A DNA stretch of 64,000 nucleotides from Campylobacter showae CSUNSWCD (GTDB taxonomy: Bacteria; Campylobacterota; Campylobacteria; Campylobacterales; Campylobacteraceae): NCBI RefSeq assembly GCF_000313615.1, contig NZ_AMZQ01000008.1, forward strand, positions 62,001-126,000. Direction: 5' to 3'. Under the pieces are notes generated by a model. It searched no databases and was not told where the DNA came from. It was given only the letters and a program-made list of their open reading frames with translations. This document shows positions 1 through 64,000 of the stretch, piece by piece. Numbering within the stretch: the stretch's first letter is position 1; every line of letters begins with the position of its first letter. Both the position numbers and the translations under genes were made by a program.

Positions 1-121
1 GGTGATTTTTGTAGCCCTTGGTGAGTCCATCCAGCACGTTTTTAGCTAGCAGCGCCTCGCGCCAAAGTGCGACTAGTCCCTTTGCGTCGAGATATTTAAA
101 ACTTATCGTCCAAAGCCTCAT
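1..121 (-). CDS. pyrimidine-dimer DNA glycosylase, N-terminal fragment
   Basis: The minus strand opens with an ATG at 119-121 and reads MRLWTISFKYLDAKGLVALW and on to a TKGYKNH stretch before leaving the window, about 40 residues in all. This matches the N-terminus of the Pyr_excise family (T4 endonuclease V-like), which cuts out UV-induced pyrimidine dimers. The Arg/Leu/Trp start and the YLD-KGLVALWRE pattern are the family signature. It lies downstream of uvrA in the same direction, which fits a repair role. The rest of the gene is outside the window. The call rests on the N-terminus only. Confidence 0.75.
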   Translation of the reverse strand, partial: MRLWTISFKYLDAKGLVALWREALLAKNVLDGLTKGYKNH

Positions 122-236
122 TTTTGCCTTTCGTTAAATTTACCGCAGTTTTTGCTAGCCAAATTTGGCGAGGTTAAGCCCGCAAATCATCAAATTTTTA
201 CCGTAAATTTGATCCGCTTCAAACTTCTCAAAATTT

Positions 237-3092
237 TTATTTTTTCTTTGCCTTTTTTGCCGCGTTTTTCATGGCTTCTAGCTCCTCAGCCAAAAATTTA
301 CCCGTATAGCTGCCCGTTTTTTTATGATTTTTAGCGACCTCTTTTACGCTGCCTTCGGCGATGATTTTACCGCCCTTTGCGCCGCCTTCTGGCCCCATAT
401 CGACGATGTAGTCGCAGTTTTTGATGACGTCCATGTTGTGCTCTATGACAAAGACCGAGTTGCCAAGATCGACCAGGTGATGCAGCACGCGCACGAGCCT
501 ATCGACATCGGCAAAATGCAGCCCCGTAGTCGGCTCGTCGAGGATATAGAGCGTATTTCCAGTGTCTGAGCGGCTAAGCTCCTTTGCGAGCTTTACGCGC
601 TGCGCCTCGCCGCCGCTTAGCGTCACGGCGTTTTGTCCTAGCGTGATATAGCCTAGTCCCACGTCTTGCAGCGTCGTTAGTTTGCTGGCGATTTTTGGCA
701 CGGATTTAAAAAACTCCACCGCCTCGTCGATGCTCATATTTAGCACGTCGGCGATGCTTTTGCCTTTGTATAGGATTTCTAGCGTCTGTGCGTTGTAGCG
801 GGTGCCGCCGCACGAGTCGCAAACGACGTTTACGTCTGGCAAAAAGTGCATCTCGATCGTGATCTCGCCCTCGCCTTGGCACTTTTCGCAGCGTCCGCCC
901 TTGACGTTAAAGCTAAACCTGCCGATCTTGTAGCCTCGCAGTTTGGCCTCTTTAGTCTGCGCAAAAAGCCCTCTGATCTCGTCCATCACGCCCGTGTAGG
1001 TGGCAGGATTACTGCGCGGAGTGCGTCCGATCGGGCTTTGATCGAGATAGATCACTTTGTCTAGATTTTCTAGTCCGCTCAAATTTACCCCAGCTACCTT
1101 TTTTACTTTTTTAGCGCGATTTAGCTGCTCCTGGGCTTCAGGCAGCAGGGTTTGCAGTACGAGCGAGCTTTTACCCGAGCCAGAAACTCCCGTGATACCG
1201 ACTAAATTTCGCAGCGGAAAGCGCGCGCTTAAATTTGAGATATTATTGATATTTACGTTTGAGATCTCGAGCCACGTGTCGCTTTTGCGGTTTTTTTGGT
1301 AGTCGATTTCCTTTTCGCCGTTTATGTAAAGCGCTGTTTGCGTGCTTGAGTCTAGCAGGCTTTTCACGTCGCCGGCAAAAACTATCTGTCCGCCAAATTT
1401 TCCCGCTCCAGGCCCGATATCTACGACGTAGTCGGCCTCCTCGATCGTTTTTTTATCGTGTTCTACGACGATAACGGAGTTGCCTTTGGCTTGCAAATTT
1501 CGCAGAGTTTTTATGAGCTTTAGCGTATCACGCTCGTGTAGACCGATACTAGGCTCATCCAGCACGTACATCACGCCGCTAAGGCCCGATCCGATCTGGC
1601 TTGCGATCCTGATGCGCTGCGCTTCGCCGCCGCTGATCGTGCGCGCGTCGCGTCCGAGCGATAGATAGCCAAGTCCCACGTCGTAAAGAAAAAATAACCG
1701 CTCGTTTATCTCCTTAAATATCGGCTTTGCGATCGTTTTATCGTATTCGCTAAGGTAGCCAAAATTTGACTCGTCCGAGAAAAACGCAGTGCAGTTTTCG
1801 ATACTCATGTCCAAAATCTCGCCGATACCGCGCCCTGCGACCTTGACAGCTAGGCTTTGAGGCTTTAGCCTGTGTCCGCCGCAGTCGTCGCAGACCTTCT
1901 CGCTCATATATTCGTCAAAGTCCTTGTAATCCTTTAGCAGTCCGTGCGTGATTTTTAGCGCGCCCTCAAATTTACGCAGCAGCTTGTTTCGCTTCCAGAA
2001 AAACTCGACCTCTTTTACGTTGCCGTAGAGTACGAGGCGCCTTTCGTCCTCGCTAAGCTCGCCATACGGGCGCTTTACGTCGATGCCGTTTTGCTCGCAA
2101 AAAGCTAGCAAAAATTTATAATAATAGCTCATGTTGTAGCCGTATAGCAGCTTTATTGCGCCGCCTTCGATGCTTTTTTCCTCGTCGATCACTTTGGTTA
2201 GATCTAGGCTATATCTGATACCAAGGCCGTCGCACCTCTCGCACGCGCCTTTTGGGGAGTTGAAGCTAAAACTAAGCGGCTCAAGCGGAGTAAATGAAAT
2301 TTTACAATCAAAGCATGCCGAGTGCTCGCTATAGTGGATGAAGCTCTCTTTTAGCCCGAGTTCCTGCGCATTTGCGATCTCGACCTCGACCTCGCCGTAG
2401 CTTTCACCCAGCGCTTTTTCTACGTCTTGGGCTAGGCGCTGCGCGTTATCGGCGTCTATCACGATGCGGTCTACGATGAGCTTTATCGTGTGCTTTTTGG
2501 TTTTGGCTAGCTCGATCTCCTCGTCTAGACGCACCTGTACGCCGTCTATCTGAGCTCTCACGTAGCCTTTGCCGCGTAAATTTTCGATCAGATCCGCCCA
2601 TGTGCCCTTTTTCTCGCGCACAAGCGGAGCGTAAATAACGACTTTAGCGCCCTGAGGCAACTTTTGGATCTCGTTTATGATGTCGCTAGCCGACATTTTA
2701 GAGATCGGTTTGCCACACTTGTGGCAGTGCTGGATGCCGACCCTTGCGTAGAGGAGGCGCAGGTAGTCGTAAATTTCAGTGATCGTGCCAACCGTTGAGC
2801 GAGGGTTTTTGGACGTGGTTTTTTGATCTATCGCGATAGCAGGCGTTAGACCCTCGATCTTATCTACGTCTGGCTTGCCTACGCGGTCTAGAAACTGCCT
2901 AGCGTAGCTGCTAAGGCTCTCCATATATCTGCGCTGCCCCTCGGCATAAAGCGTATCAAACGCTAGCGTGCTCTTGCCGCTGCCGCTAAGTCCGGTGAAA
3001 ACTACGAGCTTATTTTTTGGGATTTCGAGGTTTAAATTTTTCAGGTTGTGCTCGCGCGCGCCCGTGATTTTTATGGTGTCGTTTGCGTTCAT
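237..3092 (-). CDS. uvrA: UvrABC system protein A (excinuclease ATPase)
   Basis: This 951-residue protein has the usual UvrA length and architecture. A first Walker A motif (GLSGSGKST) sits at residues 34-42, followed by a CxxC zinc module near 120 and a second pair (CERC) near 285. Next come an ABC signature ([12 protein letters not shown]) and Walker B, then a second ABC half with Walker A (GVSGSGKSS), the conserved zinc finger CEKC...CDSCGG, and a second [15 protein letters not shown]. UvrA dimers scan DNA for bulky lesions and load UvrB. The C-terminus is Lys-rich. The gene is divergent from the methyltransferase at 3321, with 228 bp between them. In C. jejuni uvrA also lies just before the trp operon. 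Confidence 0.98.
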
Positions 3093-3320
3093 TTTCGCTT
3101 CCGTGATTTTAAATTTTTAACCCGTCATTATACCCAAAATCGCTTTAACTAAAATCGCTGTTACTTTTATCAACACTACGGCAACTGTCGTCTTTATCGC
3201 TTCGGCTGTTTTCGGGCTTAAATTTTAATCAAATTCGGGCTGTTGTGACCGCCCGAATTTACCCTTATTTAATAGGCGTTACTGTATCATCGTAAAAATA
3301 TTTTAACTTAAGGCTATAAA

Positions 3321-4904
3321 ATGAACGACATCCAAAAATCCTACGATGAGCTTCCCTATATCTCGGCTGCATTTGCAGAGACTTCGCCTGCGCGACTTGA
3401 GGCTTTGGCTTCGTTTTTATCACTAACCCCGCCGCCGTCCAAAACAGCCAAAGTGCTAGAAATCGGCTGCAGCTACGGCGGAAATTTATTTCCTTTTGCC
3501 ATCGCAAATCCGCAGGCAAAGGTGCTAGGCATAGATCTAAGCGAAGTGCAGATAAATAAAGCCAAAGAGCTAGCCGCACAAATGCGCGTGGATAATATCG
3601 AATTTAAAGCAAAAGATATCTGCGATTTTACGGATGCAGACGTGAGAGATTACGGCAAATTTGACTACATCATCTGCCACGGCGTTTATAGTTGGGTGCC
3701 CGATATGGTAAAGGACGCGATCCTAAAAACCATCAAGCTATTTTTGAGCCCAAACGGCGTTGCCTACGTGAGCTATAACGTCTATCCGGGCTGGAAGATC
3801 AAAGATACGATCAGGGATTGTTTGATTTTCGGTACCAAGGACATAAAGGGAGAAACCGCAAAGGTAGCTAAGGCTAGAGAGCTTTTAAAAGTACTTGGAG
3901 AATACGCCAAATTTTGCCAAAAAGACGGTAATGCGAGTCAAATTTTTGTAAATTTCGAAAGTCTAAAATTTCATATCGATTATATTCTAACGATGAACGA
4001 CTCATACATAGCTCACGAGTATTTGGAAGCTTTTAATAATCCGATTTATTTTAAAGATTTTGCAAATAGTCTAGAGAAAAATGACCTAGCATATCTTGCC
4101 GAAGTCGGACTCGAGGATGTTTTTCAGTCAAATTTGGGGCTGGAAGAGTTTGACTCGTATATAGACGCAAATTTTAGCTCGCGTATCGAAAAAGAGCAGA
4201 TGCTTGATTTTTTAACCAATAATATTTTCAGACGTAGTATGATAGTGCACAAAGAGCTCGTTCCAAACGATTTTAGCGTAAATATCGGCGTGAACGAACT
4301 TTGCAAGCTGCATATATCGGCAGACTTTAGCAAAACGAAAAACGGCTACCTAAACATCAAAAATATCGCGATGAAGCCTGAATACAACTGGCTTTATCAA
4401 GTCTTTACCGACGTTTATCCGGCAAGCGTAAATTTTGCCGACGTCGCAGCGCTTTTAAAAGACGACGAAAATGCGGTAAAATCGGCGTATTTTGGCTTTA
4501 TGGAGATTTTAGCCGCAGACTGCGCTAAGCTAACGACCTACGAGCGACCAAAAGTCGTTTACGAAGTAGGTAAAAGCCGCCTAAAAGAGCGGGTACGCGG
4601 ATATTTTGAGTATTTTAGTGCCGCAGATGAACCGGTGATCAAAATCGCTGACGAACTAAACGTACCGGCAAATTTTTCTCAGTTTGATGCCTTTATCGCT
4701 CTTAAATTTAACGGCGAAAACTCGCCCGAAAATATCGTAAAGCAAACGGCAAAATTCGCACAAGAGCGTAAACTGGAGTTTGCCCTCAAAAACGGCGAAG
4801 CAATAAAAACCGTCAGCAAAAACGAATACCAAAAAGCAGCCGAAAACTACGTAAAAGACCTTGAGTTAAAGCTAATCGACGGCGGATTTTTAGAAAATTT
4901 CTGA
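3321..4904 (+). CDS. class I SAM-dependent methyltransferase with regulatory domain
   Basis: The 527-residue protein has a Rossmann methyltransferase N-terminal half: motif I VLEIGCSYGG at residues 45-54, an acidic residue after beta-2 (VLGIDLSE) and a CHGVYSWVPD post-motif region. The C-terminal half (about 220-527) resembles the methyltransferase regulatory domain found behind such enzymes in other bacteria (PF10119 type). The substrate cannot be read from the sequence. It stands alone between divergent uvrA and convergent tauE-like genes and ends in a strong palindromic terminator. In my recollection C. jejuni lacks a gene here, so it is probably an accessory insertion. Confidence 0.85.
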   Translation: MNDIQKSYDELPYISAAFAETSPARLEALASFLSLTPPPSKTAKVLEIGCSYGGNLFPFAIANPQAKVLGIDLSEVQINKAKELAAQMRVDNIEFKAKDICDFTDADVRDYGKFDYIICHGVYSWVPDMVKDAILKTIKLFLSPNGVAYVSYNVYPGWKIKDTIRDCLIFGTKDIKGETAKVAKARELLKVLGEYAKFCQKDGNASQIFVNFESLKFHIDYILTMNDSYIAHEYLEAFNNPIYFKDFANSLEKNDLAYLAEVGLEDVFQSNLGLEEFDSYIDANFSSRIEKEQMLDFLTNNIFRRSMIVHKELVPNDFSVNIGVNELCKLHISADFSKTKNGYLNIKNIAMKPEYNWLYQVFTDVYPASVNFADVAALLKDDENAVKSAYFGFMEILAADCAKLTTYERPKVVYEVGKSRLKERVRGYFEYFSAADEPVIKIADELNVPANFSQFDAFIALKFNGENSPENIVKQTAKFAQERKLEFALKNGEAIKTVSKNEYQKAAENYVKDLELKLIDGGFLENF

Positions 4905-4918
4905 TTTTTATTGAAGGC

Positions 4919-4942
4919 GAGTGGGGTAAATTTACCCCACTC
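4919..4942. terminator. bidirectional terminator (24-bp perfect palindrome)
   Basis: The 24 bases are a perfect palindrome with GAGTGGGG/CCCCACTC arms around TAAATTTA. It lies between the convergent 3' ends of the methyltransferase (stop 4904) and the TauE-type gene (stop 4994). T-rich DNA follows on the + side. Confidence 0.75.
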
Positions 4943-4993
4943 TCTTATTTATCGCAAATTTAATCGTATTATTTTAAATTTATAAGCTCAAAT

Positions 4994-5746
4994 TTAAGCA
5001 AAAAGCTTATTTATCATTATAATTAACGTCGTACAGATGAGCGCGAGTAGGCATCTTTTTTGGACGGTGCGGTCGATCTTTTGCGCTAAAGCTACGCCAA
5101 ATCTCACGCTTATAAGCGAGCCGATACCGACTAAAACGCCGACCTCGTACTGCACGAGTCCTTGCGAAGCGAGGCTAATAAAGCCCGAAATCGATGAAAA
5201 TATCACGAAAAATAGCCCCGTACTAACGGCCTTTTTGATGTCGTAATTAAGAAAATTTATCAAAACCGGCATGATGATAACCGAGCCGCCGATACCCACG
5301 CTAATCGCTACTATACCAACAAAAAGCCCGACGAAAAAAAGCGGAACGAGAGAGGGATTTTGCGCGCCTTTTGGCTCGGGGTTTTTAAAAAACAGCTTAA
5401 TAACGTTAAAAGTCTGAATACAAATAAGCGTTAGAAGCAAAAATTTAGACGGTACGCTCGCCACGATAAAACCGCTCGCACTCGCCCCGCAAAAGCCGCC
5501 GATACCCAAAACCAAAGCGGGTTTTAGATCGACGTTTTTGTTTTTTATATTTAAAAGCGAACCGTAAACTGAGCTAAACACCATCTGCAGGACGCTCACG
5601 CCGATTGCGTATTTGACGTCAAAGCCCAAGAATACGAGTATCGGTACGGCCGCTGCGCCGCCTCCGATGCCCAAAAATCCAGACAAAAAGCCGACAAATA
5701 GCCCCAAACATACATAGCCGATCGATGCAACCGATAAAATTTCCAT
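4994..5746 (-). CDS. TauE/SafE-family sulfite/anion exporter
   Basis: A 250-residue, strongly hydrophobic inner-membrane protein with about eight predicted helices. It shows the internal repeat typical of the TauE/SafE family: the glycine-rich segment FLGIGGGAAAVPILV near residues 23-37 is echoed by AISVGIGGSVIIMPVL in the second half. Family members move sulfite, organosulfonates or other small anions; the substrate here is unknown. It ends convergent to the methyltransferase and is divergent from the exported protein at 5824. A membrane protein occupies the same place next to uvrA in C. jejuni. Confidence 0.88.
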   Translation of the reverse strand: MEILSVASIGYVCLGLFVGFLSGFLGIGGGAAAVPILVFLGFDVKYAIGVSVLQMVFSSVYGSLLNIKNKNVDLKPALVLGIGGFCGASASGFIVASVPSKFLLLTLICIQTFNVIKLFFKNPEPKGAQNPSLVPLFFVGLFVGIVAISVGIGGSVIIMPVLINFLNYDIKKAVSTGLFFVIFSSISGFISLASQGLVQYEVGVLVGIGSLISVRFGVALAQKIDRTVQKRCLLALICTTLIIMINKLFA

Positions 5747-5823
5747 AATCTCGCCTTAAAGTAAAATCCGATTTTAGCCGTTTTTGGGTAAAATTAATTT
5801 TAAAATTTAAAAAAGGGAAGTTA

Positions 5824-6252
5824 TTGAAAAGATTGTTTTTGATGATTTTTGCGGGATTAAATTTGGCCTTTGCCAGCGTCACAGCAGGCCAGAGCGAGCT
5901 AGAGCTAGAAGCTGCGGTTAAGAGGTTTCAAAGACTGCTTGATATGAAGGATATTAGCGAATTTGCCGTAGTGCCTCATCATATTTTCGCCGCGCAAACG
6001 GGAGTAAATTTGACGCCGTCGATCACTGTGATTTTCGGTGCTCCAGGCGTACTTGCACCGTTAATAGAGTGCGAACCAAGCCTCGCGCTAGAGCTTCCGT
6101 TTAAGTTTTTATTTCAAAAAAGAGACGGCAAAACTGTCGTGAGCTTTGAGGATATAAAAAGCGTCGCGGCTAGATACGGCGTCTTTGACTGCCACGCCCT
6201 AGACGCGGCGCAGAGGCTAGAGCGCGAGCTTTTTGACGCCGCCGTCAAATGA
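5824..6252 (+). CDS. small exported hypothetical protein
   Basis: A 142-residue protein starting with TTG, with an AAGGGAAG ribosome site about 5 bases upstream. The N-terminus (KRLFLMIFAGLNLAFASVTA) is a clear Sec signal peptide with cleavage likely after the AxA-like SVTA. The mature part is mixed alpha/beta with two cysteines (in ECEP and FDCHA) that could form a periplasmic disulfide. I recognise no domain. A hypothetical gene holds the same position before trpE in C. jejuni. The stop is directly followed by the trpE promoter region. Confidence 0.75.
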   Translation: MKRLFLMIFAGLNLAFASVTAGQSELELEAAVKRFQRLLDMKDISEFAVVPHHIFAAQTGVNLTPSITVIFGAPGVLAPLIECEPSLALELPFKFLFQKRDGKTVVSFEDIKSVAARYGVFDCHALDAAQRLERELFDAAVK

Positions 6253-6269
6253 AAATTAAGCTTAATTTT
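6252..6269. promoter_or_regulatory. 18-bp perfect palindrome upstream of the trpE -10
   Basis: AAAATTAAG followed by CTTAATTTT forms an uninterrupted 18-bp palindrome that starts at the last base of the preceding stop codon and ends three bases before the trpE -10 box. Its position over the spacer/-35 region would suit an operator. With no loop and a trailing T-run it could also be a weak terminator for the upstream gene. No regulator is identified. Confidence 0.4.
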
Positions 6270-6271
6270 TA

Positions 6272-6277
6272 TATAAT
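6272..6277 (+). promoter_or_regulatory. trpE -10 box
   Basis: TATAAT lies 24 bases upstream of the trpE ATG at 6301, behind a T/A-rich stretch as is usual for Campylobacter sigma-70 promoters, which rarely keep a -35 box. The ribosome site AAAGGA follows at about 6289-6294. Confidence 0.6.
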
Positions 6278-6300
6278 CGACGCTCATTAAAGGATATTTT

Positions 6301-7668
6301 ATGTTACTTTTGAACCCCGTTTTTTATTACGAAAAGATCCGCGAAAAATTCGCCAACTCCTACCTCGCCGAGGACACGACGCAGACCATCGTCGGCATCG
6401 ACTGCGAGTATATCAGCAGCGAGCAAACCGATTTTGCGGGGCTTAAGAGCTATTTTAAAGCTCAAAAATCGGGTGCGCCTTTTGCGGGACTGTTTGGAGT
6501 GCTAGGCTACGGCGGAATAAAATATTTTGAAAAAATACCCGAATTTAACGCCTCACAGTACGATTTCCCAGACTTTTTCTACGCTAACGCCCGCGCCTAC
6601 CTACACTTTGATAAAAATAGCAAAATTTACAGCTTTTACGGCGACCGCGAGCGGTATTACGATTTTCTCGTTAAATTTAGCACAGATGACGAAGCGGCCG
6701 CCAAGGAACAGCGCGCAAAAAGGCAGTGCAAATATAAAATTTTAACCGATTTAGAGGGCGAAAAAGCGCATTTTCTAAAGATCGCAAAGCGCGCCAAAGA
6801 GTATCTAAAAAGTGGCGACGTCTTTCAAGTCGTGCTAAGCGAACAGCTAAAACTAGCCTCGGATATGGATAGCCTAGACTTCTACCGAGCCTTGAGCGAG
6901 GCAAATCCGAGCCCGTATATGTTTCACTTTCCGACCCCGTACGGCGACGTCGCGGGCTCTAGCCCCGAGCTAGTCTGCGAGATCAAAGAGGGCAAGATCT
7001 ACGTCGCACCTATCGCAGGCACTCGCGGACGCGGCAAAGACGCGATCGAGGACGTCGCGCTCGAGCGCGAACTGCTAAACGACGAAAAAGAGCTAGCCGA
7101 GCACAAAATGCTCATAGACCTTGCTCGCAACGACATCGGCCGCGTCAGCAAGCCAAAAAGCGTCGCGGTCAAAAACGCCATGCGCATCGTGCGCTACGAA
7201 AGCGTGATGCACATCGTAAGCGACGTCTACGGCGCAAAATCAGACGATCTAGACGCATTTGACGCGGTCGGCAGCATCTTTCCCGCAGGCACGCTCAGCG
7301 GTACGCCGAAAATCCGCGCCATGGAGATCATCGCCGAGCTTGAGTCGTATAAGCGCAACGCCTACGGCGGCGGCATCGGATTTTTCCACTTTAATGGCGA
7401 TGCGCAAATGGCGATTTTGATTAGAAGCGCGATATTTGCACGCAAATTTGACGCTAAATTTGATGCTGGCAGGCATAACCCGCACCTTGACGGAGCAAAC
7501 GAGCCAAATTTAGAGGGTGGCGAGCTCGATGGAAATTTTGCCGAAATTTTCGTGCAGGCTGGAGCGGGTATCGTGATAGATAGCGTGCCGGAATACGAAT
7601 ATAAAGAGATTTGCAAAAAACGCGCCTCGGTGCTAAATGTGTTCGCAAAAAACGCAAGGGAGATTTGA
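6301..7668 (+). CDS. trpE: anthranilate synthase component I
   Basis: A 455-residue chorismate-binding enzyme that makes anthranilate from chorismate with ammonia supplied by TrpG. Conserved catalytic segments are plain: GSSPE, IAGTRGRG, LIDLARNDIGRV, PAGTLSGTPKIRAMEII, YGGGIGF and QAGAGIV. The N-terminal region is short, and the usual LLES tryptophan-feedback motif is not obvious (YLAED occurs near residue 42). An extra loop of roughly 25 residues rich in Lys-Phe, Asp and Asn (about 381-415) separates the beta strand before QAGAGIV from the core. It is followed by a structured repeat rather than directly by trpGD. Confidence 0.95.
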   Translation: MLLLNPVFYYEKIREKFANSYLAEDTTQTIVGIDCEYISSEQTDFAGLKSYFKAQKSGAPFAGLFGVLGYGGIKYFEKIPEFNASQYDFPDFFYANARAYLHFDKNSKIYSFYGDRERYYDFLVKFSTDDEAAAKEQRAKRQCKYKILTDLEGEKAHFLKIAKRAKEYLKSGDVFQVVLSEQLKLASDMDSLDFYRALSEANPSPYMFHFPTPYGDVAGSSPELVCEIKEGKIYVAPIAGTRGRGKDAIEDVALERELLNDEKELAEHKMLIDLARNDIGRVSKPKSVAVKNAMRIVRYESVMHIVSDVYGAKSDDLDAFDAVGSIFPAGTLSGTPKIRAMEIIAELESYKRNAYGGGIGFFHFNGDAQMAILIRSAIFARKFDAKFDAGRHNPHLDGANEPNLEGGELDGNFAEIFVQAGAGIVIDSVPEYEYKEICKKRASVLNVFAKNAREI

Positions 7669-7691
7669 GAAATATAAATTTGGGCTTTAAG

Positions 7692-8096
7692 TAAAGGGGT
7701 GGGGGCTTGAATGGCGCTCTGCTAGCAGCTCTCAAAGAGAGTGCAAGCACAAGGCGAGGCAAAGCCGAAGCAAAAGAGCCCCCTTCCCCCTTTAATCCCT
7801 CTCCCCCTACGACGTGAGAGGTTGCTGCACTGCGTGCAGGTTAAATTTGGCGCTATTGCGCCGCAAATTTAAATTTACATTTTCAAGATGTGGGTCTCGG
7901 TGACCCAAATTTGCAAATTTGAGTTCAAAAAGTTAAGGCGAAGTATTTTATAGAAACATTTTGCTTTGCAAAAACGCTACGCTTGTTTTGAGATGGATTT
8001 GAATGTTGCGATGAAATTTTCGACCGAAGATAGAACATGTAGTTCATCGAGGGAGAAAATTTTTAGCTCATTCAAAGGCACTCAAAAGACAAGCCG
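7692..8096 (+). repeat. structured dispersed repeat, copy 1 (candidate RNA)
   Basis: This 405-bp non-coding element recurs at 18809-19213 in the same orientation and with the same length; 7725-7779 is identical in both copies. Hairpins in order: an outer stem TAAAGGGG/CCCCTTTA (7692-7699 with 7787-7794) enclosing CTGC/GCAG and CTCTC/GAGAG (7729-7741); CTGCAC/GTGCAG (7825-7839); TTAAATTTG/CAAATTTAA with inner GGCGC/GCGCC (7841-7872); TGGGTC/GACCCA (7891-7907); and a 3' arm GAGaTG..TTTGAATG / CATTCAAA..CACTC (7990-8083) with an inner AAATTTTC/GAAAATTT stem. The arm sequences differ from copy 2 but pairing is kept. It sits between trpE and trpGD, 15 bases before the trpGD start, so it is probably transcribed with the trp genes. 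Whether it acts as a free RNA, a leader or a mobile element is unknown. Confidence 0.75.
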
Positions 8097-8111
8097 TATA
8101 AAAGGAAAGAA

Positions 8112-9725
8112 ATGATTTTATTGATAGACAATTATGACAGTTTCGTCTTCAACGTAGAACAATATCTACGCGAACTAACCGACGAAGAAGTACGCTGCGT
8201 GCGCAACGACAAAATCACGCTAGACGAGATCCGCAGGCTAAATCCGAGCAAAATCGTATTAAGCCCGGGACCAAAACACCCGCAAGATAGCGGTATCTGC
8301 CTAGAGATTTTAAAAAGCGACATCGTCGCGCCAGTGCTTGGTATCTGCCTCGGGCATCAGGCGATCGGGCTCGTTTACGGCGCCAAAATCAAACGCCTAG
8401 AAAAGCCCTATCACGGCAAAACTTCGCTCATAAAAGTCAGCCGCAAAGAGCCGCTATTTACGGGACTGCCGGACGAATTTGAGGTCATGCGCTACCACTC
8501 GCTTTACGTGGACGAGCTACCGTCAAATTTAGAGGCTTTGGCCGTGAGCGAGGATGGCGTAGTGATGGCGCTTAGCGCGAAAGATAGGCCGATTTTTGGT
8601 ATCCAGTTTCACCCCGAGAGCTACTTCACGCAGTACGGCAAAAAAATCATCGAAAATTTCATAAACTATGAAGCCACGCCTGCGGCAGAGGTCGCCAAAG
8701 AACCCAAAATCCGCCCGCTCAAGCCGTTTCTAATCAAGCTGCAAGAAAACGAGCGGCTAGACGACCGCGACTTTGAGCAAATTTGCGAAATCATCGCAAG
8801 CAAAGAGTACGAGATCACGCAGCTAGCGGCACTTTTGGTGCTAATCAGCGAAAAAAGCCTCTATCCGCAAAGCCTCGCAAGCCTCGCCAAAAACATCCTA
8901 AAATACTCGCAGACCTACCGCGATCCATCGCCGATGATCGATCTTTGCGGCACGGGCGGTGACGGCTTTAAGACGATAAATATATCAACCAACGTCGCGT
9001 TTATCTTAGCGAGCCTTGGCGTCAAGGTCGCAAAGCACGGCAATAAGGCCGTTTCTAGCAAATCAGGCAGCTCAGACGTGCTGGAAATTTTGGGCGTTCA
9101 TAGCTCAAATTCGCTCCTACGACAGCGAGAGCTGCTAAACGATAAAAATTTGGCCTTTTTCCACGCGCCGTTTTTCCATCCGTTAGTTGGCGAAGTGCGC
9201 GAAGTGCGCCAGCGCCTAGGTATCCGCACGGTTTTTAACGTACTTGGCCCGCTGCTAAATCCAAATTTGGCGCTCAAAAATCAGCTCGTGGGCGTCTATC
9301 ATAAGCCTGTTTTACGCCTCTATGCCGAGACGCTGCAGCTGCTGGGACGCGAGCGAGCGCTGGTGGTTCGCGGCGAGGATGGGCTAGACGAGATCAGTCT
9401 ATGCGATGAGACGCGCGTCGTGGAGCTGCGCGGCGGCCAGATCAGCGAGTACAGCATCACGCCCGAGCAGTTTGGCTTCAGACGGGCGTTTCACAGCGAG
9501 ATCGAAGGTGGCACGCCTGAGCAAAACGCTGAAATTTTAAAGCAAATTTTAAAAGGCGAGTTGGACGGACCGAAATTTGACGTAGTCGTGCTAAACGCGA
9601 TGTTTGCGCTCTACACAGCAGGCGTCGCGGACAGTCCCACGCAGGCCAAAGAGGTCATCCTGGACGCGATAAAAAGCGGTAAAGTTTATCGCTATTTCGA
9701 GGACTACGTGCGAGGCGTAGCGTGA
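8112..9725 (+). CDS. trpGD: bifunctional anthranilate synthase glutaminase / anthranilate phosphoribosyltransferase
   Basis: A 537-residue fusion. Residues 1-190 are a class I glutamine amidotransferase with the catalytic triad visible (GICLGHQ with Cys79, and His167/Glu169 in FHPES). This domain delivers ammonia to TrpE. Residues from about 200 on are anthranilate phosphoribosyltransferase, with the PRPP loop DLCGTGGDG (277-285) and the GNKAVSSKSGSSD segment. The same fusion occurs in C. jejuni. The ribosome site AAAGGAAAG lies directly behind the structured repeat. The stop overlaps the trpF start (GTGA), implying coupled translation. Confidence 0.96.
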   Translation: MILLIDNYDSFVFNVEQYLRELTDEEVRCVRNDKITLDEIRRLNPSKIVLSPGPKHPQDSGICLEILKSDIVAPVLGICLGHQAIGLVYGAKIKRLEKPYHGKTSLIKVSRKEPLFTGLPDEFEVMRYHSLYVDELPSNLEALAVSEDGVVMALSAKDRPIFGIQFHPESYFTQYGKKIIENFINYEATPAAEVAKEPKIRPLKPFLIKLQENERLDDRDFEQICEIIASKEYEITQLAALLVLISEKSLYPQSLASLAKNILKYSQTYRDPSPMIDLCGTGGDGFKTINISTNVAFILASLGVKVAKHGNKAVSSKSGSSDVLEILGVHSSNSLLRQRELLNDKNLAFFHAPFFHPLVGEVREVRQRLGIRTVFNVLGPLLNPNLALKNQLVGVYHKPVLRLYAETLQLLGRERALVVRGEDGLDEISLCDETRVVELRGGQISEYSITPEQFGFRRAFHSEIEGGTPEQNAEILKQILKGELDGPKFDVVVLNAMFALYTAGVADSPTQAKEVILDAIKSGKVYRYFEDYVRGVA

Positions 9726-10321
9726 CGCTGGTTAAAATTTGCGGCATCAAAACGCCCAAAGAAGCGCGCGAGGTGGCGAGCCTGGACGTAGATTTTTTGG
9801 GCGCGATATTTGCCAAAAGCAAACGTCAAGTAAGCGCTCAGACGGCGCGCGAGATAGCCGGTATAGCGCACGAGGCAGGCAAAAAATGCGTCGGCGTTTT
9901 TGCCGGACAAAGCGACTGCGAGATAATGGAAATTTGCGAATTTGCCGCTCTTGACGTCGCGCAGATCCACGGCGAGGCTAGCTCAAATTTATACGCAAAT
10001 TTAAAGGCGATGGGGCTAGAGGTTTGGCGCGTTTATAGCGTGCTAAATGCGCTTCCAGCCATAGATACCGCGCTTTGCGATATGCCGCTTTTTGATTGCA
10101 AAGGCGAAAATGCCGGCGGCAACGGCACTAGCTTTGATTGGGAGATTTTGCGTGCAGTCAAATTTGACTTTGGCATGGCGGGCGGCATCGGCGAGCATAA
10201 CGTGTGCGAAGCAATCAAATTTAACCCGCGAGTGCTTGATCTAAACTCAAAAGTTGAGGATGAAAACGGTATAAAATCGGCGGAGAAAATAAAGAAAATT
10301 TTGGAGCTCATAAAGGTGTAA
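9722..10321 (+). CDS. trpF: phosphoribosylanthranilate isomerase
   Basis: A 199-residue TIM-barrel enzyme that isomerises phosphoribosylanthranilate to CdRP. The N-terminus KICGIK carries the catalytic Cys7, and the partner Asp lies in PLFDCKG. The phosphate-binding AGGIGEHNV and the end strand VLDLNSKVE are also typical. It starts with GTG overlapping the trpGD stop. No separate trpC is present in the window. Confidence 0.95.
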   Translation: MTLVKICGIKTPKEAREVASLDVDFLGAIFAKSKRQVSAQTAREIAGIAHEAGKKCVGVFAGQSDCEIMEICEFAALDVAQIHGEASSNLYANLKAMGLEVWRVYSVLNALPAIDTALCDMPLFDCKGENAGGNGTSFDWEILRAVKFDFGMAGGIGEHNVCEAIKFNPRVLDLNSKVEDENGIKSAEKIKKILELIKV

Positions 10322-10497
10322 ATTTTGCTTGCGATGGAGGCAAAATTTACCACTTTGCCGCCTCGTCCAAATAAAATATCGTTTGTTTCAATTTTTCTCA
10401 TTTTGCCCGCTTTCCGGCTGACGCTGCTATACCGCACCTCAAATAAGCCTAATAAAAACTTAAAATGCTAAAATAAACGAAAATTTAAAGGATACCG

Positions 10498-11671
<1,174 letters not shown>

Positions 11672-11679
<8 letters not shown>

Positions 11680-12421
11680 GGTAAAAGACGCGTTCGCGGA
11701 CAAAAAAGCAAACATCGGCTACATCGTGGCGGGATATCCTAGCGTCGAAGCGACGAAGGAGTTTTTATTAAATTTAAACAGCAGCTGCCTAGATCTACTA
11801 GAGCTTGGCATCCCATACTCCGATCCGCTTGCAGACGGCAAACTCATCGCGCAAGCTAGCTTTGAAACCGCTGCAAAGGGCGTAAACACCGACGCGATAT
11901 TTGCCATGCTAGAGGAGTGCAAAGGCAAGATAAATAAACCGGTCGTATTTCTCGTGTATTTTAACATCGTATTTGCCTACGGCGTAGAGAGGTTTATCGC
12001 TCATTCAAAAGATGTCGGTATAGCAGGATTTATCATCCCCGATCTGCCGTTTGAGGAGAGCGAGGAGGTGGCAGGGTTGTGCGCCAAATTTGACCTTGAT
12101 CTCATCCCGCTAATCAGCGTCACCTCGCAAAACCGCGCGGATAAAATTTTAAAATTTGGCTCAGGATTTGTCTATGCTCTGGGCGCTATCGGCGTGAGCG
12201 GCTCGCAGCGAGCAAGCGAGGAGAGACTAAAAGCGCTCATAGAGGGTCTAAAAAAAAGAAGCGATCTGCCTGTCGCGGTAGGCTTTGGCGTGAAAAACAA
12301 AAACGACGCCGACGAGGTAAAAACCTATGCCGACGGCGCGATAATCGGGACTGAGATAGTAAAGCTCACTGCCAAATTTGATGGCGAAGAGCTGATAAAG
12401 CAAATCAATAAACTTTTTTAA
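11672..12421 (+). CDS. trpA: tryptophan synthase alpha chain
   Basis: A 249-residue TIM-barrel subunit that splits indole-3-glycerol phosphate. The catalytic residues correspond to Glu44 ([10 protein letters not shown]) and Asp55 (PLADG). The phosphate site GVSGSQ and the GFGVKN loop are present. It overlaps the end of trpB and closes the trp operon. Confidence 0.96.
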
Positions 12422-12449
12422 ATTTAGCCGCGTTTACGTTAAATTTAAG

Positions 12450-12455
12450 TATAAT
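12450..12455 (+). promoter_or_regulatory. -10 box of the CheX-like/fliN operon
   Basis: TATAAT lies 28 bases upstream of the ATG at 12484 and is followed by an AAAGGA ribosome site, in the 62-bp gap after trpA. Confidence 0.55.
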
Positions 12456-12483
12456 CAAAAAATTTCGTTTAAAGGACGGCGCG

Positions 12484-12900
12484 ATGATGGACGTTGCGGA
12501 GCTTGGGATCAAGCATCTGTGCGAGGATACTCTAGGCTACAAAGTAGAGAGCGCAAGGAGCGCGGAAGGCGAATTTTACGGCTCGAGCTTGCCGATTTTT
12601 AAGGGTAAAGAGGAGTTTCACTTTTATCTTTACTTTAAAAAAGATACACTAAACCGCTTTGCTAGCGTGCTTCTTGGCGTCGATAAACTAGCCGAAGACG
12701 AGCTAAGCGATATCTGCAAAGAGGCAGCAAATCTCATGATCGGCTACGCTAAAAATCTACTCAACGAACGCGAAGCAAACGCCTATAAACTAGGCACTCC
12801 CGAGTATCTAGGCAGGACGAGCTTTCACGTCAAACTAGACGACAAACGCGTATATAAAATCAAAAATAGAACATTTCAAGTAGGATACAAAAAAATATGA
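12484..12900 (+). CDS. CheX/CheC-like chemotaxis-associated protein
   Basis: A 138-residue protein whose layout (acidic N-terminus, FHFYLYFKKDTLNRFASVLLG, then DELSDICKEAANLMIGYAKNLLNE) resembles the CheX/CheC/FliY fold, in which a similar D/E-x-x-E-x-x-N helix carries CheY-P phosphatase activity. Here the helix reads SDICKEAANLM, with Glu and Asn in matching spacing. It overlaps fliN by four bases (ATGA), which supports a flagellar switch role. A hypothetical gene sits at this place before fliN in C. jejuni. Exact activity is inferred. Confidence 0.65.
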   Translation: MMDVAELGIKHLCEDTLGYKVESARSAEGEFYGSSLPIFKGKEEFHFYLYFKKDTLNRFASVLLGVDKLAEDELSDICKEAANLMIGYAKNLLNEREANAYKLGTPEYLGRTSFHVKLDDKRVYKIKNRTFQVGYKKI

Positions 12901-13253
12901 GCGAAGAACTACAAGAGATAAATGCCGTAGAAACGGCGTTGCAAGGGGTTCAGGAGATGTTGCAAGAGCGCGGTGGGCTTTTTAAAAGCTACGACGAGCT
13001 GATGGATATCGGAGTGGATTTTATCTCGGAGCTAGGCACCACGACGATTAGCGTAAAGCAGCTTTTAAAGCTCGAAGTGGGCTCGGTAATCGACCTGGAA
13101 AAGCCTGCCGGCGAGAGCGTGGAGCTTTTTATAAACAACCGAATTTTCGGCAAGGGCGAAGTAATGGTCTACGAAAAAAACCTCGCCATTAGGATAAACG
13201 AAATCCTCGACTCAAAATCCGTCATCCAGTACTTTAAACGAGAGCAACTATGA
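12897..13253 (+). CDS. fliN: flagellar motor switch protein FliN
   Basis: A 118-residue protein with the C-terminal SpoA (FliMN_C) domain: ISVKQLLKLEVGSVIDLEKPAGE, then FINNRIFGKGEVMVYEKNLAIRINEIL. FliN forms the base of the C-ring and helps set rotation direction and export. It overlaps both neighbours by four bases, so translation of the three genes is likely coupled. Confidence 0.95.
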   Translation: MSEELQEINAVETALQGVQEMLQERGGLFKSYDELMDIGVDFISELGTTTISVKQLLKLEVGSVIDLEKPAGESVELFINNRIFGKGEVMVYEKNLAIRINEILDSKSVIQYFKREQL

Positions 13254-14188
13254 GGATTTTCGCGTCGCTTTCGCTGCTTTTCATAGCGCTTTGGGGTTCA
13301 AATTTATCCACGTATAACGTCTACGAGCGCGGCGACCGCGTCGATATCATGCTTAGCTTTGACGCTCCTTATAGCGGTGCGATCCTGCAAGAGCGCAAGG
13401 ACGGCGCTATAACCCTACTCTTTAAAGACCTACAAAACGATCAAAATATAGAAAAAAGCGTAAACTCAAGCATACTACAAGAGATTTTGTTTGAGCCTAG
13501 GGGCCAAAATTTAGCCCTCGTGATAAAAAGCGACGCGCAAGTAGCCGTTAGCGCCTCAAAAACCACCGACGGCTTTGGTCTGCGCATACGCGTGACGCCT
13601 GAAAATGCGGCGAACCCAGCCGCCGAAACCGCGCTATCTCCGCAAGAAACTAGAGAAAATATAACCGAAGCTACGAATTTATCCGGCGATCAAAACGCAT
13701 CAAATTTGACCCCGTCGGCTCAAAGCACCGGCTTAAATTTAGGTGCACAAAGCGGCGACGTAAATTTCATGACGCAAGGCATGAGCGATATGATCGATTA
13801 TAGATATTACGCGGTTTTGGGCGTTTTGGCGCTACTTTTGGTCGTGCTTTTGTTCGTAAAAGCAAAGCTAAAAAACAAGCAAACAATGCGAAAAACAAAA
13901 CGAGAAAACGGCTGGTTTGAAAAGGTAAAAAGCGACGAAGGTGTGGAGATAATCTACGAAAAATCGCTTGATGATACGAACAAGGTCGTGCTTTTTCAGC
14001 ATCTTGACAGACGCTATCTCGTGCTAACGGGCACATCAAACGTGCTTTTGGATAAATTCGGCGAAGAACAGATGACGAGCGAGCAGGATTTCCAGAGCTT
14101 TTTTGAAGAAAATCAAAAAAAGCTAAACGCCTACATCGAAAACCGCCAGACGCTAGACGCATACAAAGATAAGGCAAGTATAGACTAA
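13250..14188 (+). CDS. single-span membrane protein, fliN operon
   Basis: A 312-residue protein with an N-terminal signal sequence (IFASLSLLFIALWGS), a periplasmic domain of about 110 residues that resembles the AMIN-like beta folds, a low-complexity Asn/Ser/Thr linker, one transmembrane helix (YAVLGVLALLLVVLLFV, about 186-202) and a cytoplasmic domain. The order and position match a C. jejuni membrane protein gene after fliN. Function is unknown; the coupled position suggests a flagellar or envelope role. Confidence 0.75.
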   Translation: MRIFASLSLLFIALWGSNLSTYNVYERGDRVDIMLSFDAPYSGAILQERKDGAITLLFKDLQNDQNIEKSVNSSILQEILFEPRGQNLALVIKSDAQVAVSASKTTDGFGLRIRVTPENAANPAAETALSPQETRENITEATNLSGDQNASNLTPSAQSTGLNLGAQSGDVNFMTQGMSDMIDYRYYAVLGVLALLLVVLLFVKAKLKNKQTMRKTKRENGWFEKVKSDEGVEIIYEKSLDDTNKVVLFQHLDRRYLVLTGTSNVLLDKFGEEQMTSEQDFQSFFEENQKKLNAYIENRQTLDAYKDKASID

Positions 14189-14202
14189 ATTTGCCTTTTT
14201 AA

Positions 14203-14237
14203 AATTTGATGAAATTTATCGCAAATTTCATCAAATT
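14203..14237. terminator. bidirectional terminator hairpin
   Basis: A perfect 15-bp stem (AATTTGATGAAATTT and its complement) with a five-base loop lies between the convergent ends of the fliN-operon membrane protein (14188) and ppx (14251). Confidence 0.65.
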
Positions 14238-14250
14238 CCTCCAACAAATT

Positions 14251-15699
14251 TCACGCAAAACAGATCGCAAAGGTATCCGGCTTAGTCATTTTTTTGATAT
14301 TTTCCTTCGCCATAAACAGCTCCTTAGCGCCGTAAATTTGCAAAGTGTGGTTGATAAACTCAAACTCCAACTTTTTATGCGCGCAGTTTGCATCGAGATT
14401 TTTAGCAAGCGCGAGGATAAAACTCAGCCAGCGCACGACGTCCTCGCTCGGTAGCAGGTTTTTAAAGCGCTCAAATTCGCTCGAGCTTTTTTTACCGTTT
14501 TGCGCGATGATCGCGGCAACTAGGCATTTTTGTGCATGCGAAAAGCCGTAGTTTAAGGCATTTAGTACAAAAAACGCCGAACTAGCGTGCTCGCCGTAAA
14601 ATCCCAAACACTGCGCTACACTGTGTAGCCTCGCAGCGACGGCCAGCTCGCTCTCGTATCGCCCCTCAAGCCCATGCAGCGGCTCTAGCGCGGCAAAGAG
14701 GTCTTTTGCGTATTTAACGATCGTCTTGTTATCGTCTAGCAAAAATCTATCCTGCAAGCTCCTCACACTCGGGTTGAAATTCGGCGGGAATTTACGTGTC
14801 GGGCGCAAGATATCGCTCAAAAATACGCCCTCTCTAAAGCCCGCGCCGCTAGTATAGATGTTTTGTGCGCCCACAGCATCCACTGCACCTAAAAAGATGA
14901 GCGCGCCCTCTCTAATCGTATCGAAGCGGTCTTTTTTGATGCCGAATTTTCCAAGCTCAAGCACGCTCGCTCGGGCTAAATTTTCGATGAAGTTTTTGTG
15001 GTTTTGAAATTTGTAGGCAAAGTTGTGCACGGTTTTTAGCGGGTAGTCTTGCGCCGACATGATAGCAGAAGATATCGCGCGCAGGCTACCGCCGATGGCG
15101 ACTAGGTTTTTGCTTTTAAAATTTTTAGGCAGACTCTTGAACGCCTCTTTGATAAATGGCGCTGCGGCGTTTAAATTTTTCTTATCGAAAAACAGCTCCT
15201 TTAGCCGCACGGTGCCTAAATTTAGCGACACGGCGTCAGTTATCTTGCCTCCACTAACAAGCGCAAGCTCGGCAGACCCCCCACCGATATCAAGCGTGAC
15301 GAACTCCTCTAGCGGCTCAAGCAAATTTAGCGCCGCCACGCCGCCAAACGTCGCTTCATCCTTGCCGCTAACGACCTTTAAATTTATCCCAAGCTCTTTG
15401 CGCGCCATGCCTATGAGTTCGCCGGCATTCGGAGCGTCGCGCAGAGCCGAGGTGCCCATAGCGAAAATTTTCGTACATTTGTAGTTTTGTGCGATATTTT
15501 TAAACTCACTAAGCGCTTCGCAGGCCTTTTGCATCGACTTTTCCAAGATCTCGCCGCCGTGCTCGTACGCGCCCTCGCCCAGACGCACCTTCATCTTAAA
15601 TTCGCCGATGATGTGAAACGCGTAACGCGAAGTCTTTTCAAAAATCGCCATTCGCATCGAATTTGAGCCTAGATCTATGACGGCGGTTCGTTTTGCCAT
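14251..15699 (-). CDS. ppx: Ppx/GppA family exopolyphosphatase / guanosine pentaphosphatase
   Basis: A 482-residue member of the ASKHA-fold phosphatase family. The N-terminal phosphate-1 motif (AVIDLGSNSMRMAIFE) and the second motif (FVTLDIGGGSAELALVSGG) are intact. A C-terminal HD-like helical part (LAVAARLHSVAQCLGF) follows. It hydrolyses polyphosphate and/or pppGpp; which one cannot be told. The ATG follows immediately after the TAA of the upstream histidine kinase, so it is the last gene of a cosR-kinase-ppx operon. Confidence 0.92.
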   Translation of the reverse strand: MAKRTAVIDLGSNSMRMAIFEKTSRYAFHIIGEFKMKVRLGEGAYEHGGEILEKSMQKACEALSEFKNIAQNYKCTKIFAMGTSALRDAPNAGELIGMARKELGINLKVVSGKDEATFGGVAALNLLEPLEEFVTLDIGGGSAELALVSGGKITDAVSLNLGTVRLKELFFDKKNLNAAAPFIKEAFKSLPKNFKSKNLVAIGGSLRAISSAIMSAQDYPLKTVHNFAYKFQNHKNFIENLARASVLELGKFGIKKDRFDTIREGALIFLGAVDAVGAQNIYTSGAGFREGVFLSDILRPTRKFPPNFNPSVRSLQDRFLLDDNKTIVKYAKDLFAALEPLHGLEGRYESELAVAARLHSVAQCLGFYGEHASSAFFVLNALNYGFSHAQKCLVAAIIAQNGKKSSSEFERFKNLLPSEDVVRWLSFILALAKNLDANCAHKKLEFEFINHTLQIYGAKELFMAKENIKKMTKPDTFAICFA

Positions 15700-16989
15700 T
15701 TATTTGCCTTTATTATTTTTATTTATCGCTAGAGTGAGGGTAGATACCGCGCCGCTGCGCCCGTCGGTGCGGTTTTTGATAGACACCGAGCCGCCCAGAG
15801 CCTGAGCCGCACCCTTAGCCAAAAATAGCCCAAGTCCCGCTCCGCCCTTATCGCCAAAACGCTTAAACGGCGCAAAGAGATCCTTGCTCTCATCGATACC
15901 GCAGCCCTCGTCTACGACCTCGATAGTAAATTCGTTTTCGCTAAGACGCGAGCGCAGAGTAACCACGGCACCGCGAGGAGAAAATTTGATCGCGTTTTGG
16001 ACGAAATTTTGGATAACGTGCGTTAAAAGCGTCGGCTGCAGCGTCATCTCAAGACTGCTCGGAGCAAAATCAGTCGCTATATCCTTGCCCTCGCCGCGAG
16101 CTAAAATTTTAAAATTATTCGCAGATTGATTCATAAACTCGATGATATCTATACGCACGGCCTCCTCAAACTGAGCGCCCTCCTGCCGCCCGATCTCCAG
16201 GATATAGCCGATCATTTTGTTCATCTGATTGATGGCTTCGTTGTTATTTTTGAGCGCTTCGATATACTTTTCGCCCTCGCGCGGCTTTATTAGCGTGACT
16301 TCGTTTTTGGTTTTCATCACCGCAAGAGGCGTTTTTAGCTCGTGCGCTACACCGACGAAAAGCTCCTTTTGATACAGTACAAACGTCTGAATGCGTTCAA
16401 TCAAGCGGTTTAGACTTTTGCCTAGCGGCTTAAACTCGGGCGGCAGCTCGTCAAGACTCACCGTCTGCAAAAACCGCTCGTTTAAATTCGTCATTTTTCT
16501 ACTTAAAATTTTAATCGGCACCAGCAGCATCCGTGACAAAAAAAGCACGTAAAAAATAATCAGAAGTATCGACGTAGCGTTTACCATGATGATATCGATT
16601 AAAATTTGATCTACGAGCTTGCTTTGATGAGTGGTGTCTTTGGTTAGCGCGATACTAATGTCTTCCATATACGGGTAAAATAACGTCAAATGTGTCTTTT
16701 GTCCGACTTTTTCAGTTACAAAATGAGGCGATACGGTCTTGCCCTTTACGAGCTTTGCTTTAGTCGGACTGTCGTTTAGCGTGAAGTACTCAAACGGTTT
16801 TTCTACTTTAGATAAATTTGCGCTCGTGGATAAAATTTTAGCTTCATATGCGAGCGATTGTGAGATATTTTCGTATATAGTAACCTTGATATACTGATAT
16901 AAAAGAACGGAGATGATGAGAATTAGCATCGCAGAAGCCGATGCTAATTGCACTATAAACCTATATCTTAGGCTTTTTTGGGAAAGCAA
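15700..16989 (-). CDS. sensor histidine kinase paired with CosR-like regulator
   Basis: A 429-residue inner-membrane kinase. It has a TM helix at about 11-31, a periplasmic sensor domain to about 130, a second TM near 133-152, a HAMP-like linker, a HisKA domain with His216 in VAHELKTPLA, and an ATPase domain with the N box (NFVQNAIKFSP), DEGCGID and GLGLFLAKG boxes. All catalytic motifs are intact. The start is TTG, overlapping the regulator gene by 22 bases; a GTG a few codons in (V13) is an alternative. Close coupling makes it the likely cognate partner of the CosR-type regulator, which is an orphan in C. jejuni. Confidence 0.92.
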   Translation of the reverse strand: MLSQKSLRYRFIVQLASASAMLILIISVLLYQYIKVTIYENISQSLAYEAKILSTSANLSKVEKPFEYFTLNDSPTKAKLVKGKTVSPHFVTEKVGQKTHLTLFYPYMEDISIALTKDTTHQSKLVDQILIDIIMVNATSILLIIFYVLFLSRMLLVPIKILSRKMTNLNERFLQTVSLDELPPEFKPLGKSLNRLIERIQTFVLYQKELFVGVAHELKTPLAVMKTKNEVTLIKPREGEKYIEALKNNNEAINQMNKMIGYILEIGRQEGAQFEEAVRIDIIEFMNQSANNFKILARGEGKDIATDFAPSSLEMTLQPTLLTHVIQNFVQNAIKFSPRGAVVTLRSRLSENEFTIEVVDEGCGIDESKDLFAPFKRFGDKGGAGLGLFLAKGAAQALGGSVSIKNRTDGRSGAVSTLTLAINKNNKGK

Positions 16990-17639
16990 AACCTATACCC
17001 GCGTCTTCTGACTGTCTCGATAGTCGAGATATTTAACGGTTTATCCATTTTTTGGCGGATTTGATTGATTGCTACTTCGATTACGTTTGGAGTTACGAGC
17101 TCAGGCTCCTCCCAGATCGCGTCTAGTAGTTGCTCTTTGCTGACGATCTGATCGCTGTGGCGCGCAAGGTGAGTTAGCACCTCAAACGGCTTACCTTTTA
17201 GCTCGATATCTTGACCTAGATATGTGATTTTCTCCTCGTCCGGATCGATGATAAGGTCGTCTATTTTGATAACGTTCGTACCGCCAAAGCGAAGTCTCGC
17301 TTCGATTCTAGCCACCAAAACGTCAAAATCAAACGGCTTTTTGATATAGTCGTCCGCACCCGCTCTAAATGCCCTAACTTCGCTATCTTTATCGTCTTTA
17401 GCAGATAGCACGACTACTGCAGTACGCGGGGATTTGTGTTTGATGATGTTGATCAGATCCACGCCGTCGCCGTCAGGCAGCATCCAATCAGTCAAAACCA
17501 AATCGTAATTTCTAATACCGATGTAGTATTCGGCATCCTTGAAATTCTCCGAGCTGTCGGTCTGATAGCCGAACTCTTGCAAGCCCTCGGCGATGGTTTT
17601 GTTTAGAGTTACCTCATCTTCAACTATTAAAATTCTCAT
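16968..17639 (-). CDS. cosR: OmpR-type response regulator, CosR/HsrA family
   Basis: A 223-residue regulator with a receiver domain (1-115) and a winged-helix DNA-binding domain (125-223). The C-terminal part (for example GKPFEVLTHLARHSDQIVSK and PNVIEVAINQIRQKMDKPLN) matches my memory of C. jejuni CosR and H. pylori HP1043/HsrA almost residue for residue. Those proteins are essential regulators of oxidative-stress and housekeeping genes with atypical receivers. Here the receiver looks canonical: acidic Glu7/Asp8, Asp51 (LTDW), Ser79 and Lys101 (KKP). A kinase gene overlaps its 3' end. Confidence 0.9.
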   Translation of the reverse strand: MRILIVEDEVTLNKTIAEGLQEFGYQTDSSENFKDAEYYIGIRNYDLVLTDWMLPDGDGVDLINIIKHKSPRTAVVVLSAKDDKDSEVRAFRAGADDYIKKPFDFDVLVARIEARLRFGGTNVIKIDDLIIDPDEEKITYLGQDIELKGKPFEVLTHLARHSDQIVSKEQLLDAIWEEPELVTPNVIEVAINQIRQKMDKPLNISTIETVRRRGYRFCFPKKA

Positions 17640-17712
17640 TTTTTCCCTTCAGTGAAATTTGTTGGGATTGTAGCATAAATTAAGCAAGATTTCAAGATAC
17701 TTTAAAAAAAAT

Positions 17713-18027
17713 TTAATATTTAAACTCGGCTCTTGCGCCAACCGTCGCATTTTTGACGATCTCGATTTTTAAAATTTCCATTTTTAAAAAGCTAAGCGAG
17801 TTAAATTTTTCCTTCAACTTTTTTGCGCAAATTTCAAGCGAACTCTCCACGGTGCCAAATTTTTCTTGCGCGTAAATTTCTTCGATAAAATTTATCATTT
17901 CCACGTAGTCTATAAACTCGCCGCTTTCAAATTCCGCGCTAACTCTTACCTTTTGCGGCGTCACGCGCTCAAAATCAAGTAGCCCAATGATCGTGCTAAA
18001 CTCGTAGTCTCTGATAATCGTCGTCAA
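17713..18027 (-). CDS. folB: dihydroneopterin aldolase-like protein
   Basis: A 104-residue FolB/FolX-type T-fold protein: the family opening with an IIGLLDFER core, a YVEMINFIEE segment and a VGARAEF end. It would convert dihydroneopterin in folate synthesis. It begins with TTG overlapping the plsY stop (TTGA). The same gene pair follows cosR in C. jejuni. Confidence 0.82.
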   Translation of the reverse strand: MTTIIRDYEFSTIIGLLDFERVTPQKVRVSAEFESGEFIDYVEMINFIEEIYAQEKFGTVESSLEICAKKLKEKFNSLSFLKMEILKIEIVKNATVGARAEFKY

Positions 18028-18638
18028 ATTACGCGCTTTTCTTGCCCTGTTATGAGGCGTTTTATGTTTGGCAGATGCTTGTAAACGACCAAAAACGCGA
18101 TCAAAAATATCGGCGCATAGGAGTTGATGTCGGGAATCTGCGGCTGCAGCGCAAAAGTCGCTACGATAAACGCCACAAGCGCGGCTAGAGAAGCGAGCGA
18201 TGAAATTTTAAGCAATTTGCCGACGACAAACCAAACCCCAAGTGCGATAGCGATCTCAAGCGGTAAAAAAACCGCCAAAACGCCAGCACCCGTGGCTATG
18301 CCCTTGCCGCCTTCAAATTTTAAAAACGGCGAATAGCAATGCCCAAGCACCGAAAGTACCGCCATCGCCCAAAGCGTCGCTGGAGCAAGGCCTAAAAACT
18401 TCGCGATTAAAATCGGCAAAACGCCCTTTAAAACGTCGCAAACGACGGTTAAAATCGCGATCTTTTTAGCGAGTTTGGGGTCTTTTTGCTTTAGCACGCG
18501 CAAAACGTTCGTCGCGCCGATACTGCCGCTACCTTCGCTTCTGATGTTTACTCCGCCGAAGATATACGCCAAAATCACGCCCGATGGGATGCCGCCTAGC
18601 AGATACGCCGTAGCATAAGCTATCAAATTTTCGTTCAT
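18024..18638 (-). CDS. plsY: acyl-phosphate:glycerol-3-phosphate acyltransferase
   Basis: A 204-residue membrane protein with five or so hydrophobic helices. It carries the PlsY motifs GSGSIGATNVLR (near 36-47) and GGKGIATGAGV (near 109-119). It transfers acyl groups from acyl phosphate, the product of PlsX (at 24650), to glycerol-3-phosphate in the first step of phospholipid synthesis. Confidence 0.95.
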   Translation of the reverse strand: MNENLIAYATAYLLGGIPSGVILAYIFGGVNIRSEGSGSIGATNVLRVLKQKDPKLAKKIAILTVVCDVLKGVLPILIAKFLGLAPATLWAMAVLSVLGHCYSPFLKFEGGKGIATGAGVLAVFLPLEIAIALGVWFVVGKLLKISSLASLAALVAFIVATFALQPQIPDINSYAPIFLIAFLVVYKHLPNIKRLITGQEKRVI

Positions 18639-18808
18639 TTTTTATCCTGATTTTTGTTTCGATTTCGCAATATTAATTAAATTCGGCTGATTTTTTGATA
18701 AATCGGTCATTTTGGAGGACGGTAAATTTGTAAATTTTACCCACCGAGACCTGCACCGCAAAAATGCTAAATTTGGTTTTGTCAAATTTGGATTTTAGTC
18801 TTTCTTGT

Positions 18809-19213
18809 TAAGGGGGAAGGGGCTTGAATTGCGCTCTGCTTTGCAGCTCTCAAAGAGAGTGCAAGCACAAGGCGAGGCAAAGCCGAAGCAAAAGAGCTCC
18901 CTTCCCCCTTAACGATCCCCCAACCCCTACAACGTGAGAGGTTGCTGCGCTATGCGCAGGTTAAATTTGGCGCCGTCGCATCGTAAATTTGAATCAAATT
19001 TGATGTTTTCAAGATACGGGTCTCGGCGACTCAAATTTGCAAATTTAAACGTAAAACGATAAGGCGAAGTATCGTGAGATGATTTTTCGAGTTTTCTGCT
19101 TCGCAAGCTCGCAGCTGCAAGCAGAAGAAGCAAAATTGAGCGTGCGCTAGGCATATAGCCTGCGGAGCGAAAATTTTTGCGAAATCTCGAAAAAGCACTC
19201 GCGAGACAAGCCG
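18809..19213 (+). repeat. structured dispersed repeat, copy 2 (candidate RNA)
   Basis: Second copy of the 405-bp element at 7692. The outer stem is a perfect 13 bp here (18809-18821 with 18899-18911). Then come CTGCGC/GCGCAG (18945-18959), TTAAATTT/AAATTTGA (18961 onward), GGGTC/GACTC (19018-19032) and the 3' arm GAGaTG..TTTTCGAG / CTCGAAAA..CACTC (19076-19200). The inner 3' domain (19094-19185) has its own hairpin TTCTGCTT/AAGCAGAA (19094-19126) and no visible similarity to copy 1. The wobble pairs in both copies are G-U only if the + strand is RNA; on the other strand they would be A-C mismatches. The element ends six bases before the stop codon of the HerA-like ATPase gene, to which it is antisense in orientation. 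Confidence 0.75.
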
Positions 19214-19219
19214 CTAAAT

Positions 19220-21529
19220 TTACTTCCAAAGAAGATAGAGTTTTTCGTCGTATATATCGCTACTCTTCGGACTAACCTCCACCTCCGTCACCTCCACGTT
19301 TTGCACATCATTTTTGGCTTTTAGCGCGCTCGCGTCTTCTTCAAATTTCGCCATCAGCTCCTCGATCTGCGTATTTAGCTGGGCGACTTCTTGCTCGCTT
19401 AGTTTGACGTCGCTGCGCTCTTTTAGCACGCTATTTGCCGAGCGCGCGGAGGTTGCGACTTTGCCGATGTTGCCGCTACTTAGCAGCCCTTTGCCAAAAA
19501 TCGCGCCCAAAATGCTAGCTCCCACCGAGATCGCGGTCTCGATACCTTTGCTCTTGAAGTCTCGCTGCTCTTTTTCCAGCTTTGCGACCGAGCGGTTTAG
19601 TTTCTCCTCCAATCGCGCTTTTTGCTTATCAAATTCAGCCGTGAGCTTAGCCGTTTGCGCCTCTAAAATTTCGTTGCATTTGTCAGCCAAACGCACGTAA
19701 AACTCCTCCTTGCTCTCGCCCGGCGCCGAGCTTAAATTTAATGCACTAAAGAGCCTAAGCTTGTAGTTTCTATAGATAAATTCTTTGAAATTTTTGGTTA
19801 GCTCTTTGAAATTTTTAGCTCCGGCGATAAAGCCCGGTAGCGGCGCGTAGGAGAGCTTAAAATTTGGCTCCGAAACCGCGGTAAAATGCATATTTTCGCT
19901 AGCTTCGCTCCAGTCGGCGCTTTTTTGAGCTTCATCCAGCCTTAGCGTGAAATTTACCTCGCGAACCTCGTCAAGCCCCTTTTTGGCGTCGTAAAATCGC
20001 ACTTTGGCTTCACCGTAAAGATATCCCTCTAGCTCGCCGCCCTCCTGCAAATTTGAGCTTGCGGCGTAAATTTGAGCGATATCCGGCGACAGCACCGGTT
20101 TGGCGGCGAAATTTGAGCTTTTTGCCGGGCTTGACCCGCTCAAATTTGACCCGCTCTTTTGCTCTTTCATCAAATTTGAAATTTGCTCGCGACTAAGCGG
20201 TCCTTTGAGATAGCTCAGAGCCCAGCGCGTCGAGATGACGGACAGCCCGTCCTCGTGGATGTTTTTTAGTAGGAAGTTGCGCTTTTGCAAATTTGAGATG
20301 AGATTTTCTATCTCGCTTTTATCCATCGCAGAGCCCGCAAGCCCCGTCATACCGTCGATCACGCGCGCTTTGTCCTGCGCAGCTTGTAAGCGCCCGATGA
20401 ACCACGTACCGATGTTGCTAAGGCCTTTGTAATCAAGATCGACCGGGTTTTGGGTGCTCAGTATCACGCCAAGGCCGTGCGCGCGGGCTTGCTTGAGTAG
20501 CGTTAGCATCGGGGTTTTAGACGGCGGGTTGCCGTTTGGCGGGAAAAATCCGAAAATCTCGTCCATATAAAGCACCGCGCGAAGCGAGCTCGTACCCTCG
20601 GTCTTGCGCATCCACGCGATAATCTCGTTTAGCAGCAGCGTCACGAAAAACATCCTCTCGCTGTCTTTTAGGTGCGAGATGGTAAAGATATTGCACTTTG
20701 CCTTGCCGTTTGCGTTAAAAAGCATCTTTGAGATGTCTAGCCGCTCGCCGTTTAGCCACGCGCGAAAATCAGGGCTTGCAAGCAGCGTGTTGATCTTAAC
20801 CGCTAGTTTCATGCGCTCACTACTCGGGTAAAATTTCTCCACGTCAAATACACCGATCTTAGCAAACGGAGGCGTCGCGATAAAGCCGATGAGCTCCTCT
20901 AGGCTCACGTCCGCGCCCTGGCTAAATTTAAGGGTAAAAATGTTTGAAATAAGCAGGTGTTCTTTTGAGTTTACGTCGTTTTCTATGCCCACGAGCGAGA
21001 GCACGGAGCTGGCCAGGGAGCCTACGTATTCGCTAAACTCCTCGCTGCCTGCGTCTAAATTTGGGCGCGCAAAATCGCCCAGCAGCGCCACGCCGACGCC
21101 GCTACTGCTCTTTGGCGTGTAAATTTTTAGCTCGGCACTATCTTTAAAAAGTCCCACGCGCTCTAGGCTTTGAAACGAGCCTTCGATGCCTTTTGCCCAC
21201 GTCTGCGCTTCGCTAGCAGCAAATTCATCCACGCTCATGCCTTTGTTTTGCGCTTCGTTTTCATCGACGTAGGGCGCAAAATCCTGCGCGCGCATCTGCG
21301 GGAAGGCCAAAGCGAGGTTTGTCATATCGCCCTTTGGGTCGATGATAAAGGTCGGGATGTTATCGATGCAGGCTTCTTCTAGGATGCCGATACCAAGACC
21401 AGTTTTGCCGCTACCGGTCATGCCGATGATGGCTGCATGCGTCGTGAGGTCTTTGTTTTTGTAAAAAAACGGCTCTTTGTCTTTGAGGCCGACGTAAAAT
21501 AGCTTTAAATTTTCCTGAATCGTTTTCAT
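19220..21529 (-). CDS. HerA/FtsK-like P-loop ATPase with coiled-coil tail
   Basis: A 769-residue ATPase. Walker A is GMTGSGKT at 36-43 and is followed by FIIDPKGDMTNLALAFP. A Walker B-like stretch (AVLYMDEIFGFFPP) and a sensor segment (LGVILSTQNPVDLDYKGLSNI) lie near 330-380. This is the layout of bacterial HerA/DUF87-type and conjugation-coupling ATPases. The C-terminal third has a coiled coil (about 620-665), a glycine/serine-rich hydrophobic patch and another coiled coil. No nuclease (NurA) or secretion partner is adjacent, so the substrate is unknown. It stands alone, with copy 2 of the repeat at its 3' end. Confidence 0.78.
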   Translation of the reverse strand: MKTIQENLKLFYVGLKDKEPFFYKNKDLTTHAAIIGMTGSGKTGLGIGILEEACIDNIPTFIIDPKGDMTNLALAFPQMRAQDFAPYVDENEAQNKGMSVDEFAASEAQTWAKGIEGSFQSLERVGLFKDSAELKIYTPKSSSGVGVALLGDFARPNLDAGSEEFSEYVGSLASSVLSLVGIENDVNSKEHLLISNIFTLKFSQGADVSLEELIGFIATPPFAKIGVFDVEKFYPSSERMKLAVKINTLLASPDFRAWLNGERLDISKMLFNANGKAKCNIFTISHLKDSERMFFVTLLLNEIIAWMRKTEGTSSLRAVLYMDEIFGFFPPNGNPPSKTPMLTLLKQARAHGLGVILSTQNPVDLDYKGLSNIGTWFIGRLQAAQDKARVIDGMTGLAGSAMDKSEIENLISNLQKRNFLLKNIHEDGLSVISTRWALSYLKGPLSREQISNLMKEQKSGSNLSGSSPAKSSNFAAKPVLSPDIAQIYAASSNLQEGGELEGYLYGEAKVRFYDAKKGLDEVREVNFTLRLDEAQKSADWSEASENMHFTAVSEPNFKLSYAPLPGFIAGAKNFKELTKNFKEFIYRNYKLRLFSALNLSSAPGESKEEFYVRLADKCNEILEAQTAKLTAEFDKQKARLEEKLNRSVAKLEKEQRDFKSKGIETAISVGASILGAIFGKGLLSSGNIGKVATSARSANSVLKERSDVKLSEQEVAQLNTQIEELMAKFEEDASALKAKNDVQNVEVTEVEVSPKSSDIYDEKLYLLWK

Positions 21530-21626
21530 GAAATTTCCTTGTAAATTTTGGGCTATTTTACTGATTTTTGATTAAATTTCGGGTGAAGCTGCGGGGTAAA
21601 TTTGAAATCGAAGCGGGTAAAATTTA

Positions 21627-21653
21627 AAAAGGCAAGCGCAATGCTCGCCTTTT
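21627..21653 (-). terminator. terminator of the PilZ gene
   Basis: Read on the minus strand, an imperfect hairpin (AAAAGGC-GAGC / GCTTGCCTTTT, one mismatch) runs directly into a T-rich tail, 16 bases after the stop of the PilZ-domain gene. Confidence 0.6.
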
Positions 21654-21668
21654 AGTTTTGCGTTAAAT

Positions 21669-22391
21669 TTATTGGTAAGTTTTTAACTGCTCTTTTAGCT
21701 CTTCTAGAGTTTCTATTACGCGTTTTTTAGTAAATTTTGCTATATCTTCGCCTGCGCCGTCTTTATCGGCTAGCTGACAACAATATCTCATCGCGCCCTT
21801 ATATTTTAGCGCTACGACAAGTTTTAGATCGGTATCTATTTTTATGTTTTTATTAGAGCCGCTCGCCTCGTCCGGTATGCATAGCTCAAATTTAGCATTT
21901 ATAAGCTCGCCCTCTTTAAATCCGCCGTCATCCAAGCTAACGACGCCTAGGCCTCCCCTTGAGATGTCGTATAGATTGCCCTGTATTTCGCTACCGTTTT
22001 GTGTGAGGATCACCTTGGTGTAACGATCCGGATATACGCGCTGATATTTTCTTAAATTCGCGTGCAAATTTTTCATATACGTGAAATTTTGTAGCGTTAC
22101 GGTCAAATTTGCAAGATCAAATCCGATGATATCCGCCCTTAAATTTTCGGAAAAATATTCATCGCGTACGATATAGGCGTTTTGTTCCTCTTTCATGGCC
22201 AAAATTTGCTCTAATGCTACCTTGCAGACGACCGTATCGTCTTCTATATGCTCTACTTCACCCATGCACTCGACTTTTACGCCATTGTAAAGATTTAGAA
22301 AGTGCACCCGACGGTTATCTTTTAACACTTTAGCAAATACGTTTACAGCGTCCTCGCGCATAAAAGAGCTGTCGTTATACGTGCCGTTCAT
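21669..22391 (-). CDS. PilZ-domain protein (putative c-di-GMP receptor)
   Basis: A 240-residue protein. The C-terminal half shows a PilZ domain: RKYQRVYPDR followed by LYDISRGGLGVVS, matching the RxxxR...(D/N)xSxxG c-di-GMP signature. The N-terminal half resembles a YcgR-like flagellar brake module in size, but similarity cannot be confirmed by eye. It is a single gene with its own terminator. A role in motility or surface behaviour is an inference. Confidence 0.8.
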   Translation of the reverse strand: MNGTYNDSSFMREDAVNVFAKVLKDNRRVHFLNLYNGVKVECMGEVEHIEDDTVVCKVALEQILAMKEEQNAYIVRDEYFSENLRADIIGFDLANLTVTLQNFTYMKNLHANLRKYQRVYPDRYTKVILTQNGSEIQGNLYDISRGGLGVVSLDDGGFKEGELINAKFELCIPDEASGSNKNIKIDTDLKLVVALKYKGAMRYCCQLADKDGAGEDIAKFTKKRVIETLEELKEQLKTYQ

Positions 22392-22523
22392 CTGAAATAT
22401 GATTCCTTCCGAATAAAGTTTAAAACTAGATTATAGTAAAAAATCCTTATTTTTTCATTTAAGTACTGATATTTTGTATTAAACTTAATGTCGTTTTGAT
22501 GTAAAGATGTAGAAAAGAAGCAC

Positions 22524-22545
22524 TAAGGGCGAGCCCTCGCCCTTA
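22524..22545 (-). terminator. hairpin downstream of ahpC
   Basis: TAAGGGCG / CGCCCTTA arms around a six-base loop lie 11 bases beyond the ahpC stop. The T-run after it is interrupted, so termination efficiency is uncertain. Confidence 0.55.
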
Positions 22546-22556
22546 AATCTGGATGA

Positions 22557-23156
22557 TTATAATTTATCTGCGTTGTGAGATAGGTAGTCTGCGACGCCTG
22601 CGGTATCGGCCTTCATGCCTTTATCACCTTTGTGCCAGCCAGCTGGGCAAACTTCGCCGTGCTCATTTGTAAATAGCATAGTATCTACCATTCTGATCAT
22701 TTCGTCGATGTTTCTGCCAAGTGGTAGGTCGTTTATAACTGCGTGGCGAACTGTGCCGTCTTTGTCAAGTAGGAATGATCCGCGAAGTGCTACGCCAGCG
22801 TCTTCTAGAAGTACGTCAAAACCGCGAGCGATTGATTTTGTCATATCAGCTACGATCGGAAAGCGAACTTTGCCGATACCGCCTTTGTTTACTGGAGTCT
22901 CTTTCCACGCAAAGTGTGAGAACTGGTTGTCGCAAGAAACTGCGATAACTTCGATACCGCGAGCTTTAAATTCGTCGTATCTTTTATCAAACGCGATGAT
23001 CTCGCTAGGACAAACGAATGTAAAGTCCATAGGGTAGAAGAATACTACCGCGCCTTTCTCGCCGATATTTTTATATAGGTTGAAATCATTTACGATTTGA
23101 TTGCTTCCTAAAACTGCTGCAGCTGTAAAGTCAGGTGCTTTTTTTGTTACTAACAT
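22557..23156 (-). CDS. ahpC: alkyl hydroperoxide reductase / 2-Cys peroxiredoxin
   Basis: A 199-residue typical 2-Cys peroxiredoxin. The peroxidatic Cys49 is in DFTFVCPSE and the resolving Cys170 in GEVCPAGW. It removes H2O2 and organic peroxides in the cytoplasm. In C. jejuni ahpC is repressed by PerR, and a perR gene lies at 42070 in this window. The promoter is read from 23195 to 23190; the ribosome site is AAGGAG. Confidence 0.96.
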   Translation of the reverse strand: MLVTKKAPDFTAAAVLGSNQIVNDFNLYKNIGEKGAVVFFYPMDFTFVCPSEIIAFDKRYDEFKARGIEVIAVSCDNQFSHFAWKETPVNKGGIGKVRFPIVADMTKSIARGFDVLLEDAGVALRGSFLLDKDGTVRHAVINDLPLGRNIDEMIRMVDTMLFTNEHGEVCPAGWHKGDKGMKADTAGVADYLSHNADKL

Positions 23157-23189
23157 TTTTTCTCCTTAATAATTTTTATTTGTAGCGAA

Positions 23190-23195
23190 ATTATA
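23190..23195 (-). promoter_or_regulatory. ahpC -10 box
   Basis: TATAAT on the minus strand, 33 bases upstream of the ahpC ATG, within A/T-rich DNA. A PerR box is not obvious. Confidence 0.55.
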
Positions 23196-23321
23196 TCATC
23201 TAAAGATTAAAAAGAGCTAAAAATTTAACGTTTTCGTTTTTAAATTTAACGCAAAAATTTAATATCAAATTTACTTAGTTTTTGATATTCTTGCGAAAAT
23301 TTTAACCAAAAAGGATAAAAA

Positions 23322-23606
23322 ATGGCAGTAAAAATAACAGATATTTGCATCAGCTGCGGCTCATGCATCGACGAGTGCCCGACGAGCGCTATCGTAGACG
23401 ACGCGGATAACCCGACCGGTGAGGACGCATACTACGTTTACGCCGACAAATGCGTCGAGTGCGTAGGCTATAACGACGAGCCGGCATGCGCCTCAGCCTG
23501 TCCGACCGACGGTTGCATCGTTTGGGACGCTCCTTTTGCAGGACAGCCTTCTCGCGCCGAGATAACTGCAGATATGAGAACGGGCGAAACTGCCGTCATC
23601 TCGTAA
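23322..23606 (+). CDS. fdxA: 2[4Fe-4S] ferredoxin
   Basis: A 94-residue ferredoxin with one standard cluster motif (CISCGSCIDECP) and a second motif widened by an insertion (CVECVGYNDEPACASACPTDGC), as in Allochromatium-type ferredoxins. It carries electrons at low potential. It is divergent from ahpC, the arrangement known from C. jejuni, where fdxA is iron-regulated and affects aerotolerance. Confidence 0.92.
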   Translation: MAVKITDICISCGSCIDECPTSAIVDDADNPTGEDAYYVYADKCVECVGYNDEPACASACPTDGCIVWDAPFAGQPSRAEITADMRTGETAVIS

Positions 23607-23661
23607 GCTACGCATCTAAGCCATTTTGCGGGGCTTATTTTGAAATTTAATTTTTTTTTGA

Positions 23662-23667
23662 TATAAT
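23662..23667 (+). promoter_or_regulatory. ndk -10 box
   Basis: TATAAT follows a run of nine T and a TG, the typical Campylobacter extended promoter, 35 bases before the ndk ATG at 23702. The ribosome site is AAAGGA. Confidence 0.65.
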
Positions 23668-23701
23668 CACCGCCTTATAAAAACCACAAAAAGGAAATTT
23701 T

Positions 23702-24115
23702 ATGCAACAAACGCTTTCTATTATTAAGCCTGATGCCGTAAAAAAGGGCGTTATCGGAAAAATCGTGGATAGATTCGAAAGCAACGGGCTAAGAATCGCC
23801 GCTATGAAAAAAGTCAAACTAAGCGCATGCGATGCAAAAGCTTTTTACGCAGTTCACAAAGACAGACCTTTCTTCAACGATTTGGTTGATTTTATGGTGA
23901 GCGGACCGGTCGTAGTTATGGTTCTTGAGGGCGACGATGCGGTAGCTAAAAATCGCGATCTAATGGGTGCAACAAATCCAAAAGAAGCAAAACCTGGCAC
24001 CATTAGAGCCGACTTTGCAGAGAGTATCGACGCAAACGCCGTTCACGGTAGCGACAGCCTAGAAAACGCTAAAAACGAGATCGCATTTTTCTTTGCAACA
24101 AGAGAAATTTGCTAA
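23702..24115 (+). CDS. ndk: nucleoside diphosphate kinase
   Basis: A 137-residue enzyme that balances NTP pools through a phospho-histidine, here His115 in [12 protein letters not shown]. The N-terminal [13 protein letters not shown] and [18 protein letters not shown] segments are diagnostic. It leads the ndk–DUF177–rpmF–plsX–fabH cluster. Confidence 0.97.
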
Positions 24116-24129
24116 ATTTAGGTTAAATT

Positions 24130-24486
24130 TTGAAAATATCTTTCGCCAAAATCGCAAATAACCAAATGCCATTCGAGCTAAACTCGGACGGAGTAAATTT
24201 TAACGGCGAACTAAAAAGAGTAACTCAAAATTTAGTTAGCTGTAAAGGTAAAATCGTAGGCGAAATAGCTCACAACTGCGACCGATGCGGCGAAGATATA
24301 AATTTAAGACTTAATGAAGATATAAATTTGATATTAAGCGACGGAATTTATAAAGACAAAGAAGAAAATCTCGACGATGTAGTAGAGTTTTTCGACGGTT
24401 TTGTAAATTTAGAAGAAGTATTAACAAGCGAAATAGAAGCTTTTAAGAGCGATTATTTTTATTGTGATAAATGTAAAAATCTATAA
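24130..24486 (+). CDS. DUF177/YceD-family protein
   Basis: A 118-residue protein that starts with TTG and lies just before rpmF, the conserved position of the YceD/DUF177 family. It has cysteine pairs in NCDRCGE and YCDKCKN and an acidic centre. In other organisms the family is linked to 23S rRNA stability and L32; the function in Campylobacter is not established. Confidence 0.85.
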
Positions 24487-24497
24487 AGGAGAATAAA

Positions 24498-24644
24498 ATG
24501 GCAGTACCTAAACGAAGAGTAAGTCATACTCGCGCGGCAAAGAGAAGAACGCACTACAAAGTAACGCTTCCGGTTCCCGTAAAAGATAAAGACGGCTCAT
24601 GGAAAATGCCTCACCGCGTAAATAAAACTACCGGAGAGTATTAA
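24498..24644 (+). CDS. rpmF: 50S ribosomal protein L32
   Basis: A 48-codon gene reading [20 protein letters not shown] and ending in [10 protein letters not shown]. The MAVPKRR-S-TR--KRR opening is the L32 signature. It has a strong ribosome site (AAAGGAG), 11 bases behind the DUF177 gene and 5 bases before plsX. This version lacks the zinc-binding cysteines found in some L32 proteins. Confidence 0.96.
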
Positions 24645-24649
24645 TACAA

Positions 24650-25639
24650 ATGACCAGCATTTGCATTGACGCGATGGGCGGCGACTTCGGTCCGCAACCT
24701 ATTATCGGCGGCGTGATCGAGGCTTTAAAAGAAGTAAAATTTGAAGCCGTTTTGGTAGGCGATACGAAAATTTTAGAAAGCCTCGTTCCGCAAAATTTAA
24801 AACAATACGTAAAATTTATTCAAGCCGACGAGGTCGTTTCCATGAGCGACGGCGCCACCGATGCGTTAAAGCGAAAAGAAAGCAGTATTTTTAAGGCTAT
24901 CGAGCTACTTAAAAATAAACAAACTATGGCCGTAGTTTCAGCAGGACACAGCGGAGCCACTATGAGTCTTGCCACACTTCGTGTCGGACGACTTAAAAAC
25001 GTCTCCAGACCGGCGATAGCGACGCTAATGCCTAACGTAACGGGCGGTAATACCCTAGTTTTGGACGTCGGCGCAAACGTGGACTGCAGGCCCGAGCATC
25101 TATTTCAATTTGCGATAATGGGCGAAGCCTATGCAAAAGAAATTTTAAAAATAAAATCTCCTAAACTAGGACTTCTTTCAAACGGCGAAGAGAGCAGTAA
25201 AGGTAACGAAGTCACCAAAGAAGCTTTTGGAATGATTTCAAAACTTGATAGCTTCGTGGGTAACGCCGAAGGAAATCAGGTTTTTGACGGAAGCGTCGAT
25301 GTCGTGATTTGTGATGGATTTGTCGGAAATATCCTACTAAAAACAAGTGAAGGCGTAGCCGACGCTATAACAAAAATCATCAAAAAACACGTTAAAAAAT
25401 CCCCAGTCGCTATAGCAGGCTCACTTCTAATGAAAAAAGTTTTTAAAACCCTAAAACAGCAAGTTGATTACGACGAATATGGCGGTGCACCGCTACTTGG
25501 CGTGAACGGCTGCGTCATAATAAGCCACGGTAAAAGCACACCAAAAGCTATAAAAAATGCGATATTTCAAGCTCTAAAATTCGCAAACTCCGATATAAAC
25601 AAAGTTATCGAAGACGAGCTGTCGCACTTCGCAAAATGA
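24650..25639 (+). CDS. plsX: phosphate acyltransferase
   Basis: A 329-residue soluble enzyme that converts acyl-ACP to acyl phosphate, the substrate of PlsY. Diagnostic stretches are [12 protein letters not shown] at the N-terminus, [26 protein letters not shown], and [19 protein letters not shown] near the end. It follows rpmF and precedes fabH, the classic lipid cluster. Confidence 0.96.
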
Positions 25640-25658
25640 AATTACAAAGAAAAATTTA

Positions 25659-26621
25659 ATGCCAAAAGCCTCGCTAATATCCATAGCCGCATACGCTCCA
25701 CCTAAAATTTTAACAAATTTCGACCTTGAAAAAATGGTGGAAACCAACGACGAATGGATAGTTAAACGCACCGGCATCAGCCAAAGACGCATAGCGCAGG
25801 ACGAAGATACGAGCGATCTTGGTACGAAAGCGGCAAGGATAGCGCTTGAAAGAGCAAATTTGACCGCAAAAGATGTCGATGCGGTTATCTGTGCAACAAT
25901 CTCGCCAGATCACTTTTGTATGCCCTCAACGGCGTGTAAAATCGCTAAAAATTTAGGCATAAATGCTATTACGGCATTTGATATAAGCGCGGCGTGCACT
26001 GGTTTTATTTATCTACTTGAGCTTGCAAAATCACTGATTGAAAGCGGAAGCAAAAAAAACGTATTGATAATCGGAGCCGAAAAACTAAGTAAGATTGTCG
26101 ACTGGACAGACAGAACGACTTGCATACTATTTGGCGACGGAGCAGGCGCCGCGGTCGTAAGCGCAGGCGAAGAAAACGAAATAATCGACGTTCACACCGC
26201 AGCCGACGGCAACTACGCAAACCTACTCATAACTCCGGGCGGAGAAGAGAAATTTATCAAAATGTCGGGCAATGAAGTCTTTAAAATCGCCGTCCAGACG
26301 CTAACTAAAGACGTCGTAGATATCCTAGAAAAAAATCAAATTTCAAGCGATAAAATCGATCTTTTTATACCTCATCAGGCAAATTTACGCATCATCGAAG
26401 CAGTCAAGCAACGCTTAAATTTTACAAACGAACAGTGTGTCGTAACCGTAGGAAAATACGGCAACACAAGCTCAGCCTCTATACCTATGGCGATGAACGA
26501 CGCATACGAAGAAGGCAGGCTCAAAAAAGGTGATCTACTTTTACTAGATGCCTTCGGCGGCGGCTTTACTTGGGGTTCGGCTCTACTTAAATTTGGTGGC
26601 GAAACCGCAAATAATTTTTAA
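25659..26621 (+). CDS. fabH: 3-oxoacyl-ACP synthase III
   Basis: A 320-residue KAS III that condenses acetyl-CoA with malonyl-ACP to start fatty-acid synthesis. The Cys-His-Asn triad is visible: Cys113 in AACTGF, His in IPHQAN, and Asn in KYGNTSSAS. The Gly-rich C-terminus ([11 protein letters not shown]) is typical. It is the last gene of the ndk cluster. Confidence 0.97.
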
Positions 26622-26761
26622 TCTTACAGTTAAAATTTAAATCTTACGCTTAAATTGATCAAAACCAAAAATCGATTCCATAATCCTTAGTATAACCACC
26701 GCATAGCTTACGATCGACCGATTAAACTCGACCAAAAAAGCTAAATTTAGCTCGGCAGAGG

Positions 26762-26767
26762 TATAAT
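26762..26767 (+). promoter_or_regulatory. -10 box of the DUF2920 genes
   Basis: TATAAT 24 bases upstream of the ATG at 26791, followed by the GGAAGG ribosome site. The 169-bp gap after fabH holds nothing else recognisable. Confidence 0.6.
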
Positions 26768-26790
26768 ACAAAAAATCACGGAAGGCAAAA

Positions 26791-29325
26791 ATGGTAGTCA
26801 GTAAAATCTACGAAATCAACTCTTGCGACGATATGGAGCTGGGCGTTAAACGCTCTACGAAATTAAACTTCAAACTGTGCTACGATGACGATAAGCCGGT
26901 TAACGCCATAGTTTTTATAGTGCCTGGATGCGGCGGCGACGTCGATAAAGCATATAGAGACCACCTAGCCGAATTTACTGCGAGAGAATTTAACGTAGCT
27001 GTGATCAATGTAGATTATCACCATATCTATAACAGATTAGTTACGGGCGCTAGATACTACATGGACGAATTTGATCAAGAAATTTTAAGAGAAAAATGTC
27101 GAGAAATAAACCTGCAATTAGGCGGAGATTTAAGCTCGCTAAAAAATTTCGATAAGCTAAACGGCGTCTTGTCTGCGGTTAGTAACTATATAGACAACAA
27201 TAAAAATAGCGGAGCATTTCCAAAAGATTTTGTTTTAAATTTATCCCTTACGATTGATCCGGCAAAAGACGAATACCAAAATTTCGGCATTATGCAGGCG
27301 CAGGATTTGATAAACGCCCTACTTTTTATAAAGACAAATGCGCCGTTTAAAGTGATTAAAAATTTAAACGAACTACCAGTCGTCATGATCGGTAGCTCAC
27401 ACGGAGGCTATCTATCGCATATGGCCGCCAAGATCGCTCCGTGGCTCATAGACGGCATCATAGATAACAGTAGCTACGCCAAGTATCCGCTTAGGATCGT
27501 GGGATTTGGTAAGGAGCTTGACTATATGAATCACTGCTGCTCATCAAACGATATGCTTTTTAAACATATAAATTTTTTCATCTCCGACAAGACGCTTTGG
27601 ACCTTAAAAGATGGCTCCGATAAGAGATTTATGCCAGCGCACGAAAAGATACGTTATATTTTAAATTTAGACCACGTAAAAACCCAAAGCAAATATCCAA
27701 AGCCGATTTATCTAAGCTATCACTATGCCGGAGACGACATCGCTCCTATAGCTGATAAATCGGAACTTTATAACGAATTTAACGTCTGTGGCATAGATGC
27801 GACATTAAAAATAATAAAAGACGAAAGCGAGCTTGACGGTAAATTTATCAAATCGCTAACTCACGGCTTTGATATGTCTATAAAAACGCTGATCTCAAAA
27901 GAACTTCCGCCGATGTTAACCAAGATTGCAGCTCGCCCTAAACAACCTTGCGAGGATAAAAGCATAACCTATATCTCGGAAAATTTAGAGTATAAATTTT
28001 TTGAATCTAACGATAAAATCAATCTACAAGTTTCAAAAATATGGCAAAACGGCACGGTAGTTAAAAAAACGTATAAAATCCACTCCTGCGACGATACCGA
28101 GCTTAATATAAAGCGCGAAAGCCTGCTAGAGTTTAACCTTTGCTTTGATACCAAAAAGCCGGTCTCGTCAATAGTTTTTATAATCCCTGGCTACGGAGGA
28201 GACGCAGACAGCAACTACCGCGAGCACTTAGCGCAGTTTGTCGCGAGCGAATTTAGCGTAGCCGTAGTAGGCGTAAACTACCACTGTATCGGCGATAGAC
28301 CGCAAACAGGAGCGACGATATTTTTTGACGATTTAGATAGATCGATATTAAAAAAAGAATGCGCCAGGTGTGGCATAGAGCTCCCGGAAAATTTAAGCGT
28401 AATCGATACGCAAACCCTGCTTGATATCGACAATCTAATAGACGCAAGAAAACGCGATAAGACAGTACCTCAAGACTTGTCGCTTAAACTATCAATTTCC
28501 CTTCAACCGACTAAAAACGAATATCAAAATTTCGGCATTATGCAGGCGCAGGATTTGATCAATGCGCTACTTTTCGTAAAAGCCAACGCTCCTTTTGAGT
28601 GCGCAACCGACATAAACGACCTACCAGTCGTCATGATCGGTAGCTCGCACGGAGGCTATCTATCACATATGGCCGCCAAGATCGCCCCGTGGCTTATAGA
28701 CGGCGTCATAGATAATAGTAGCTATGCGCTAGCCCACTGGCCTTTTATCGGCTTTGGCAAAGAGATAGATTATATGAAATATTACAGCGGTTACACCAGC
28801 GAATGCTATCACAATATCGAGCTTTATTTATTCGACAAGACGCATTGGACGCTAGACAAGGCTTCGCCGGCTTATTTTTCCAAGTCGAGGAAATATATAA
28901 GAGAAATTCTAATGCCGCAACACCTCAAAGTCCAAAGCGGCTATAAAAAGCAAATTTATACTAGCTATCATTACGCTTATGACGATTTTTACGCTCCGGC
29001 TAGCGAAAAACAACGACTCTACGACGAACTGAAAAATTTAGGTTACGACGCTACTCTAAATATAATAGAAAACGAAAGTCAGCTTGACGGTAAATTTATT
29101 AAAACGCTAACGCACGGTTTAGATATGTCGATAAAAACGCTAATCTCAAAAGAGCTTCCGCCGATGCTGGCTAAAATCACAGCTCGACCGAAACAGTCTT
29201 GCGAGGATAAAAGCATAAGTTACGTTTCAGACGATTTAGAATATAAATTTTTTGAAGCGAACGACAAGATAAATTTAGAGATAAAAGAACAAAATCTACC
29301 GCAGCAAAATCATGATAATAAATAA
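26791..29325 (+). CDS. double DUF2920-type alpha/beta-hydrolase-fold protein
   Basis: An 844-residue protein made of two homologous halves, about 1-415 and 423-844. Each opens with a Y-I-SCDD-EL--KR beta strand, an oxyanion-type VFI-PG-GGD turn, the motif QNFGIMQAQDLINALLF, a nucleophile elbow GSSHGGYLSH (Ser203 in half 1), a WLIDG--DNSSYA stretch, and a late FIK-LTHG-DMSIK histidine (His358). The pattern fits the DUF2920 family of Campylobacter and Helicobacter, which I link from memory to the multicopy '617 family' of C. jejuni. No signal peptide is seen. Activity and substrate are unknown. It overlaps the next, single-unit homologue by 14 bases. Confidence 0.75.
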   Translation: MVVSKIYEINSCDDMELGVKRSTKLNFKLCYDDDKPVNAIVFIVPGCGGDVDKAYRDHLAEFTAREFNVAVINVDYHHIYNRLVTGARYYMDEFDQEILREKCREINLQLGGDLSSLKNFDKLNGVLSAVSNYIDNNKNSGAFPKDFVLNLSLTIDPAKDEYQNFGIMQAQDLINALLFIKTNAPFKVIKNLNELPVVMIGSSHGGYLSHMAAKIAPWLIDGIIDNSSYAKYPLRIVGFGKELDYMNHCCSSNDMLFKHINFFISDKTLWTLKDGSDKRFMPAHEKIRYILNLDHVKTQSKYPKPIYLSYHYAGDDIAPIADKSELYNEFNVCGIDATLKIIKDESELDGKFIKSLTHGFDMSIKTLISKELPPMLTKIAARPKQPCEDKSITYISENLEYKFFESNDKINLQVSKIWQNGTVVKKTYKIHSCDDTELNIKRESLLEFNLCFDTKKPVSSIVFIIPGYGGDADSNYREHLAQFVASEFSVAVVGVNYHCIGDRPQTGATIFFDDLDRSILKKECARCGIELPENLSVIDTQTLLDIDNLIDARKRDKTVPQDLSLKLSISLQPTKNEYQNFGIMQAQDLINALLFVKANAPFECATDINDLPVVMIGSSHGGYLSHMAAKIAPWLIDGVIDNSSYALAHWPFIGFGKEIDYMKYYSGYTSECYHNIELYLFDKTHWTLDKASPAYFSKSRKYIREILMPQHLKVQSGYKKQIYTSYHYAYDDFYAPASEKQRLYDELKNLGYDATLNIIENESQLDGKFIKTLTHGLDMSIKTLISKELPPMLAKITARPKQSCEDKSISYVSDDLEYKFFEANDKINLEIKEQNLPQQNHDNK

Positions 29326-30544
29326 AACATACGAGATACCCTCCTGCGACGACGTAGAGCTTGGCGTAAAGCGAGATTCGCTACTTGAGTTTAAGCTTTG
29401 CTACGATGATGAAAAGCCCGTTAGAGCCCTAGTTTTCATAGTGCCTGGGCTTGGCGGCGATGCGAACGAAAACTATAGAGAGCATTTAGCGCAGTTCGTA
29501 GCTAGCGAATTTAACGTAGCGGTAGCTAGCGTGAACTACCACTGTATCGGCAACAGACCGCAAACGGGAGCGACGTATTTTTTAAACGATTTAGACAAAA
29601 TCATCCTTAAAAACAAATGCTCGAAAATCGGTATAGAAATCCCAAGCGATATCAGCTACGACGCGCTTTCGGTGCTGGATGACTACTTGGGCAATATAAA
29701 ATCAAGCGGCGGTTTGCCGAGCGATTTTAAATTAGAAATATCCGTAACGCTGCAACCGACCAAAAACGAGTATCAAAATTTCGGCGTTATGCAGGCCCAA
29801 GACGTGATAAATGCCGCGCTTTTTATCAAGGCAGATCCGCCGTTTAAATCCGCGACCGACATAGACGAGCTACCCGTAGTCCTAGTCGGTAGTTCGCACG
29901 GCGCCTACATAAACGCCTTAACGGCCAAATTTGCGCCGTGGCTCGTAGACGGTCTCATCGACAACAGCAGCTACGCGAAGCTAAACTGGGAACTAATAGG
30001 CCTAGGCAAAGAGGCGGATTATCTCAAATTTCGCGAATACTCGACCGATATATATTTTAAAAATATCAAAATTTACGTCTTTACCAAAACGATGTGGACG
30101 CTACTGGATAAATCCTCGCCTCGATATTTCTCGCAAGCGCGCGAAGATATACGAAACGCCCTAGACGCCGCGCATCTAAAAGCCCAAAGCGAGTATCCAA
30201 AGCCTATCTATGTCGGCTACCACTGCGCCGTAAACGACCACTGCGCGCCGCCCGATGAGAAAGTGCAGCTCTACGAGGAGCTACGCAAACTCGGCTTTGA
30301 CGCAACCTTGCATATGATAAAAGATGAGAGCGAGCTTGACGGCAGGTTTCTAAAAAAGCTAACGCACGGCCTAGAGATGTCTATCAAGCTTTTGATCGCC
30401 AAGGAGCTGCCGCCGATGCTAGAAAAGATAGCATCTCGCGAGAAGCAAATTTGCGAGAGTAAAAGCATAAGCTATTGCTCGGACGGGCTGGAATATAAAT
30501 TTTCAGAGGCAAACGGTAAGATAAATTTGGAGATAAAAAGATGA
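29312..30544 (+). CDS. single DUF2920-type alpha/beta-hydrolase-fold protein
   Basis: A 410-residue third unit of the same family, in a different frame and overlapping the double gene by 14 bases. It has the SCDD strand, the PGLGGD turn, QNFGVMQAQDVINAALF, the nucleophile elbow GSSHGAY (Ser195) and the LTHGLEMS histidine. It is clearly a tandem duplicate of the halves upstream. No homopolymer tract suited to phase variation is visible at its start or at the junction. Confidence 0.75.
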   Translation: MIINKTYEIPSCDDVELGVKRDSLLEFKLCYDDEKPVRALVFIVPGLGGDANENYREHLAQFVASEFNVAVASVNYHCIGNRPQTGATYFLNDLDKIILKNKCSKIGIEIPSDISYDALSVLDDYLGNIKSSGGLPSDFKLEISVTLQPTKNEYQNFGVMQAQDVINAALFIKADPPFKSATDIDELPVVLVGSSHGAYINALTAKFAPWLVDGLIDNSSYAKLNWELIGLGKEADYLKFREYSTDIYFKNIKIYVFTKTMWTLLDKSSPRYFSQAREDIRNALDAAHLKAQSEYPKPIYVGYHCAVNDHCAPPDEKVQLYEELRKLGFDATLHMIKDESELDGRFLKKLTHGLEMSIKLLIAKELPPMLEKIASREKQICESKSISYCSDGLEYKFSEANGKINLEIKR

Positions 30545-30693
30545 TTTTATTTGTAAAATTTGCGTTTGCTAGGGGCTAATTTGAGCGGAAAATTTGATAA
30601 AAAATTTAAGAGGCAAAAGCCGCGCACCAAGCGCATAAAATTTACGGCGCAATCTTTATCTCAAAAGCGTGTTTATACACAAATTTGACAAAA

Positions 30694-30777
30694 TTACTCT
30701 AAGCTAAAAAACCGCCTCATCTTGCGCTTCCAGTCGTCTTTTGGTATTTCCGTATCGTTTGGATCGTCGCTCCAGAC
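30694..30777 (-). pseudogene. possible C-terminal remnant of a degraded gene
   Basis: The minus strand reads VWSDDPNDTEIPKDDWKRKM, then RRFFSLE and a stop, preceded by an in-frame stop. The composition (Trp, Asp, Lys-Arg) looks like protein rather than the surrounding AAATTT-rich spacer. The parent family is not recognised, and it may be chance. Confidence 0.25.
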
Positions 30778-30911
30778 CTAACGACGGACGCGAGCTAAAT
30801 TTAACTCGGCAAATTTAAGACCGACTCGCCGTAAAACCAAAGCAAATTTAAGCGACCGACCTCAAGCCAAAGCCGCTTAAATTTGAGTAAAAAGCAAAAT
30901 TTGGCGCGCCA

Positions 30912-30939
30912 CAAATTTAAACCCCCGAGTTTAAATTTG
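30912..30939 (-). terminator. hairpin downstream of serC
   Basis: A perfect 11-bp stem, CAAATTTAAAC/GTTTAAATTTG, with a six-base loop lies about 40 bases past the serC stop. There is no clean T-run. Confidence 0.4.
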
Positions 30940-30980
30940 CCCGAAACAAATCCAAATTCGCGCGGCGCGTATAGTCAAAT

Positions 30981-32057
30981 TTACCCGTTTTTCCTAGCAA
31001 ATTCTTTCATAAACTCAGCCAAAGTTCGCACGTTTTCGATACTCACGGCGTTGTAGATGGATGCTCTGATGCCGCCTACGTGACGGTGTCCTTTTAGGCC
31101 CAGCATACCCGCGTTTTCGGACTCGGCGATAAAGGCCGCCTCCAGCTCGCGGTTTGCGATGGTAAAGCTAACGTTCATCAGCGAGCGGCTATCTTTTTGC
31201 GCGTGACCTCTATAAAAGCCGCCAGAACCGTCGATCGCACCGTAAAGCAGCGCCGCCTTTTGCTCGTTGATCCGGTTTACGCCTGCTAGACCGCCCTGCT
31301 CCTGCACCCAGCCCAGCGTCAAATTTAGCAGATATATGCCAAAGGTCGGAGGCGTGTTGTATAGCGACGCGGCGCTAGCGTGCGTATCGTAGCGAAGCAT
31401 CGTCGGAGTGCGCTCCATGCAGGCTCGCTCCAACATATCTTTGCGGATGATGACGACGGTTACGCCGCTTGGGCCGGCATTTTTCTGCGCGCCGCCATAT
31501 AGCAGCCCCACGTCCGTGAAATCAACCGGCCGCGAGAAAAAATCGCTCGACGCATCGACTACTAGCGGAGCTTTAGAGCGAGGCAGCTCGCGGTACTGCG
31601 TGCCGTAGATTGTGTTGTTTGTGCAGAGGTAGCCGTATGCGGCGTCTTCGCTAAATTTAACCTCTGGGATGCGGTCGTAGGAGGTTTCCTTACTGCTGGC
31701 GACTACTTCGTAGGATATGCCCACATTTGCGGCCTCTTTGATCGCCTTACTCGTCCAGACGCCCGTATCTGCATACTGCGCGACGCCTTTGGCGGCTAAA
31801 TTTAGCGGTATCATCGCAAACTGCAAATGCGCGCCGCCTTGCAAAAATAGCACGTCAAATTCCTCGCCGATACCGTATAGTTCGCGCGCCTTAGCCATCG
31901 CGCCGTAGTGCACCTCTTCGAAAATCTTGCTTCGGTGGCTGATTTCCATTATCGAAAAGCCCTTGCCCTGATAGTCGGTGAGCTCGTTTTGCGCGCGCTC
32001 AAGCACGCTAAGAGGCAGAGCCGAAGGGCCCGCGCTAAAATTTAGCTTTCTATTCAT
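30981..32057 (-). CDS. serC: phosphoserine aminotransferase
   Basis: A 358-residue PLP aminotransferase that makes 3-phosphoserine (serine and PLP pathways). The opening [11 protein letters not shown], the EISHRS segment, the PLP lysine in [12 protein letters not shown] and [10 protein letters not shown] near the end are diagnostic. It is divergent from the CYTH-CHAD gene. Together with serB at 58035 it covers the last two steps of serine synthesis. Confidence 0.96.
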
Positions 32058-32201
32058 CCAAAACTCCTTTCAAATTTGAGCTGATTTTAGCGTGATTTGC
32101 GTTAAAAAATCATTTCGCGTCGCAAGGGCGGTAGCAAAAGGGCGCAAATTTTACACTTTAAGCTACCTTTTGATACAATTTTTCATATTAAGGAGCGAAA
32201 T

Positions 32202-33620
32202 TTGATAGAGATCGAGCGTAAATTTATCCTGCGTGACGCCGCCGTCATAAACGAGCTAAAAGCCCGCGACATCGACGTCCAGCAAAAAGATGTGACGCAA
32301 ATTTACGTCAAAATCACTCCGCTTGAGGAGATTAGATTTCGCGAGGCTTCGGGCGTTTTTACGATCACGCAAAAATCAGGCGTCGGTCTAGCGCGCGAGG
32401 AAAACGAGAGCGAAACTGACGCCAAAAGCTTTAAAAAAGCCCTAAAAAACGCGGTCGCCACTCCGATAAAAAAGACGAGATTTTTATTTCAGCTTGACGG
32501 CGCTGCTTGCAACGTCGATATTTTTCACGGCGCTTTAGAGGGGCTTGTAACTTTTGAGGCCGAGTTTGTAAGCAAGCGCGAAGCGGCGGAGTTTAGCCTG
32601 CCCGAGTTTATCGTCGCGCGCGTAATCAGCGAAGTCACGGAAGACGAACACTATAAAAATAAAAATTTAGCACTTTTTGGCCTGCCGCATGGTAAATTTG
32701 ACGCGCAAAAGAGCATTGAAATTTTACAAAATAGCCCAGAGCTGGAGCTAAATTTACCAAGCTACATCGGTGCGATGGACGCGATGCGGACGGTGTTTTT
32801 TCAGATATTTACGATGCTTCGTAAACACCTAAGCGAATACGCAAGCTCTGGCGATGCCAAGGCGCTGCACCAGATCCGCGTAAATCTGCGCAAAACGCGC
32901 TCTTTGCTTAAAATTTTCACTCCCGTTTTTGACCGAAAAACAGCTTGTTATTTTCTGCTAAATTTTAAAAAACTAGCCGAGCTAACCAACCAAAAGCGCG
33001 ATATAGATGTATTTTGCGAGTTTTTGCAAAGCCAAAAAGGCTTTGAGTCGCTAGCTAGCGAGCTAGAAAATTTAAGCGCAACTCTAGCCAAAAGCGTCCA
33101 AGCCGAGCTACAAAGCGAGGAAGCGAACGAAATTTTGCGCGACTGGGAGGTGTTTTTACGCGAAGGAAGCGACTTTTTTAAAGGCGAGCTAGGAGACGCG
33201 CCGATAAAAAAACTCGCCGCAAAATCCATACGAGCTCAAATTTTACGCCTCAAAAAATCTCTCTCAAATTTGAGCCAAACAACCGAAAACGCGCAGTTTC
33301 ACAAGTGCCGCATCGAGATAAAACGGCTAAGGTATCTAAGCGAGATTTTTGGCGGCAGTTTTGGTTTTGCTGCAGCTAAAAAATGTTTTAAGAAAAGCAA
33401 AATTTTACAAGAAACATTTGGCTCGCTACAAGACGCCGACATCTGGCTAGGCCTGCTAGCGCACGTAAAAAGCGGCGCCGAACAAAAGCGCATAGACAAA
33501 CTCCAAGCTAAAATTTACAAAAAAATCTACGAGCTGCGAAGCGAAATTTTAGACTCAAAGCCTAAAATTTTAAAAAGCCTCACAAAGCTTTCGCGCGGCT
33601 TAAAAATCTACTATATCTAA
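32202..33620 (+). CDS. CYTH-CHAD domain protein
   Basis: A 472-residue protein. Residues 1-165 form a CYTH triphosphate tunnel domain (the EIERKFIL start and alternating charged strands, for example IRFREASGVFTITQKSG). From about 190 on it is a helical CHAD domain with basic/His motifs (ALHQIRVNLRKTRSLLKIF and FHKCRIEIKRLRY). CHAD domains bind polyphosphate and CYTH domains hydrolyse triphosphates, so a polyphosphate role is likely. TTG start with AAGGAG upstream. No ppk gene is adjacent. Confidence 0.88.
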   Translation: MIEIERKFILRDAAVINELKARDIDVQQKDVTQIYVKITPLEEIRFREASGVFTITQKSGVGLAREENESETDAKSFKKALKNAVATPIKKTRFLFQLDGAACNVDIFHGALEGLVTFEAEFVSKREAAEFSLPEFIVARVISEVTEDEHYKNKNLALFGLPHGKFDAQKSIEILQNSPELELNLPSYIGAMDAMRTVFFQIFTMLRKHLSEYASSGDAKALHQIRVNLRKTRSLLKIFTPVFDRKTACYFLLNFKKLAELTNQKRDIDVFCEFLQSQKGFESLASELENLSATLAKSVQAELQSEEANEILRDWEVFLREGSDFFKGELGDAPIKKLAAKSIRAQILRLKKSLSNLSQTTENAQFHKCRIEIKRLRYLSEIFGGSFGFAAAKKCFKKSKILQETFGSLQDADIWLGLLAHVKSGAEQKRIDKLQAKIYKKIYELRSEILDSKPKILKSLTKLSRGLKIYYI

Positions 33621-33629
33621 AGAGAAAAA

Positions 33630-34346
33630 ATGGAAAAACAAGAAAAAATAGTTCAGATGTTTAACGACATCGCACCCACCTACGATCTGGCAAACCGCGT
33701 GCTAAGCATGGGCGCGGACGTGAGCTGGCGCAAGATCGCGTGCAAAACGGTTCTGTCAAATTTCAAAGACTCAAGCGTAAATATCGCGGACGTCGCATGT
33801 GGCACGGGCGACATGATGGGCTTTTGGCAAAAGACGGCGGGCGAATTTAACGTAAAAATCGAAAATCTAATCGGCGTCGATCCCTCAAGCGGCATGCTCG
33901 CGGTCGCCAAACAAAAATTTCCCGAGTTTAAATTTATCGAGGCGCTAGCGACTCAAACGACGCTTGATAGCGGCTCGGTGGACGTGCTGAGCATCAGCTA
34001 CGGCATCAGAAACGTGGTCGAGCGAGAAGCCGCACTAAGAGAGTTTAACAGAGTGCTAAAAACGGGCGGGTATGTCGTGGTGCTTGAGTTTACCAAACGC
34101 AAAAAAAGCGGGATTTTAACGGGCGCTCGCGACTTTTATCTAGGTAAAATTTTGCCTAAAATCGGCGGCTTTATCTCCAAAAATCAGGAAGCCTACGAGT
34201 ACCTACCAAGCTCGATAGAGGGCTTTTTAGACGCCAAAAGCTTTGCGGACGAACTCGCTAGCGCAGGCTTTGAGATGCGCCTTTGCAAGAGCTTTTCTAT
34301 GGATATTTCTACTCTTTTCATAGCGCAAAAGGCCCGTGAGTGCTAA
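33630..34346 (+). CDS. ubiE: demethylmenaquinone/ubiquinone methyltransferase
   Basis: A 238-residue class I methyltransferase that finishes menaquinone. It has the family opening MFNDIAPTYDLANRVLSMG, motif I in VADVACGTGDM, and the SYGIRNVVERE and FTKRKKSG stretches. It begins 9 bases after the CYTH-CHAD stop and overlaps xseA by seven bases. Campylobacter uses menaquinone, so menaquinone is the likely product. Confidence 0.94.
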   Translation: MEKQEKIVQMFNDIAPTYDLANRVLSMGADVSWRKIACKTVLSNFKDSSVNIADVACGTGDMMGFWQKTAGEFNVKIENLIGVDPSSGMLAVAKQKFPEFKFIEALATQTTLDSGSVDVLSISYGIRNVVEREAALREFNRVLKTGGYVVVLEFTKRKKSGILTGARDFYLGKILPKIGGFISKNQEAYEYLPSSIEGFLDAKSFADELASAGFEMRLCKSFSMDISTLFIAQKAREC

Positions 34347-35503
34347 GCGTCAGCGAGCTAAACGAGCAAGCCAAAACTCTACTTGAGACGACATTTTCGT
34401 ACGTCGAGGTAGAGGGCGAGATCTCGCGGCTCGTCAAACACGGCTCTGGCCACTGGTACTTCACGCTAAAAGACGAAAAGGCCGCGATCTCGGCCGTCAT
34501 TTATAAATTTAACGCCGCTAAGCTCAAATTTGACGTCGCAGACGGCATGAAAGTCGCCCTCTACGGCAAAATTTCGCTCTACTCGCCAAGCGGCAGCTAT
34601 CAGTTTATCGCGACCCTGATACGCCCCAGCGGCGAGGGCGAGCTCGAGCTTGCGTTTAAACAGCTAAAAGCACGGCTTGAGAGCGAAGGGCTTTTTGATA
34701 TCTCGCGCAAAAAACCGCTACCCAAATTTCCGCGCAAGATCGCACTCGTAACATCAAAAACCTCAGCCGCACTGCAAGACATGCTGCGTATCGCTTCGCA
34801 GCGCTGGGCGCTGGTAGAAATCATAATCTTTGATTCGCTAACGCAAGGCGAAACTGCGCCCGCCTCGCTCATACGCGCGCTAAAAAGAGCCGACGCAAGC
34901 GGAGCTGACGCGATCGTGCTCGCGCGAGGAGGCGGCAGCAGAGAGGATCTGTGGTGCTTTAACGACGAAAATTTAGCCCGTGAGATCTACGCCGCGCGCA
35001 CGCCCGTGATCTCGGCCGTCGGACACGAGATTGATTACGTGATCAGCGACTTTGCGGCGGACTTTCGCGCCCCGACTCCAAGTGCGGCGATGGCTGCGCT
35101 GCTACCGGATACGGGCGAGCTAATGCAAAGCATAGATAGGCTAAGCGAGGCGGCGGACGCGGCTTTTGTGCGCGTTTGGGAGCGTAAATTTAACGCTCTG
35201 GCGATGATGAGAGCGAGATTTTCTCAGGCGAGTTTAGAGCAAAAAATCGCTCGCAAGGAGCAAATTTTGCTAAATTTAAGACAGGCTTTAGACGCCGCCG
35301 CGCAAACTAAACTGCTCAAATTTGAAAACGCGCTAAAACTCGCCCACGCCGCATACGCGCAGCAGGAGTCCTTTTTCGCGCAGATTTCAAATTTCGTCCG
35401 AGTGCAAAAAGACGGCAAAACGGTAAATCTAAGCGAGCTAAAACCGGGCGACCGCATCGCGCTAAGCTCGGTAAACGCAAGCAAAGAGGCGGAGATTTTG
35501 TAA
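34340..35503 (+). CDS. xseA: exodeoxyribonuclease VII large subunit
   Basis: A 387-residue nuclease subunit. An N-terminal OB domain (EVEGEISRLVKHGSGHWYF) is followed by the catalytic domain (PRKIALVTSKTSAALQDML, then ARGGGSREDLWCFNDENLAR and SAVGHEIDYVISDFAADFRA). The helical C-terminal region is shorter than in E. coli. It starts with GTG inside the end of ubiE, so translation is coupled. The small subunit xseB is not in the window. Confidence 0.95.
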   Translation: MLSVSELNEQAKTLLETTFSYVEVEGEISRLVKHGSGHWYFTLKDEKAAISAVIYKFNAAKLKFDVADGMKVALYGKISLYSPSGSYQFIATLIRPSGEGELELAFKQLKARLESEGLFDISRKKPLPKFPRKIALVTSKTSAALQDMLRIASQRWALVEIIIFDSLTQGETAPASLIRALKRADASGADAIVLARGGGSREDLWCFNDENLAREIYAARTPVISAVGHEIDYVISDFAADFRAPTPSAAMAALLPDTGELMQSIDRLSEAADAAFVRVWERKFNALAMMRARFSQASLEQKIARKEQILLNLRQALDAAAQTKLLKFENALKLAHAAYAQQESFFAQISNFVRVQKDGKTVNLSELKPGDRIALSSVNASKEAEIL

Positions 35504-35905
35504 GCGACTCCGCCGTTTGCGGATTTGCTTTGGATCAAATTCGACTTTCGCGAAACGACGATTTTGATAAATTAGACCTTGCTGCGGCGCCGATTTTAAA
35601 TTTTACTCGGCGGCATATTCGGCAAATTCGGCGTTATATCGAGCTAAATTTTACGCGGGCCAAATTTAAGCTCCAAGTAAAATTCGGCGGCAGAGTATAA
35701 CGCAATCAAATTTAAGCGAAGCGTTTTTGTTAAATTTGATTTTAGACGGCTTGCGCGGGCAAATTTAAGCTAAATCAAGCGCAAAGCATATCAAATTTAA
35801 CGGCGATTTACGGCTTATAGCGCGGTTTGATTTATTTTGCGCTATCGTCATAAATCACAAACGCGGCGCAATAATAGTTATTAAAATAAATTTAAGGAGT
35901 AATGA
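35504..35905. other. 402-bp intergenic region, no gene seen
   Basis: AAATTT/CAAATTT-rich spacer between xseA and the 519-aa gene, with stop codons in all frames over short distances. No tRNA, repeat copy or clear hairpin is seen. Confidence 0.7.
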
Positions 35906-37465
35906 ATGAATAAGATTTTTAACCCCAACAACATTTTCGCTTTTCCTCTTAAGGCGTATGATTTGCAGAACGTTTTCTTTTGCAAGGAGCTGTTAAAAGA
36001 GCGATTTTTTTGTATTTCCGAGGACTACGAGAGTAGTTTTTACAGATCCCCAAACGCACTGCGGGAAACTTACCAAGTAGTTTTAGAAGAAGATGTTATG
36101 AACTATATAAAAAAGCTGGACAAGCATATTTACGAATGCATTTTATTTAACTTTTTATATAAGATAAAGGAGGAGCTTGAGACGCTAAGCTTTGATGAGT
36201 TTAATAAAATTTTAACCGAAGAGGAGATAAAAAAAGAGTTTAAAAATTTCGGCGTATACTTTGATAAAGACGATTTTAGCGAAAATGACTTTGTCGACAA
36301 AAAAGCCGAATTTATGCAAATCGCCGAGGATTTTTATAAAAATGAAAATTTACGCAAATTTATCGAATTCTGCGCCGATACGAGCGATATACTCGCCGTT
36401 TGCGAAAAACAAAACATAAGAGCTTACGATTACGCATCCATAATAGCATTGGCGATAATCGGCTTTGAAGATTTATATTTGAGTCAAAAAAAATATGAAA
36501 AAATCGTAAATTTCTACGGTGAAAAAATTCTTAGCGAATTTAACGGCTGGGACGAATTTATCGCCAGCTTTATGCTTGGAGAGCTATACAAAAACAGCTT
36601 TGAGAAAAAAGAGGATGACGAAGACGACGAGGACGACTATGAAATTATAAGCAATCTTAGGCTCGCTTATAATGCCCTAACGCTTCCTTACGATATATTT
36701 CAAATGAGCGGCATCTGGGAGAACAGTGTAGATAATGCGAAAGAAAAACTGGTTCCTATTCTAGAAAAGCGCCTAGACAAAAATGAAACCCACGAGCAAA
36801 AAGAGCTTTATGAGAAAAAAAGAAAATATTACGAAGAAGAGTGCGCCAAACTCGGCTTAAATACTCAGGATTTTACGCAAATTCTAAATATTTTTTATGA
36901 GGAATTTTACGCTCCGTTTAGAAATTTAAAGACCGATTATCTGTTTAGCGAAACCGAAAAAGATATTGTAACGCCGTTTACTACGCTTAAAGGCGACGAT
37001 ACTTTATATAAAGATTCGTCAAGCGGCATATTGCTCGAAGTCTTTTACGCTTGCGTTTCGTATTTTAACGAGACCAAACGCAATAGCCATTATAGCTTAT
37101 TCGAGGCGGCGAATAAATTTTTAAAACGACACAAACTCGGACTAAAAAGAAACGACCTACCGATAGAGTTGCCGCTTATCATCTTTAAAAACGCCCTAAT
37201 TACGACAAAAGCCGTTTATCTTCAAAGTGGATTTTTAAAAGTGAAAAGGATAGCTTGGGCGAACGTTAAATTTTCGGCAAAAGTTTTTACGTTTGAGGAT
37301 ATCGAATATCGCTTTAGTAGCGAAGATGTTTTTGTTCTATCACTAAATTTTTCTGATTTTATAGCCAAGAACTTGGATCTTAGAAAAGAGGTCATAGAAG
37401 AGCTTGGGCATGAAGTAAAGGCGCTTGAACTAGCTTTTAACAATCTAAAAAAGCGTTTTAGCTAA
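35906..37465 (+). CDS. hypothetical 519-aa protein, accessory region
   Basis: A soluble 519-residue protein with no signal peptide or membrane helix. It is rich in Phe, Tyr, Glu and Lys, mostly alpha-helical, with an acidic run (KKEDDEDDEDDYE, about residues 232-244) and possible coiled coil near 285-310. The last 100 residues look like beta strands plus a helix. I recognise no family. The ATG is chosen because AAGGAG lies 6 bases upstream; an ATG four bases earlier runs into a stop. Coding DNA looks more AT-rich than the flanking genes, which hints at transfer. Confidence 0.7.
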   Translation: MNKIFNPNNIFAFPLKAYDLQNVFFCKELLKERFFCISEDYESSFYRSPNALRETYQVVLEEDVMNYIKKLDKHIYECILFNFLYKIKEELETLSFDEFNKILTEEEIKKEFKNFGVYFDKDDFSENDFVDKKAEFMQIAEDFYKNENLRKFIEFCADTSDILAVCEKQNIRAYDYASIIALAIIGFEDLYLSQKKYEKIVNFYGEKILSEFNGWDEFIASFMLGELYKNSFEKKEDDEDDEDDYEIISNLRLAYNALTLPYDIFQMSGIWENSVDNAKEKLVPILEKRLDKNETHEQKELYEKKRKYYEEECAKLGLNTQDFTQILNIFYEEFYAPFRNLKTDYLFSETEKDIVTPFTTLKGDDTLYKDSSSGILLEVFYACVSYFNETKRNSHYSLFEAANKFLKRHKLGLKRNDLPIELPLIIFKNALITTKAVYLQSGFLKVKRIAWANVKFSAKVFTFEDIEYRFSSEDVFVLSLNFSDFIAKNLDLRKEVIEELGHEVKALELAFNNLKKRFS

Positions 37466-37572
37466 CGTAGAGATTAGCTGTGCAAAGATCTTACGGACGG
37501 GCGATTGCAGTATCTATTTTTAAGCATAAAACAGATAAGATAATAACGCAAATCAAAATTTAAAGGAGCGAT

Positions 37573-38241
37573 ATGAAAACGAATGTAAAATTTTTACTAG
37601 CCGCGTGCGCCGCGATGCTAATAACAGGCTGCGCAACGGAGAGATCGCGCGTGGTCGAAACGCCAAAAGTTCAAACCCTAAACACCAACTATCAAGGACA
37701 AAAGATCGCCGTCTCGATCGGCCGCTTTAGCAACCAGTCCTCATACCAAAACGGCGTATTTTCAGACGGCGAGGACAGACTAGGCAACCAAGCCCAAACC
37801 ATCCTAATCTCAAATTTACAACAAAGCGGGCGCTTTTCGGTGCTTGACCGCAGCAACATGCGCGCCATCAAAGAAGAAAGCGCGCTAAACAAAGAGGCGC
37901 AAAATATCAAGGGCGCAAGATACGTCATCACGGGCGATGTGACGGAGTTTGGCCGCAAAACGACTGGCGATCACCAGCTTTTTGGCATCCTTGGTAAAGG
38001 CAAAACCCAAACCGCCTACGCGAAGGTAAACCTTAACGTCGTAGACGTGAAAAACTCCGAGGTGATCTACTCCACCCAGGGCGCGGGCGAGTACGAGCTC
38101 TCAAACCGCGAAGTGCTGGGCTTTGGCGGAAGCGCGGGTTATGATTCTACGCTAAACGGCAAGGTACTAAGCCTAGCCATCATCGAGGCCGTAAACAACC
38201 TAACGCGCGGGCTTGAAAGCGGCGCTTTTAACGCGAAATAA
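37573..38241 (+). CDS. CsgG-family lipoprotein
   Basis: A 222-residue lipoprotein: signal peptide with lipobox ITGC (Cys about 20), then a CsgG/HfaB-like domain (KIAVSIGRFSNQSSY, LISNLQQSGRFSVLDRSNM, GARYVITGDVTEFG, NLNVVDVKNSEVIYSTQGAG). CsgG proteins form outer-membrane secretion pores for curli, but many relatives act in other envelope complexes. It leads a three-gene operon with DUF4810 and DUF799 lipoproteins; the trio is a known set in Gram-negatives (for example Neisseria), of unclear function. Confidence 0.87.
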   Translation: MKTNVKFLLAACAAMLITGCATERSRVVETPKVQTLNTNYQGQKIAVSIGRFSNQSSYQNGVFSDGEDRLGNQAQTILISNLQQSGRFSVLDRSNMRAIKEESALNKEAQNIKGARYVITGDVTEFGRKTTGDHQLFGILGKGKTQTAYAKVNLNVVDVKNSEVIYSTQGAGEYELSNREVLGFGGSAGYDSTLNGKVLSLAIIEAVNNLTRGLESGAFNAK

Positions 38242-38250
38242 GGATAAATT

Positions 38251-38805
38251 TTGCGCTTTAAAACTCTAGCAAATTTCGCGCTCGCCTCCGCCGCCGTCCT
38301 ACTACTCTCGGGCTGCGCGGACGACTCGCCTAGGCAGCTATACTACTGGGACGGCGCATACACGGGCTCGGTCTACGAGTATCTAAGCGAAGAGGGCGAC
38401 GCAGGCGCGCAGATCGCCGCACTCGAGGAGAGCCTGCAAAAAGCCTATCAAAGAGCCGTCAAGGTCCCTCCCGGACTATACGCGCATCTAGGCTTGCTCT
38501 ATCTCTCGCAAGGAAACGGGGCGAAATTTAAAGCCTACATCGAAAAAGAAGCCGAGCTCTATCCTGAGTCGCGCGACTACGCGATGTTTTTGCTAAACCA
38601 AAACGGTAAAACGGCTGGCGCAACGGGCAAAACTGCGGCAAATTTAGGCTCGAAGTCGCAGGAAAAAGCGGTCGCGAACGAGTCAAATTTAAACGACAGA
38701 AGCTCAAATTTAAGCGAGCAAACGAGCAAGCAAAATTTGAAAAACAAGCAAACAAAGCCTGCCAAAACGAGCAAAACCGCAAAAGGAAGCCAAAATGAAA
38801 AATAA
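38251..38805 (+). CDS. DUF4810-type lipoprotein
   Basis: A 184-residue lipoprotein: signal peptide and lipobox LSGC, then a DUF4810-like region starting QLYYWDGAYTGSVYEYL and continuing PPGLYAHLGLLYLSQGN with TPR-like helices. The last 70 residues are low-complexity Lys/Asn/Ser. TTG start with AAGGA upstream. It lies nine bases after the CsgG-like gene and overlaps the next gene by 11 bases. Confidence 0.82.
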   Translation: MRFKTLANFALASAAVLLLSGCADDSPRQLYYWDGAYTGSVYEYLSEEGDAGAQIAALEESLQKAYQRAVKVPPGLYAHLGLLYLSQGNGAKFKAYIEKEAELYPESRDYAMFLLNQNGKTAGATGKTAANLGSKSQEKAVANESNLNDRSSNLSEQTSKQNLKNKQTKPAKTSKTAKGSQNEK

Positions 38806-39475
38806 AATAAAATCGGCGCTCCTTGGCGCGTTTGCGGTGCTGTTTCTGGGCGCGTGCGCCGGTTCGCAGCCTCAAATTTACGACTACTCGGCGTTTTTGC
38901 AGACCAAGCCTCGCTCGATCGTAGTCGTGATGCCAACCAGCGACTCGTCTGAGATAAAGGCCTCCGCGGCGGTGCTGGCAAATGCTCTCTATCCGCTTAG
39001 CGAGGCGGGATATTACGTATTTTCGCCAGCGCTCGTAAACGAGACCTTCAAAAACAACGGCATCTACGACGCGGCGGAGATCGCACAAGTCTCCACGTAC
39101 AAGCTAAAGCAGATATTTGGTGCCGATGTCGCGCTGTATCTAAACGTCGCGGACTACGGCACCTCGTATATGCTCATTAGCAGCGTCACACGCGTGAGCG
39201 TAGCGGCGACTCTAGTCGATCTAAACACCGGCGCCGTACTCTGGCAAAAGAGCGCCACCGCGGCAAACGACTCGGGCGACGGTGGCGGCAACCTCATCGG
39301 CATGCTAGTCTCCGCGCTAGTTAAACAGATCGCCGACTCGGTCTCGGACGCGAGCTTTGATCTCTCGGCGCGTGCGGACGCAATTTTGTTTAGCACCGAT
39401 TGCCGAGACTGCTTGCTTTACGGCCCGTATTCGCCGCGCTACGGACAAGATCGGCAGCTTGGCGGTGGAAAATAA
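38795..39475 (+). CDS. DUF799/GNA1162-like lipoprotein
   Basis: A 226-residue lipoprotein with lipobox LGAC. The mature part, beginning YDYSAFLQTKPRSIVVVMP, then FSPALVNETFKNNGIYDAAE, GADVALYLNVADYGT and DLNTGAVLWQ, matches the DUF799 family (Neisseria GNA1162). It probably works with the two preceding lipoproteins at the outer membrane; how is unknown. Confidence 0.84.
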   Translation: MKNKIKSALLGAFAVLFLGACAGSQPQIYDYSAFLQTKPRSIVVVMPTSDSSEIKASAAVLANALYPLSEAGYYVFSPALVNETFKNNGIYDAAEIAQVSTYKLKQIFGADVALYLNVADYGTSYMLISSVTRVSVAATLVDLNTGAVLWQKSATAANDSGDGGGNLIGMLVSALVKQIADSVSDASFDLSARADAILFSTDCRDCLLYGPYSPRYGQDRQLGGGK

Positions 39476-39491
39476 ATTTAAAAGGACGAAA

Positions 39492-39950
39492 ATGAAACTA
39501 GCCGAGGCGCTGATACTGCGCGCCGACATACAAAAACGCATCGAGCAGCTAAAATCAAGGCTTGCGGACAACGCGAAGGTGCAAGAGGGCGAGAAACCTA
39601 GCGAGGAGCCAAAGGCGCTACTAGCCGAGCTAGACGCGCTCACAAGCGAGCTTGAGCAACTAATCGTTCGGATAAATTTAACCAACTGCACCGCAAAAGC
39701 GGACGGCAAGAGCCTAACCGAGCTAATCGCCAAACGCGACGTACTCACGCTAAAAGCGGGCGCGCTGCGGGCTTTCGCGCAAGCTGCCGCGCAAAAAGTG
39801 GAAATTTATTCGCGTAGCGAGATTAAAATTTTAAGTACGGTCGACGTCGCGGCGCTGCAAAAGCAGGTTGATGAGCTAGCAAAGCAGATCAGACAGCTTG
39901 ATACGACGCTACAAGGCGCGAACTGGCAGACCGAGCTGATCGAAAGCTAA
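39492..39950 (+). CDS. DIP1984-family protein
   Basis: A 152-residue, highly helical protein (MKLAEALILRADIQKRIEQL, then LIVRINLTNC, SLTELIAKRDVLTLK and QLDTTLQGANWQTEL) that fits the DIP1984/septicolysin-like family of unknown function. The open frame extends upstream to 39357, but the start at 39492 has the AAAGGA ribosome site and matches the family N-terminus. It follows the lipoprotein trio by 16 bases, so it may share its transcript. Confidence 0.8.
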   Translation: MKLAEALILRADIQKRIEQLKSRLADNAKVQEGEKPSEEPKALLAELDALTSELEQLIVRINLTNCTAKADGKSLTELIAKRDVLTLKAGALRAFAQAAAQKVEIYSRSEIKILSTVDVAALQKQVDELAKQIRQLDTTLQGANWQTELIES

Positions 39951-40323
39951 AAGCGTAAAATTTAGAAAAATTTCGGGTAAGTATCGCAAGAGGCGAGTAC
40001 AAAATTTATGGCAGCGCTCGCGGAAACGGCGCACCCCTTTTACGATTTATTTTCAGTAAATTTACAAGGGCAATGTAACTACGCAATGTAACTTCCGCGT
40101 ACTGATCTAGCGATACCCAGGGCGGGAACGGGGAAATTTTAAAACGAAATTTTAATTTTAACGGCGCGGCTTACGGGCTCGCGGCAAAATTTGACGACGA
40201 TTTGGGTGGATTTGACGCTCAAATTTTGCGTTAAATTTAGACGCGCTCGCGTTTTATATTTTGGCCGCCAAGCGTCAAATTTTACAAAAATCATAAAATT
40301 TAGCCAAATTTAAAGGATGAAAT
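39951..40323. other. 373-bp intergenic region with a short direct repeat
   Basis: No gene is seen. It contains the 11-base direct repeat GCAATGTAACT at 40070-40080 and 40083-40093, and AAATTT-rich segments near the next gene. Confidence 0.6.
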
Positions 40324-40959
40324 TTGAAATTTAAAACCCTTGCGTTAGCTGCCACTTTTTTCTTTGCGACCGGCGTAAACGCCGAGCTCGCGATAGAAGC
40401 GAATTCCATAAATTTTAGAAAAACGAGCGGCGCGGAGCAAAATCTCGCGGACGCAAAAGACGCCAAATTTCAAAACACGCATTTTAAAAATGCAGATACC
40501 GCAGCACGCGACACAAACTCGAACTCATCGCAAAAAGCAACCCTCATCGACGAAGCGAAAAATTTCTACCGCGTGGACGAGCTGCTGTTTCGCAGCGCTC
40601 AGCTTGACGGGAGCGACGCCGCAAAGCTGCACGAGCTAGGCATCAAAAGCATCGTAAATCTGCGCCATTTTAGCAGAGGCGGCGACAGAAGGGCGTTTGG
40701 GATAAATTTTGGCTCGCGAATAAGCCGCTTCAAAGCCAAGAGTAAGCCCGCGCAGATAGCGGACGTCTTGCGCACCATTCGCGAGCGCCAAAAGGAGGGC
40801 GCCGTGCTAGTGCACTGCTATCACGGAGCCGATTGCACGGGGCTTGTGGCGGCGAAAGTTGCAAATTTAAATTTTAGCGACGTGAAAATCAAATTTGATG
40901 ACGGTATCGTCTGCGTATCCGAAGCGCGAACAGAAAATTTCCAAGAGGCCTTAAAGTAG
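40324..40959 (+). CDS. exported dual-specificity phosphatase-like protein, catalytic Arg replaced
   Basis: A 211-residue protein with a signal peptide (LALAATFFFATGVNA). The C-terminal half resembles a cysteine-dependent tyrosine/dual-specificity phosphatase: VDELLFRSAQLDG, GIKSIVNLRHFSRGGDR, then the P-loop VHCYHGADCTGLVAAKV. The signature is CX5R with Cys165, but the Arg position (171) is Cys (codon TGC at 40834-40836, one transition from CGC). The C-terminus is also short. It is either catalytically dead, a binding protein, or a decaying gene. TTG is chosen as start because AAAGG lies seven bases upstream. Confidence 0.7.
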   Translation: MKFKTLALAATFFFATGVNAELAIEANSINFRKTSGAEQNLADAKDAKFQNTHFKNADTAARDTNSNSSQKATLIDEAKNFYRVDELLFRSAQLDGSDAAKLHELGIKSIVNLRHFSRGGDRRAFGINFGSRISRFKAKSKPAQIADVLRTIRERQKEGAVLVHCYHGADCTGLVAAKVANLNFSDVKIKFDDGIVCVSEARTENFQEALK

Positions 40960-41175
40960 TGAAAATTAGATCGTGAAATTTGACGCATTTCCAGTAGTCA
41001 AAATACACTCATTTCTGCGGCTCGTATATCACAAGCAAAAGGCTAAATTTAAAGAACCCGATTTGCGCTTGCGGCGGCGGGGCGCGCAAAACGCCGCAAA
41101 TATCAGACAAAATATCCGTAAATTTAGCCAAAACGCAGTAAAATTCGAGTGACAAATTTAGCAAAAGGAGCGATC

Positions 41176-41859
41176 GTGGAAAATTTATTGTTAGCGCAGC
41201 TGTGCGAGGCGCTACCGCAGGGCATGCAAGTACCAAGCGAGATAGAGGCGCTTTATGCGTGGATCGAAGCAAACGGCTTTTATGACGACGTAGGCGGGCG
41301 CAGACGCGGCTATCTCTACCCGCAGGATCGGCTACGGCAGAACTGGAGCGACGATGAGCGCGAGGGCGGCACAGACATCGTCTTTTTCACGGATGAGCCG
41401 AAAAATCGCGACGAGGAGCTAAGGTATTGGTTTTACGGCGAGGATCGCGAGCTTGCCGCAGAGATCAAGCAGCGGCTTTGCGTGTTCGCAGGCAGCGGCT
41501 CAGAGGGCTCGATGTGTGCGCTGTGGCTGGACGATGCGGGCGAGACGAAGATCGTGCATATGGGCTCGGGTTCGGGCTCGACGATGACCTGCGTTTTGGC
41601 TCATAGCGGATTAGATTTTTTACGGCTGCTTGCGATCGGATACGATGAGATCTGCTGGGATGAGGATTTTAGCGCGCCGCCAAACAGCGAGGAGGACGAC
41701 TTTATCGTGCATCCAAACCTAAAATTTCAGCAGTGGGTAACACAGACGTTCAAAACGACGATCCCGCAGACCGCGCTTGAGCTAGTCACTCCCGCGCATT
41801 TGGACGACGAGAACCCGAGCGATGAGTTTTTGATCTGGGTAAATCGCGTCGCGGAGTGA
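41176..41859 (+). CDS. SMI1/KNR4 (SUKH)-like protein
   Basis: A 227-residue acidic, soluble protein. GTG at 41176 has a good ribosome site (AAAAGGAG); the open frame continues upstream without one. Features such as PSEIEALYAWIEANGFYDD, LRLLAIGYDEICWDEDF and HPNLKFQQWVTQTF suggest a SUKH/SMI1-KNR4 fold, a superfamily common among immunity proteins against contact-dependent or polymorphic toxins. No toxin gene is adjacent. Higher GC than its neighbours suggests transfer. The family assignment is by eye only. Confidence 0.55.
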   Translation: MENLLLAQLCEALPQGMQVPSEIEALYAWIEANGFYDDVGGRRRGYLYPQDRLRQNWSDDEREGGTDIVFFTDEPKNRDEELRYWFYGEDRELAAEIKQRLCVFAGSGSEGSMCALWLDDAGETKIVHMGSGSGSTMTCVLAHSGLDFLRLLAIGYDEICWDEDFSAPPNSEEDDFIVHPNLKFQQWVTQTFKTTIPQTALELVTPAHLDDENPSDEFLIWVNRVAE

Positions 41860-42069
41860 GGTTAAGTATAAATTTAAGCAGGTTAAGATGCAAAATATCG
41901 CTGTTTTGGCGCTACCAAAGCTCTTGTGAGTATAATTTATTCTTGATAAAAGCTCGCTTACAGGATCAAAAATAGTTGCAAATTTTATTAGCATAAGCCC
42001 GAATTTAATTCATTATAAAGCTACAAACGAGAGAAAATTTTGGCTTGCCAAAAAAAGCGAGCTAAGAGC

Positions 42070-42480
42070 CTAATGACGGCAGTTTTTACAGTCTTTTACG
42101 GTTACGAGCACATTCATCTTTTCGATGAAATTTCCGAGCTTTCTCTCCAAGCTTTCCTTGTACTCACTCAGCGCCTCGCAGAAATTATAGTCCTCGACGT
42201 GCCCACAGCTCTCGCATACGACGTGGATGTGCGGGTAGCTAAAGATGTCGTAGCGCGCCTTTTGGTTCGGCATATTTACCTCGACGACGAGCCCCTCGTC
42301 TTTGAGCATATTTAGGTTTTTATACACCGTCGCGAGCGATACGGACGGGTTTTCGGCACAGATCTCTTCGTAAAGCTCATCGATCGTCGGGTGCGTGTGA
42401 CGGTCGAGGATCTTGAGCACGCTGAGGCGCTGCGGGGTGGCTTTGAGGCCGTGATTTTTGAGAAGTTCCATATAGTTCAT
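42070..42480 (-). CDS. perR: Fur-family peroxide regulator PerR
   Basis: A 136-residue Fur-family repressor: winged helix (GLKATPQRLSVLKIL and VSLATVYKNLNML) and a metal-binding dimer domain with HIHVVCESCGH. Structural zinc cysteines are Cys89/92 and Cys131/134. I call PerR rather than Fur from the position before dxs-fliH-fliG, as in C. jejuni. There PerR represses katA and ahpC and is autoregulated; a palindrome at 42544-42558 is a candidate operator. Confidence 0.88.
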   Translation of the reverse strand: MNYMELLKNHGLKATPQRLSVLKILDRHTHPTIDELYEEICAENPSVSLATVYKNLNMLKDEGLVVEVNMPNQKARYDIFSYPHIHVVCESCGHVEDYNFCEALSEYKESLERKLGNFIEKMNVLVTVKDCKNCRH

Positions 42481-43112
42481 ATTTTTTCCCGATATTTTTT
42501 GCTAAATATACAAAAATTTTATTTAAAACTTCTTTATAGTTGGTAATATAAATTATTATTTACTAAAATTTGTGTCATTTGTAGTCAAATTTATGCTTTT
42601 TGCGAGTTTAAGCGCTATACTCAAGGCAAATTTTAGACCTTTAGGCTTAAATTTGAATGCGATTTAAATTTGACAGTTTGCTCGCCGAATTTAAATAAAA
42701 AGCCGACTTTTAACACGACTTAAATTTTGCCATCAATTGTTGCAAGCAACCACCGCTTATCATCACTACCGTAAAATTTATTTTTTGTCGGTTGCGGCGG
42801 TATCGCAGCATTTTAGATAAGGCTACGTTTTTGAAGCAAAGGCGTAAAAATAATTCGCATTTTTGAGTTTTCGCTAATTACGATTTTAAATTTAAACAAG
42901 CTTCTATACCTTGCCGTACGACCAAATTTACGAGCAAAAATCTACTTAAATTTTACCTTTTTGATAAAATCCGCACCCAATCAAGCATCGGCGCCAAATT
43001 TAAGCGTTTTATAGACGGTAAAAACGAAAGTCTGTAATGTTTCTTAGCGATTTTTATCCTAGGGCACAGCGAGCAAAACAAACCTTAGCACAAAGCCTAT
43101 CGAGGCTCAAAT
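42481..43112. other. 632-bp intergenic region upstream of perR
   Basis: No convincing gene is seen. The perR-proximal 100 bases are very AT-rich and carry the perR promoter region; the rest is AAATTT-rich spacer with stops in all frames. A poorly supported small frame lies just beyond it (43113-43310). Confidence 0.6.
42544..42558. promoter_or_regulatory. candidate PerR/Fur-type operator
   Basis: TAATA-TAAAT-TATTA, a 5-5-5 inverted repeat in AT-rich DNA about 64 bases upstream of the perR start. Size and composition suit a Fur-family box and perR is autoregulated in C. jejuni, but AT-rich palindromes are common here. Confidence 0.35.
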
Positions 43113-43310
43113 TTAACCCAAAATTCGCTCGCAAGCCAGTCCGCAAAAAAGATAAACGAAGATAAAAATCAATAAAACCGGCTTGATGCGTGCAAATTTA
43201 CCCGTACCGTTTAAGGCGCGGTAAATCAAAGTAAGAGCGGCGAGACCGAGCATAAAAAAGTTTGTTTTGCTCAAATTTTTCGCCTTTTCCGTCCAAATAC
43301 GCTCGCCCAA
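43113..43310 (-). CDS. possible small membrane protein
   Basis: A frame of up to 65 residues with two hydrophobic segments (FFMLGLAALTLIYRAL and VLLIFIFVYLFCGLAC) separated by a basic loop, located 39 bases after dxs in the same direction. The TTG start has no clear ribosome site; an ATG at residue 20 would give a 46-residue protein with both segments. No family is recognised. Confidence 0.35.
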   Translation of the reverse strand: MGERIWTEKAKNLSKTNFFMLGLAALTLIYRALNGTGKFARIKPVLLIFIFVYLFCGLACERILG

Positions 43311-43349
43311 ACTCGCAAAACCGAAGCGCGAAAACGCTTCAGCTCAAAT

Positions 43350-45194
43350 TTAATCCGCCATTTCGGATAAAATTTTCTCGCAAATGCTTGCCGTATCGAT
43401 ACCAAGAGCCTTTTCGACGTCGGCCGTAGCGCCGTGCGGGATAAACGCGTCGTCAAACTCAAAGCTGACGATGCGCACGTCAAAAATGCGCCGCTCCTGC
43501 AAAAACGCAGCCAAAATCTCGCCTACGCCGCCCTTTTTTGCGGTATAGGAAAAGACGTACCAAATCTTATGCCTGCGCGCGAGCTCTTGTAAGAGTTCGC
43601 CGTCAAGCGGCTTAACAAACACTAGATCAACGAGGCTCGGGTCAAATTTGCCGTTCGTTTTTTCGAGTAAAATTTTGCGCGCGGCATTTGCCTTGCCCGC
43701 GGCGTTGCCGTAAGCGATAAAGGCCGCTTCGCCGCTGCCTTCGACTAAAACTTCGCCCTTGCCGAGCTTTAGCTCTCGCGCCTCAAATTCGCCCTGCGCC
43801 AGCGAAAAAGCTCCGCGCGGATAACGAAAAGCGCAAGGCCCCTCGTGAGCATATGCGTAGCGCATCGCGAGCCTAAAACTATCGGCACAGCGAGGCGCGA
43901 AAATCGTCAAATTCGGGATCAAATTTAGATAACTAACGTCAAATGCGCCCTGATGCGTCTCGCCGTCCTCGCCGACGATGCCCGCGCGGTCCATCGCAAA
44001 GACGACGCTTAAGTTCATGATCGCACAGTCGTGCACGACCTGATCAAATGCCCGCTGCAAAAAAGTCGAATAAATCGCAATAAATGGCTTAAAGCCCTCC
44101 TTCGCCATCGCTGCCATCGAGGCAACGGCATGCTGCTCGGCGATCGCTACATCCCAAAATCTATCGGGAAACCTCTCCATAAGAGCGTCTATGCCAGTGC
44201 CGGTAGGCATCGCGGCGGTGACTCCGACGATATTTTTATGCTCGCTAGCTAGCTCGGTCAAATTTTCCGCAAAGAGCGCGGTGGCAGATTTGGCGGCTGA
44301 TTTTTTGATAGCTTCGCCGCTTTGAAGATCAAACGGGCTCACGCCGTGCCAGCTAGCTAGATGCCCCTCGGCCTTTTCGTAGCCCTTGCCTTTTAGCGTC
44401 TGCGCGTGCACGACAACGGGCTTTTTCATGCCTTTTGCGACGTTAAACGCCTCAATAAGCGCCTTCACGTCGTGACCGTTTACGGGACCGATATACTCAA
44501 GCCCCAGCTCCTCGAAAAACATCCCGGGCGTAAAGATCCTAATGCCCTCCTCCATCCTGCGCGCCATGTATGCGGCGCCGTCTGGCATATAGCTCAAAAA
44601 TCGCTCTACGCGACTTTTAAACTTTTGATACAGCGGCCCGGCCATCATCTGCGAGAGGTAGTTGCTAAAGGCGCCGATGGGCTTGCTGATGCTCATCTCG
44701 TTGTCGTTTAGGACGATGACGCATGGGTTTTTGATGTCGCCGAGCTCGTTTAGCGCCTCGTACGCGATACCCGCGCTCATCGAGCCGTCGCCGATAAAGG
44801 CCACGGGGATGCGATCCTCGCCTTTTAGCTTTATCGCCTTTGATGCGCCGACTGCTAGCGAGATCGAGGTGGAGCTGTGACCTGCGATAAAGTAGTCGTA
44901 TTTACTCTCAGAAGGCTTGGTGTAGCCGCTGATACCGCCAAATTTTCTAAGAGTGTCAAATTTATCCCAGCGCCCCGTGATTAGCTTATGAGCGTAGCTT
45001 TGGTGGCTAACGTCAAATATAAACGGATCTTTTGCGGCGTCGAAAACATAATGCATCGCGACGATAAGCTCGACTGCGCCGATGTTCGAGCTCAGATGCC
45101 CGCCGTTTGCGCTGACGGTTTGTAAAATTTTATCACGGAGCTTTCCGCAAAGCGCTTCAAGCTCCTCCATATTCATAGATTTTACGTCTATCAT
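43350..45194 (-). CDS. dxs: 1-deoxy-D-xylulose-5-phosphate synthase
   Basis: A 614-residue ThDP enzyme for the first step of the MEP isoprenoid pathway. The ThDP motif runs from FIGDGSMSAGIAYEALNELG to VLNDNEMSIS, with FDVSHQSYAHKLITGR near the start and the transketolase domain from AIAEQHAVASMAAMAKEG. It overlaps fliH by four bases, the same unusual linkage to flagellar genes as in C. jejuni. Confidence 0.97.
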   Translation of the reverse strand: MIDVKSMNMEELEALCGKLRDKILQTVSANGGHLSSNIGAVELIVAMHYVFDAAKDPFIFDVSHQSYAHKLITGRWDKFDTLRKFGGISGYTKPSESKYDYFIAGHSSTSISLAVGASKAIKLKGEDRIPVAFIGDGSMSAGIAYEALNELGDIKNPCVIVLNDNEMSISKPIGAFSNYLSQMMAGPLYQKFKSRVERFLSYMPDGAAYMARRMEEGIRIFTPGMFFEELGLEYIGPVNGHDVKALIEAFNVAKGMKKPVVVHAQTLKGKGYEKAEGHLASWHGVSPFDLQSGEAIKKSAAKSATALFAENLTELASEHKNIVGVTAAMPTGTGIDALMERFPDRFWDVAIAEQHAVASMAAMAKEGFKPFIAIYSTFLQRAFDQVVHDCAIMNLSVVFAMDRAGIVGEDGETHQGAFDVSYLNLIPNLTIFAPRCADSFRLAMRYAYAHEGPCAFRYPRGAFSLAQGEFEARELKLGKGEVLVEGSGEAAFIAYGNAAGKANAARKILLEKTNGKFDPSLVDLVFVKPLDGELLQELARRHKIWYVFSYTAKKGGVGEILAAFLQERRIFDVRIVSFEFDDAFIPHGATADVEKALGIDTASICEKILSEMAD

Positions 45195-46003
45195 TGTCCT
45201 ATTATCTTTTTGATTTTTTCTAGTCTGGCTTCGATCGTGCCCTCGAGGTTACCCGCGTCGCTAAGCACGATCGCTCCGCCCGCGCTAATGGCTTCATCGG
45301 CGGAGATTTTGACGTTTTGACCGGAGAAATTTTCTTTGATAAACTCGTAATCTTTCGGATTTACTTTGACCTGCACCTCTTTAGCGTCTTTTATCTCGCT
45401 AAAAAGCTCCTTACAGATAGCTGCGGCGATGTTTGCCGAATTTAATGAAATCTCTTTTTTTACGACCTCTTTGGCTATATCAACTGCGGTAGCGGGCAGC
45501 TGCGCTTCGCTAGATGCGATGAGGCTTTCAAATTTAGCCGCCTGCTCCTCTAGCTTATTTATAGATCCGAGATACCTGCTCTCAAGCGCTCTTAACTCCT
45601 CGTCAAATTTAGCCGCCGCCTCGTCTCTGCCCTGCTTTATGCCGTCCTCTTTAGCGCGCTGGATCTCGCTCTCTAGGCGTTTAGCAAATTCGTTTTCTTG
45701 GTTTTCGATTTGCATTTGCAGCTTTATCATACTGCCGCTCATCTCGTCGGTGCGTTTTAGTAGCTCCTCGATGAAGTTTGATTCTGGCCTAAAATACGAG
45801 CCCTGCTCTTTTGCTTCGATTAAATTTGAACTCTCTTGCTCGCCGTTTAAAGCTCGGTCGTTATGCTCGGTCGCGCGGCCAGATTCGCTTTCGTGGGCCG
45901 AGTGTGTATCCTCGCTTCTTTTTTCCTGGCCTAAAATTTTAAACCGATAGTTTTCTACAAAGTGCTCTTTTGAGCGCTCATTTGTTATTACACTACTTTT
46001 CAT
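45191..46003 (-). CDS. fliH: flagellar assembly protein FliH
   Basis: A 270-residue protein with a variable N-terminus, a long coiled coil (about 85-165, including Glu-rich repeats) and a C-terminal V-ATPase E-like domain (VDIAKEVVKKEISLNSANIA, KVNPKDYEFIKENF). FliH regulates the export ATPase FliI. The position between fliG and dxs supports the name. It overlaps both neighbours by four bases. Confidence 0.9.
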   Translation of the reverse strand: MKSSVITNERSKEHFVENYRFKILGQEKRSEDTHSAHESESGRATEHNDRALNGEQESSNLIEAKEQGSYFRPESNFIEELLKRTDEMSGSMIKLQMQIENQENEFAKRLESEIQRAKEDGIKQGRDEAAAKFDEELRALESRYLGSINKLEEQAAKFESLIASSEAQLPATAVDIAKEVVKKEISLNSANIAAAICKELFSEIKDAKEVQVKVNPKDYEFIKENFSGQNVKISADEAISAGGAIVLSDAGNLEGTIEARLEKIKKIIGQ

Positions 46004-47031
46004 TCTATCATCTCATCGCTTTCGCCTATTTGGAACGCCCCGCTTTCGGCTAGGGCCTGAACCTGCTCTACTATGCGGCGCTGTGCCTCTTCGACGTCTT
46101 TTACGCGCACCGCTCCCAAAAACTGCATTTCTTCTTTAAACGAGTCGCTGGCGCGCTGAGACATACTAGAGAGGAATTTCTCCTTGAGAGCGTCGCCGCT
46201 GCCTTTTAGTGCGACCATGAGGTCTTTTTTATCGACGTTTTTAAGTATTTCGCGGATAGCTGCTTGATTGAGGGTGTTAATATCCTCAAAGGTAAACATA
46301 AGCTCTTTGATTGTCGTAGCGAGCTTGTCGTCGACGTCCTCGATATATTCGATCGTAGCTTTGGACGCCTTTTGGCCGAGGCGGTTTAACACCTCCGCCA
46401 CAGCCCTTGGTCCGCCGACTTCGACCTTGTAGGACGTGAGGCTCTCTAGTTTGCCTTCTAGCACCGTTGAAACGCGTTTGATTATAGACGGGCTAATGTC
46501 GCCCAAATTTGCCATTCTCACAACGACCTCGCTTCTAAGCTCGTTATTAAAAAACGAAAGCGTCTCGGCCGCGCTGGTTGAATCCATATGCGCCAAAATA
46601 AGCGCGATAGTCTGCGGATGTTCGTTAACGATAAAGTCCGCAAGCTGTTGAGGCTTTACCTTGGAAAGATAACCGAAGCTCTTTGTGTTTTCCATGCTTT
46701 TTGCGAGCTTGTCGAGTATCTTTTGCGCAGCTTCCGGGCCGAAAGTGCGATATAAAATTTCTTTCGCGTACTCTAAGCCGCCGCTTCTCATGTACTGATT
46801 TGACTGCATGAGAGCGTAAAATTCTTCTAAAACAGCGGCTGCTACGCCTTTATCCGTACTCTTTGCTGTAGCTATATAGCGCGAAATTTCTGTTATAACG
46901 TCAACCTCCATATGCGAAAATAGCAAAGTCGTGGCGTCCTCGCCCAACTGAATAAGCAAAATAGCGACCTTTTCGGGCATCGAAAGGTCGTCATAAATCA
47001 TCTTTTGTTGTTCATTTAGCTTTGTTGCCAT
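46000..47031 (-). CDS. fliG: flagellar motor switch protein FliG
   Basis: A 343-residue protein with the three FliG domains. The N-terminal domain binds FliF. The middle domain carries the EHPQTIALILAHMD stretch. The C-terminal torque domain has the charged residues in FTFEDINTL, KNVDKKDLMVALKGSGDALK and ERFLSSMSQRAS-like segments. It connects the MS ring to the stator. It overlaps fliF by one base and fliH by four. Confidence 0.97.
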   Translation of the reverse strand: MATKLNEQQKMIYDDLSMPEKVAILLIQLGEDATTLLFSHMEVDVITEISRYIATAKSTDKGVAAAVLEEFYALMQSNQYMRSGGLEYAKEILYRTFGPEAAQKILDKLAKSMENTKSFGYLSKVKPQQLADFIVNEHPQTIALILAHMDSTSAAETLSFFNNELRSEVVVRMANLGDISPSIIKRVSTVLEGKLESLTSYKVEVGGPRAVAEVLNRLGQKASKATIEYIEDVDDKLATTIKELMFTFEDINTLNQAAIREILKNVDKKDLMVALKGSGDALKEKFLSSMSQRASDSFKEEMQFLGAVRVKDVEEAQRRIVEQVQALAESGAFQIGESDEMIE

Positions 47032-48725
47032 TAAAAGTCCTTACGGTTGCTAAAATCCAAGTCGTTTTTTATCATATCTTGGAGCAATACGGCTATTTCT
47101 TCGCTGCGATCTTGAACGATTAGTTTCATTTTTTCTAGCAATACGTCATAGCGCAAGTCGTCCTCATTAAAGTTATCGCCGATACCAAGCTGCTCCTCAA
47201 CTTTTTTCCTAGCCGCTTGAAACTTCTCTAACGTATCTTCGCTATCCTCTAGCTGAACTTCGTTTTCCGACAAATCAAGCTCTTCTTCTTTTACGTCCTC
47301 AAGCATTTTAGCCATAAATGGAGCAATAACCTTTTTATAGAATACATACAGTAAAACGGCCGCAAAAAGATACTTGATAATAGGTAAAAACGGCACTATG
47401 TAAAGCTCGAAAAAGGACTGAACTTTGCTAGCCGGCGTCTGTCCGTCTTGACGCTGAAACTCAAAGTTACTAACAGTAACCTCGTCGCCTCTGTTTTGAT
47501 CAAAGCCAATAGACTGGCGAATAAGAGCGTCTATACGCGTTAGCTGCTCTTTATCAAGCGGTACGTAGGCTATTTCGCTAGTTGGATTTCCTTTTTCGTC
47601 TTTTTTATTTTCGTATTTTCCATCCACGACGACAGCGGCGCTTAGGCGGTTTATCTTAGCAAACTGATCCTTGACGCGCTCGACTTTTTTTGAGATTTCA
47701 TAGTTTGTTGTAGATGAGCTTTTTGAGTATAACTCTTTCATTTTACCGTCTTGAAGACCTTCTACCGGACCGATATTGCTCACGGCCCCAGGCACGCCTT
47801 GTACTTCAGCTTCTTTGCTGCCTTGGCGTTTTTCTTCGACATTTTGTTCGCTTCTAGCTACAGAGTTTGGATCAAAGGTCTCGCTTTGGCTATCTTTTCT
47901 AGCAAAGTCAAAGTCTATCGTTACTTTGGCTACGACCTTATCCGAGCCGCCCACGATAGGCGATAGGACGTTTATGATTTTTTCTTCAAGATTGTGCTCG
48001 GCGTCGCGTTTGTAGCGGATTTGTTGCGTGATCTGATCGCTATCGTATTCGCCGTCCTCCTCGCCAAGCGGCACTCCGTCTTGACTTACGATTTTTACTT
48101 GCTCGGGTTTTAAATTTGCCACCGCTGCGGCGACTAAATTTTTAATGCCCGTGATTTGTTTTAAATTTAAGCTCTGCCCGTCTTTTAAATTTAACACGAT
48201 AGACGCACTTGGCGGCGTGGCACGCTCGGTAAAAAGCGTTTCTTTGGGTATCGCGATACGCACGATAGCTTTATTTATCGGCGCCAAGCTTTCTATCGTA
48301 CGAGCCAGCTCGCCCTCTAGAGCACGTTGAAATTTAACCTTTTGCTCGGCATCAGTCGCGCCAAATTCTTGCTTATCGAAAATCTCAAATCCGACCTTAC
48401 CGTCCTTTAAAATCCCAAGCGACGCGATCGAAATCCTCTCGCGGTAAACGTCCGAGTTTGGCACTAAAATCGTGCCCTCGTTTAAAATTTTATACTTTAC
48501 CTTATCTTTTTCAAGCTGCTGGATTATTAGCGCAGAGTCTGCGGCAGATGTATCTTCAAAAAGTACGCTATAGCCGTCGTAACCTTCATTTGAGCTTTTA
48601 TAAATGCTCAAAAACACTAAAAATCCAACCACTAACACAACCGAGCCCGCAGCGACTAGACGCTGTCTTAACGAGAGGTTGTGATAGACCTGTCCGATTT
48701 GTTGAATTGCGGTTTTGAAATCCAT
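47031..48725 (-). CDS. fliF: flagellar MS-ring protein FliF
   Basis: A 564-residue ring protein. A TM helix near 24-43 (LVAAGSVVLVVGFLVFLSIY) is followed by the periplasmic ring-building motifs (FEDTSAADSALIIQQLEKDK and ALEGELARTIESLAPINKA), a variable loop, and a second TM near 445-462. The C-terminal cytoplasmic tail that binds FliG follows (an acidic region, then ALLQDMIKND-like). It starts the fliF-fliG-fliH-dxs operon. Confidence 0.97.
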   Translation of the reverse strand: MDFKTAIQQIGQVYHNLSLRQRLVAAGSVVLVVGFLVFLSIYKSSNEGYDGYSVLFEDTSAADSALIIQQLEKDKVKYKILNEGTILVPNSDVYRERISIASLGILKDGKVGFEIFDKQEFGATDAEQKVKFQRALEGELARTIESLAPINKAIVRIAIPKETLFTERATPPSASIVLNLKDGQSLNLKQITGIKNLVAAAVANLKPEQVKIVSQDGVPLGEEDGEYDSDQITQQIRYKRDAEHNLEEKIINVLSPIVGGSDKVVAKVTIDFDFARKDSQSETFDPNSVARSEQNVEEKRQGSKEAEVQGVPGAVSNIGPVEGLQDGKMKELYSKSSSTTNYEISKKVERVKDQFAKINRLSAAVVVDGKYENKKDEKGNPTSEIAYVPLDKEQLTRIDALIRQSIGFDQNRGDEVTVSNFEFQRQDGQTPASKVQSFFELYIVPFLPIIKYLFAAVLLYVFYKKVIAPFMAKMLEDVKEEELDLSENEVQLEDSEDTLEKFQAARKKVEEQLGIGDNFNEDDLRYDVLLEKMKLIVQDRSEEIAVLLQDMIKNDLDFSNRKDF

Positions 48726-49826
48726 TTACTTTAAATTTCCCTCGATTTGTTTTAAAACTACGTCGTTTTGATTTGGTTTCCCGATAGTTATGCGAATCGC
48801 GTTTAATCCGTAACCTTTTAGGTCACGTAAAATTATACCTTTTTTTAACAGATTTTGAGCAAGCTCGCTCGCGTTTTGACGCTCGAATTCAAAAACGATA
48901 AAATTCGTAAAGCTAGGCAAACGCTTTATACCGTGGAGGTCGGCAAAATTTTCGTATTTTTTCATCTCCTCAAAGTTCGTCTCAAGCGTCATTTTTACGA
49001 ATTCTTCGTCCTTTAGCGCTTCTATGGCCGCTTTTAGGCTAAGCGTCGTTATATTAAACGGCGCCCTTAGTTTTCCTATCTCGCTCATCACGCTTTCTTC
49101 GCCGAGGCCGTATCCTACGCGCATACCGCCTAGACCGTAAGCCTTAGAAAACGTGCCCAGATATACCGCGTTTGGAAATTTAGCTATGAGCTCACGCGGC
49201 TTTATCTCTTTTTTTGCGTCTTTAAATTTAGCAAACTCTTGATATGCGCCGTCGATAACCACGAGCGTATCGGCATCGATTTGCTCTAAAAATTTATAAA
49301 TTTCCTCGGCATCCAGGCAGCCTCCTAGAGGGTTATTGGGCACACACAAAAATATAATGCCGATCTCGTCTTTTTTAGCCTTGTAAATTTGCAAAAACTC
49401 GCCCAGATCATGCTCTTTACTCTGGGTTTTAAAGACCTTCGCACCCGCTGCTTTGGCGTAAATTTCATACATAGCAAAGGTTATGCCCGTGGTTAAAATT
49501 CCCCTCTTTGCGTTCGCCTTTGCGTGCACGGCAAATTCTATTATCTGATCGCTTCCGGAGCCTATTACGATAGATTTTTCGCTAACGCAAAATTTACTAG
49601 CTAGCGCAGCCTTTAGCTCGAAGTAGCTGTCGTCGGGATAAAGATGCATTTTATTTGCTATCTCGCCTACTGCTTTTACTACCGCAGGGCTCGTACCGTA
49701 CGGGTTTTCGTTGCTGGCTAGCTTGATGACGTCTTTGGCGTCGATGCCGTATTCGCGCACGACTAGCTCGATAGGCTTGCCCGCCTCGTAGCTCACTAAA
49801 TTTGCCAAATTTTCGTTAAATTTCAT
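48726..49826 (-). CDS. hisC: histidinol-phosphate aminotransferase
   Basis: A 366-residue PLP aminotransferase. Substrate/PLP motifs are [34 protein letters not shown] and the PLP lysine in [17 protein letters not shown]. It acts in histidine synthesis and may also transaminate aromatic keto acids, which fits its place next to pheA. It stops directly before fliF and follows pheA by one base. Confidence 0.93.
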
Positions 49827-49827
49827 C

Positions 49828-50904
49828 TCATTCCTCCCACGCGACGTAGCTTCCTAGCCATGCAATCTCATGGCCGTAGCTTATCGCTTTTTGTATAGCT
49901 TTTTGGACGTTGTCGTCGTCGATGTGCCCCTCGAAATCTATATAAAAATTCGCTTTAAATTCGCGCTGTTTTATCGGGCGGCTCTCTAGTTTGGTTATGT
50001 TTATACCCTCGTCTCTAAATGCCAAAAGTAGCTCCACTAGCCCGCCGGGACGGTGCTCGGTCTTTGCTAGGATTGATGTTTTATTTCTTTGCGCTCGCTC
50101 GTTTTTAAAATCGCTTAAGATAAAAAATCTCGTGCGGTTTGCGGCGTTATCCTCGATCGTCTCAAACAAAATCGGCACGCCGTAAAGCTTGGCCGCAATC
50201 TTAGAGCAGATGGCGGCCGAGTTTGGCTCGCTGCTGGCTAGCTGCGCGGCCTGTGCGGTCGATTTTGCCGGGATAAACTCGACGGCTGAAAGCATATGAT
50301 CGTCTAAAAATTTGCGGCACTGATTGTAGCCTTGCGGGTGCGAGTAGATGCGCTTGATGTCCTTTAAATTTTCGCACTTGCTCGCAAAAATATGGTGGAT
50401 ATCCATGTAAATTTCAGCCACGACCTTGACACTATCAAACCGCCCAAGGCAGTCTAGCGTCGCGCCCACCGCGCCTTCTGTATTGTTTTCTATCGGCACG
50501 ACGCCGTATTTGGCCTCTTTGTGCTTTAGTTTGGTAAAAACCGCCTCGATACTAGCTAGGGGCAAATACGCGCTCATTGCGCCGAAACGACTCTCCGCGG
50601 CTTGGTGCGTGTAGGTGCCCTCAGGCCCTAGATAGGCGACTTTTTCGGGCATTTCGAGATTTCTACTGACGGCAAAAATTTCAAGATAAATCGCCTCAAT
50701 AGCAACTTTGTTTAAAAATGCGGAGTCCTGCCCCTCGAGGCGGTTTAGGATCGCTCTTTCACGCTCGGGGCGGTAGATCGCGCTGCCGCTGGTTTGCTTT
50801 AGCTCTCCGATCTTTCGCACGAAATTCATGCGTTCGTTTAGGCGTCTTAGCACCTCATCGTCGATCTTATCTATCTCGTTTCTAAGGTCGTTTATGTTTT
50901 GCAT
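49828..50904 (-). CDS. pheA: bifunctional chorismate mutase / prephenate dehydratase
   Basis: A 358-residue P-protein. Residues 1-90 form an AroQ chorismate mutase ([20 protein letters not shown]). Residues 90-275 are prephenate dehydratase ([29 protein letters not shown], and NRTRFFIL). A C-terminal ACT domain ([20 protein letters not shown], then LESRPIK) mediates phenylalanine feedback. It competes with TrpE for chorismate. It sits in a lysA–pheA–hisC run. Confidence 0.96.
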
Positions 50905-50913
50905 TTTCGCTCC

Positions 50914-52155
50914 TTAGCCTAAAAATTCGCGCTCCAGCGCCACGATGTCCTCAAAGCTTTCGCGGCGCCTTATCAAAAAGTCTTCGCCGCCTTTTACCGC
51001 AACCTCCGCGGCGCGCCTGCGAGTGTTGTAGTTGCTGCTCATCGCAAAGCCGTATGCGCCAGCTGATTTGACAACAACAAGATCGCCCGCGTTTAACGGC
51101 GGTAAATTTCGATCTTTTGCTAAAAAATCGCCGCTCTCGCAGATCGGCCCGACTACGTCGCAAGAGCTAAATTTGAGCTCCCGAAGCTGCTCAGTCTTGC
51201 GCTCGCAAAGAGTCTCGCCGCCGCTAATAGCAAAAATTTTATGCCAAGCCTGATAAAGACTCGGGCGGATAAGGTCGTTCATCGCGCCGTCCACGACCAC
51301 AAAACGCTTGTTTTTATTAAATTTCTCGTAAAGAACGCTAGTTAGAAAATACCCAGCGTTGCCGACGATAAAGCGCCCGGGCTCGCAAACTACGGTAACG
51401 TCCAGACCGCTTAAATTTGCCAAAATGCCCTGCGCGTATTCGTATAGATCAGGCTCGCTCTCATCGCCGTAAACGATGCCTATGCCGCCGCCGACGTCAA
51501 AAAATTTGATGTCGATTTGCGCGGCTTTTAACTCTCTAGTCAAATTTGCCACGATCTTTGCCGCTTCGATAACGGGCTTGATATCGGTTATCTGAGATCC
51601 GATGTGGCTGTGGATGCCGACCGGTTCTAGATGCGGCGAGTTTTTGGCGTGCAAATACATTTTTTTCGCCGTTTGCAGATCCACGCCAAATTTATTTTCA
51701 TTTAGTCCGGTCGATATATATGGATGCGTCTTGGCGTCGATGTCTGGATTTACGCGGATGCTGATACGAGCAGGCTTGCCTAGCTGCTTTGCGATCGCTT
51801 CCAGGCGGTTCATCTCGGCTTCGCTTTCTAAATTTATCATCAAGATTTCATTTTCCAGCGCAAATTTAAGCTCGTCGTCGCGCTTGCCCACGCCGCTTAG
51901 GATGATCTGGTAGCTTTTAGCTCCCGCTAGCAGCGCGCGCCTAACTTCACCCACGCTCACGCAGTCAAATCCGGCTCCAAGCCCGGCTAAAAATTTCAAA
52001 ACGCTTAAATTTGAGTTTGCCTTAACGGCGTAGCATACGAGAGATTTTCTAGCGTGAAACGCGTTTTTTAGCGCTTCGTAGCGGTGTGCCATGTAGTCAA
52101 AATCGTAAACGTAAAGAGGGGTGCCGTATTTTTGTGCTAAATTCGTAAAATCCAT
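50914..52155 (-). CDS. lysA: diaminopimelate decarboxylase
   Basis: A 413-residue fold-type III PLP enzyme that makes lysine from meso-diaminopimelate. The PLP lysine is in CYAVKANSNLSVL, with HSHIGSQI, the GGGIGI phosphate loop, CEPGRFIVGNAG and GPICESGDFLA. It starts at the ATG that gives the family N-terminus (YGTPLYVYD). Confidence 0.96.
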   Translation of the reverse strand: MDFTNLAQKYGTPLYVYDFDYMAHRYEALKNAFHARKSLVCYAVKANSNLSVLKFLAGLGAGFDCVSVGEVRRALLAGAKSYQIILSGVGKRDDELKFALENEILMINLESEAEMNRLEAIAKQLGKPARISIRVNPDIDAKTHPYISTGLNENKFGVDLQTAKKMYLHAKNSPHLEPVGIHSHIGSQITDIKPVIEAAKIVANLTRELKAAQIDIKFFDVGGGIGIVYGDESEPDLYEYAQGILANLSGLDVTVVCEPGRFIVGNAGYFLTSVLYEKFNKNKRFVVVDGAMNDLIRPSLYQAWHKIFAISGGETLCERKTEQLRELKFSSCDVVGPICESGDFLAKDRNLPPLNAGDLVVVKSAGAYGFAMSSNYNTRRRAAEVAVKGGEDFLIRRRESFEDIVALEREFLG

Positions 52156-52210
52156 AACCGACCTTGTTTAAAAATAGTTAGATTTTACAGAAATTTTGCC
52201 TAAATCTCTC

Positions 52211-53272
52211 TTAACGACTCCCAAAACGCAGATAAAAAGCGTAAGCACCGAGTAAAATAATCGGTAAAAGCACGCCGACTTCGGGTGAGACGACGCCGTT
52301 TCTAGCAAATCTCATCATCACAAAAAGCGCGCCCCAGACGCAAAGCGAGGCAATCGTAAAGATAAAGCTTTTTAAGGCGAGGTTAAAAAATCGTCCGGTA
52401 ACCGGCAAGAAATAGTAAATGATGAGCACCATAAACGGCGCAAAAAACGGTGCGAAAGCGAGGTTATAAAGCGTAGTTTTGGTCGAATTTAGCCCGATAC
52501 CTTCGTCTTTAAACGCCAAAATGTAATCCACTGCATCGGGAATCGTGATCGCCGAGCTCTCCGCCGACGCGCTTTCTATGGTTTTTGGTTTAAAATTTTC
52601 AAGCGTTTTTAGCTCGCTTGGCGTTTTGATATCAAGCCCCTTTTCGCCAAGCTTAATATTTTGCGGCAAATTTACAATTTTAGCATTTTTTAAAAGCCAC
52701 GCATCGTCTATAAACTTCGCGCTTTCGCCAAAGGTAGCGCTGCGCAAGTTGCTGCCGTTTATGTCAAATATCCGCATGTCTTTAGCCTCGCCACTAATGG
52801 GATTTAGGCTATCCACATAGACAAATTTACCTTCGAATTTTAAGAAAATATCCGAGCTCGTGCGCGATAAATTTGAGAGTTTCACGATATTTCGCCCGTA
52901 CTCGTAAGCGTAGGCAAACGGCGTGAAATTTAGCCCGACGTAAATGAGTGTGATGGCAAGCGCGATGTAAAAAGGCGGCTTGATCAGGCGATTTTTATCG
53001 ATACCAAGCGCATAAAAACTAACTAGCTCGTTACTGCGGATCATGCTAAATTTGCTCGTTATCAGCGCAAAAATGAGCGCGAGCGGCAGGACGTAGTTTA
53101 CCGCCGTAAGCGAGGTAAGGCCGAAGTAAAGCAGCTTTAGGTTCGCGCTTGCGGGCATGTCTTTTAGGTTGGTTAGGATGTCGATGCCGACGTAAAAAAG
53201 CGTGAGCGCGACGAATAAAATCATGAAATATTTAAAATAAAGCCAGCCGACGTAACGCGCATAAAGGTTCAT
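52211..53272 (-). CDS. lptG: LptF/LptG-family LPS export permease
   Basis: A 353-residue inner-membrane protein: three helices at the N-terminus (LYFKYFMILFVALTLFYVGI and following), a periplasmic beta-jellyroll domain (about 120-240), and three helices at the C-terminus, the layout of the LptF/LptG permeases that pull LPS from the membrane with LptB. LptF and LptG cannot be separated by eye; LptG is preferred from the C. jejuni position after pth. The ATG overlaps the stop of the small frame upstream (ATGA). Confidence 0.85.
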   Translation of the reverse strand: MNLYARYVGWLYFKYFMILFVALTLFYVGIDILTNLKDMPASANLKLLYFGLTSLTAVNYVLPLALIFALITSKFSMIRSNELVSFYALGIDKNRLIKPPFYIALAITLIYVGLNFTPFAYAYEYGRNIVKLSNLSRTSSDIFLKFEGKFVYVDSLNPISGEAKDMRIFDINGSNLRSATFGESAKFIDDAWLLKNAKIVNLPQNIKLGEKGLDIKTPSELKTLENFKPKTIESASAESSAITIPDAVDYILAFKDEGIGLNSTKTTLYNLAFAPFFAPFMVLIIYYFLPVTGRFFNLALKSFIFTIASLCVWGALFVMMRFARNGVVSPEVGVLLPIILLGAYAFYLRFGSR

Positions 53273-53607
53273 TTATGGCCTTTTAAATCAAATTTTGCGT
53301 ACTCGAGTCGGCAAACAAGAGCAATACTCTCGAAAGTATCAAATTTAAACAGCTCTGTTTTTCGCGTGAAATTTAATAAAAATGCAGCTCTGGACAAAAG
53401 GCGAGTCTGTGAAAAAACCGTTTTTTTCGTAAATTTTATAAATTTGCTAGTAAAATTTTTAAGTAAATTTATAAAATTTGCTGTAAAGAAGATTTGGCGC
53501 ACGGTTTTAAATTTTGGCTTTAAATTTAATAGACTTTTTAGTACTTTAAAAAGCTCCAAAATTTGACGAATCACAAAAATCGAAAATGCCAAATTTAACC
53601 CGCTCAC
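53269..53607 (-). CDS. possible 112-aa basic protein between pth and lptG
   Basis: An open frame of 112 residues that fills the whole gap between pth and lptG. Its GTG overlaps the pth stop (GTGA), its stop overlaps the lptG start (ATGA), and a good ribosome site (AAAAAGG) lies six bases upstream of the GTG. It is Phe/Lys/Leu-rich and strongly basic, with no recognisable domain. Against it, part is made of AAATTT repeats and holds a 15-bp perfect inverted repeat. In C. jejuni, as I recall, pth and the lptG-type gene are neighbours without it. It may be real but fast-evolving, or an expanded spacer. Confidence 0.45.
53431..53479. repeat. 15-bp perfect inverted repeat
   Basis: AAATTTTATAAATTT at 53431-53445 is exactly complementary to AAATTTATAAAATTT at 53465-53479, with a 19-base loop. 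In the pth-lptG transcript it could form a long A-U hairpin that slows transcription or marks RNA for processing. Confidence 0.6.
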
Positions 53608-54164
53608 AAAATGCCTTTTTTTGTTGAGAATTTTTGCGAAACGGCATCGATGTCGGTTTTTATTAGCTCATTTAGCGCGTTTTCACAGTAGTCTAAAATT
53701 TTTTCCAGCCCCTCTTTTTCCTCTGCGTTAAATTCTCCAAGCACGTGACCGGTTACAGCGCTTTCGCCTTTGTGCGCGCTTCTACCGATACCAATACGAA
53801 CGCGCTCGTAATCTGCGCCCATTAACGCGTCGATTGATTTTAGCCCATTATGCCCGCCGTTTCCGCCGCCCTTTTTAAATTTAACGACGCCGAAATTTAA
53901 ATCAAGATCGTCGTGAATAACGATAATGCGCTCAGGCTTATAAAAATCTGCGACGGCTTTCACGCTTCGTCCACTTAGGTTCATAAAAGTCGTTGGTTTT
54001 AAAAGAAGTAGATTTTGAAATTTAAACAGATCGCCTTGAAATTTGACTGAGCTCACATCTGTAAAATTTGAGTTTTTAAGTCTATCTATCAGCATAAAGC
54101 CGACGTTATGTCTTGTTTTGGAGTACTCGGGACCGGGATTCCCCAGTCCAACTATGAGTATCAA
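53604..54164 (-). CDS. pth: peptidyl-tRNA hydrolase
   Basis: A 186-residue enzyme that frees tRNA from stalled peptidyl-tRNA. The N-terminus [20 protein letters not shown] carries the active-site Asn and His. [22 protein letters not shown] and [12 protein letters not shown] are all present. It lies nine bases after rplY, the standard order. Confidence 0.96.
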
Positions 54165-54172
54165 GGCTAGCC

Positions 54173-54709
54173 TTATTTAGCTTTTATTACGCCTAGAACC
54201 GCTACGCGGTCAGCATCGATAATAGTGACGCCCGCAGGAACGGTTATATCGCGTACTAGGACGGTGTCGTCTATATCAAGGCCGCTAACGTCTATGTCGA
54301 ATGAATTAGGCAAATTTTCAGCCGTGCATTTTACGGCTAAGCGTCTTTTTGAGATAATCAAAACGCCTTTATTTTTTAGACCCACAGGAGTTCCGTAAGG
54401 TTTAACCGGGATCATATATTTTGAGACGACGCCTGGAAGCGCAACCTTCAAATCAACGTGTTTTAGCGCATTTGTCACAGGGTCTTTTTGGTATTCGACT
54501 ACTACGACTTTCAAGGTTTTTCCGCCCACTTTTACGTCAAACGCAAGGCTCTCTTTTTTGCGAACCTCTTTTATAAAATCATTGATTTTAAAAGCGGCCT
54601 GCACGTTCTCTAATCCCTTGCCGTAAATGTTGGCGATTAGATAACCATCTCTTCTCAAGGCTTTTGACGCCTTTTTACCGATACTCTCTCTAACGATACC
54701 TTCTAACAT
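54173..54709 (-). CDS. rplY: 50S ribosomal protein L25 (Ctc form)
   Basis: A 178-residue long-form L25/Ctc protein. The 5S rRNA-binding N-terminal domain ([20 protein letters not shown], then [18 protein letters not shown]) is followed by the TL5 C-terminal domain ([20 protein letters not shown]). It heads rplY–pth–lptG. Confidence 0.95.
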
Positions 54710-54767
54710 CGTTTTCCTTTCCTTAAAAATAGAGGCAGATGATACCCAAATTTATATAAATTTCGCC

Positions 54768-57029
54768 TTACTTGATATCTTTGAGCGCAATAACTTCGCT
54801 TTGAAATTCTTTTAAAAGCTCTACATCCTCTTCGATAGAGGCAACCATCGCTCGTTTTTTAGCAAGGTCGGCACTCTTGATTTTGATATCGAGGTTTTCC
54901 CTTCTACTGGCGCTTTTTAGCGCTTCTTCTTTTGTTATGATTCCCGAAGTATACATGTCAAGCAAATGCTGCTCAAAGGTCTGCATTCCGTAGGTATTTT
55001 TACTTTGTTCTATCGCGTCGTAAATTTCGCTATCTCTATCTTCTAAGATCATATCTCTTATTCTTATGTTTTTTACCATTATTTCGCAAGCGACACGGCG
55101 TTTGCCGGTCGTAGTCACGACAAGGCGCTGAGATATGATAGCCTCCGCAACCGAAGCAAAGGTCATTCTGATTCGGTTTTGCTCCTCTTTAGGAAACATG
55201 TTTATGACGCGGCCGATAGTTTCTTTTGCATCAAGAGTGTGAAGCGTCGCAAGCACCAGGTGTCCTGTTTCTGCGGCATTTATAGCAGTTCTAACGGTCT
55301 CTAGATCTCTCATCTCGCCTACGAATATAACATCTGGATCCTCACGCAAAGAAGCCCTTAGCGCGTCAGCAAAGCTATCTACGTCTTGCCCGATACCGCG
55401 CTGATTTATTACGCTTTTATCATCGCTATATATAAACTCGATCGGATCTTCGATAGTGACGATGTGATAGTTTTTCGTGTGATTTAGGTGGTTTATCATA
55501 CTAGCTAACGTCGTCGTTTTACCGCTACCAGTAGGTCCCGTTACTAGGACGATACCTCTATTTACTTTATTGCAAAGCTTTTCAATAACGGGCGGCAATA
55601 AAAGCTCCGACATCGTAGGAATTTTCGTCGGGATCGTTCTAAATACGAAAGATACGCCATCCATCTGCAAAAAGACATTTGAGCGGAAACGATAGTCGTC
55701 GTTTAGCCTATAGGTAAAATCCACGCTCTTTCTTTTCATAAGATTGTAATAATTCGCCCCTAAAATCTCCTTTGCAAGTAGTATCGAGTTGTCGTAATCT
55801 AAAATTTGATCGCCCATGGTAAATATCTCGCCGTTAAATCTACCTCGAATAACCCTGTCGGATTTTACGTGCAAGTCGCTACCGCCAAGCTCAATAAGCT
55901 TTATTAAGTATTTATCTAGTACGCCCTTCATGGCAATTCTTCTAGCACTTTCATCAGCTAGCATTATTGACGCCCTATCGCCAGGCATTCCAAGACCGCT
56001 ATCATCGGTCGACAGCCCGATTTCGGCCAAAAGCGCAGCCCTATCTTTACGCTTGGCAGGTCTTGCTTCAGCTTCTTTTGCCGTACTTATCCCGCTTTCT
56101 TGCGCGCTTTTGACTTGCACTTGCGTTGCTCCTTTGCTTGTACTTTTATATGCTTGCATTAAATTTGACTCAAAAACTTGTTCTTGCGATTCATGCAAAT
56201 TTTCAGACACGTCAATCTTCGTGTTTTTCTTGGTATTCCAAAAATCTACATTTAAATTTGACTTAGATTGGATTAAATTTACCTCTTTTGCGATTATATC
56301 CGATTCATCTTTCGCTTCTTTATTGTCTCCATTTTGAGATATATTAAATTCGTTTTGAAAAAAGTCTAAAATTTGATCCTTTTCGCTAGGACCTTGCGTC
56401 AAATCAACCTCTTCTACAATAAAACCGACGCCTAAATTGTCTAAGCTTGCGCTATTATCATTAAATTTTGCGTCCGGCGCTTTATCGACGCCCGGTTGCT
56501 CCAACGCCTCAGCTATCTCCGTTTCATCAAGCATATTTTTTTGTTCAAGCGTCTCGTCTAGAGCGTCTATTTCGCTTAACGCTTCATTGATAGCCTGGAG
56601 ATTTTCACTCAACTCATGATTTTTTGCTTCTAGTTTAGCGTGTTCGATAGATTCATCAAATTTGATAGGCTCTGCTTGCTCTTTCTTTTTCAAAAGCTCG
56701 CCATCTAATGGCTTTAATGCCGGTAGGTTATCGAAATCAATATTTTGTCCAAATTTAAACACGGGCTCATGATCGGTCAAATTTTTATATGCGATTCCGC
56801 CTATTTTTTGCTCGTCTTTTTCAGGCTTTAGCTCTATGACTTGCTCTTCTTGCGAATCTTCTTTATTTTTATCTCTTATTTTTTGTATATCGTTTTTTAC
56901 CGCATTCGCTCTTAGATTTATAATACGCTCAAGTTCGTCGTCTTGAGTGTCAAATTTAATGCCGGAGCCAACCGGTTCATAGTCGGCTATCTCTTCTTGT
57001 TCTATCGAATTAAACCCAGAAGACTTCAT
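54768..57029 (-). CDS. PilT-like ATPase with long acidic N-terminal extension
   Basis: A 753-residue protein. Residues from about 368 form a complete PilT/PilU-type ATPase: LGGSDLHVKSD, Walker A GPTGSGKT (498-505), Asp box (VTIEDPIEF), Walker B (DPDVIFVGEMRDLET), His box (TGHLVLATLHTLDA) and EIMVKNIRIRDMILE at the place of the retraction motif. Residues 1-365 are acidic, low in structure and unlike PilT, which is usually about 350 residues. No pilin or pilus assembly gene is near; it lies between rplY and tal and overlaps tal by four bases. It may power a DNA-uptake pseudopilus or act elsewhere; the role is open. Confidence 0.85.
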   Translation of the reverse strand: MKSSGFNSIEQEEIADYEPVGSGIKFDTQDDELERIINLRANAVKNDIQKIRDKNKEDSQEEQVIELKPEKDEQKIGGIAYKNLTDHEPVFKFGQNIDFDNLPALKPLDGELLKKKEQAEPIKFDESIEHAKLEAKNHELSENLQAINEALSEIDALDETLEQKNMLDETEIAEALEQPGVDKAPDAKFNDNSASLDNLGVGFIVEEVDLTQGPSEKDQILDFFQNEFNISQNGDNKEAKDESDIIAKEVNLIQSKSNLNVDFWNTKKNTKIDVSENLHESQEQVFESNLMQAYKSTSKGATQVQVKSAQESGISTAKEAEARPAKRKDRAALLAEIGLSTDDSGLGMPGDRASIMLADESARRIAMKGVLDKYLIKLIELGGSDLHVKSDRVIRGRFNGEIFTMGDQILDYDNSILLAKEILGANYYNLMKRKSVDFTYRLNDDYRFRSNVFLQMDGVSFVFRTIPTKIPTMSELLLPPVIEKLCNKVNRGIVLVTGPTGSGKTTTLASMINHLNHTKNYHIVTIEDPIEFIYSDDKSVINQRGIGQDVDSFADALRASLREDPDVIFVGEMRDLETVRTAINAAETGHLVLATLHTLDAKETIGRVINMFPKEEQNRIRMTFASVAEAIISQRLVVTTTGKRRVACEIMVKNIRIRDMILEDRDSEIYDAIEQSKNTYGMQTFEQHLLDMYTSGIITKEEALKSASRRENLDIKIKSADLAKKRAMVASIEEDVELLKEFQSEVIALKDIK

Positions 57030-58021
57030 TTTAATGCTTTCATGATATCTTCAAATGCAGTTACAAATTGCTTTAAGCCGTCGCTTAGTAAGTCTTTATA
57101 AACCTTCTCCATATCTATGTCGGCCCTTTTTACTACGCCGAAAAATTTCTCTATACTATCGTCGCTAACGGCGGTTTTAGGTTCGTTTTTGCTCGCGATA
57201 AAGGCCTTTATAGTATCAAGCGGGGCCGTATTTATCGCATTTTGATACATCAGCTCTTTTACGTAATAATCCTTTGCTAAATCATCGCCCTTCACCCCCG
57301 TACTAGCAAACAGCGCCCTCGTCGTAGGCAAACTTTTATTTTCTATGATTTTATAAATTTTAGTCGCGTTCATGATACCGATTTGTCCCGTCGGTAGCGA
57401 GTTCTCGCGCATCTTTTCATCTAGCAAGCGATCAAATCTGCTAACAAAAATACTAATCACGCTCTTTGGTAACGGCGTTAGCGGAAATTTCTTTTCATAA
57501 GCCTTTACTCCCTCTTCAAAAGCGTCCAAACACGCTACGGCTTGCTCGGGCGAGAAAATCAGCGTCGCATTTACCGCGATACCGCGCGCAGTTAGAGCGC
57601 TCATCGCTTCAAAGCCGGCTTTTGTAGCAGGTATTTTTATCATGACGTTTGGCATGCCGATCTCCGCGTGAAGTCTAGCACCCTCATCTACCGTAGCTGC
57701 GGCATTATCGCAAAAGCTAGGATCAACCTCTATACTAACAAAACCGTCGTCGCCGTTTACATAATGCTTCAAAAGTTTTATTGCAGCTATCTTGATATCT
57801 TGCATCGCGAGCGTCTCATAAAGCACCTTCGGATATTTTTTACCCATTTGGCTAATGACGTCTTTATAAGAATCCGATAAAAACGCAGCCTTAAAGATGG
57901 ACGGGTTTGAAGTCACGCCGTTAATCGTGCCACTTTGAAGTAAATTTACAAACTCGTTTTGTAAAAAATCGCGCTCGATAAAGTCGCACCACAATGAAAA
58001 ATTTATATCGTTATTAAACAT
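57026..58021 (-). CDS. tal: transaldolase
   Basis: A 331-residue transaldolase of the pentose phosphate pathway. The N-terminal SLWCDFIERDFL, NGVTSNPSIFKAA, the Schiff-base lysine in VMIKIPATKAGFEA and SIFVSRFDRLLDE identify the family. It overlaps the PilT-like gene by four bases and precedes it. Campylobacter lacks most upper glycolysis, so Tal mainly makes pentose and erythrose phosphate for biosynthesis. Confidence 0.93.
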   Translation of the reverse strand: MFNNDINFSLWCDFIERDFLQNEFVNLLQSGTINGVTSNPSIFKAAFLSDSYKDVISQMGKKYPKVLYETLAMQDIKIAAIKLLKHYVNGDDGFVSIEVDPSFCDNAAATVDEGARLHAEIGMPNVMIKIPATKAGFEAMSALTARGIAVNATLIFSPEQAVACLDAFEEGVKAYEKKFPLTPLPKSVISIFVSRFDRLLDEKMRENSLPTGQIGIMNATKIYKIIENKSLPTTRALFASTGVKGDDLAKDYYVKELMYQNAINTAPLDTIKAFIASKNEPKTAVSDDSIEKFFGVVKRADIDMEKVYKDLLSDGLKQFVTAFEDIMKALK

Positions 58022-58034
58022 TTTTCTCGCCTTT

Positions 58035-58658
58035 TTATATCAAATTTACGATCTCGCGCAAATCTTTTTTATCCACGCAACAAGTTGCCGCTTGCCTCAA
58101 AATTTGCTTTGCGCAAAATGCGATTTTTAAATTTGAATGCTCAAACATAGATAGGTCGTTGGCGCCGTCGCCCACGCTCATCGTCTGCTCTTTTGAGATT
58201 CCAAGCAAATTTTGTAAATTTGCAAGCATCGCGCCTTTTGAAAAGCCAAACATCATTTCGCCCCCCACGAGTCCAGTCAGGACGCCGTCTTTGTGATGCA
58301 GGATATTCGCGAAACTAGCATCAAATTTGAGCTTTTCTTGCGCTCTATCGGTGCCCGAGTGAAATCCGCCGCTAAAAACTACGACCTTGATGCCCTTACT
58401 TTTTAGATGCGCGATCAACTCGGCGGCTCCTGGCATGAGCGGCAAATTTGAGCAAATTTGATCTACTTTAGCAAGCTCAAGCCCCTTTAAAAGCGAAACG
58501 CGGCGCGTCAAGCTCTCGAAAAAATCAAGTTCGCCAGCCATCGCTTTTGCAGTTATTTCGCTAACCTCATCGCCCACGCCTTTTGCCGCAGCTAAAAAAT
58601 CTATCGTCTCACCGTCCATCAGCGTCGAATCAAAATCAAATACACAAAGCTTTATCAA
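58035..58658 (-). CDS. serB: phosphoserine phosphatase
   Basis: A 207-residue HAD enzyme. DxDxT motif I is CVFDFDSTLMDGETID, motif II VVVFSGGF, motif III GDGANDLSMFEHS. It makes serine from the product of SerC. It lies between cheW and tal. Confidence 0.94.
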   Translation of the reverse strand: MIKLCVFDFDSTLMDGETIDFLAAAKGVGDEVSEITAKAMAGELDFFESLTRRVSLLKGLELAKVDQICSNLPLMPGAAELIAHLKSKGIKVVVFSGGFHSGTDRAQEKLKFDASFANILHHKDGVLTGLVGGEMMFGFSKGAMLANLQNLLGISKEQTMSVGDGANDLSMFEHSNLKIAFCAKQILRQAATCCVDKKDLREIVNLI

Positions 58659-58666
58659 AATTAATC

Positions 58667-59164
58667 CTAAAAATCACGTTTCAATAGCGTTTCGACTTTT
58701 AAAATCGTAAGAATACTATTATCTCTCTTACCGATGCCATAAATCATACCCTTATCTCTTAAAAGCGTTTCAGGCGGCGGATCGATCCTATTTTGCTGTA
58801 TCCTAATAGCTTCCGTTAGCCTATCAATCACAAATCCAGCAACGTTATCGCCGTCTTTCATTACTATATATCTAGTACTCGTGCTCGGTTTTGCGGCATT
58901 TAGAGAAAATTTCTTTCTCAAGTCGATTAACGGGATGACGCTACCGCGCAAGTTAAATACGCCCAAAACATACTCAGGTACGCTAGGCACGCGAGTGTAT
59001 TCGATGGGCTTAATTATCTCTTGGATATTTAAAATAGGTATCGCATACTCCTCGTCGCCCACGATAAAGCCGACTAGCTGGACGATCTCCTCGTGCTCTT
59101 TTTCGTTTGGGTCTATCACCTGTCTTTTTTGTCTTTTTAGAACCTGATTTAGTTTGTCGTTCAT
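58667..59164 (-). CDS. cheW: chemotaxis coupling protein CheW
   Basis: A 165-residue CheW-domain protein (EEIVQLVGFIVGDEEYAIPI, EYTRVPSVPEYVLGVFNLRG, VIPLIDLRKKF). It links chemoreceptors to CheA. It follows cheA by three bases, part of the cheV–cheA–cheW operon. Confidence 0.96.
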   Translation of the reverse strand: MNDKLNQVLKRQKRQVIDPNEKEHEEIVQLVGFIVGDEEYAIPILNIQEIIKPIEYTRVPSVPEYVLGVFNLRGSVIPLIDLRKKFSLNAAKPSTSTRYIVMKDGDNVAGFVIDRLTEAIRIQQNRIDPPPETLLRDKGMIYGIGKRDNSILTILKVETLLKRDF

Positions 59165-59167
59165 GTT

Positions 59168-61522
59168 CTATCCTATTAGTTTGATATTTTTTCTAACTAC
59201 GTTTTCAAGGTACTCGGACGAATACGGCTTAGTTATATACTCGGTCATTCCTACTTCCACGCCTCTTAGCCTATCGGCCTTTGACGTCCTTGAGGTTACC
59301 GCAATAAGCGGCAAATTTCTATATTTTGAGTACTTGCGAATTTCGCCCGCTAGCGTGTAGCCGTCCATTCGCGGCATTTCGATATCGATTAGCATCGCAT
59401 CAAGCGCATGTTCGCCAGATTTTACGATAGTTAGAGCCTCGACGCCGTTAGTGGCCTCTATCACCGTTACGCCAAGAGGGGCTAGCGATTTTTGCATTAT
59501 GGTTCTGTCCATCTTCGAGTCGTCGACGATCAGCACCTTGTAGTCGCTCGGTTTTTCTTTAACGCTTTTTGAGGATTCCATGCTGGCTTTTATGTCTACT
59601 TTTATATCTTTTGCCATCTCCATCATCATACCTACGTCGATGATGAGTGTTACGCGGCCGTCGCCTCTTATCGTGGCTCCCGCGATTCCAGGGATATTTT
59701 GGAGATAATCACCCATTGATTTAATTACGATCTCCTCTTGTCCTACGAGGCTATCTACGATGATGCCTAGTTTTGCCTCCGCTACGCCGATAACGACCAC
59801 GTATGTCTGATCGCCGCCGTCAAAGACCTGCTTGACGCCAAAGATATCAGATAGCTTAACCAGCGACAACACCTCGTCGCGTAGTCTGAGCACGTTTTTG
59901 CCGTCAATCGTATAGATATCGTCGATCGGCACGCGCACGGTCTCTAAAACGCTTGCTAGAGGAATAGCGAAAAACTCCTCTTGTGCGCCTACTAAAAGCG
60001 ACTGTATGATAGCTAGCGTGAGCGGAATCTTTAGCTTCATCGTCGTGCCCTTACCCACTTCGCTTTCGATGTCGATTATACCGTTTAGCTTTTCGATATT
60101 CGTTTTTACGACGTCCATTCCCACACCGCGGCCGCTTACGTTAGTTACCTTCGCAGCAGTCGAAAATCCAGGCTTAAATATAAGTCCGAACGCCTCTTTA
60201 TCGCTCATAGTATCGGCTTCGCGCTCGGTGATGATGCCCTTTTCTATCGAGCGTGCCTTTAGCATATCGGCATCTAATCCCTTACCGTCGTCGGTGATCT
60301 CGACTACGATATGGTTGCCTTCGTTATAGGCTTTTAGCTGGATGGTGCCTTTTTCCGGTTTGCCAGCAGCTAGTCTGGTAGCGCCGTCTTCGATACCGTG
60401 GTCGCACGAGTTTCTTATCATATGCACGAGTGGATCGCCGATTTGCTCGACGATGGATTTATCAAGCTCCGTCTCCTCGCCCGTGATCTCAAGGTCGATT
60501 TGCTTATTTAGCTCGCGGCTTAGATCGCGGATCATGCGAGGAAATTTATTAAATACCTTTGCAATAGGTAGCATCCTTGTTTTCATAACGGCTAGCTGTA
60601 TGTCAGTAGTTACTAGGCTTAGGCTGGATACTACTTGATTTAGCTCCTCGAGGAATTTCTCGCCCTCATATCTCTCCTCGACGTCGTCGTAAATTTTAAG
60701 CAATCTGTTTTTGCCAAGCACCAGCTCGCCGATCAGGTTCATCAGGTGATCTAGACGCTTAACCTCGACGCGTATAGTCTGCTCGTCCGCGCTAGCTCCA
60801 CTTGATGGAGCGGGTACTTTTTTGTCCTCTTTTTTGTTGGCAGGCTTTGCTGGAGCGGGCTTTGGAGCCGGTGCAGAATTTGAGGGAGCTGGAGCTTGCG
60901 GCGCAGCCGGTGCAGTAGGTTTTGGCGCTTCGCCTGCTGCTGCTTTTTGAGCGCGTCTTGCCTGATCTTCAGCCTTTCTTACTTTCAGCAGTCTTTCTAT
61001 CTCGGCTTCGACCTCGTCGTCGCTTAAATTTGACAAATTTTCATCACTAACCGGTTCAGGCTCTTTTGGCGCCTCTACTACAGGCTCTGGTACCACGGGT
61101 GCAGGCTCGCTAACGGCCGCACTCGGGGCTTCACCTTCGGATATTGCGGTTAGTCTTTTGCAGATATCGCCTATCTCGATGCCTACGTCCGTATCGTTGC
61201 CGCTATCTCTGATACCGTGGAGTAAGCCCTTCATCATATCCACAGACTCTAGCACCACGTCCATGATATCCGGAGTTATCTTTAGTTCATTTCGGCGCGC
61301 TTTATTTAATACATCCTCCATATGGTGAGTTAATTTTGTAAGGATATCGAAATTTAAAAAGCTCGATGACCCCTTGACCGTATGCGCAACGCGGAAAATT
61401 CTATTTAAAAGCTCTAAGTCTTCAGGATTAGACTCAAGTTCTATGAGGTCATGGTCTATTTGTTCTACTAGTTCGAAGGCTTCAACCAGGAAGTCTTCCA
61501 TTATCTCTCTCATATCATCCAT
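59168..61522 (-). CDS. cheA: chemotaxis histidine kinase CheA with C-terminal receiver
   Basis: A 784-residue CheA-Y hybrid. P1 has the phosphorylated His47 in RVAHTVKGSSSF. A long Pro/Ala/Glu linker (about 130-240) replaces a clear P2. P3 begins RVEVKRLDHLMNLIGELVLG. The P4 kinase has HMIRNSCDHGIE, TDDGKGLD and GRGVGMDVV. P5 is CheW-like. A receiver at the C-terminus (VLIVDDSK, then MLIDIEMPRMDGY and ITKPYSS) carries Asp and Lys. The fused receiver is normal for Campylobacterota. Confidence 0.97.
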   Translation of the reverse strand: MDDMREIMEDFLVEAFELVEQIDHDLIELESNPEDLELLNRIFRVAHTVKGSSSFLNFDILTKLTHHMEDVLNKARRNELKITPDIMDVVLESVDMMKGLLHGIRDSGNDTDVGIEIGDICKRLTAISEGEAPSAAVSEPAPVVPEPVVEAPKEPEPVSDENLSNLSDDEVEAEIERLLKVRKAEDQARRAQKAAAGEAPKPTAPAAPQAPAPSNSAPAPKPAPAKPANKKEDKKVPAPSSGASADEQTIRVEVKRLDHLMNLIGELVLGKNRLLKIYDDVEERYEGEKFLEELNQVVSSLSLVTTDIQLAVMKTRMLPIAKVFNKFPRMIRDLSRELNKQIDLEITGEETELDKSIVEQIGDPLVHMIRNSCDHGIEDGATRLAAGKPEKGTIQLKAYNEGNHIVVEITDDGKGLDADMLKARSIEKGIITEREADTMSDKEAFGLIFKPGFSTAAKVTNVSGRGVGMDVVKTNIEKLNGIIDIESEVGKGTTMKLKIPLTLAIIQSLLVGAQEEFFAIPLASVLETVRVPIDDIYTIDGKNVLRLRDEVLSLVKLSDIFGVKQVFDGGDQTYVVVIGVAEAKLGIIVDSLVGQEEIVIKSMGDYLQNIPGIAGATIRGDGRVTLIIDVGMMMEMAKDIKVDIKASMESSKSVKEKPSDYKVLIVDDSKMDRTIMQKSLAPLGVTVIEATNGVEALTIVKSGEHALDAMLIDIEMPRMDGYTLAGEIRKYSKYRNLPLIAVTSRTSKADRLRGVEVGMTEYITKPYSSEYLENVVRKNIKLIG

Positions 61523-61532
61523 GATTTCCCCC

Positions 61533-62474
61533 TTATTTCTTGTTCGCTTCGATCACGCGAAGCACCTCGTTATAAAATAGCGACGCGTCAAATTTGGTTA
61601 GATACGCGGCAGCTCCGGCCTCTTTACTTTGAGCTTCGCTGTAGTCGTTGCTTATAGAAGAGTTAAATATAATAGGAATTCCCGCATATCTTGGATTATT
61701 CTTTAGAGTCGATGCAAAGCGATATCCGTCCATCTGAGGCATTTCGATGTCGCTCAAAATCACTCTTAAAAATTGACTTAGCTTATCGCCGTACATTTCG
61801 TATAGATCTTGCATTCTAGCAAGTCCCTCTACGCCATCTTTTGCTTCGACTACTTTTAGTCCCATTTTTTCTAGCATATCTTTTACTAGTTTTCTTGCCG
61901 TCGAGCTATCGTCTAGCACTAGTGCTAAACCGCTTAAAAGCTTACTTTGATCGATCTCTACTTCCATTTTCGGGCTATAAATGCCAAGCTCTTCGACGAC
62001 GCTTTCAAGGTCAAGTATAAGCAAAACTTCATCGTTTTCGATACGAGTTACGCCAGTTATCTTGCCTTTGTCTAGAGTTCCCGCGTTTGAGGCGAAAGTC
62101 GCAGCCTCTATATCCGCCCAACTTATACGCCTGATACGTTTTGCCTCATGAACGATAAAACCTATCAGTATTCCGCTAAATTCGGCGATGATAACGCGAG
62201 GCTTGATAACTCCGCCTTTGGGTTCTTTTATCTGCATCCATTTGGCTAAATTTATGACAGGTATCACGACGCCGCGTAGGTCAAAAATCCCCTCTATATA
62301 CTCGGGTACTCCTGGAAGCTCGGTTAAATTTGGCATCTTGATGATCTCGCGCACCTTAGCGACATTGACGCCGTATATACCCTCATATACATTGTCTCCC
62401 GACTGCTTAAAGATACGAAAATCAACAAGCTCCATCTCATTTGAACCGGTTTTTAATGTGCCATTTTTAAGCAT
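61533..62474 (-). CDS. cheV: chemotaxis protein CheV
   Basis: A 313-residue protein with an N-terminal CheW domain (NVAKVREIIKMPNLTELPGV, then IFDLRGVVIPVINLAKW) and a C-terminal receiver (LVLDDSSTARKLVKDMLEKM, phospho-Asp in VILSDIEMPQMDGY, TKFDA). It couples receptors and CheA under phospho-control. It is first in the che operon, directly after the metallophosphoesterase. Confidence 0.96.
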   Translation of the reverse strand: MLKNGTLKTGSNEMELVDFRIFKQSGDNVYEGIYGVNVAKVREIIKMPNLTELPGVPEYIEGIFDLRGVVIPVINLAKWMQIKEPKGGVIKPRVIIAEFSGILIGFIVHEAKRIRRISWADIEAATFASNAGTLDKGKITGVTRIENDEVLLILDLESVVEELGIYSPKMEVEIDQSKLLSGLALVLDDSSTARKLVKDMLEKMGLKVVEAKDGVEGLARMQDLYEMYGDKLSQFLRVILSDIEMPQMDGYRFASTLKNNPRYAGIPIIFNSSISNDYSEAQSKEAGAAAYLTKFDASLFYNEVLRVIEANKK

Positions 62475-62475
62475 T

Positions 62476-63216
62476 TTAAACCTTTACGCTCTTTCGAGCA
62501 AACTTAATATTTTGGTCGTATTCTACTACAAAATAGCTTTGCTCGCATGCAAAAGATGGAATATTTATATATTTTTGTTTACCTATCGTGTACTGTTCGC
62601 CCTGGTGATAGTGCCCTTCGATGACAACGTCAGCCTCGTAAAATGCGTTATATCGACGCATTTTTGCCTCGACTAAATTCTTAAAATTCGGTATTTTATA
62701 ATCCAAAATTTTTCGTTTAAGTTTATTTAAAATCTGTTTTGAGAACTTAAATTTTAAAAATTTATCGAAAAAATTCATCGTTTTTAAAAACCATTTGACG
62801 CGCAAAAATCTCAAAGCGTATTTTGAAACAAAAGGCAAAAATATATCTCCATGCGCGATAAGCACGCTTTGGTCGCACTCCGAGGCAAATTTAACCGGCT
62901 GAGCGCCGATCGAATAGACTTTGACGTTTTTAAACAGAGGCGCGAGGTTAAAATCGTGATTTCCTTCGAAATAGTAAATTTCCATTTCCTCGCCCAACTC
63001 GTCGATCGCGCGGACGTATCGCTCGTAAAATTTGACGAAAAACTCGCACTCGCCCGCCAAAAAATCAAACATATCGCCCATCAAAAACAGCTGCGGCGTC
63101 TTTATCTCGCCGCTTTTTAGCGCGCATAAAAAATGCCAGAAATTTTCGCGATTTTCGTTTTCGTGCGAGTCGGCGATAAAGATCGCACTGCTTTTTACGA
63201 CGATTTGCTCAGGCAT
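62476..63216 (-). CDS. calcineurin-like metallophosphoesterase (LpxH-like)
   Basis: A 246-residue metallophosphoesterase. Metal-binding motifs in order: FIADSHENE, LFLMGDMFDFL, YFEGNHDFN, LIAHGDIF and VIEGHYHQGEQ. This matches the UDP-2,3-diacylglucosamine hydrolase-like group; the first motif ADSHEN differs from the canonical DxH of LpxH. ATG at 63216 is preferred to the TTG just before it. The nearby lpxB makes a lipid A role plausible. Confidence 0.82.
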   Translation of the reverse strand: MPEQIVVKSSAIFIADSHENENRENFWHFLCALKSGEIKTPQLFLMGDMFDFLAGECEFFVKFYERYVRAIDELGEEMEIYYFEGNHDFNLAPLFKNVKVYSIGAQPVKFASECDQSVLIAHGDIFLPFVSKYALRFLRVKWFLKTMNFFDKFLKFKFSKQILNKLKRKILDYKIPNFKNLVEAKMRRYNAFYEADVVIEGHYHQGEQYTIGKQKYINIPSFACEQSYFVVEYDQNIKFARKSVKV

Positions 63217-63337
63217 CAAATTTTACTTTTTGTAGCGCCGAATTTGAAAGACTCGGCAAACGCCATAGTTAAATTTAATGGCTCAAATTTAACGGCCGAG
63301 CTCATAAATTTAACGGCTTTAAACGCGCGCATCGGCT

Positions 63338-63820
63338 CTAGAATTTGATCGGCTTATAGCTAACAGAGACGATCTCGACGTCGCTTCTGCCGTTTGGCAA
63401 ATTTAGCGCGACCTCGTCGCCCTCGCTCTTACCAATTAGCTGCTTAGCTAAAGGCGAGTTAATCGAGATGAGTCCGCGCTCTAGGTTGCTCTCAGGCGTA
63501 CCCACTAGCGTATAGGTCTTTTCTAGCTCGGTTTCTACGTCCATGATGACGACCGTGGAGCCAAATTTTACTTTATCGTGCTCGTACTGGGCGGGGTCGA
63601 TTACCTTGGCGCGGCTTATTATGTCGCTAAGCTCGGCTATGCGGCTCTCGATAAACGCCTGCTTTTCGCGCGCGGCGTGGTATTCGGCGTTTTCTTTTAG
63701 GTCGCCGTGACTGCGCGCGATGTCGATCTCCTCGACGATATTGGGGCGCTCGACGGTTTTTAAATTTTTTAGTTCGTTTGTGATTTTTTCATATCCAAAA
63801 AGCGTCATCGGTTCGGTCAT
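63338..63820 (-). CDS. greA: transcription elongation factor GreA
   Basis: A 160-residue GreA: coiled-coil N-terminus ([38 protein letters not shown]) with the acidic tip, and an FKBP-like C-terminus ([18 protein letters not shown]). It rescues backtracked RNA polymerase. It starts three bases after the lpxB stop codon. Confidence 0.96.
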
Positions 63821-63823
63821 TTT

Positions 63824-64000
63824 TTATCCTTTGTTTGTTATTAAAATTTGCGCTACGCTGGCTGCAGAGCCGTGCTCTAAGTATTTTCGTAGCTTCTCGC
63901 AGCCTTTGATAAATTTCTCTTTATCGCAGCTCTCGTAGGCTTTTATTAGATTATTTGGCGTTACTTCATCTTGCAATAGCTCCTCATGTAGCGCCGCTTC
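63824..64000 (-). CDS. lpxB: lipid-A-disaccharide synthase, C-terminal fragment
   Basis: The last 58 residues of a gene that enters from beyond the window: EAALHEELLQDEVTPNNLIK, then YESCDKEKF and GSAASVAQILITNKG before TAA. The pattern E-LQ----P-NL and the end fit LpxB, and lpxB precedes greA in C. jejuni. Only the end is visible, so the name depends largely on context. Confidence 0.7.
   Translation of the reverse strand, partial: EAALHEELLQDEVTPNNLIKAYESCDKEKFIKGCEKLRKYLEHGSAASVAQILITNKG

Follow-up and report, generated by a model that had tools for sequence, protein, structure and literature searches.

The two long stem-loops found between genes in a 64,000-nt stretch of the Campylobacter showae CSUNSWCD genome (contig NZ_AMZQ01000008.1; hereafter the window) are probably copies of a dispersed, non-autonomous mobile element of Campylobacter, a mosaic of stem-loops that is selected as a folded single strand. 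As judged from model matches and alignments, the same repeat family includes intervening sequences (IVSs) of the 23S rRNA genes in five genomes, a kinship newly found here. The parts of the two window copies and their neighbouring genes are the following:

6301..7668, + strand: trpE (chorismate-binding enzyme, PF00425), upstream of copy 1
7692..8095, + strand: copy 1 of the element; trpE and trpGD flank it on the same strand
7935..8095, + strand: type I 3' domain of copy 1 with its nested hairpin (covariance model R1, 86.1 bits, E 5.6e-19 over 7973-8095)
7950..7986, + strand: nested hairpin insert of copy 1, with a counterpart in the element at 23S rRNA helix 45 in genome G019 (from the alignment; limits by eye)
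8112..9725, + strand: trpGD fusion (PF00117 and PF00591), downstream of copy 1
18024..18638, - strand: plsY (PF02660), neighbour at the 5' side of copy 2
18723..18790, - strand: inverted centre-module fragment upstream of copy 2 (29-nt match at 18723-18751, E 0.003; remainder by eye)
18807..19212, + strand: copy 2, mosaic stem-loop element, between plsY and the HerA-like gene, both on the minus strand
18807..18913, + strand: 5' arm of copy 2, a long hairpin whose base pairs GTTAAGGGGG with CCCCCTTAAC and encloses a variable hairpin (from fold and letters)
18915..19060, + strand: centre module of copy 2 with a GGGTCTCGG core (limits approximate)
19061..19212, + strand: type I 3' domain of copy 2 (R1, 76.7 bits, E 1.1e-16)
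19096..19126, + strand: insert of copy 2, a hairpin nested in its type I domain and missing from many other copies (limits by eye)
19220..21529, - strand: HerA-like ATPase (PF01935), neighbour at the 3' side of copy 2

Both copies are intergenic. Copy 1 ends 16 nt before the start of trpGD, and copy 2 ends 7 nt from the stop codon of the HerA-like gene. In their alignment of ~410 nt, part of the 5' arm is near-identical and the 3' part is strongly diverged. Frames of at least 80 aa overlap them only on the minus strand, as mechanical calls of 102 aa (copy 1, partial) and 100 aa (copy 2).

A full element consists of a hairpin arm of variable tip on the 5' side, a centre module, and on the 3' side a domain of either type I (~121 nt) or type II (~118 nt). 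By eye, domains of both types start with AAGGCGAAGTAT and end with GACAAGCC, and each type has a recurrent internal loop in which GAA faces RA. The base of the type I stem (GGC/GCC) constitutes a short terminal inverted repeat. Small hairpins are nested in the domains, as in both window copies, and the arms of the subfamilies differ as blocks. The 5' arm exists at other places in shorter and longer forms, with stems of the types TTAAGGGGGAA and TAAAGGGGGTG; a comparison of nine such stems revealed changes on both sides at some positions. A terminator-like AAAAAACAACC hairpin lies ahead of the 5' arm at all nine places with its pattern (18 rows, each place entering once per strand). Centre-module fragments in the opposite orientation adjoin several elements (window 18723-18790 and loci L003, L006, L008, L014 and L027), and the inverted fragment beside the plsY-gap element is, by eye, also found in G005, G021 and G023.

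In the C. showae CSUNSWCD genome, copy 2 has at least 54 BLAST places (40 of the 144 candidates scored), and 50 places match the covariance model of the 3' domain. Three close relatives contain at least 65, 67 and 78 BLAST places (40 candidates scored per genome). With 24 candidates scored per genome and this genome included, model matches were found in at least 44 of 48 same-genus genomes and in at least 57 of 150 genomes overall, from at least 6 of 47 genera; R1 gave no match in G006, G008, G010 and G026. An exact DNA pattern was retrieved in seven stretches, from C. showae CC57C, C. troglodytis and ruminant Campylobacter MAGs. No publication on these Campylobacter repeats was found in the open-licence literature.

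In general, 23S IVSs are segments that RNase III cuts out of the transcript, and only some of them encode the S23/IVS protein. The model scored three equal matches in each of G003 and G024, and following these up revealed a match within the 23S rRNA gene. A 23S search gave matches in 10 of 12 genomes (none in G016 and G104), and in five of the ten with 23S genes the IVSs contain the type I domain. In total, 17 R1 matches of 54 to 104 bits lie within the 23S genes of G003, G005, G019, G024 and G112, all of them antisense. In G003, G005, G019 and G024, all three operons have a helix 45 insert of 225-277 nt that contains an antisense type I domain, and in G112 two of three operons have one of 223 nt. 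The helix 45 loop is 22 nt in C. showae CSUNSWCD (one operon), G021 and G023. R1 found no match in the 141-146-nt helix 45 inserts of G073 (locus L231) and G084 (L230), in six of six operons. G005 has a further such insert in the helix 25 region of all three operons; its helix 25 and helix 45 inserts are related, both being antisense type I domains (952-1071 and 1900-2019 of L229, minus strand). The names helix 25 and helix 45 are our assignment, based on position and on comparison with the E. coli sequence.

Each of the six inserts tried matches non-rRNA loci, with 20 to 65 BLAST hits per insert (in 0.92 Mb of partly overlapping loci). The best match between an insert and an intergenic copy has an E value of 3.5e-25, and identity reaches 82% over 117 nt. 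On a tree of 90 domains and 120 columns, midpoint-rooted, with unsettled bootstrap and window copy 2 left out, a branch with support 100/99 separates five insert domains from all others. In the alignment, the G019 insert and window copy 1 share a nested hairpin that matches in position and sequence. Like the element, the IVSs are stem-loops of patchy presence, with the type I domain lying within the inserts of five genomes; the window copies differ from them in being situated between protein genes, and thus outside 23S helix loops, and in having a 5' arm and a centre module. Helix 25 and helix 45 inserts have been described in Campylobacter with fragmented 23S rRNA, in some species and some operons only, and in none of 10 C. 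concisus isolates (PMC2801512). By term search, that paper mentions neither origin, transposition, repeats nor evolution, and PMC4990558 calls the origin of 23S IVSs unclear, with transposition as one hypothesis.

Covariation in the domain stems, together with the conserved internal loops, supports selection on the fold. In a MAFFT alignment of 34 type I domains, pairing over 20 basal pairs is kept in 97.2% of 679 cells, and nine pairs change on both sides. The covariation score of 0.355 compares with 0.138 in shuffled and at most 0.102 in slid alignments, and none of 500 shuffles reaches it. The 16 type II domains behave similarly, with 99.4% of 335 cells paired over 21 pairs, 11 pairs changed on both sides and a score of 0.388 (0.151 shuffled, at most 0.087 slid, reached by 0 of 500 shuffles). 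These MAFFT tests apply to chosen basal pairs only. One measure, the number of further pair types, did not exceed the shuffles, being reached by 225 of 500 in type I and 102 of 500 in type II. The pattern agrees with that in an alignment of 92 matches, which was fitted to the model and is biased towards it. The compensatory base changes that the initial annotation had noticed between the two window copies are thus part of a covariation that persists in alignments extending beyond them.

The individual stem arms were compared letter by letter. In the 3' stem, copy 1 pairs TTTGAATG at 7998-8005 with CATTCAAA at 8069-8076, and copy 2 pairs TTTTCGAG at 19084-19091 with CTCGAAAA at 19186-19193; the four arms lie exactly at the coordinates given earlier, and both pairings are perfect reverse complements. 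Likewise, CTGCAC/GTGCAG is confined to copy 1 and CTGCGC/GCGCAG to copy 2, as had been proposed. The imperfect GGGTC/GACTC pairing is that of copy 2, copy 1 having GGGTC/GACCC. Copy 1 has the outer stem TAAAGGGG...CCCCCTTTA, copy 2 GTTAAGGGGG...CCCCCTTAAC. The arms TTAAATTT and AAATTTGA of a further, putative pairing are present as well.

These differences had been presented as changes from one copy to the other. Pairing is indeed kept, but the copies are not sisters altered pair by pair. Copy 1 is nearest to L170 (88% over 112 nt) and copy 2 to L183, another copy in the same genome (96.7% over 152 nt). Their nearest groups are separate on the tree, in which copy 2 itself is not included, and each copy has its own nested hairpin insert. 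The four changed pairs thus reflect a comparison across old lineages or subfamilies, each copy being nearest to a different group.

For both copies and on both strands, the fold is better than that of any of the 100 dinucleotide shuffles (z -7.5 and -6.8 for the + strand, -6.1 and -4.9 for the - strand). Good folding of both strands is what an imperfect palindrome would show, with the + strand somewhat ahead. The strands can be told apart by the wobble pairs, which are G-U on one strand and A-C on the other. Among type I pairs predicted on both strands, 50 G-U stand against 13 A-C (22:8 by columns), and among those of type II 24 against 8 (12:5 by columns).

The direction of the neighbouring gene was then taken into account. 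In 91 distinct contexts, 63 domains are antisense to the neighbour at their 3' side, as is window copy 2, 20 are sense and 8 have no called neighbour. These contexts include orthologous sites across species, so that the insertions are not independent, and R1 also caught a few type II domains among them. The neighbouring ORFs are mechanical calls (at least 120 aa, longest first), and two copies (L061 and L098) are misplaced by an ORF overrunning the start codon. The G-U:A-C ratio is 71:19 in antisense copies and 25:4 in sense copies, both counted without two of the 38 pairs, namely a consensus U-G and a mismatched A-G; with these two restored, it is 152:25 across 85 distinct non-rRNA domains. 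In the five rRNA domains of the alignment, the polarity is absent (G-U 3, A-C 2). The data support a wobble polarity of the + strand, whichever way the neighbouring gene runs.

An antisense copy is represented in the host transcript by its minus strand, and selection on such transcripts would give the opposite bias. Since the antisense copies keep the + bias, the host transcript is not the source of the polarity. The initial reading of a folded RNA read from the + strand is supported in part, as to a selected fold and to the polarity of that strand (G-U over A-C); that the strand is read as RNA is one possibility. From the sequences, the fold seems to be selected on a single + strand produced at some other step, either as its own RNA or as ssDNA, in which G-T pairs are tolerated as well.

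These results also bear on an explanation at the level of DNA alone, which is unlikely. The repeat would be a palindrome spread by a DNA-acting enzyme, its arms kept matched via cruciforms or template switching, with no role for RNA. Good folding on both strands, the block-wise differences between subfamily arms and the missing polarity in the rRNA domains would all fit. However, arm copying would erase mismatches, and the asymmetric loops (GAA/RA next to GGC/GCC, and the A-G mismatch) are by eye largely conserved in the 34 type I and 16 type II domains. The excess of G-U over A-C argues against it as well, although an ssDNA intermediate of the + strand could still be involved.

The position of the copies relative to genes is well defined. 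Of the 83 copies whose neighbour was called, 70 have their 3' end within 27 nt of its stop or start codon. For converging neighbours, the stop codon is found -14 to +23 nt from the domain 3' end in 55 of 63 cases (exactly 1 nt in 16); for co-directional ones, the start lies at -12 to +27 nt in 15 of 20. Distances at the 5' side range from 5 to 1332 nt; as they were measured from the type I domain and include the 5' modules, they provide no clean control for the 3' distances. Ribosome-binding sites (RBSs) were read by eye. Selection alone could be sufficient to place the 3' ends at gene boundaries.

Individual sites were followed across species. In five of five close species an element ends immediately ahead of trpGD, and in four of them both flanking genes are on the locus; the 3' subfamilies differ between species, and the 5' arm of G021 appears inverted (by eye). 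The plsY gap is occupied in all four loci with both genes, and the G030 contig ends inside the gap. In more distant same-genus genomes, R1 matched none of the 50 loci around trpGD (25) and plsY (25). The HerA-like match is there 58-68 nt from plsY in 21 of 25 loci and ~840-880 nt away in L129-L132, and trpE is not upstream on the locus in any of the 25 distant trpGD loci. Different subfamilies thus occupy one site in sister species, and copies from the same site are not all grouped together on the tree. Such site histories look like repeated insertion, or recombination between copies. A clean pair of empty and filled sites, in which a target-site duplication like that of MITEs would be visible, was not obtained at the plsY and L187 loci compared.

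Two other sites were observed in passing. The L187 hotspot (loci L251-L280, found via L187:1001-2122) carries, in some genomes, type I and II domains arrayed in a single orientation, some of them truncated (by eye); in others, a terminator-like hairpin or other genes are found there instead. In L204-L207, L209, L210 and L212, a type I domain (~1501-1623) lies just ahead of the RBS of a gene starting MRVLTGL, presumably trpS, with two different sequence types among the seven loci.

Insertion into hairpin loops was considered as a general rule. Over 89 of the 91 contexts, the flanks contribute -5.80 kcal/mol of stem extension, and shuffled pairs -5.82 kcal/mol. This chance level of flank complementarity argues against such a rule, though the rRNA loops and a few loci resemble it.

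The placement behind genes might suggest a host-owned RNA module at gene ends, acting as terminator, stabiliser of mRNA 3' ends or RNase III processing site. Such a module would account for the 55 of 63 antisense copies whose 3' end is close behind a stop codon and for the terminator-like hairpin ahead of the 5' arm; by eye, three loci without the element (L256, L259 and L260) have a terminator-like hairpin at the same place of the L187 locus. The conservation of sites in close species could also be compatible with a host function. Nevertheless, this explanation appears slightly less probable still than the DNA-level one: in antisense copies, selection on the transcript predicts G-U pairs on the minus strand and the opposite was found, copies inside 23S rRNA have no such use, and the element content at one site varies between species. 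A cis-acting trp leader RNA, or another single-function regulator, is highly improbable despite the elements before trpGD and before the putative trpS, since ~50 copies occur at many loci, 63 of 83 are antisense to their neighbour, the 25 distant trpGD loci have neither an R1 match nor an upstream trpE, and Rfam at the gathering threshold gave nothing for the window and 17 element loci.

The mobile-element reading would involve the following steps. The family would spread non-autonomously, its + strand having to fold while single-stranded, as its own transcript or as ssDNA, in order to be recognized by a mobilising enzyme. Copies would survive at the least harmful places, between genes and in rRNA loops. 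Where transcripts read through them, the long hairpins are probably RNase III substrates, as the rRNA intervening sequences are. A more specific version can be proposed only tentatively: the Campylobacter 23S IVSs could be settled copies of a still-active element that moves as a folded single + strand, places its 3' end against stop codons or RBSs and depends on a mobilising enzyme whose kind has so far not been associated with repeats of this sort.

Known RNA families and mobilisers were also searched. Rfam at the gathering threshold gave no match in the window and 17 element loci, weak hits (E 0.02-10) being hairpin look-alikes, and in seven further loci it gave LSU rRNA alone, in one of them. 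Mobilisation of the REP/RAYT or IS200/IS605 kind was rejected, as the Y1 transposase domain (PF01797) gave no match in any of the 37 same-genus genomes searched (matches in 10 of 60 genomes overall). The 23S IVS protein (PF05635) was rejected as a mobiliser on the same grounds, with 0 of 37 same-genus genomes, C. showae CSUNSWCD included. Carriage by a plasmid or phage found no support, copy 2 having no match in plasmid and phage collections.

In comparison, NEMIS/Correia in Neisseria and ERIC in enterobacteria are likewise intergenic palindromic repeats. To our knowledge, neither has type I or II domains, 3' ends at stop codons or a 23S rRNA form, and they are set apart here by description. 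BOX of Streptococcus pneumoniae and the NIME arrays of Neisseria are modular mosaic repeats between genes, as is the element, with different modules, sequences and hosts (again by description). Class C group II introns are structured RNA elements near terminators; the empty Rfam result for the window and 17 loci distinguishes the element from them. Instead of a domain V or an intron-encoded protein, the window copies show no Rfam hit and, from 80 aa upwards, just the two mechanical frames. REP/BIME sequences with RAYT are also palindromic, intergenic and numerous per genome. In contrast to REPs of 20-40 bp (PMC3733652), the element has domains of ~120 nt, and no Y1 transposase gene was found in the 37 same-genus genomes. 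Repeats of the NEMIS/Correia and ERIC kind are co-transcribed with their neighbours and can form RNA hairpins (PMC1590033), and Correia elements can be bound and cleaved by RNase III (PMC2649163). In the accessible text of PMC1590033, a stem-loop survey of 40 genomes, Campylobacter is mentioned only as C. jejuni, and the mentions of Campylobacter in the available part of PMC5217627 concern Shine-Dalgarno motifs.

With the family, the transposition hypothesis for IVSs gains a concrete parent, present in ~50 copies in the C. showae CSUNSWCD genome, and a host group for strain comparison. The family further provides a large natural collection of covarying structures, and elements at gene boundaries could influence the mRNA ends of numerous Campylobacter genes. 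Elsewhere in the window, three diverged tandem repeats of ~1250 nt each were observed at 26790-30544, where the frame 26791-29325 matches DUF2920 in two stretches.
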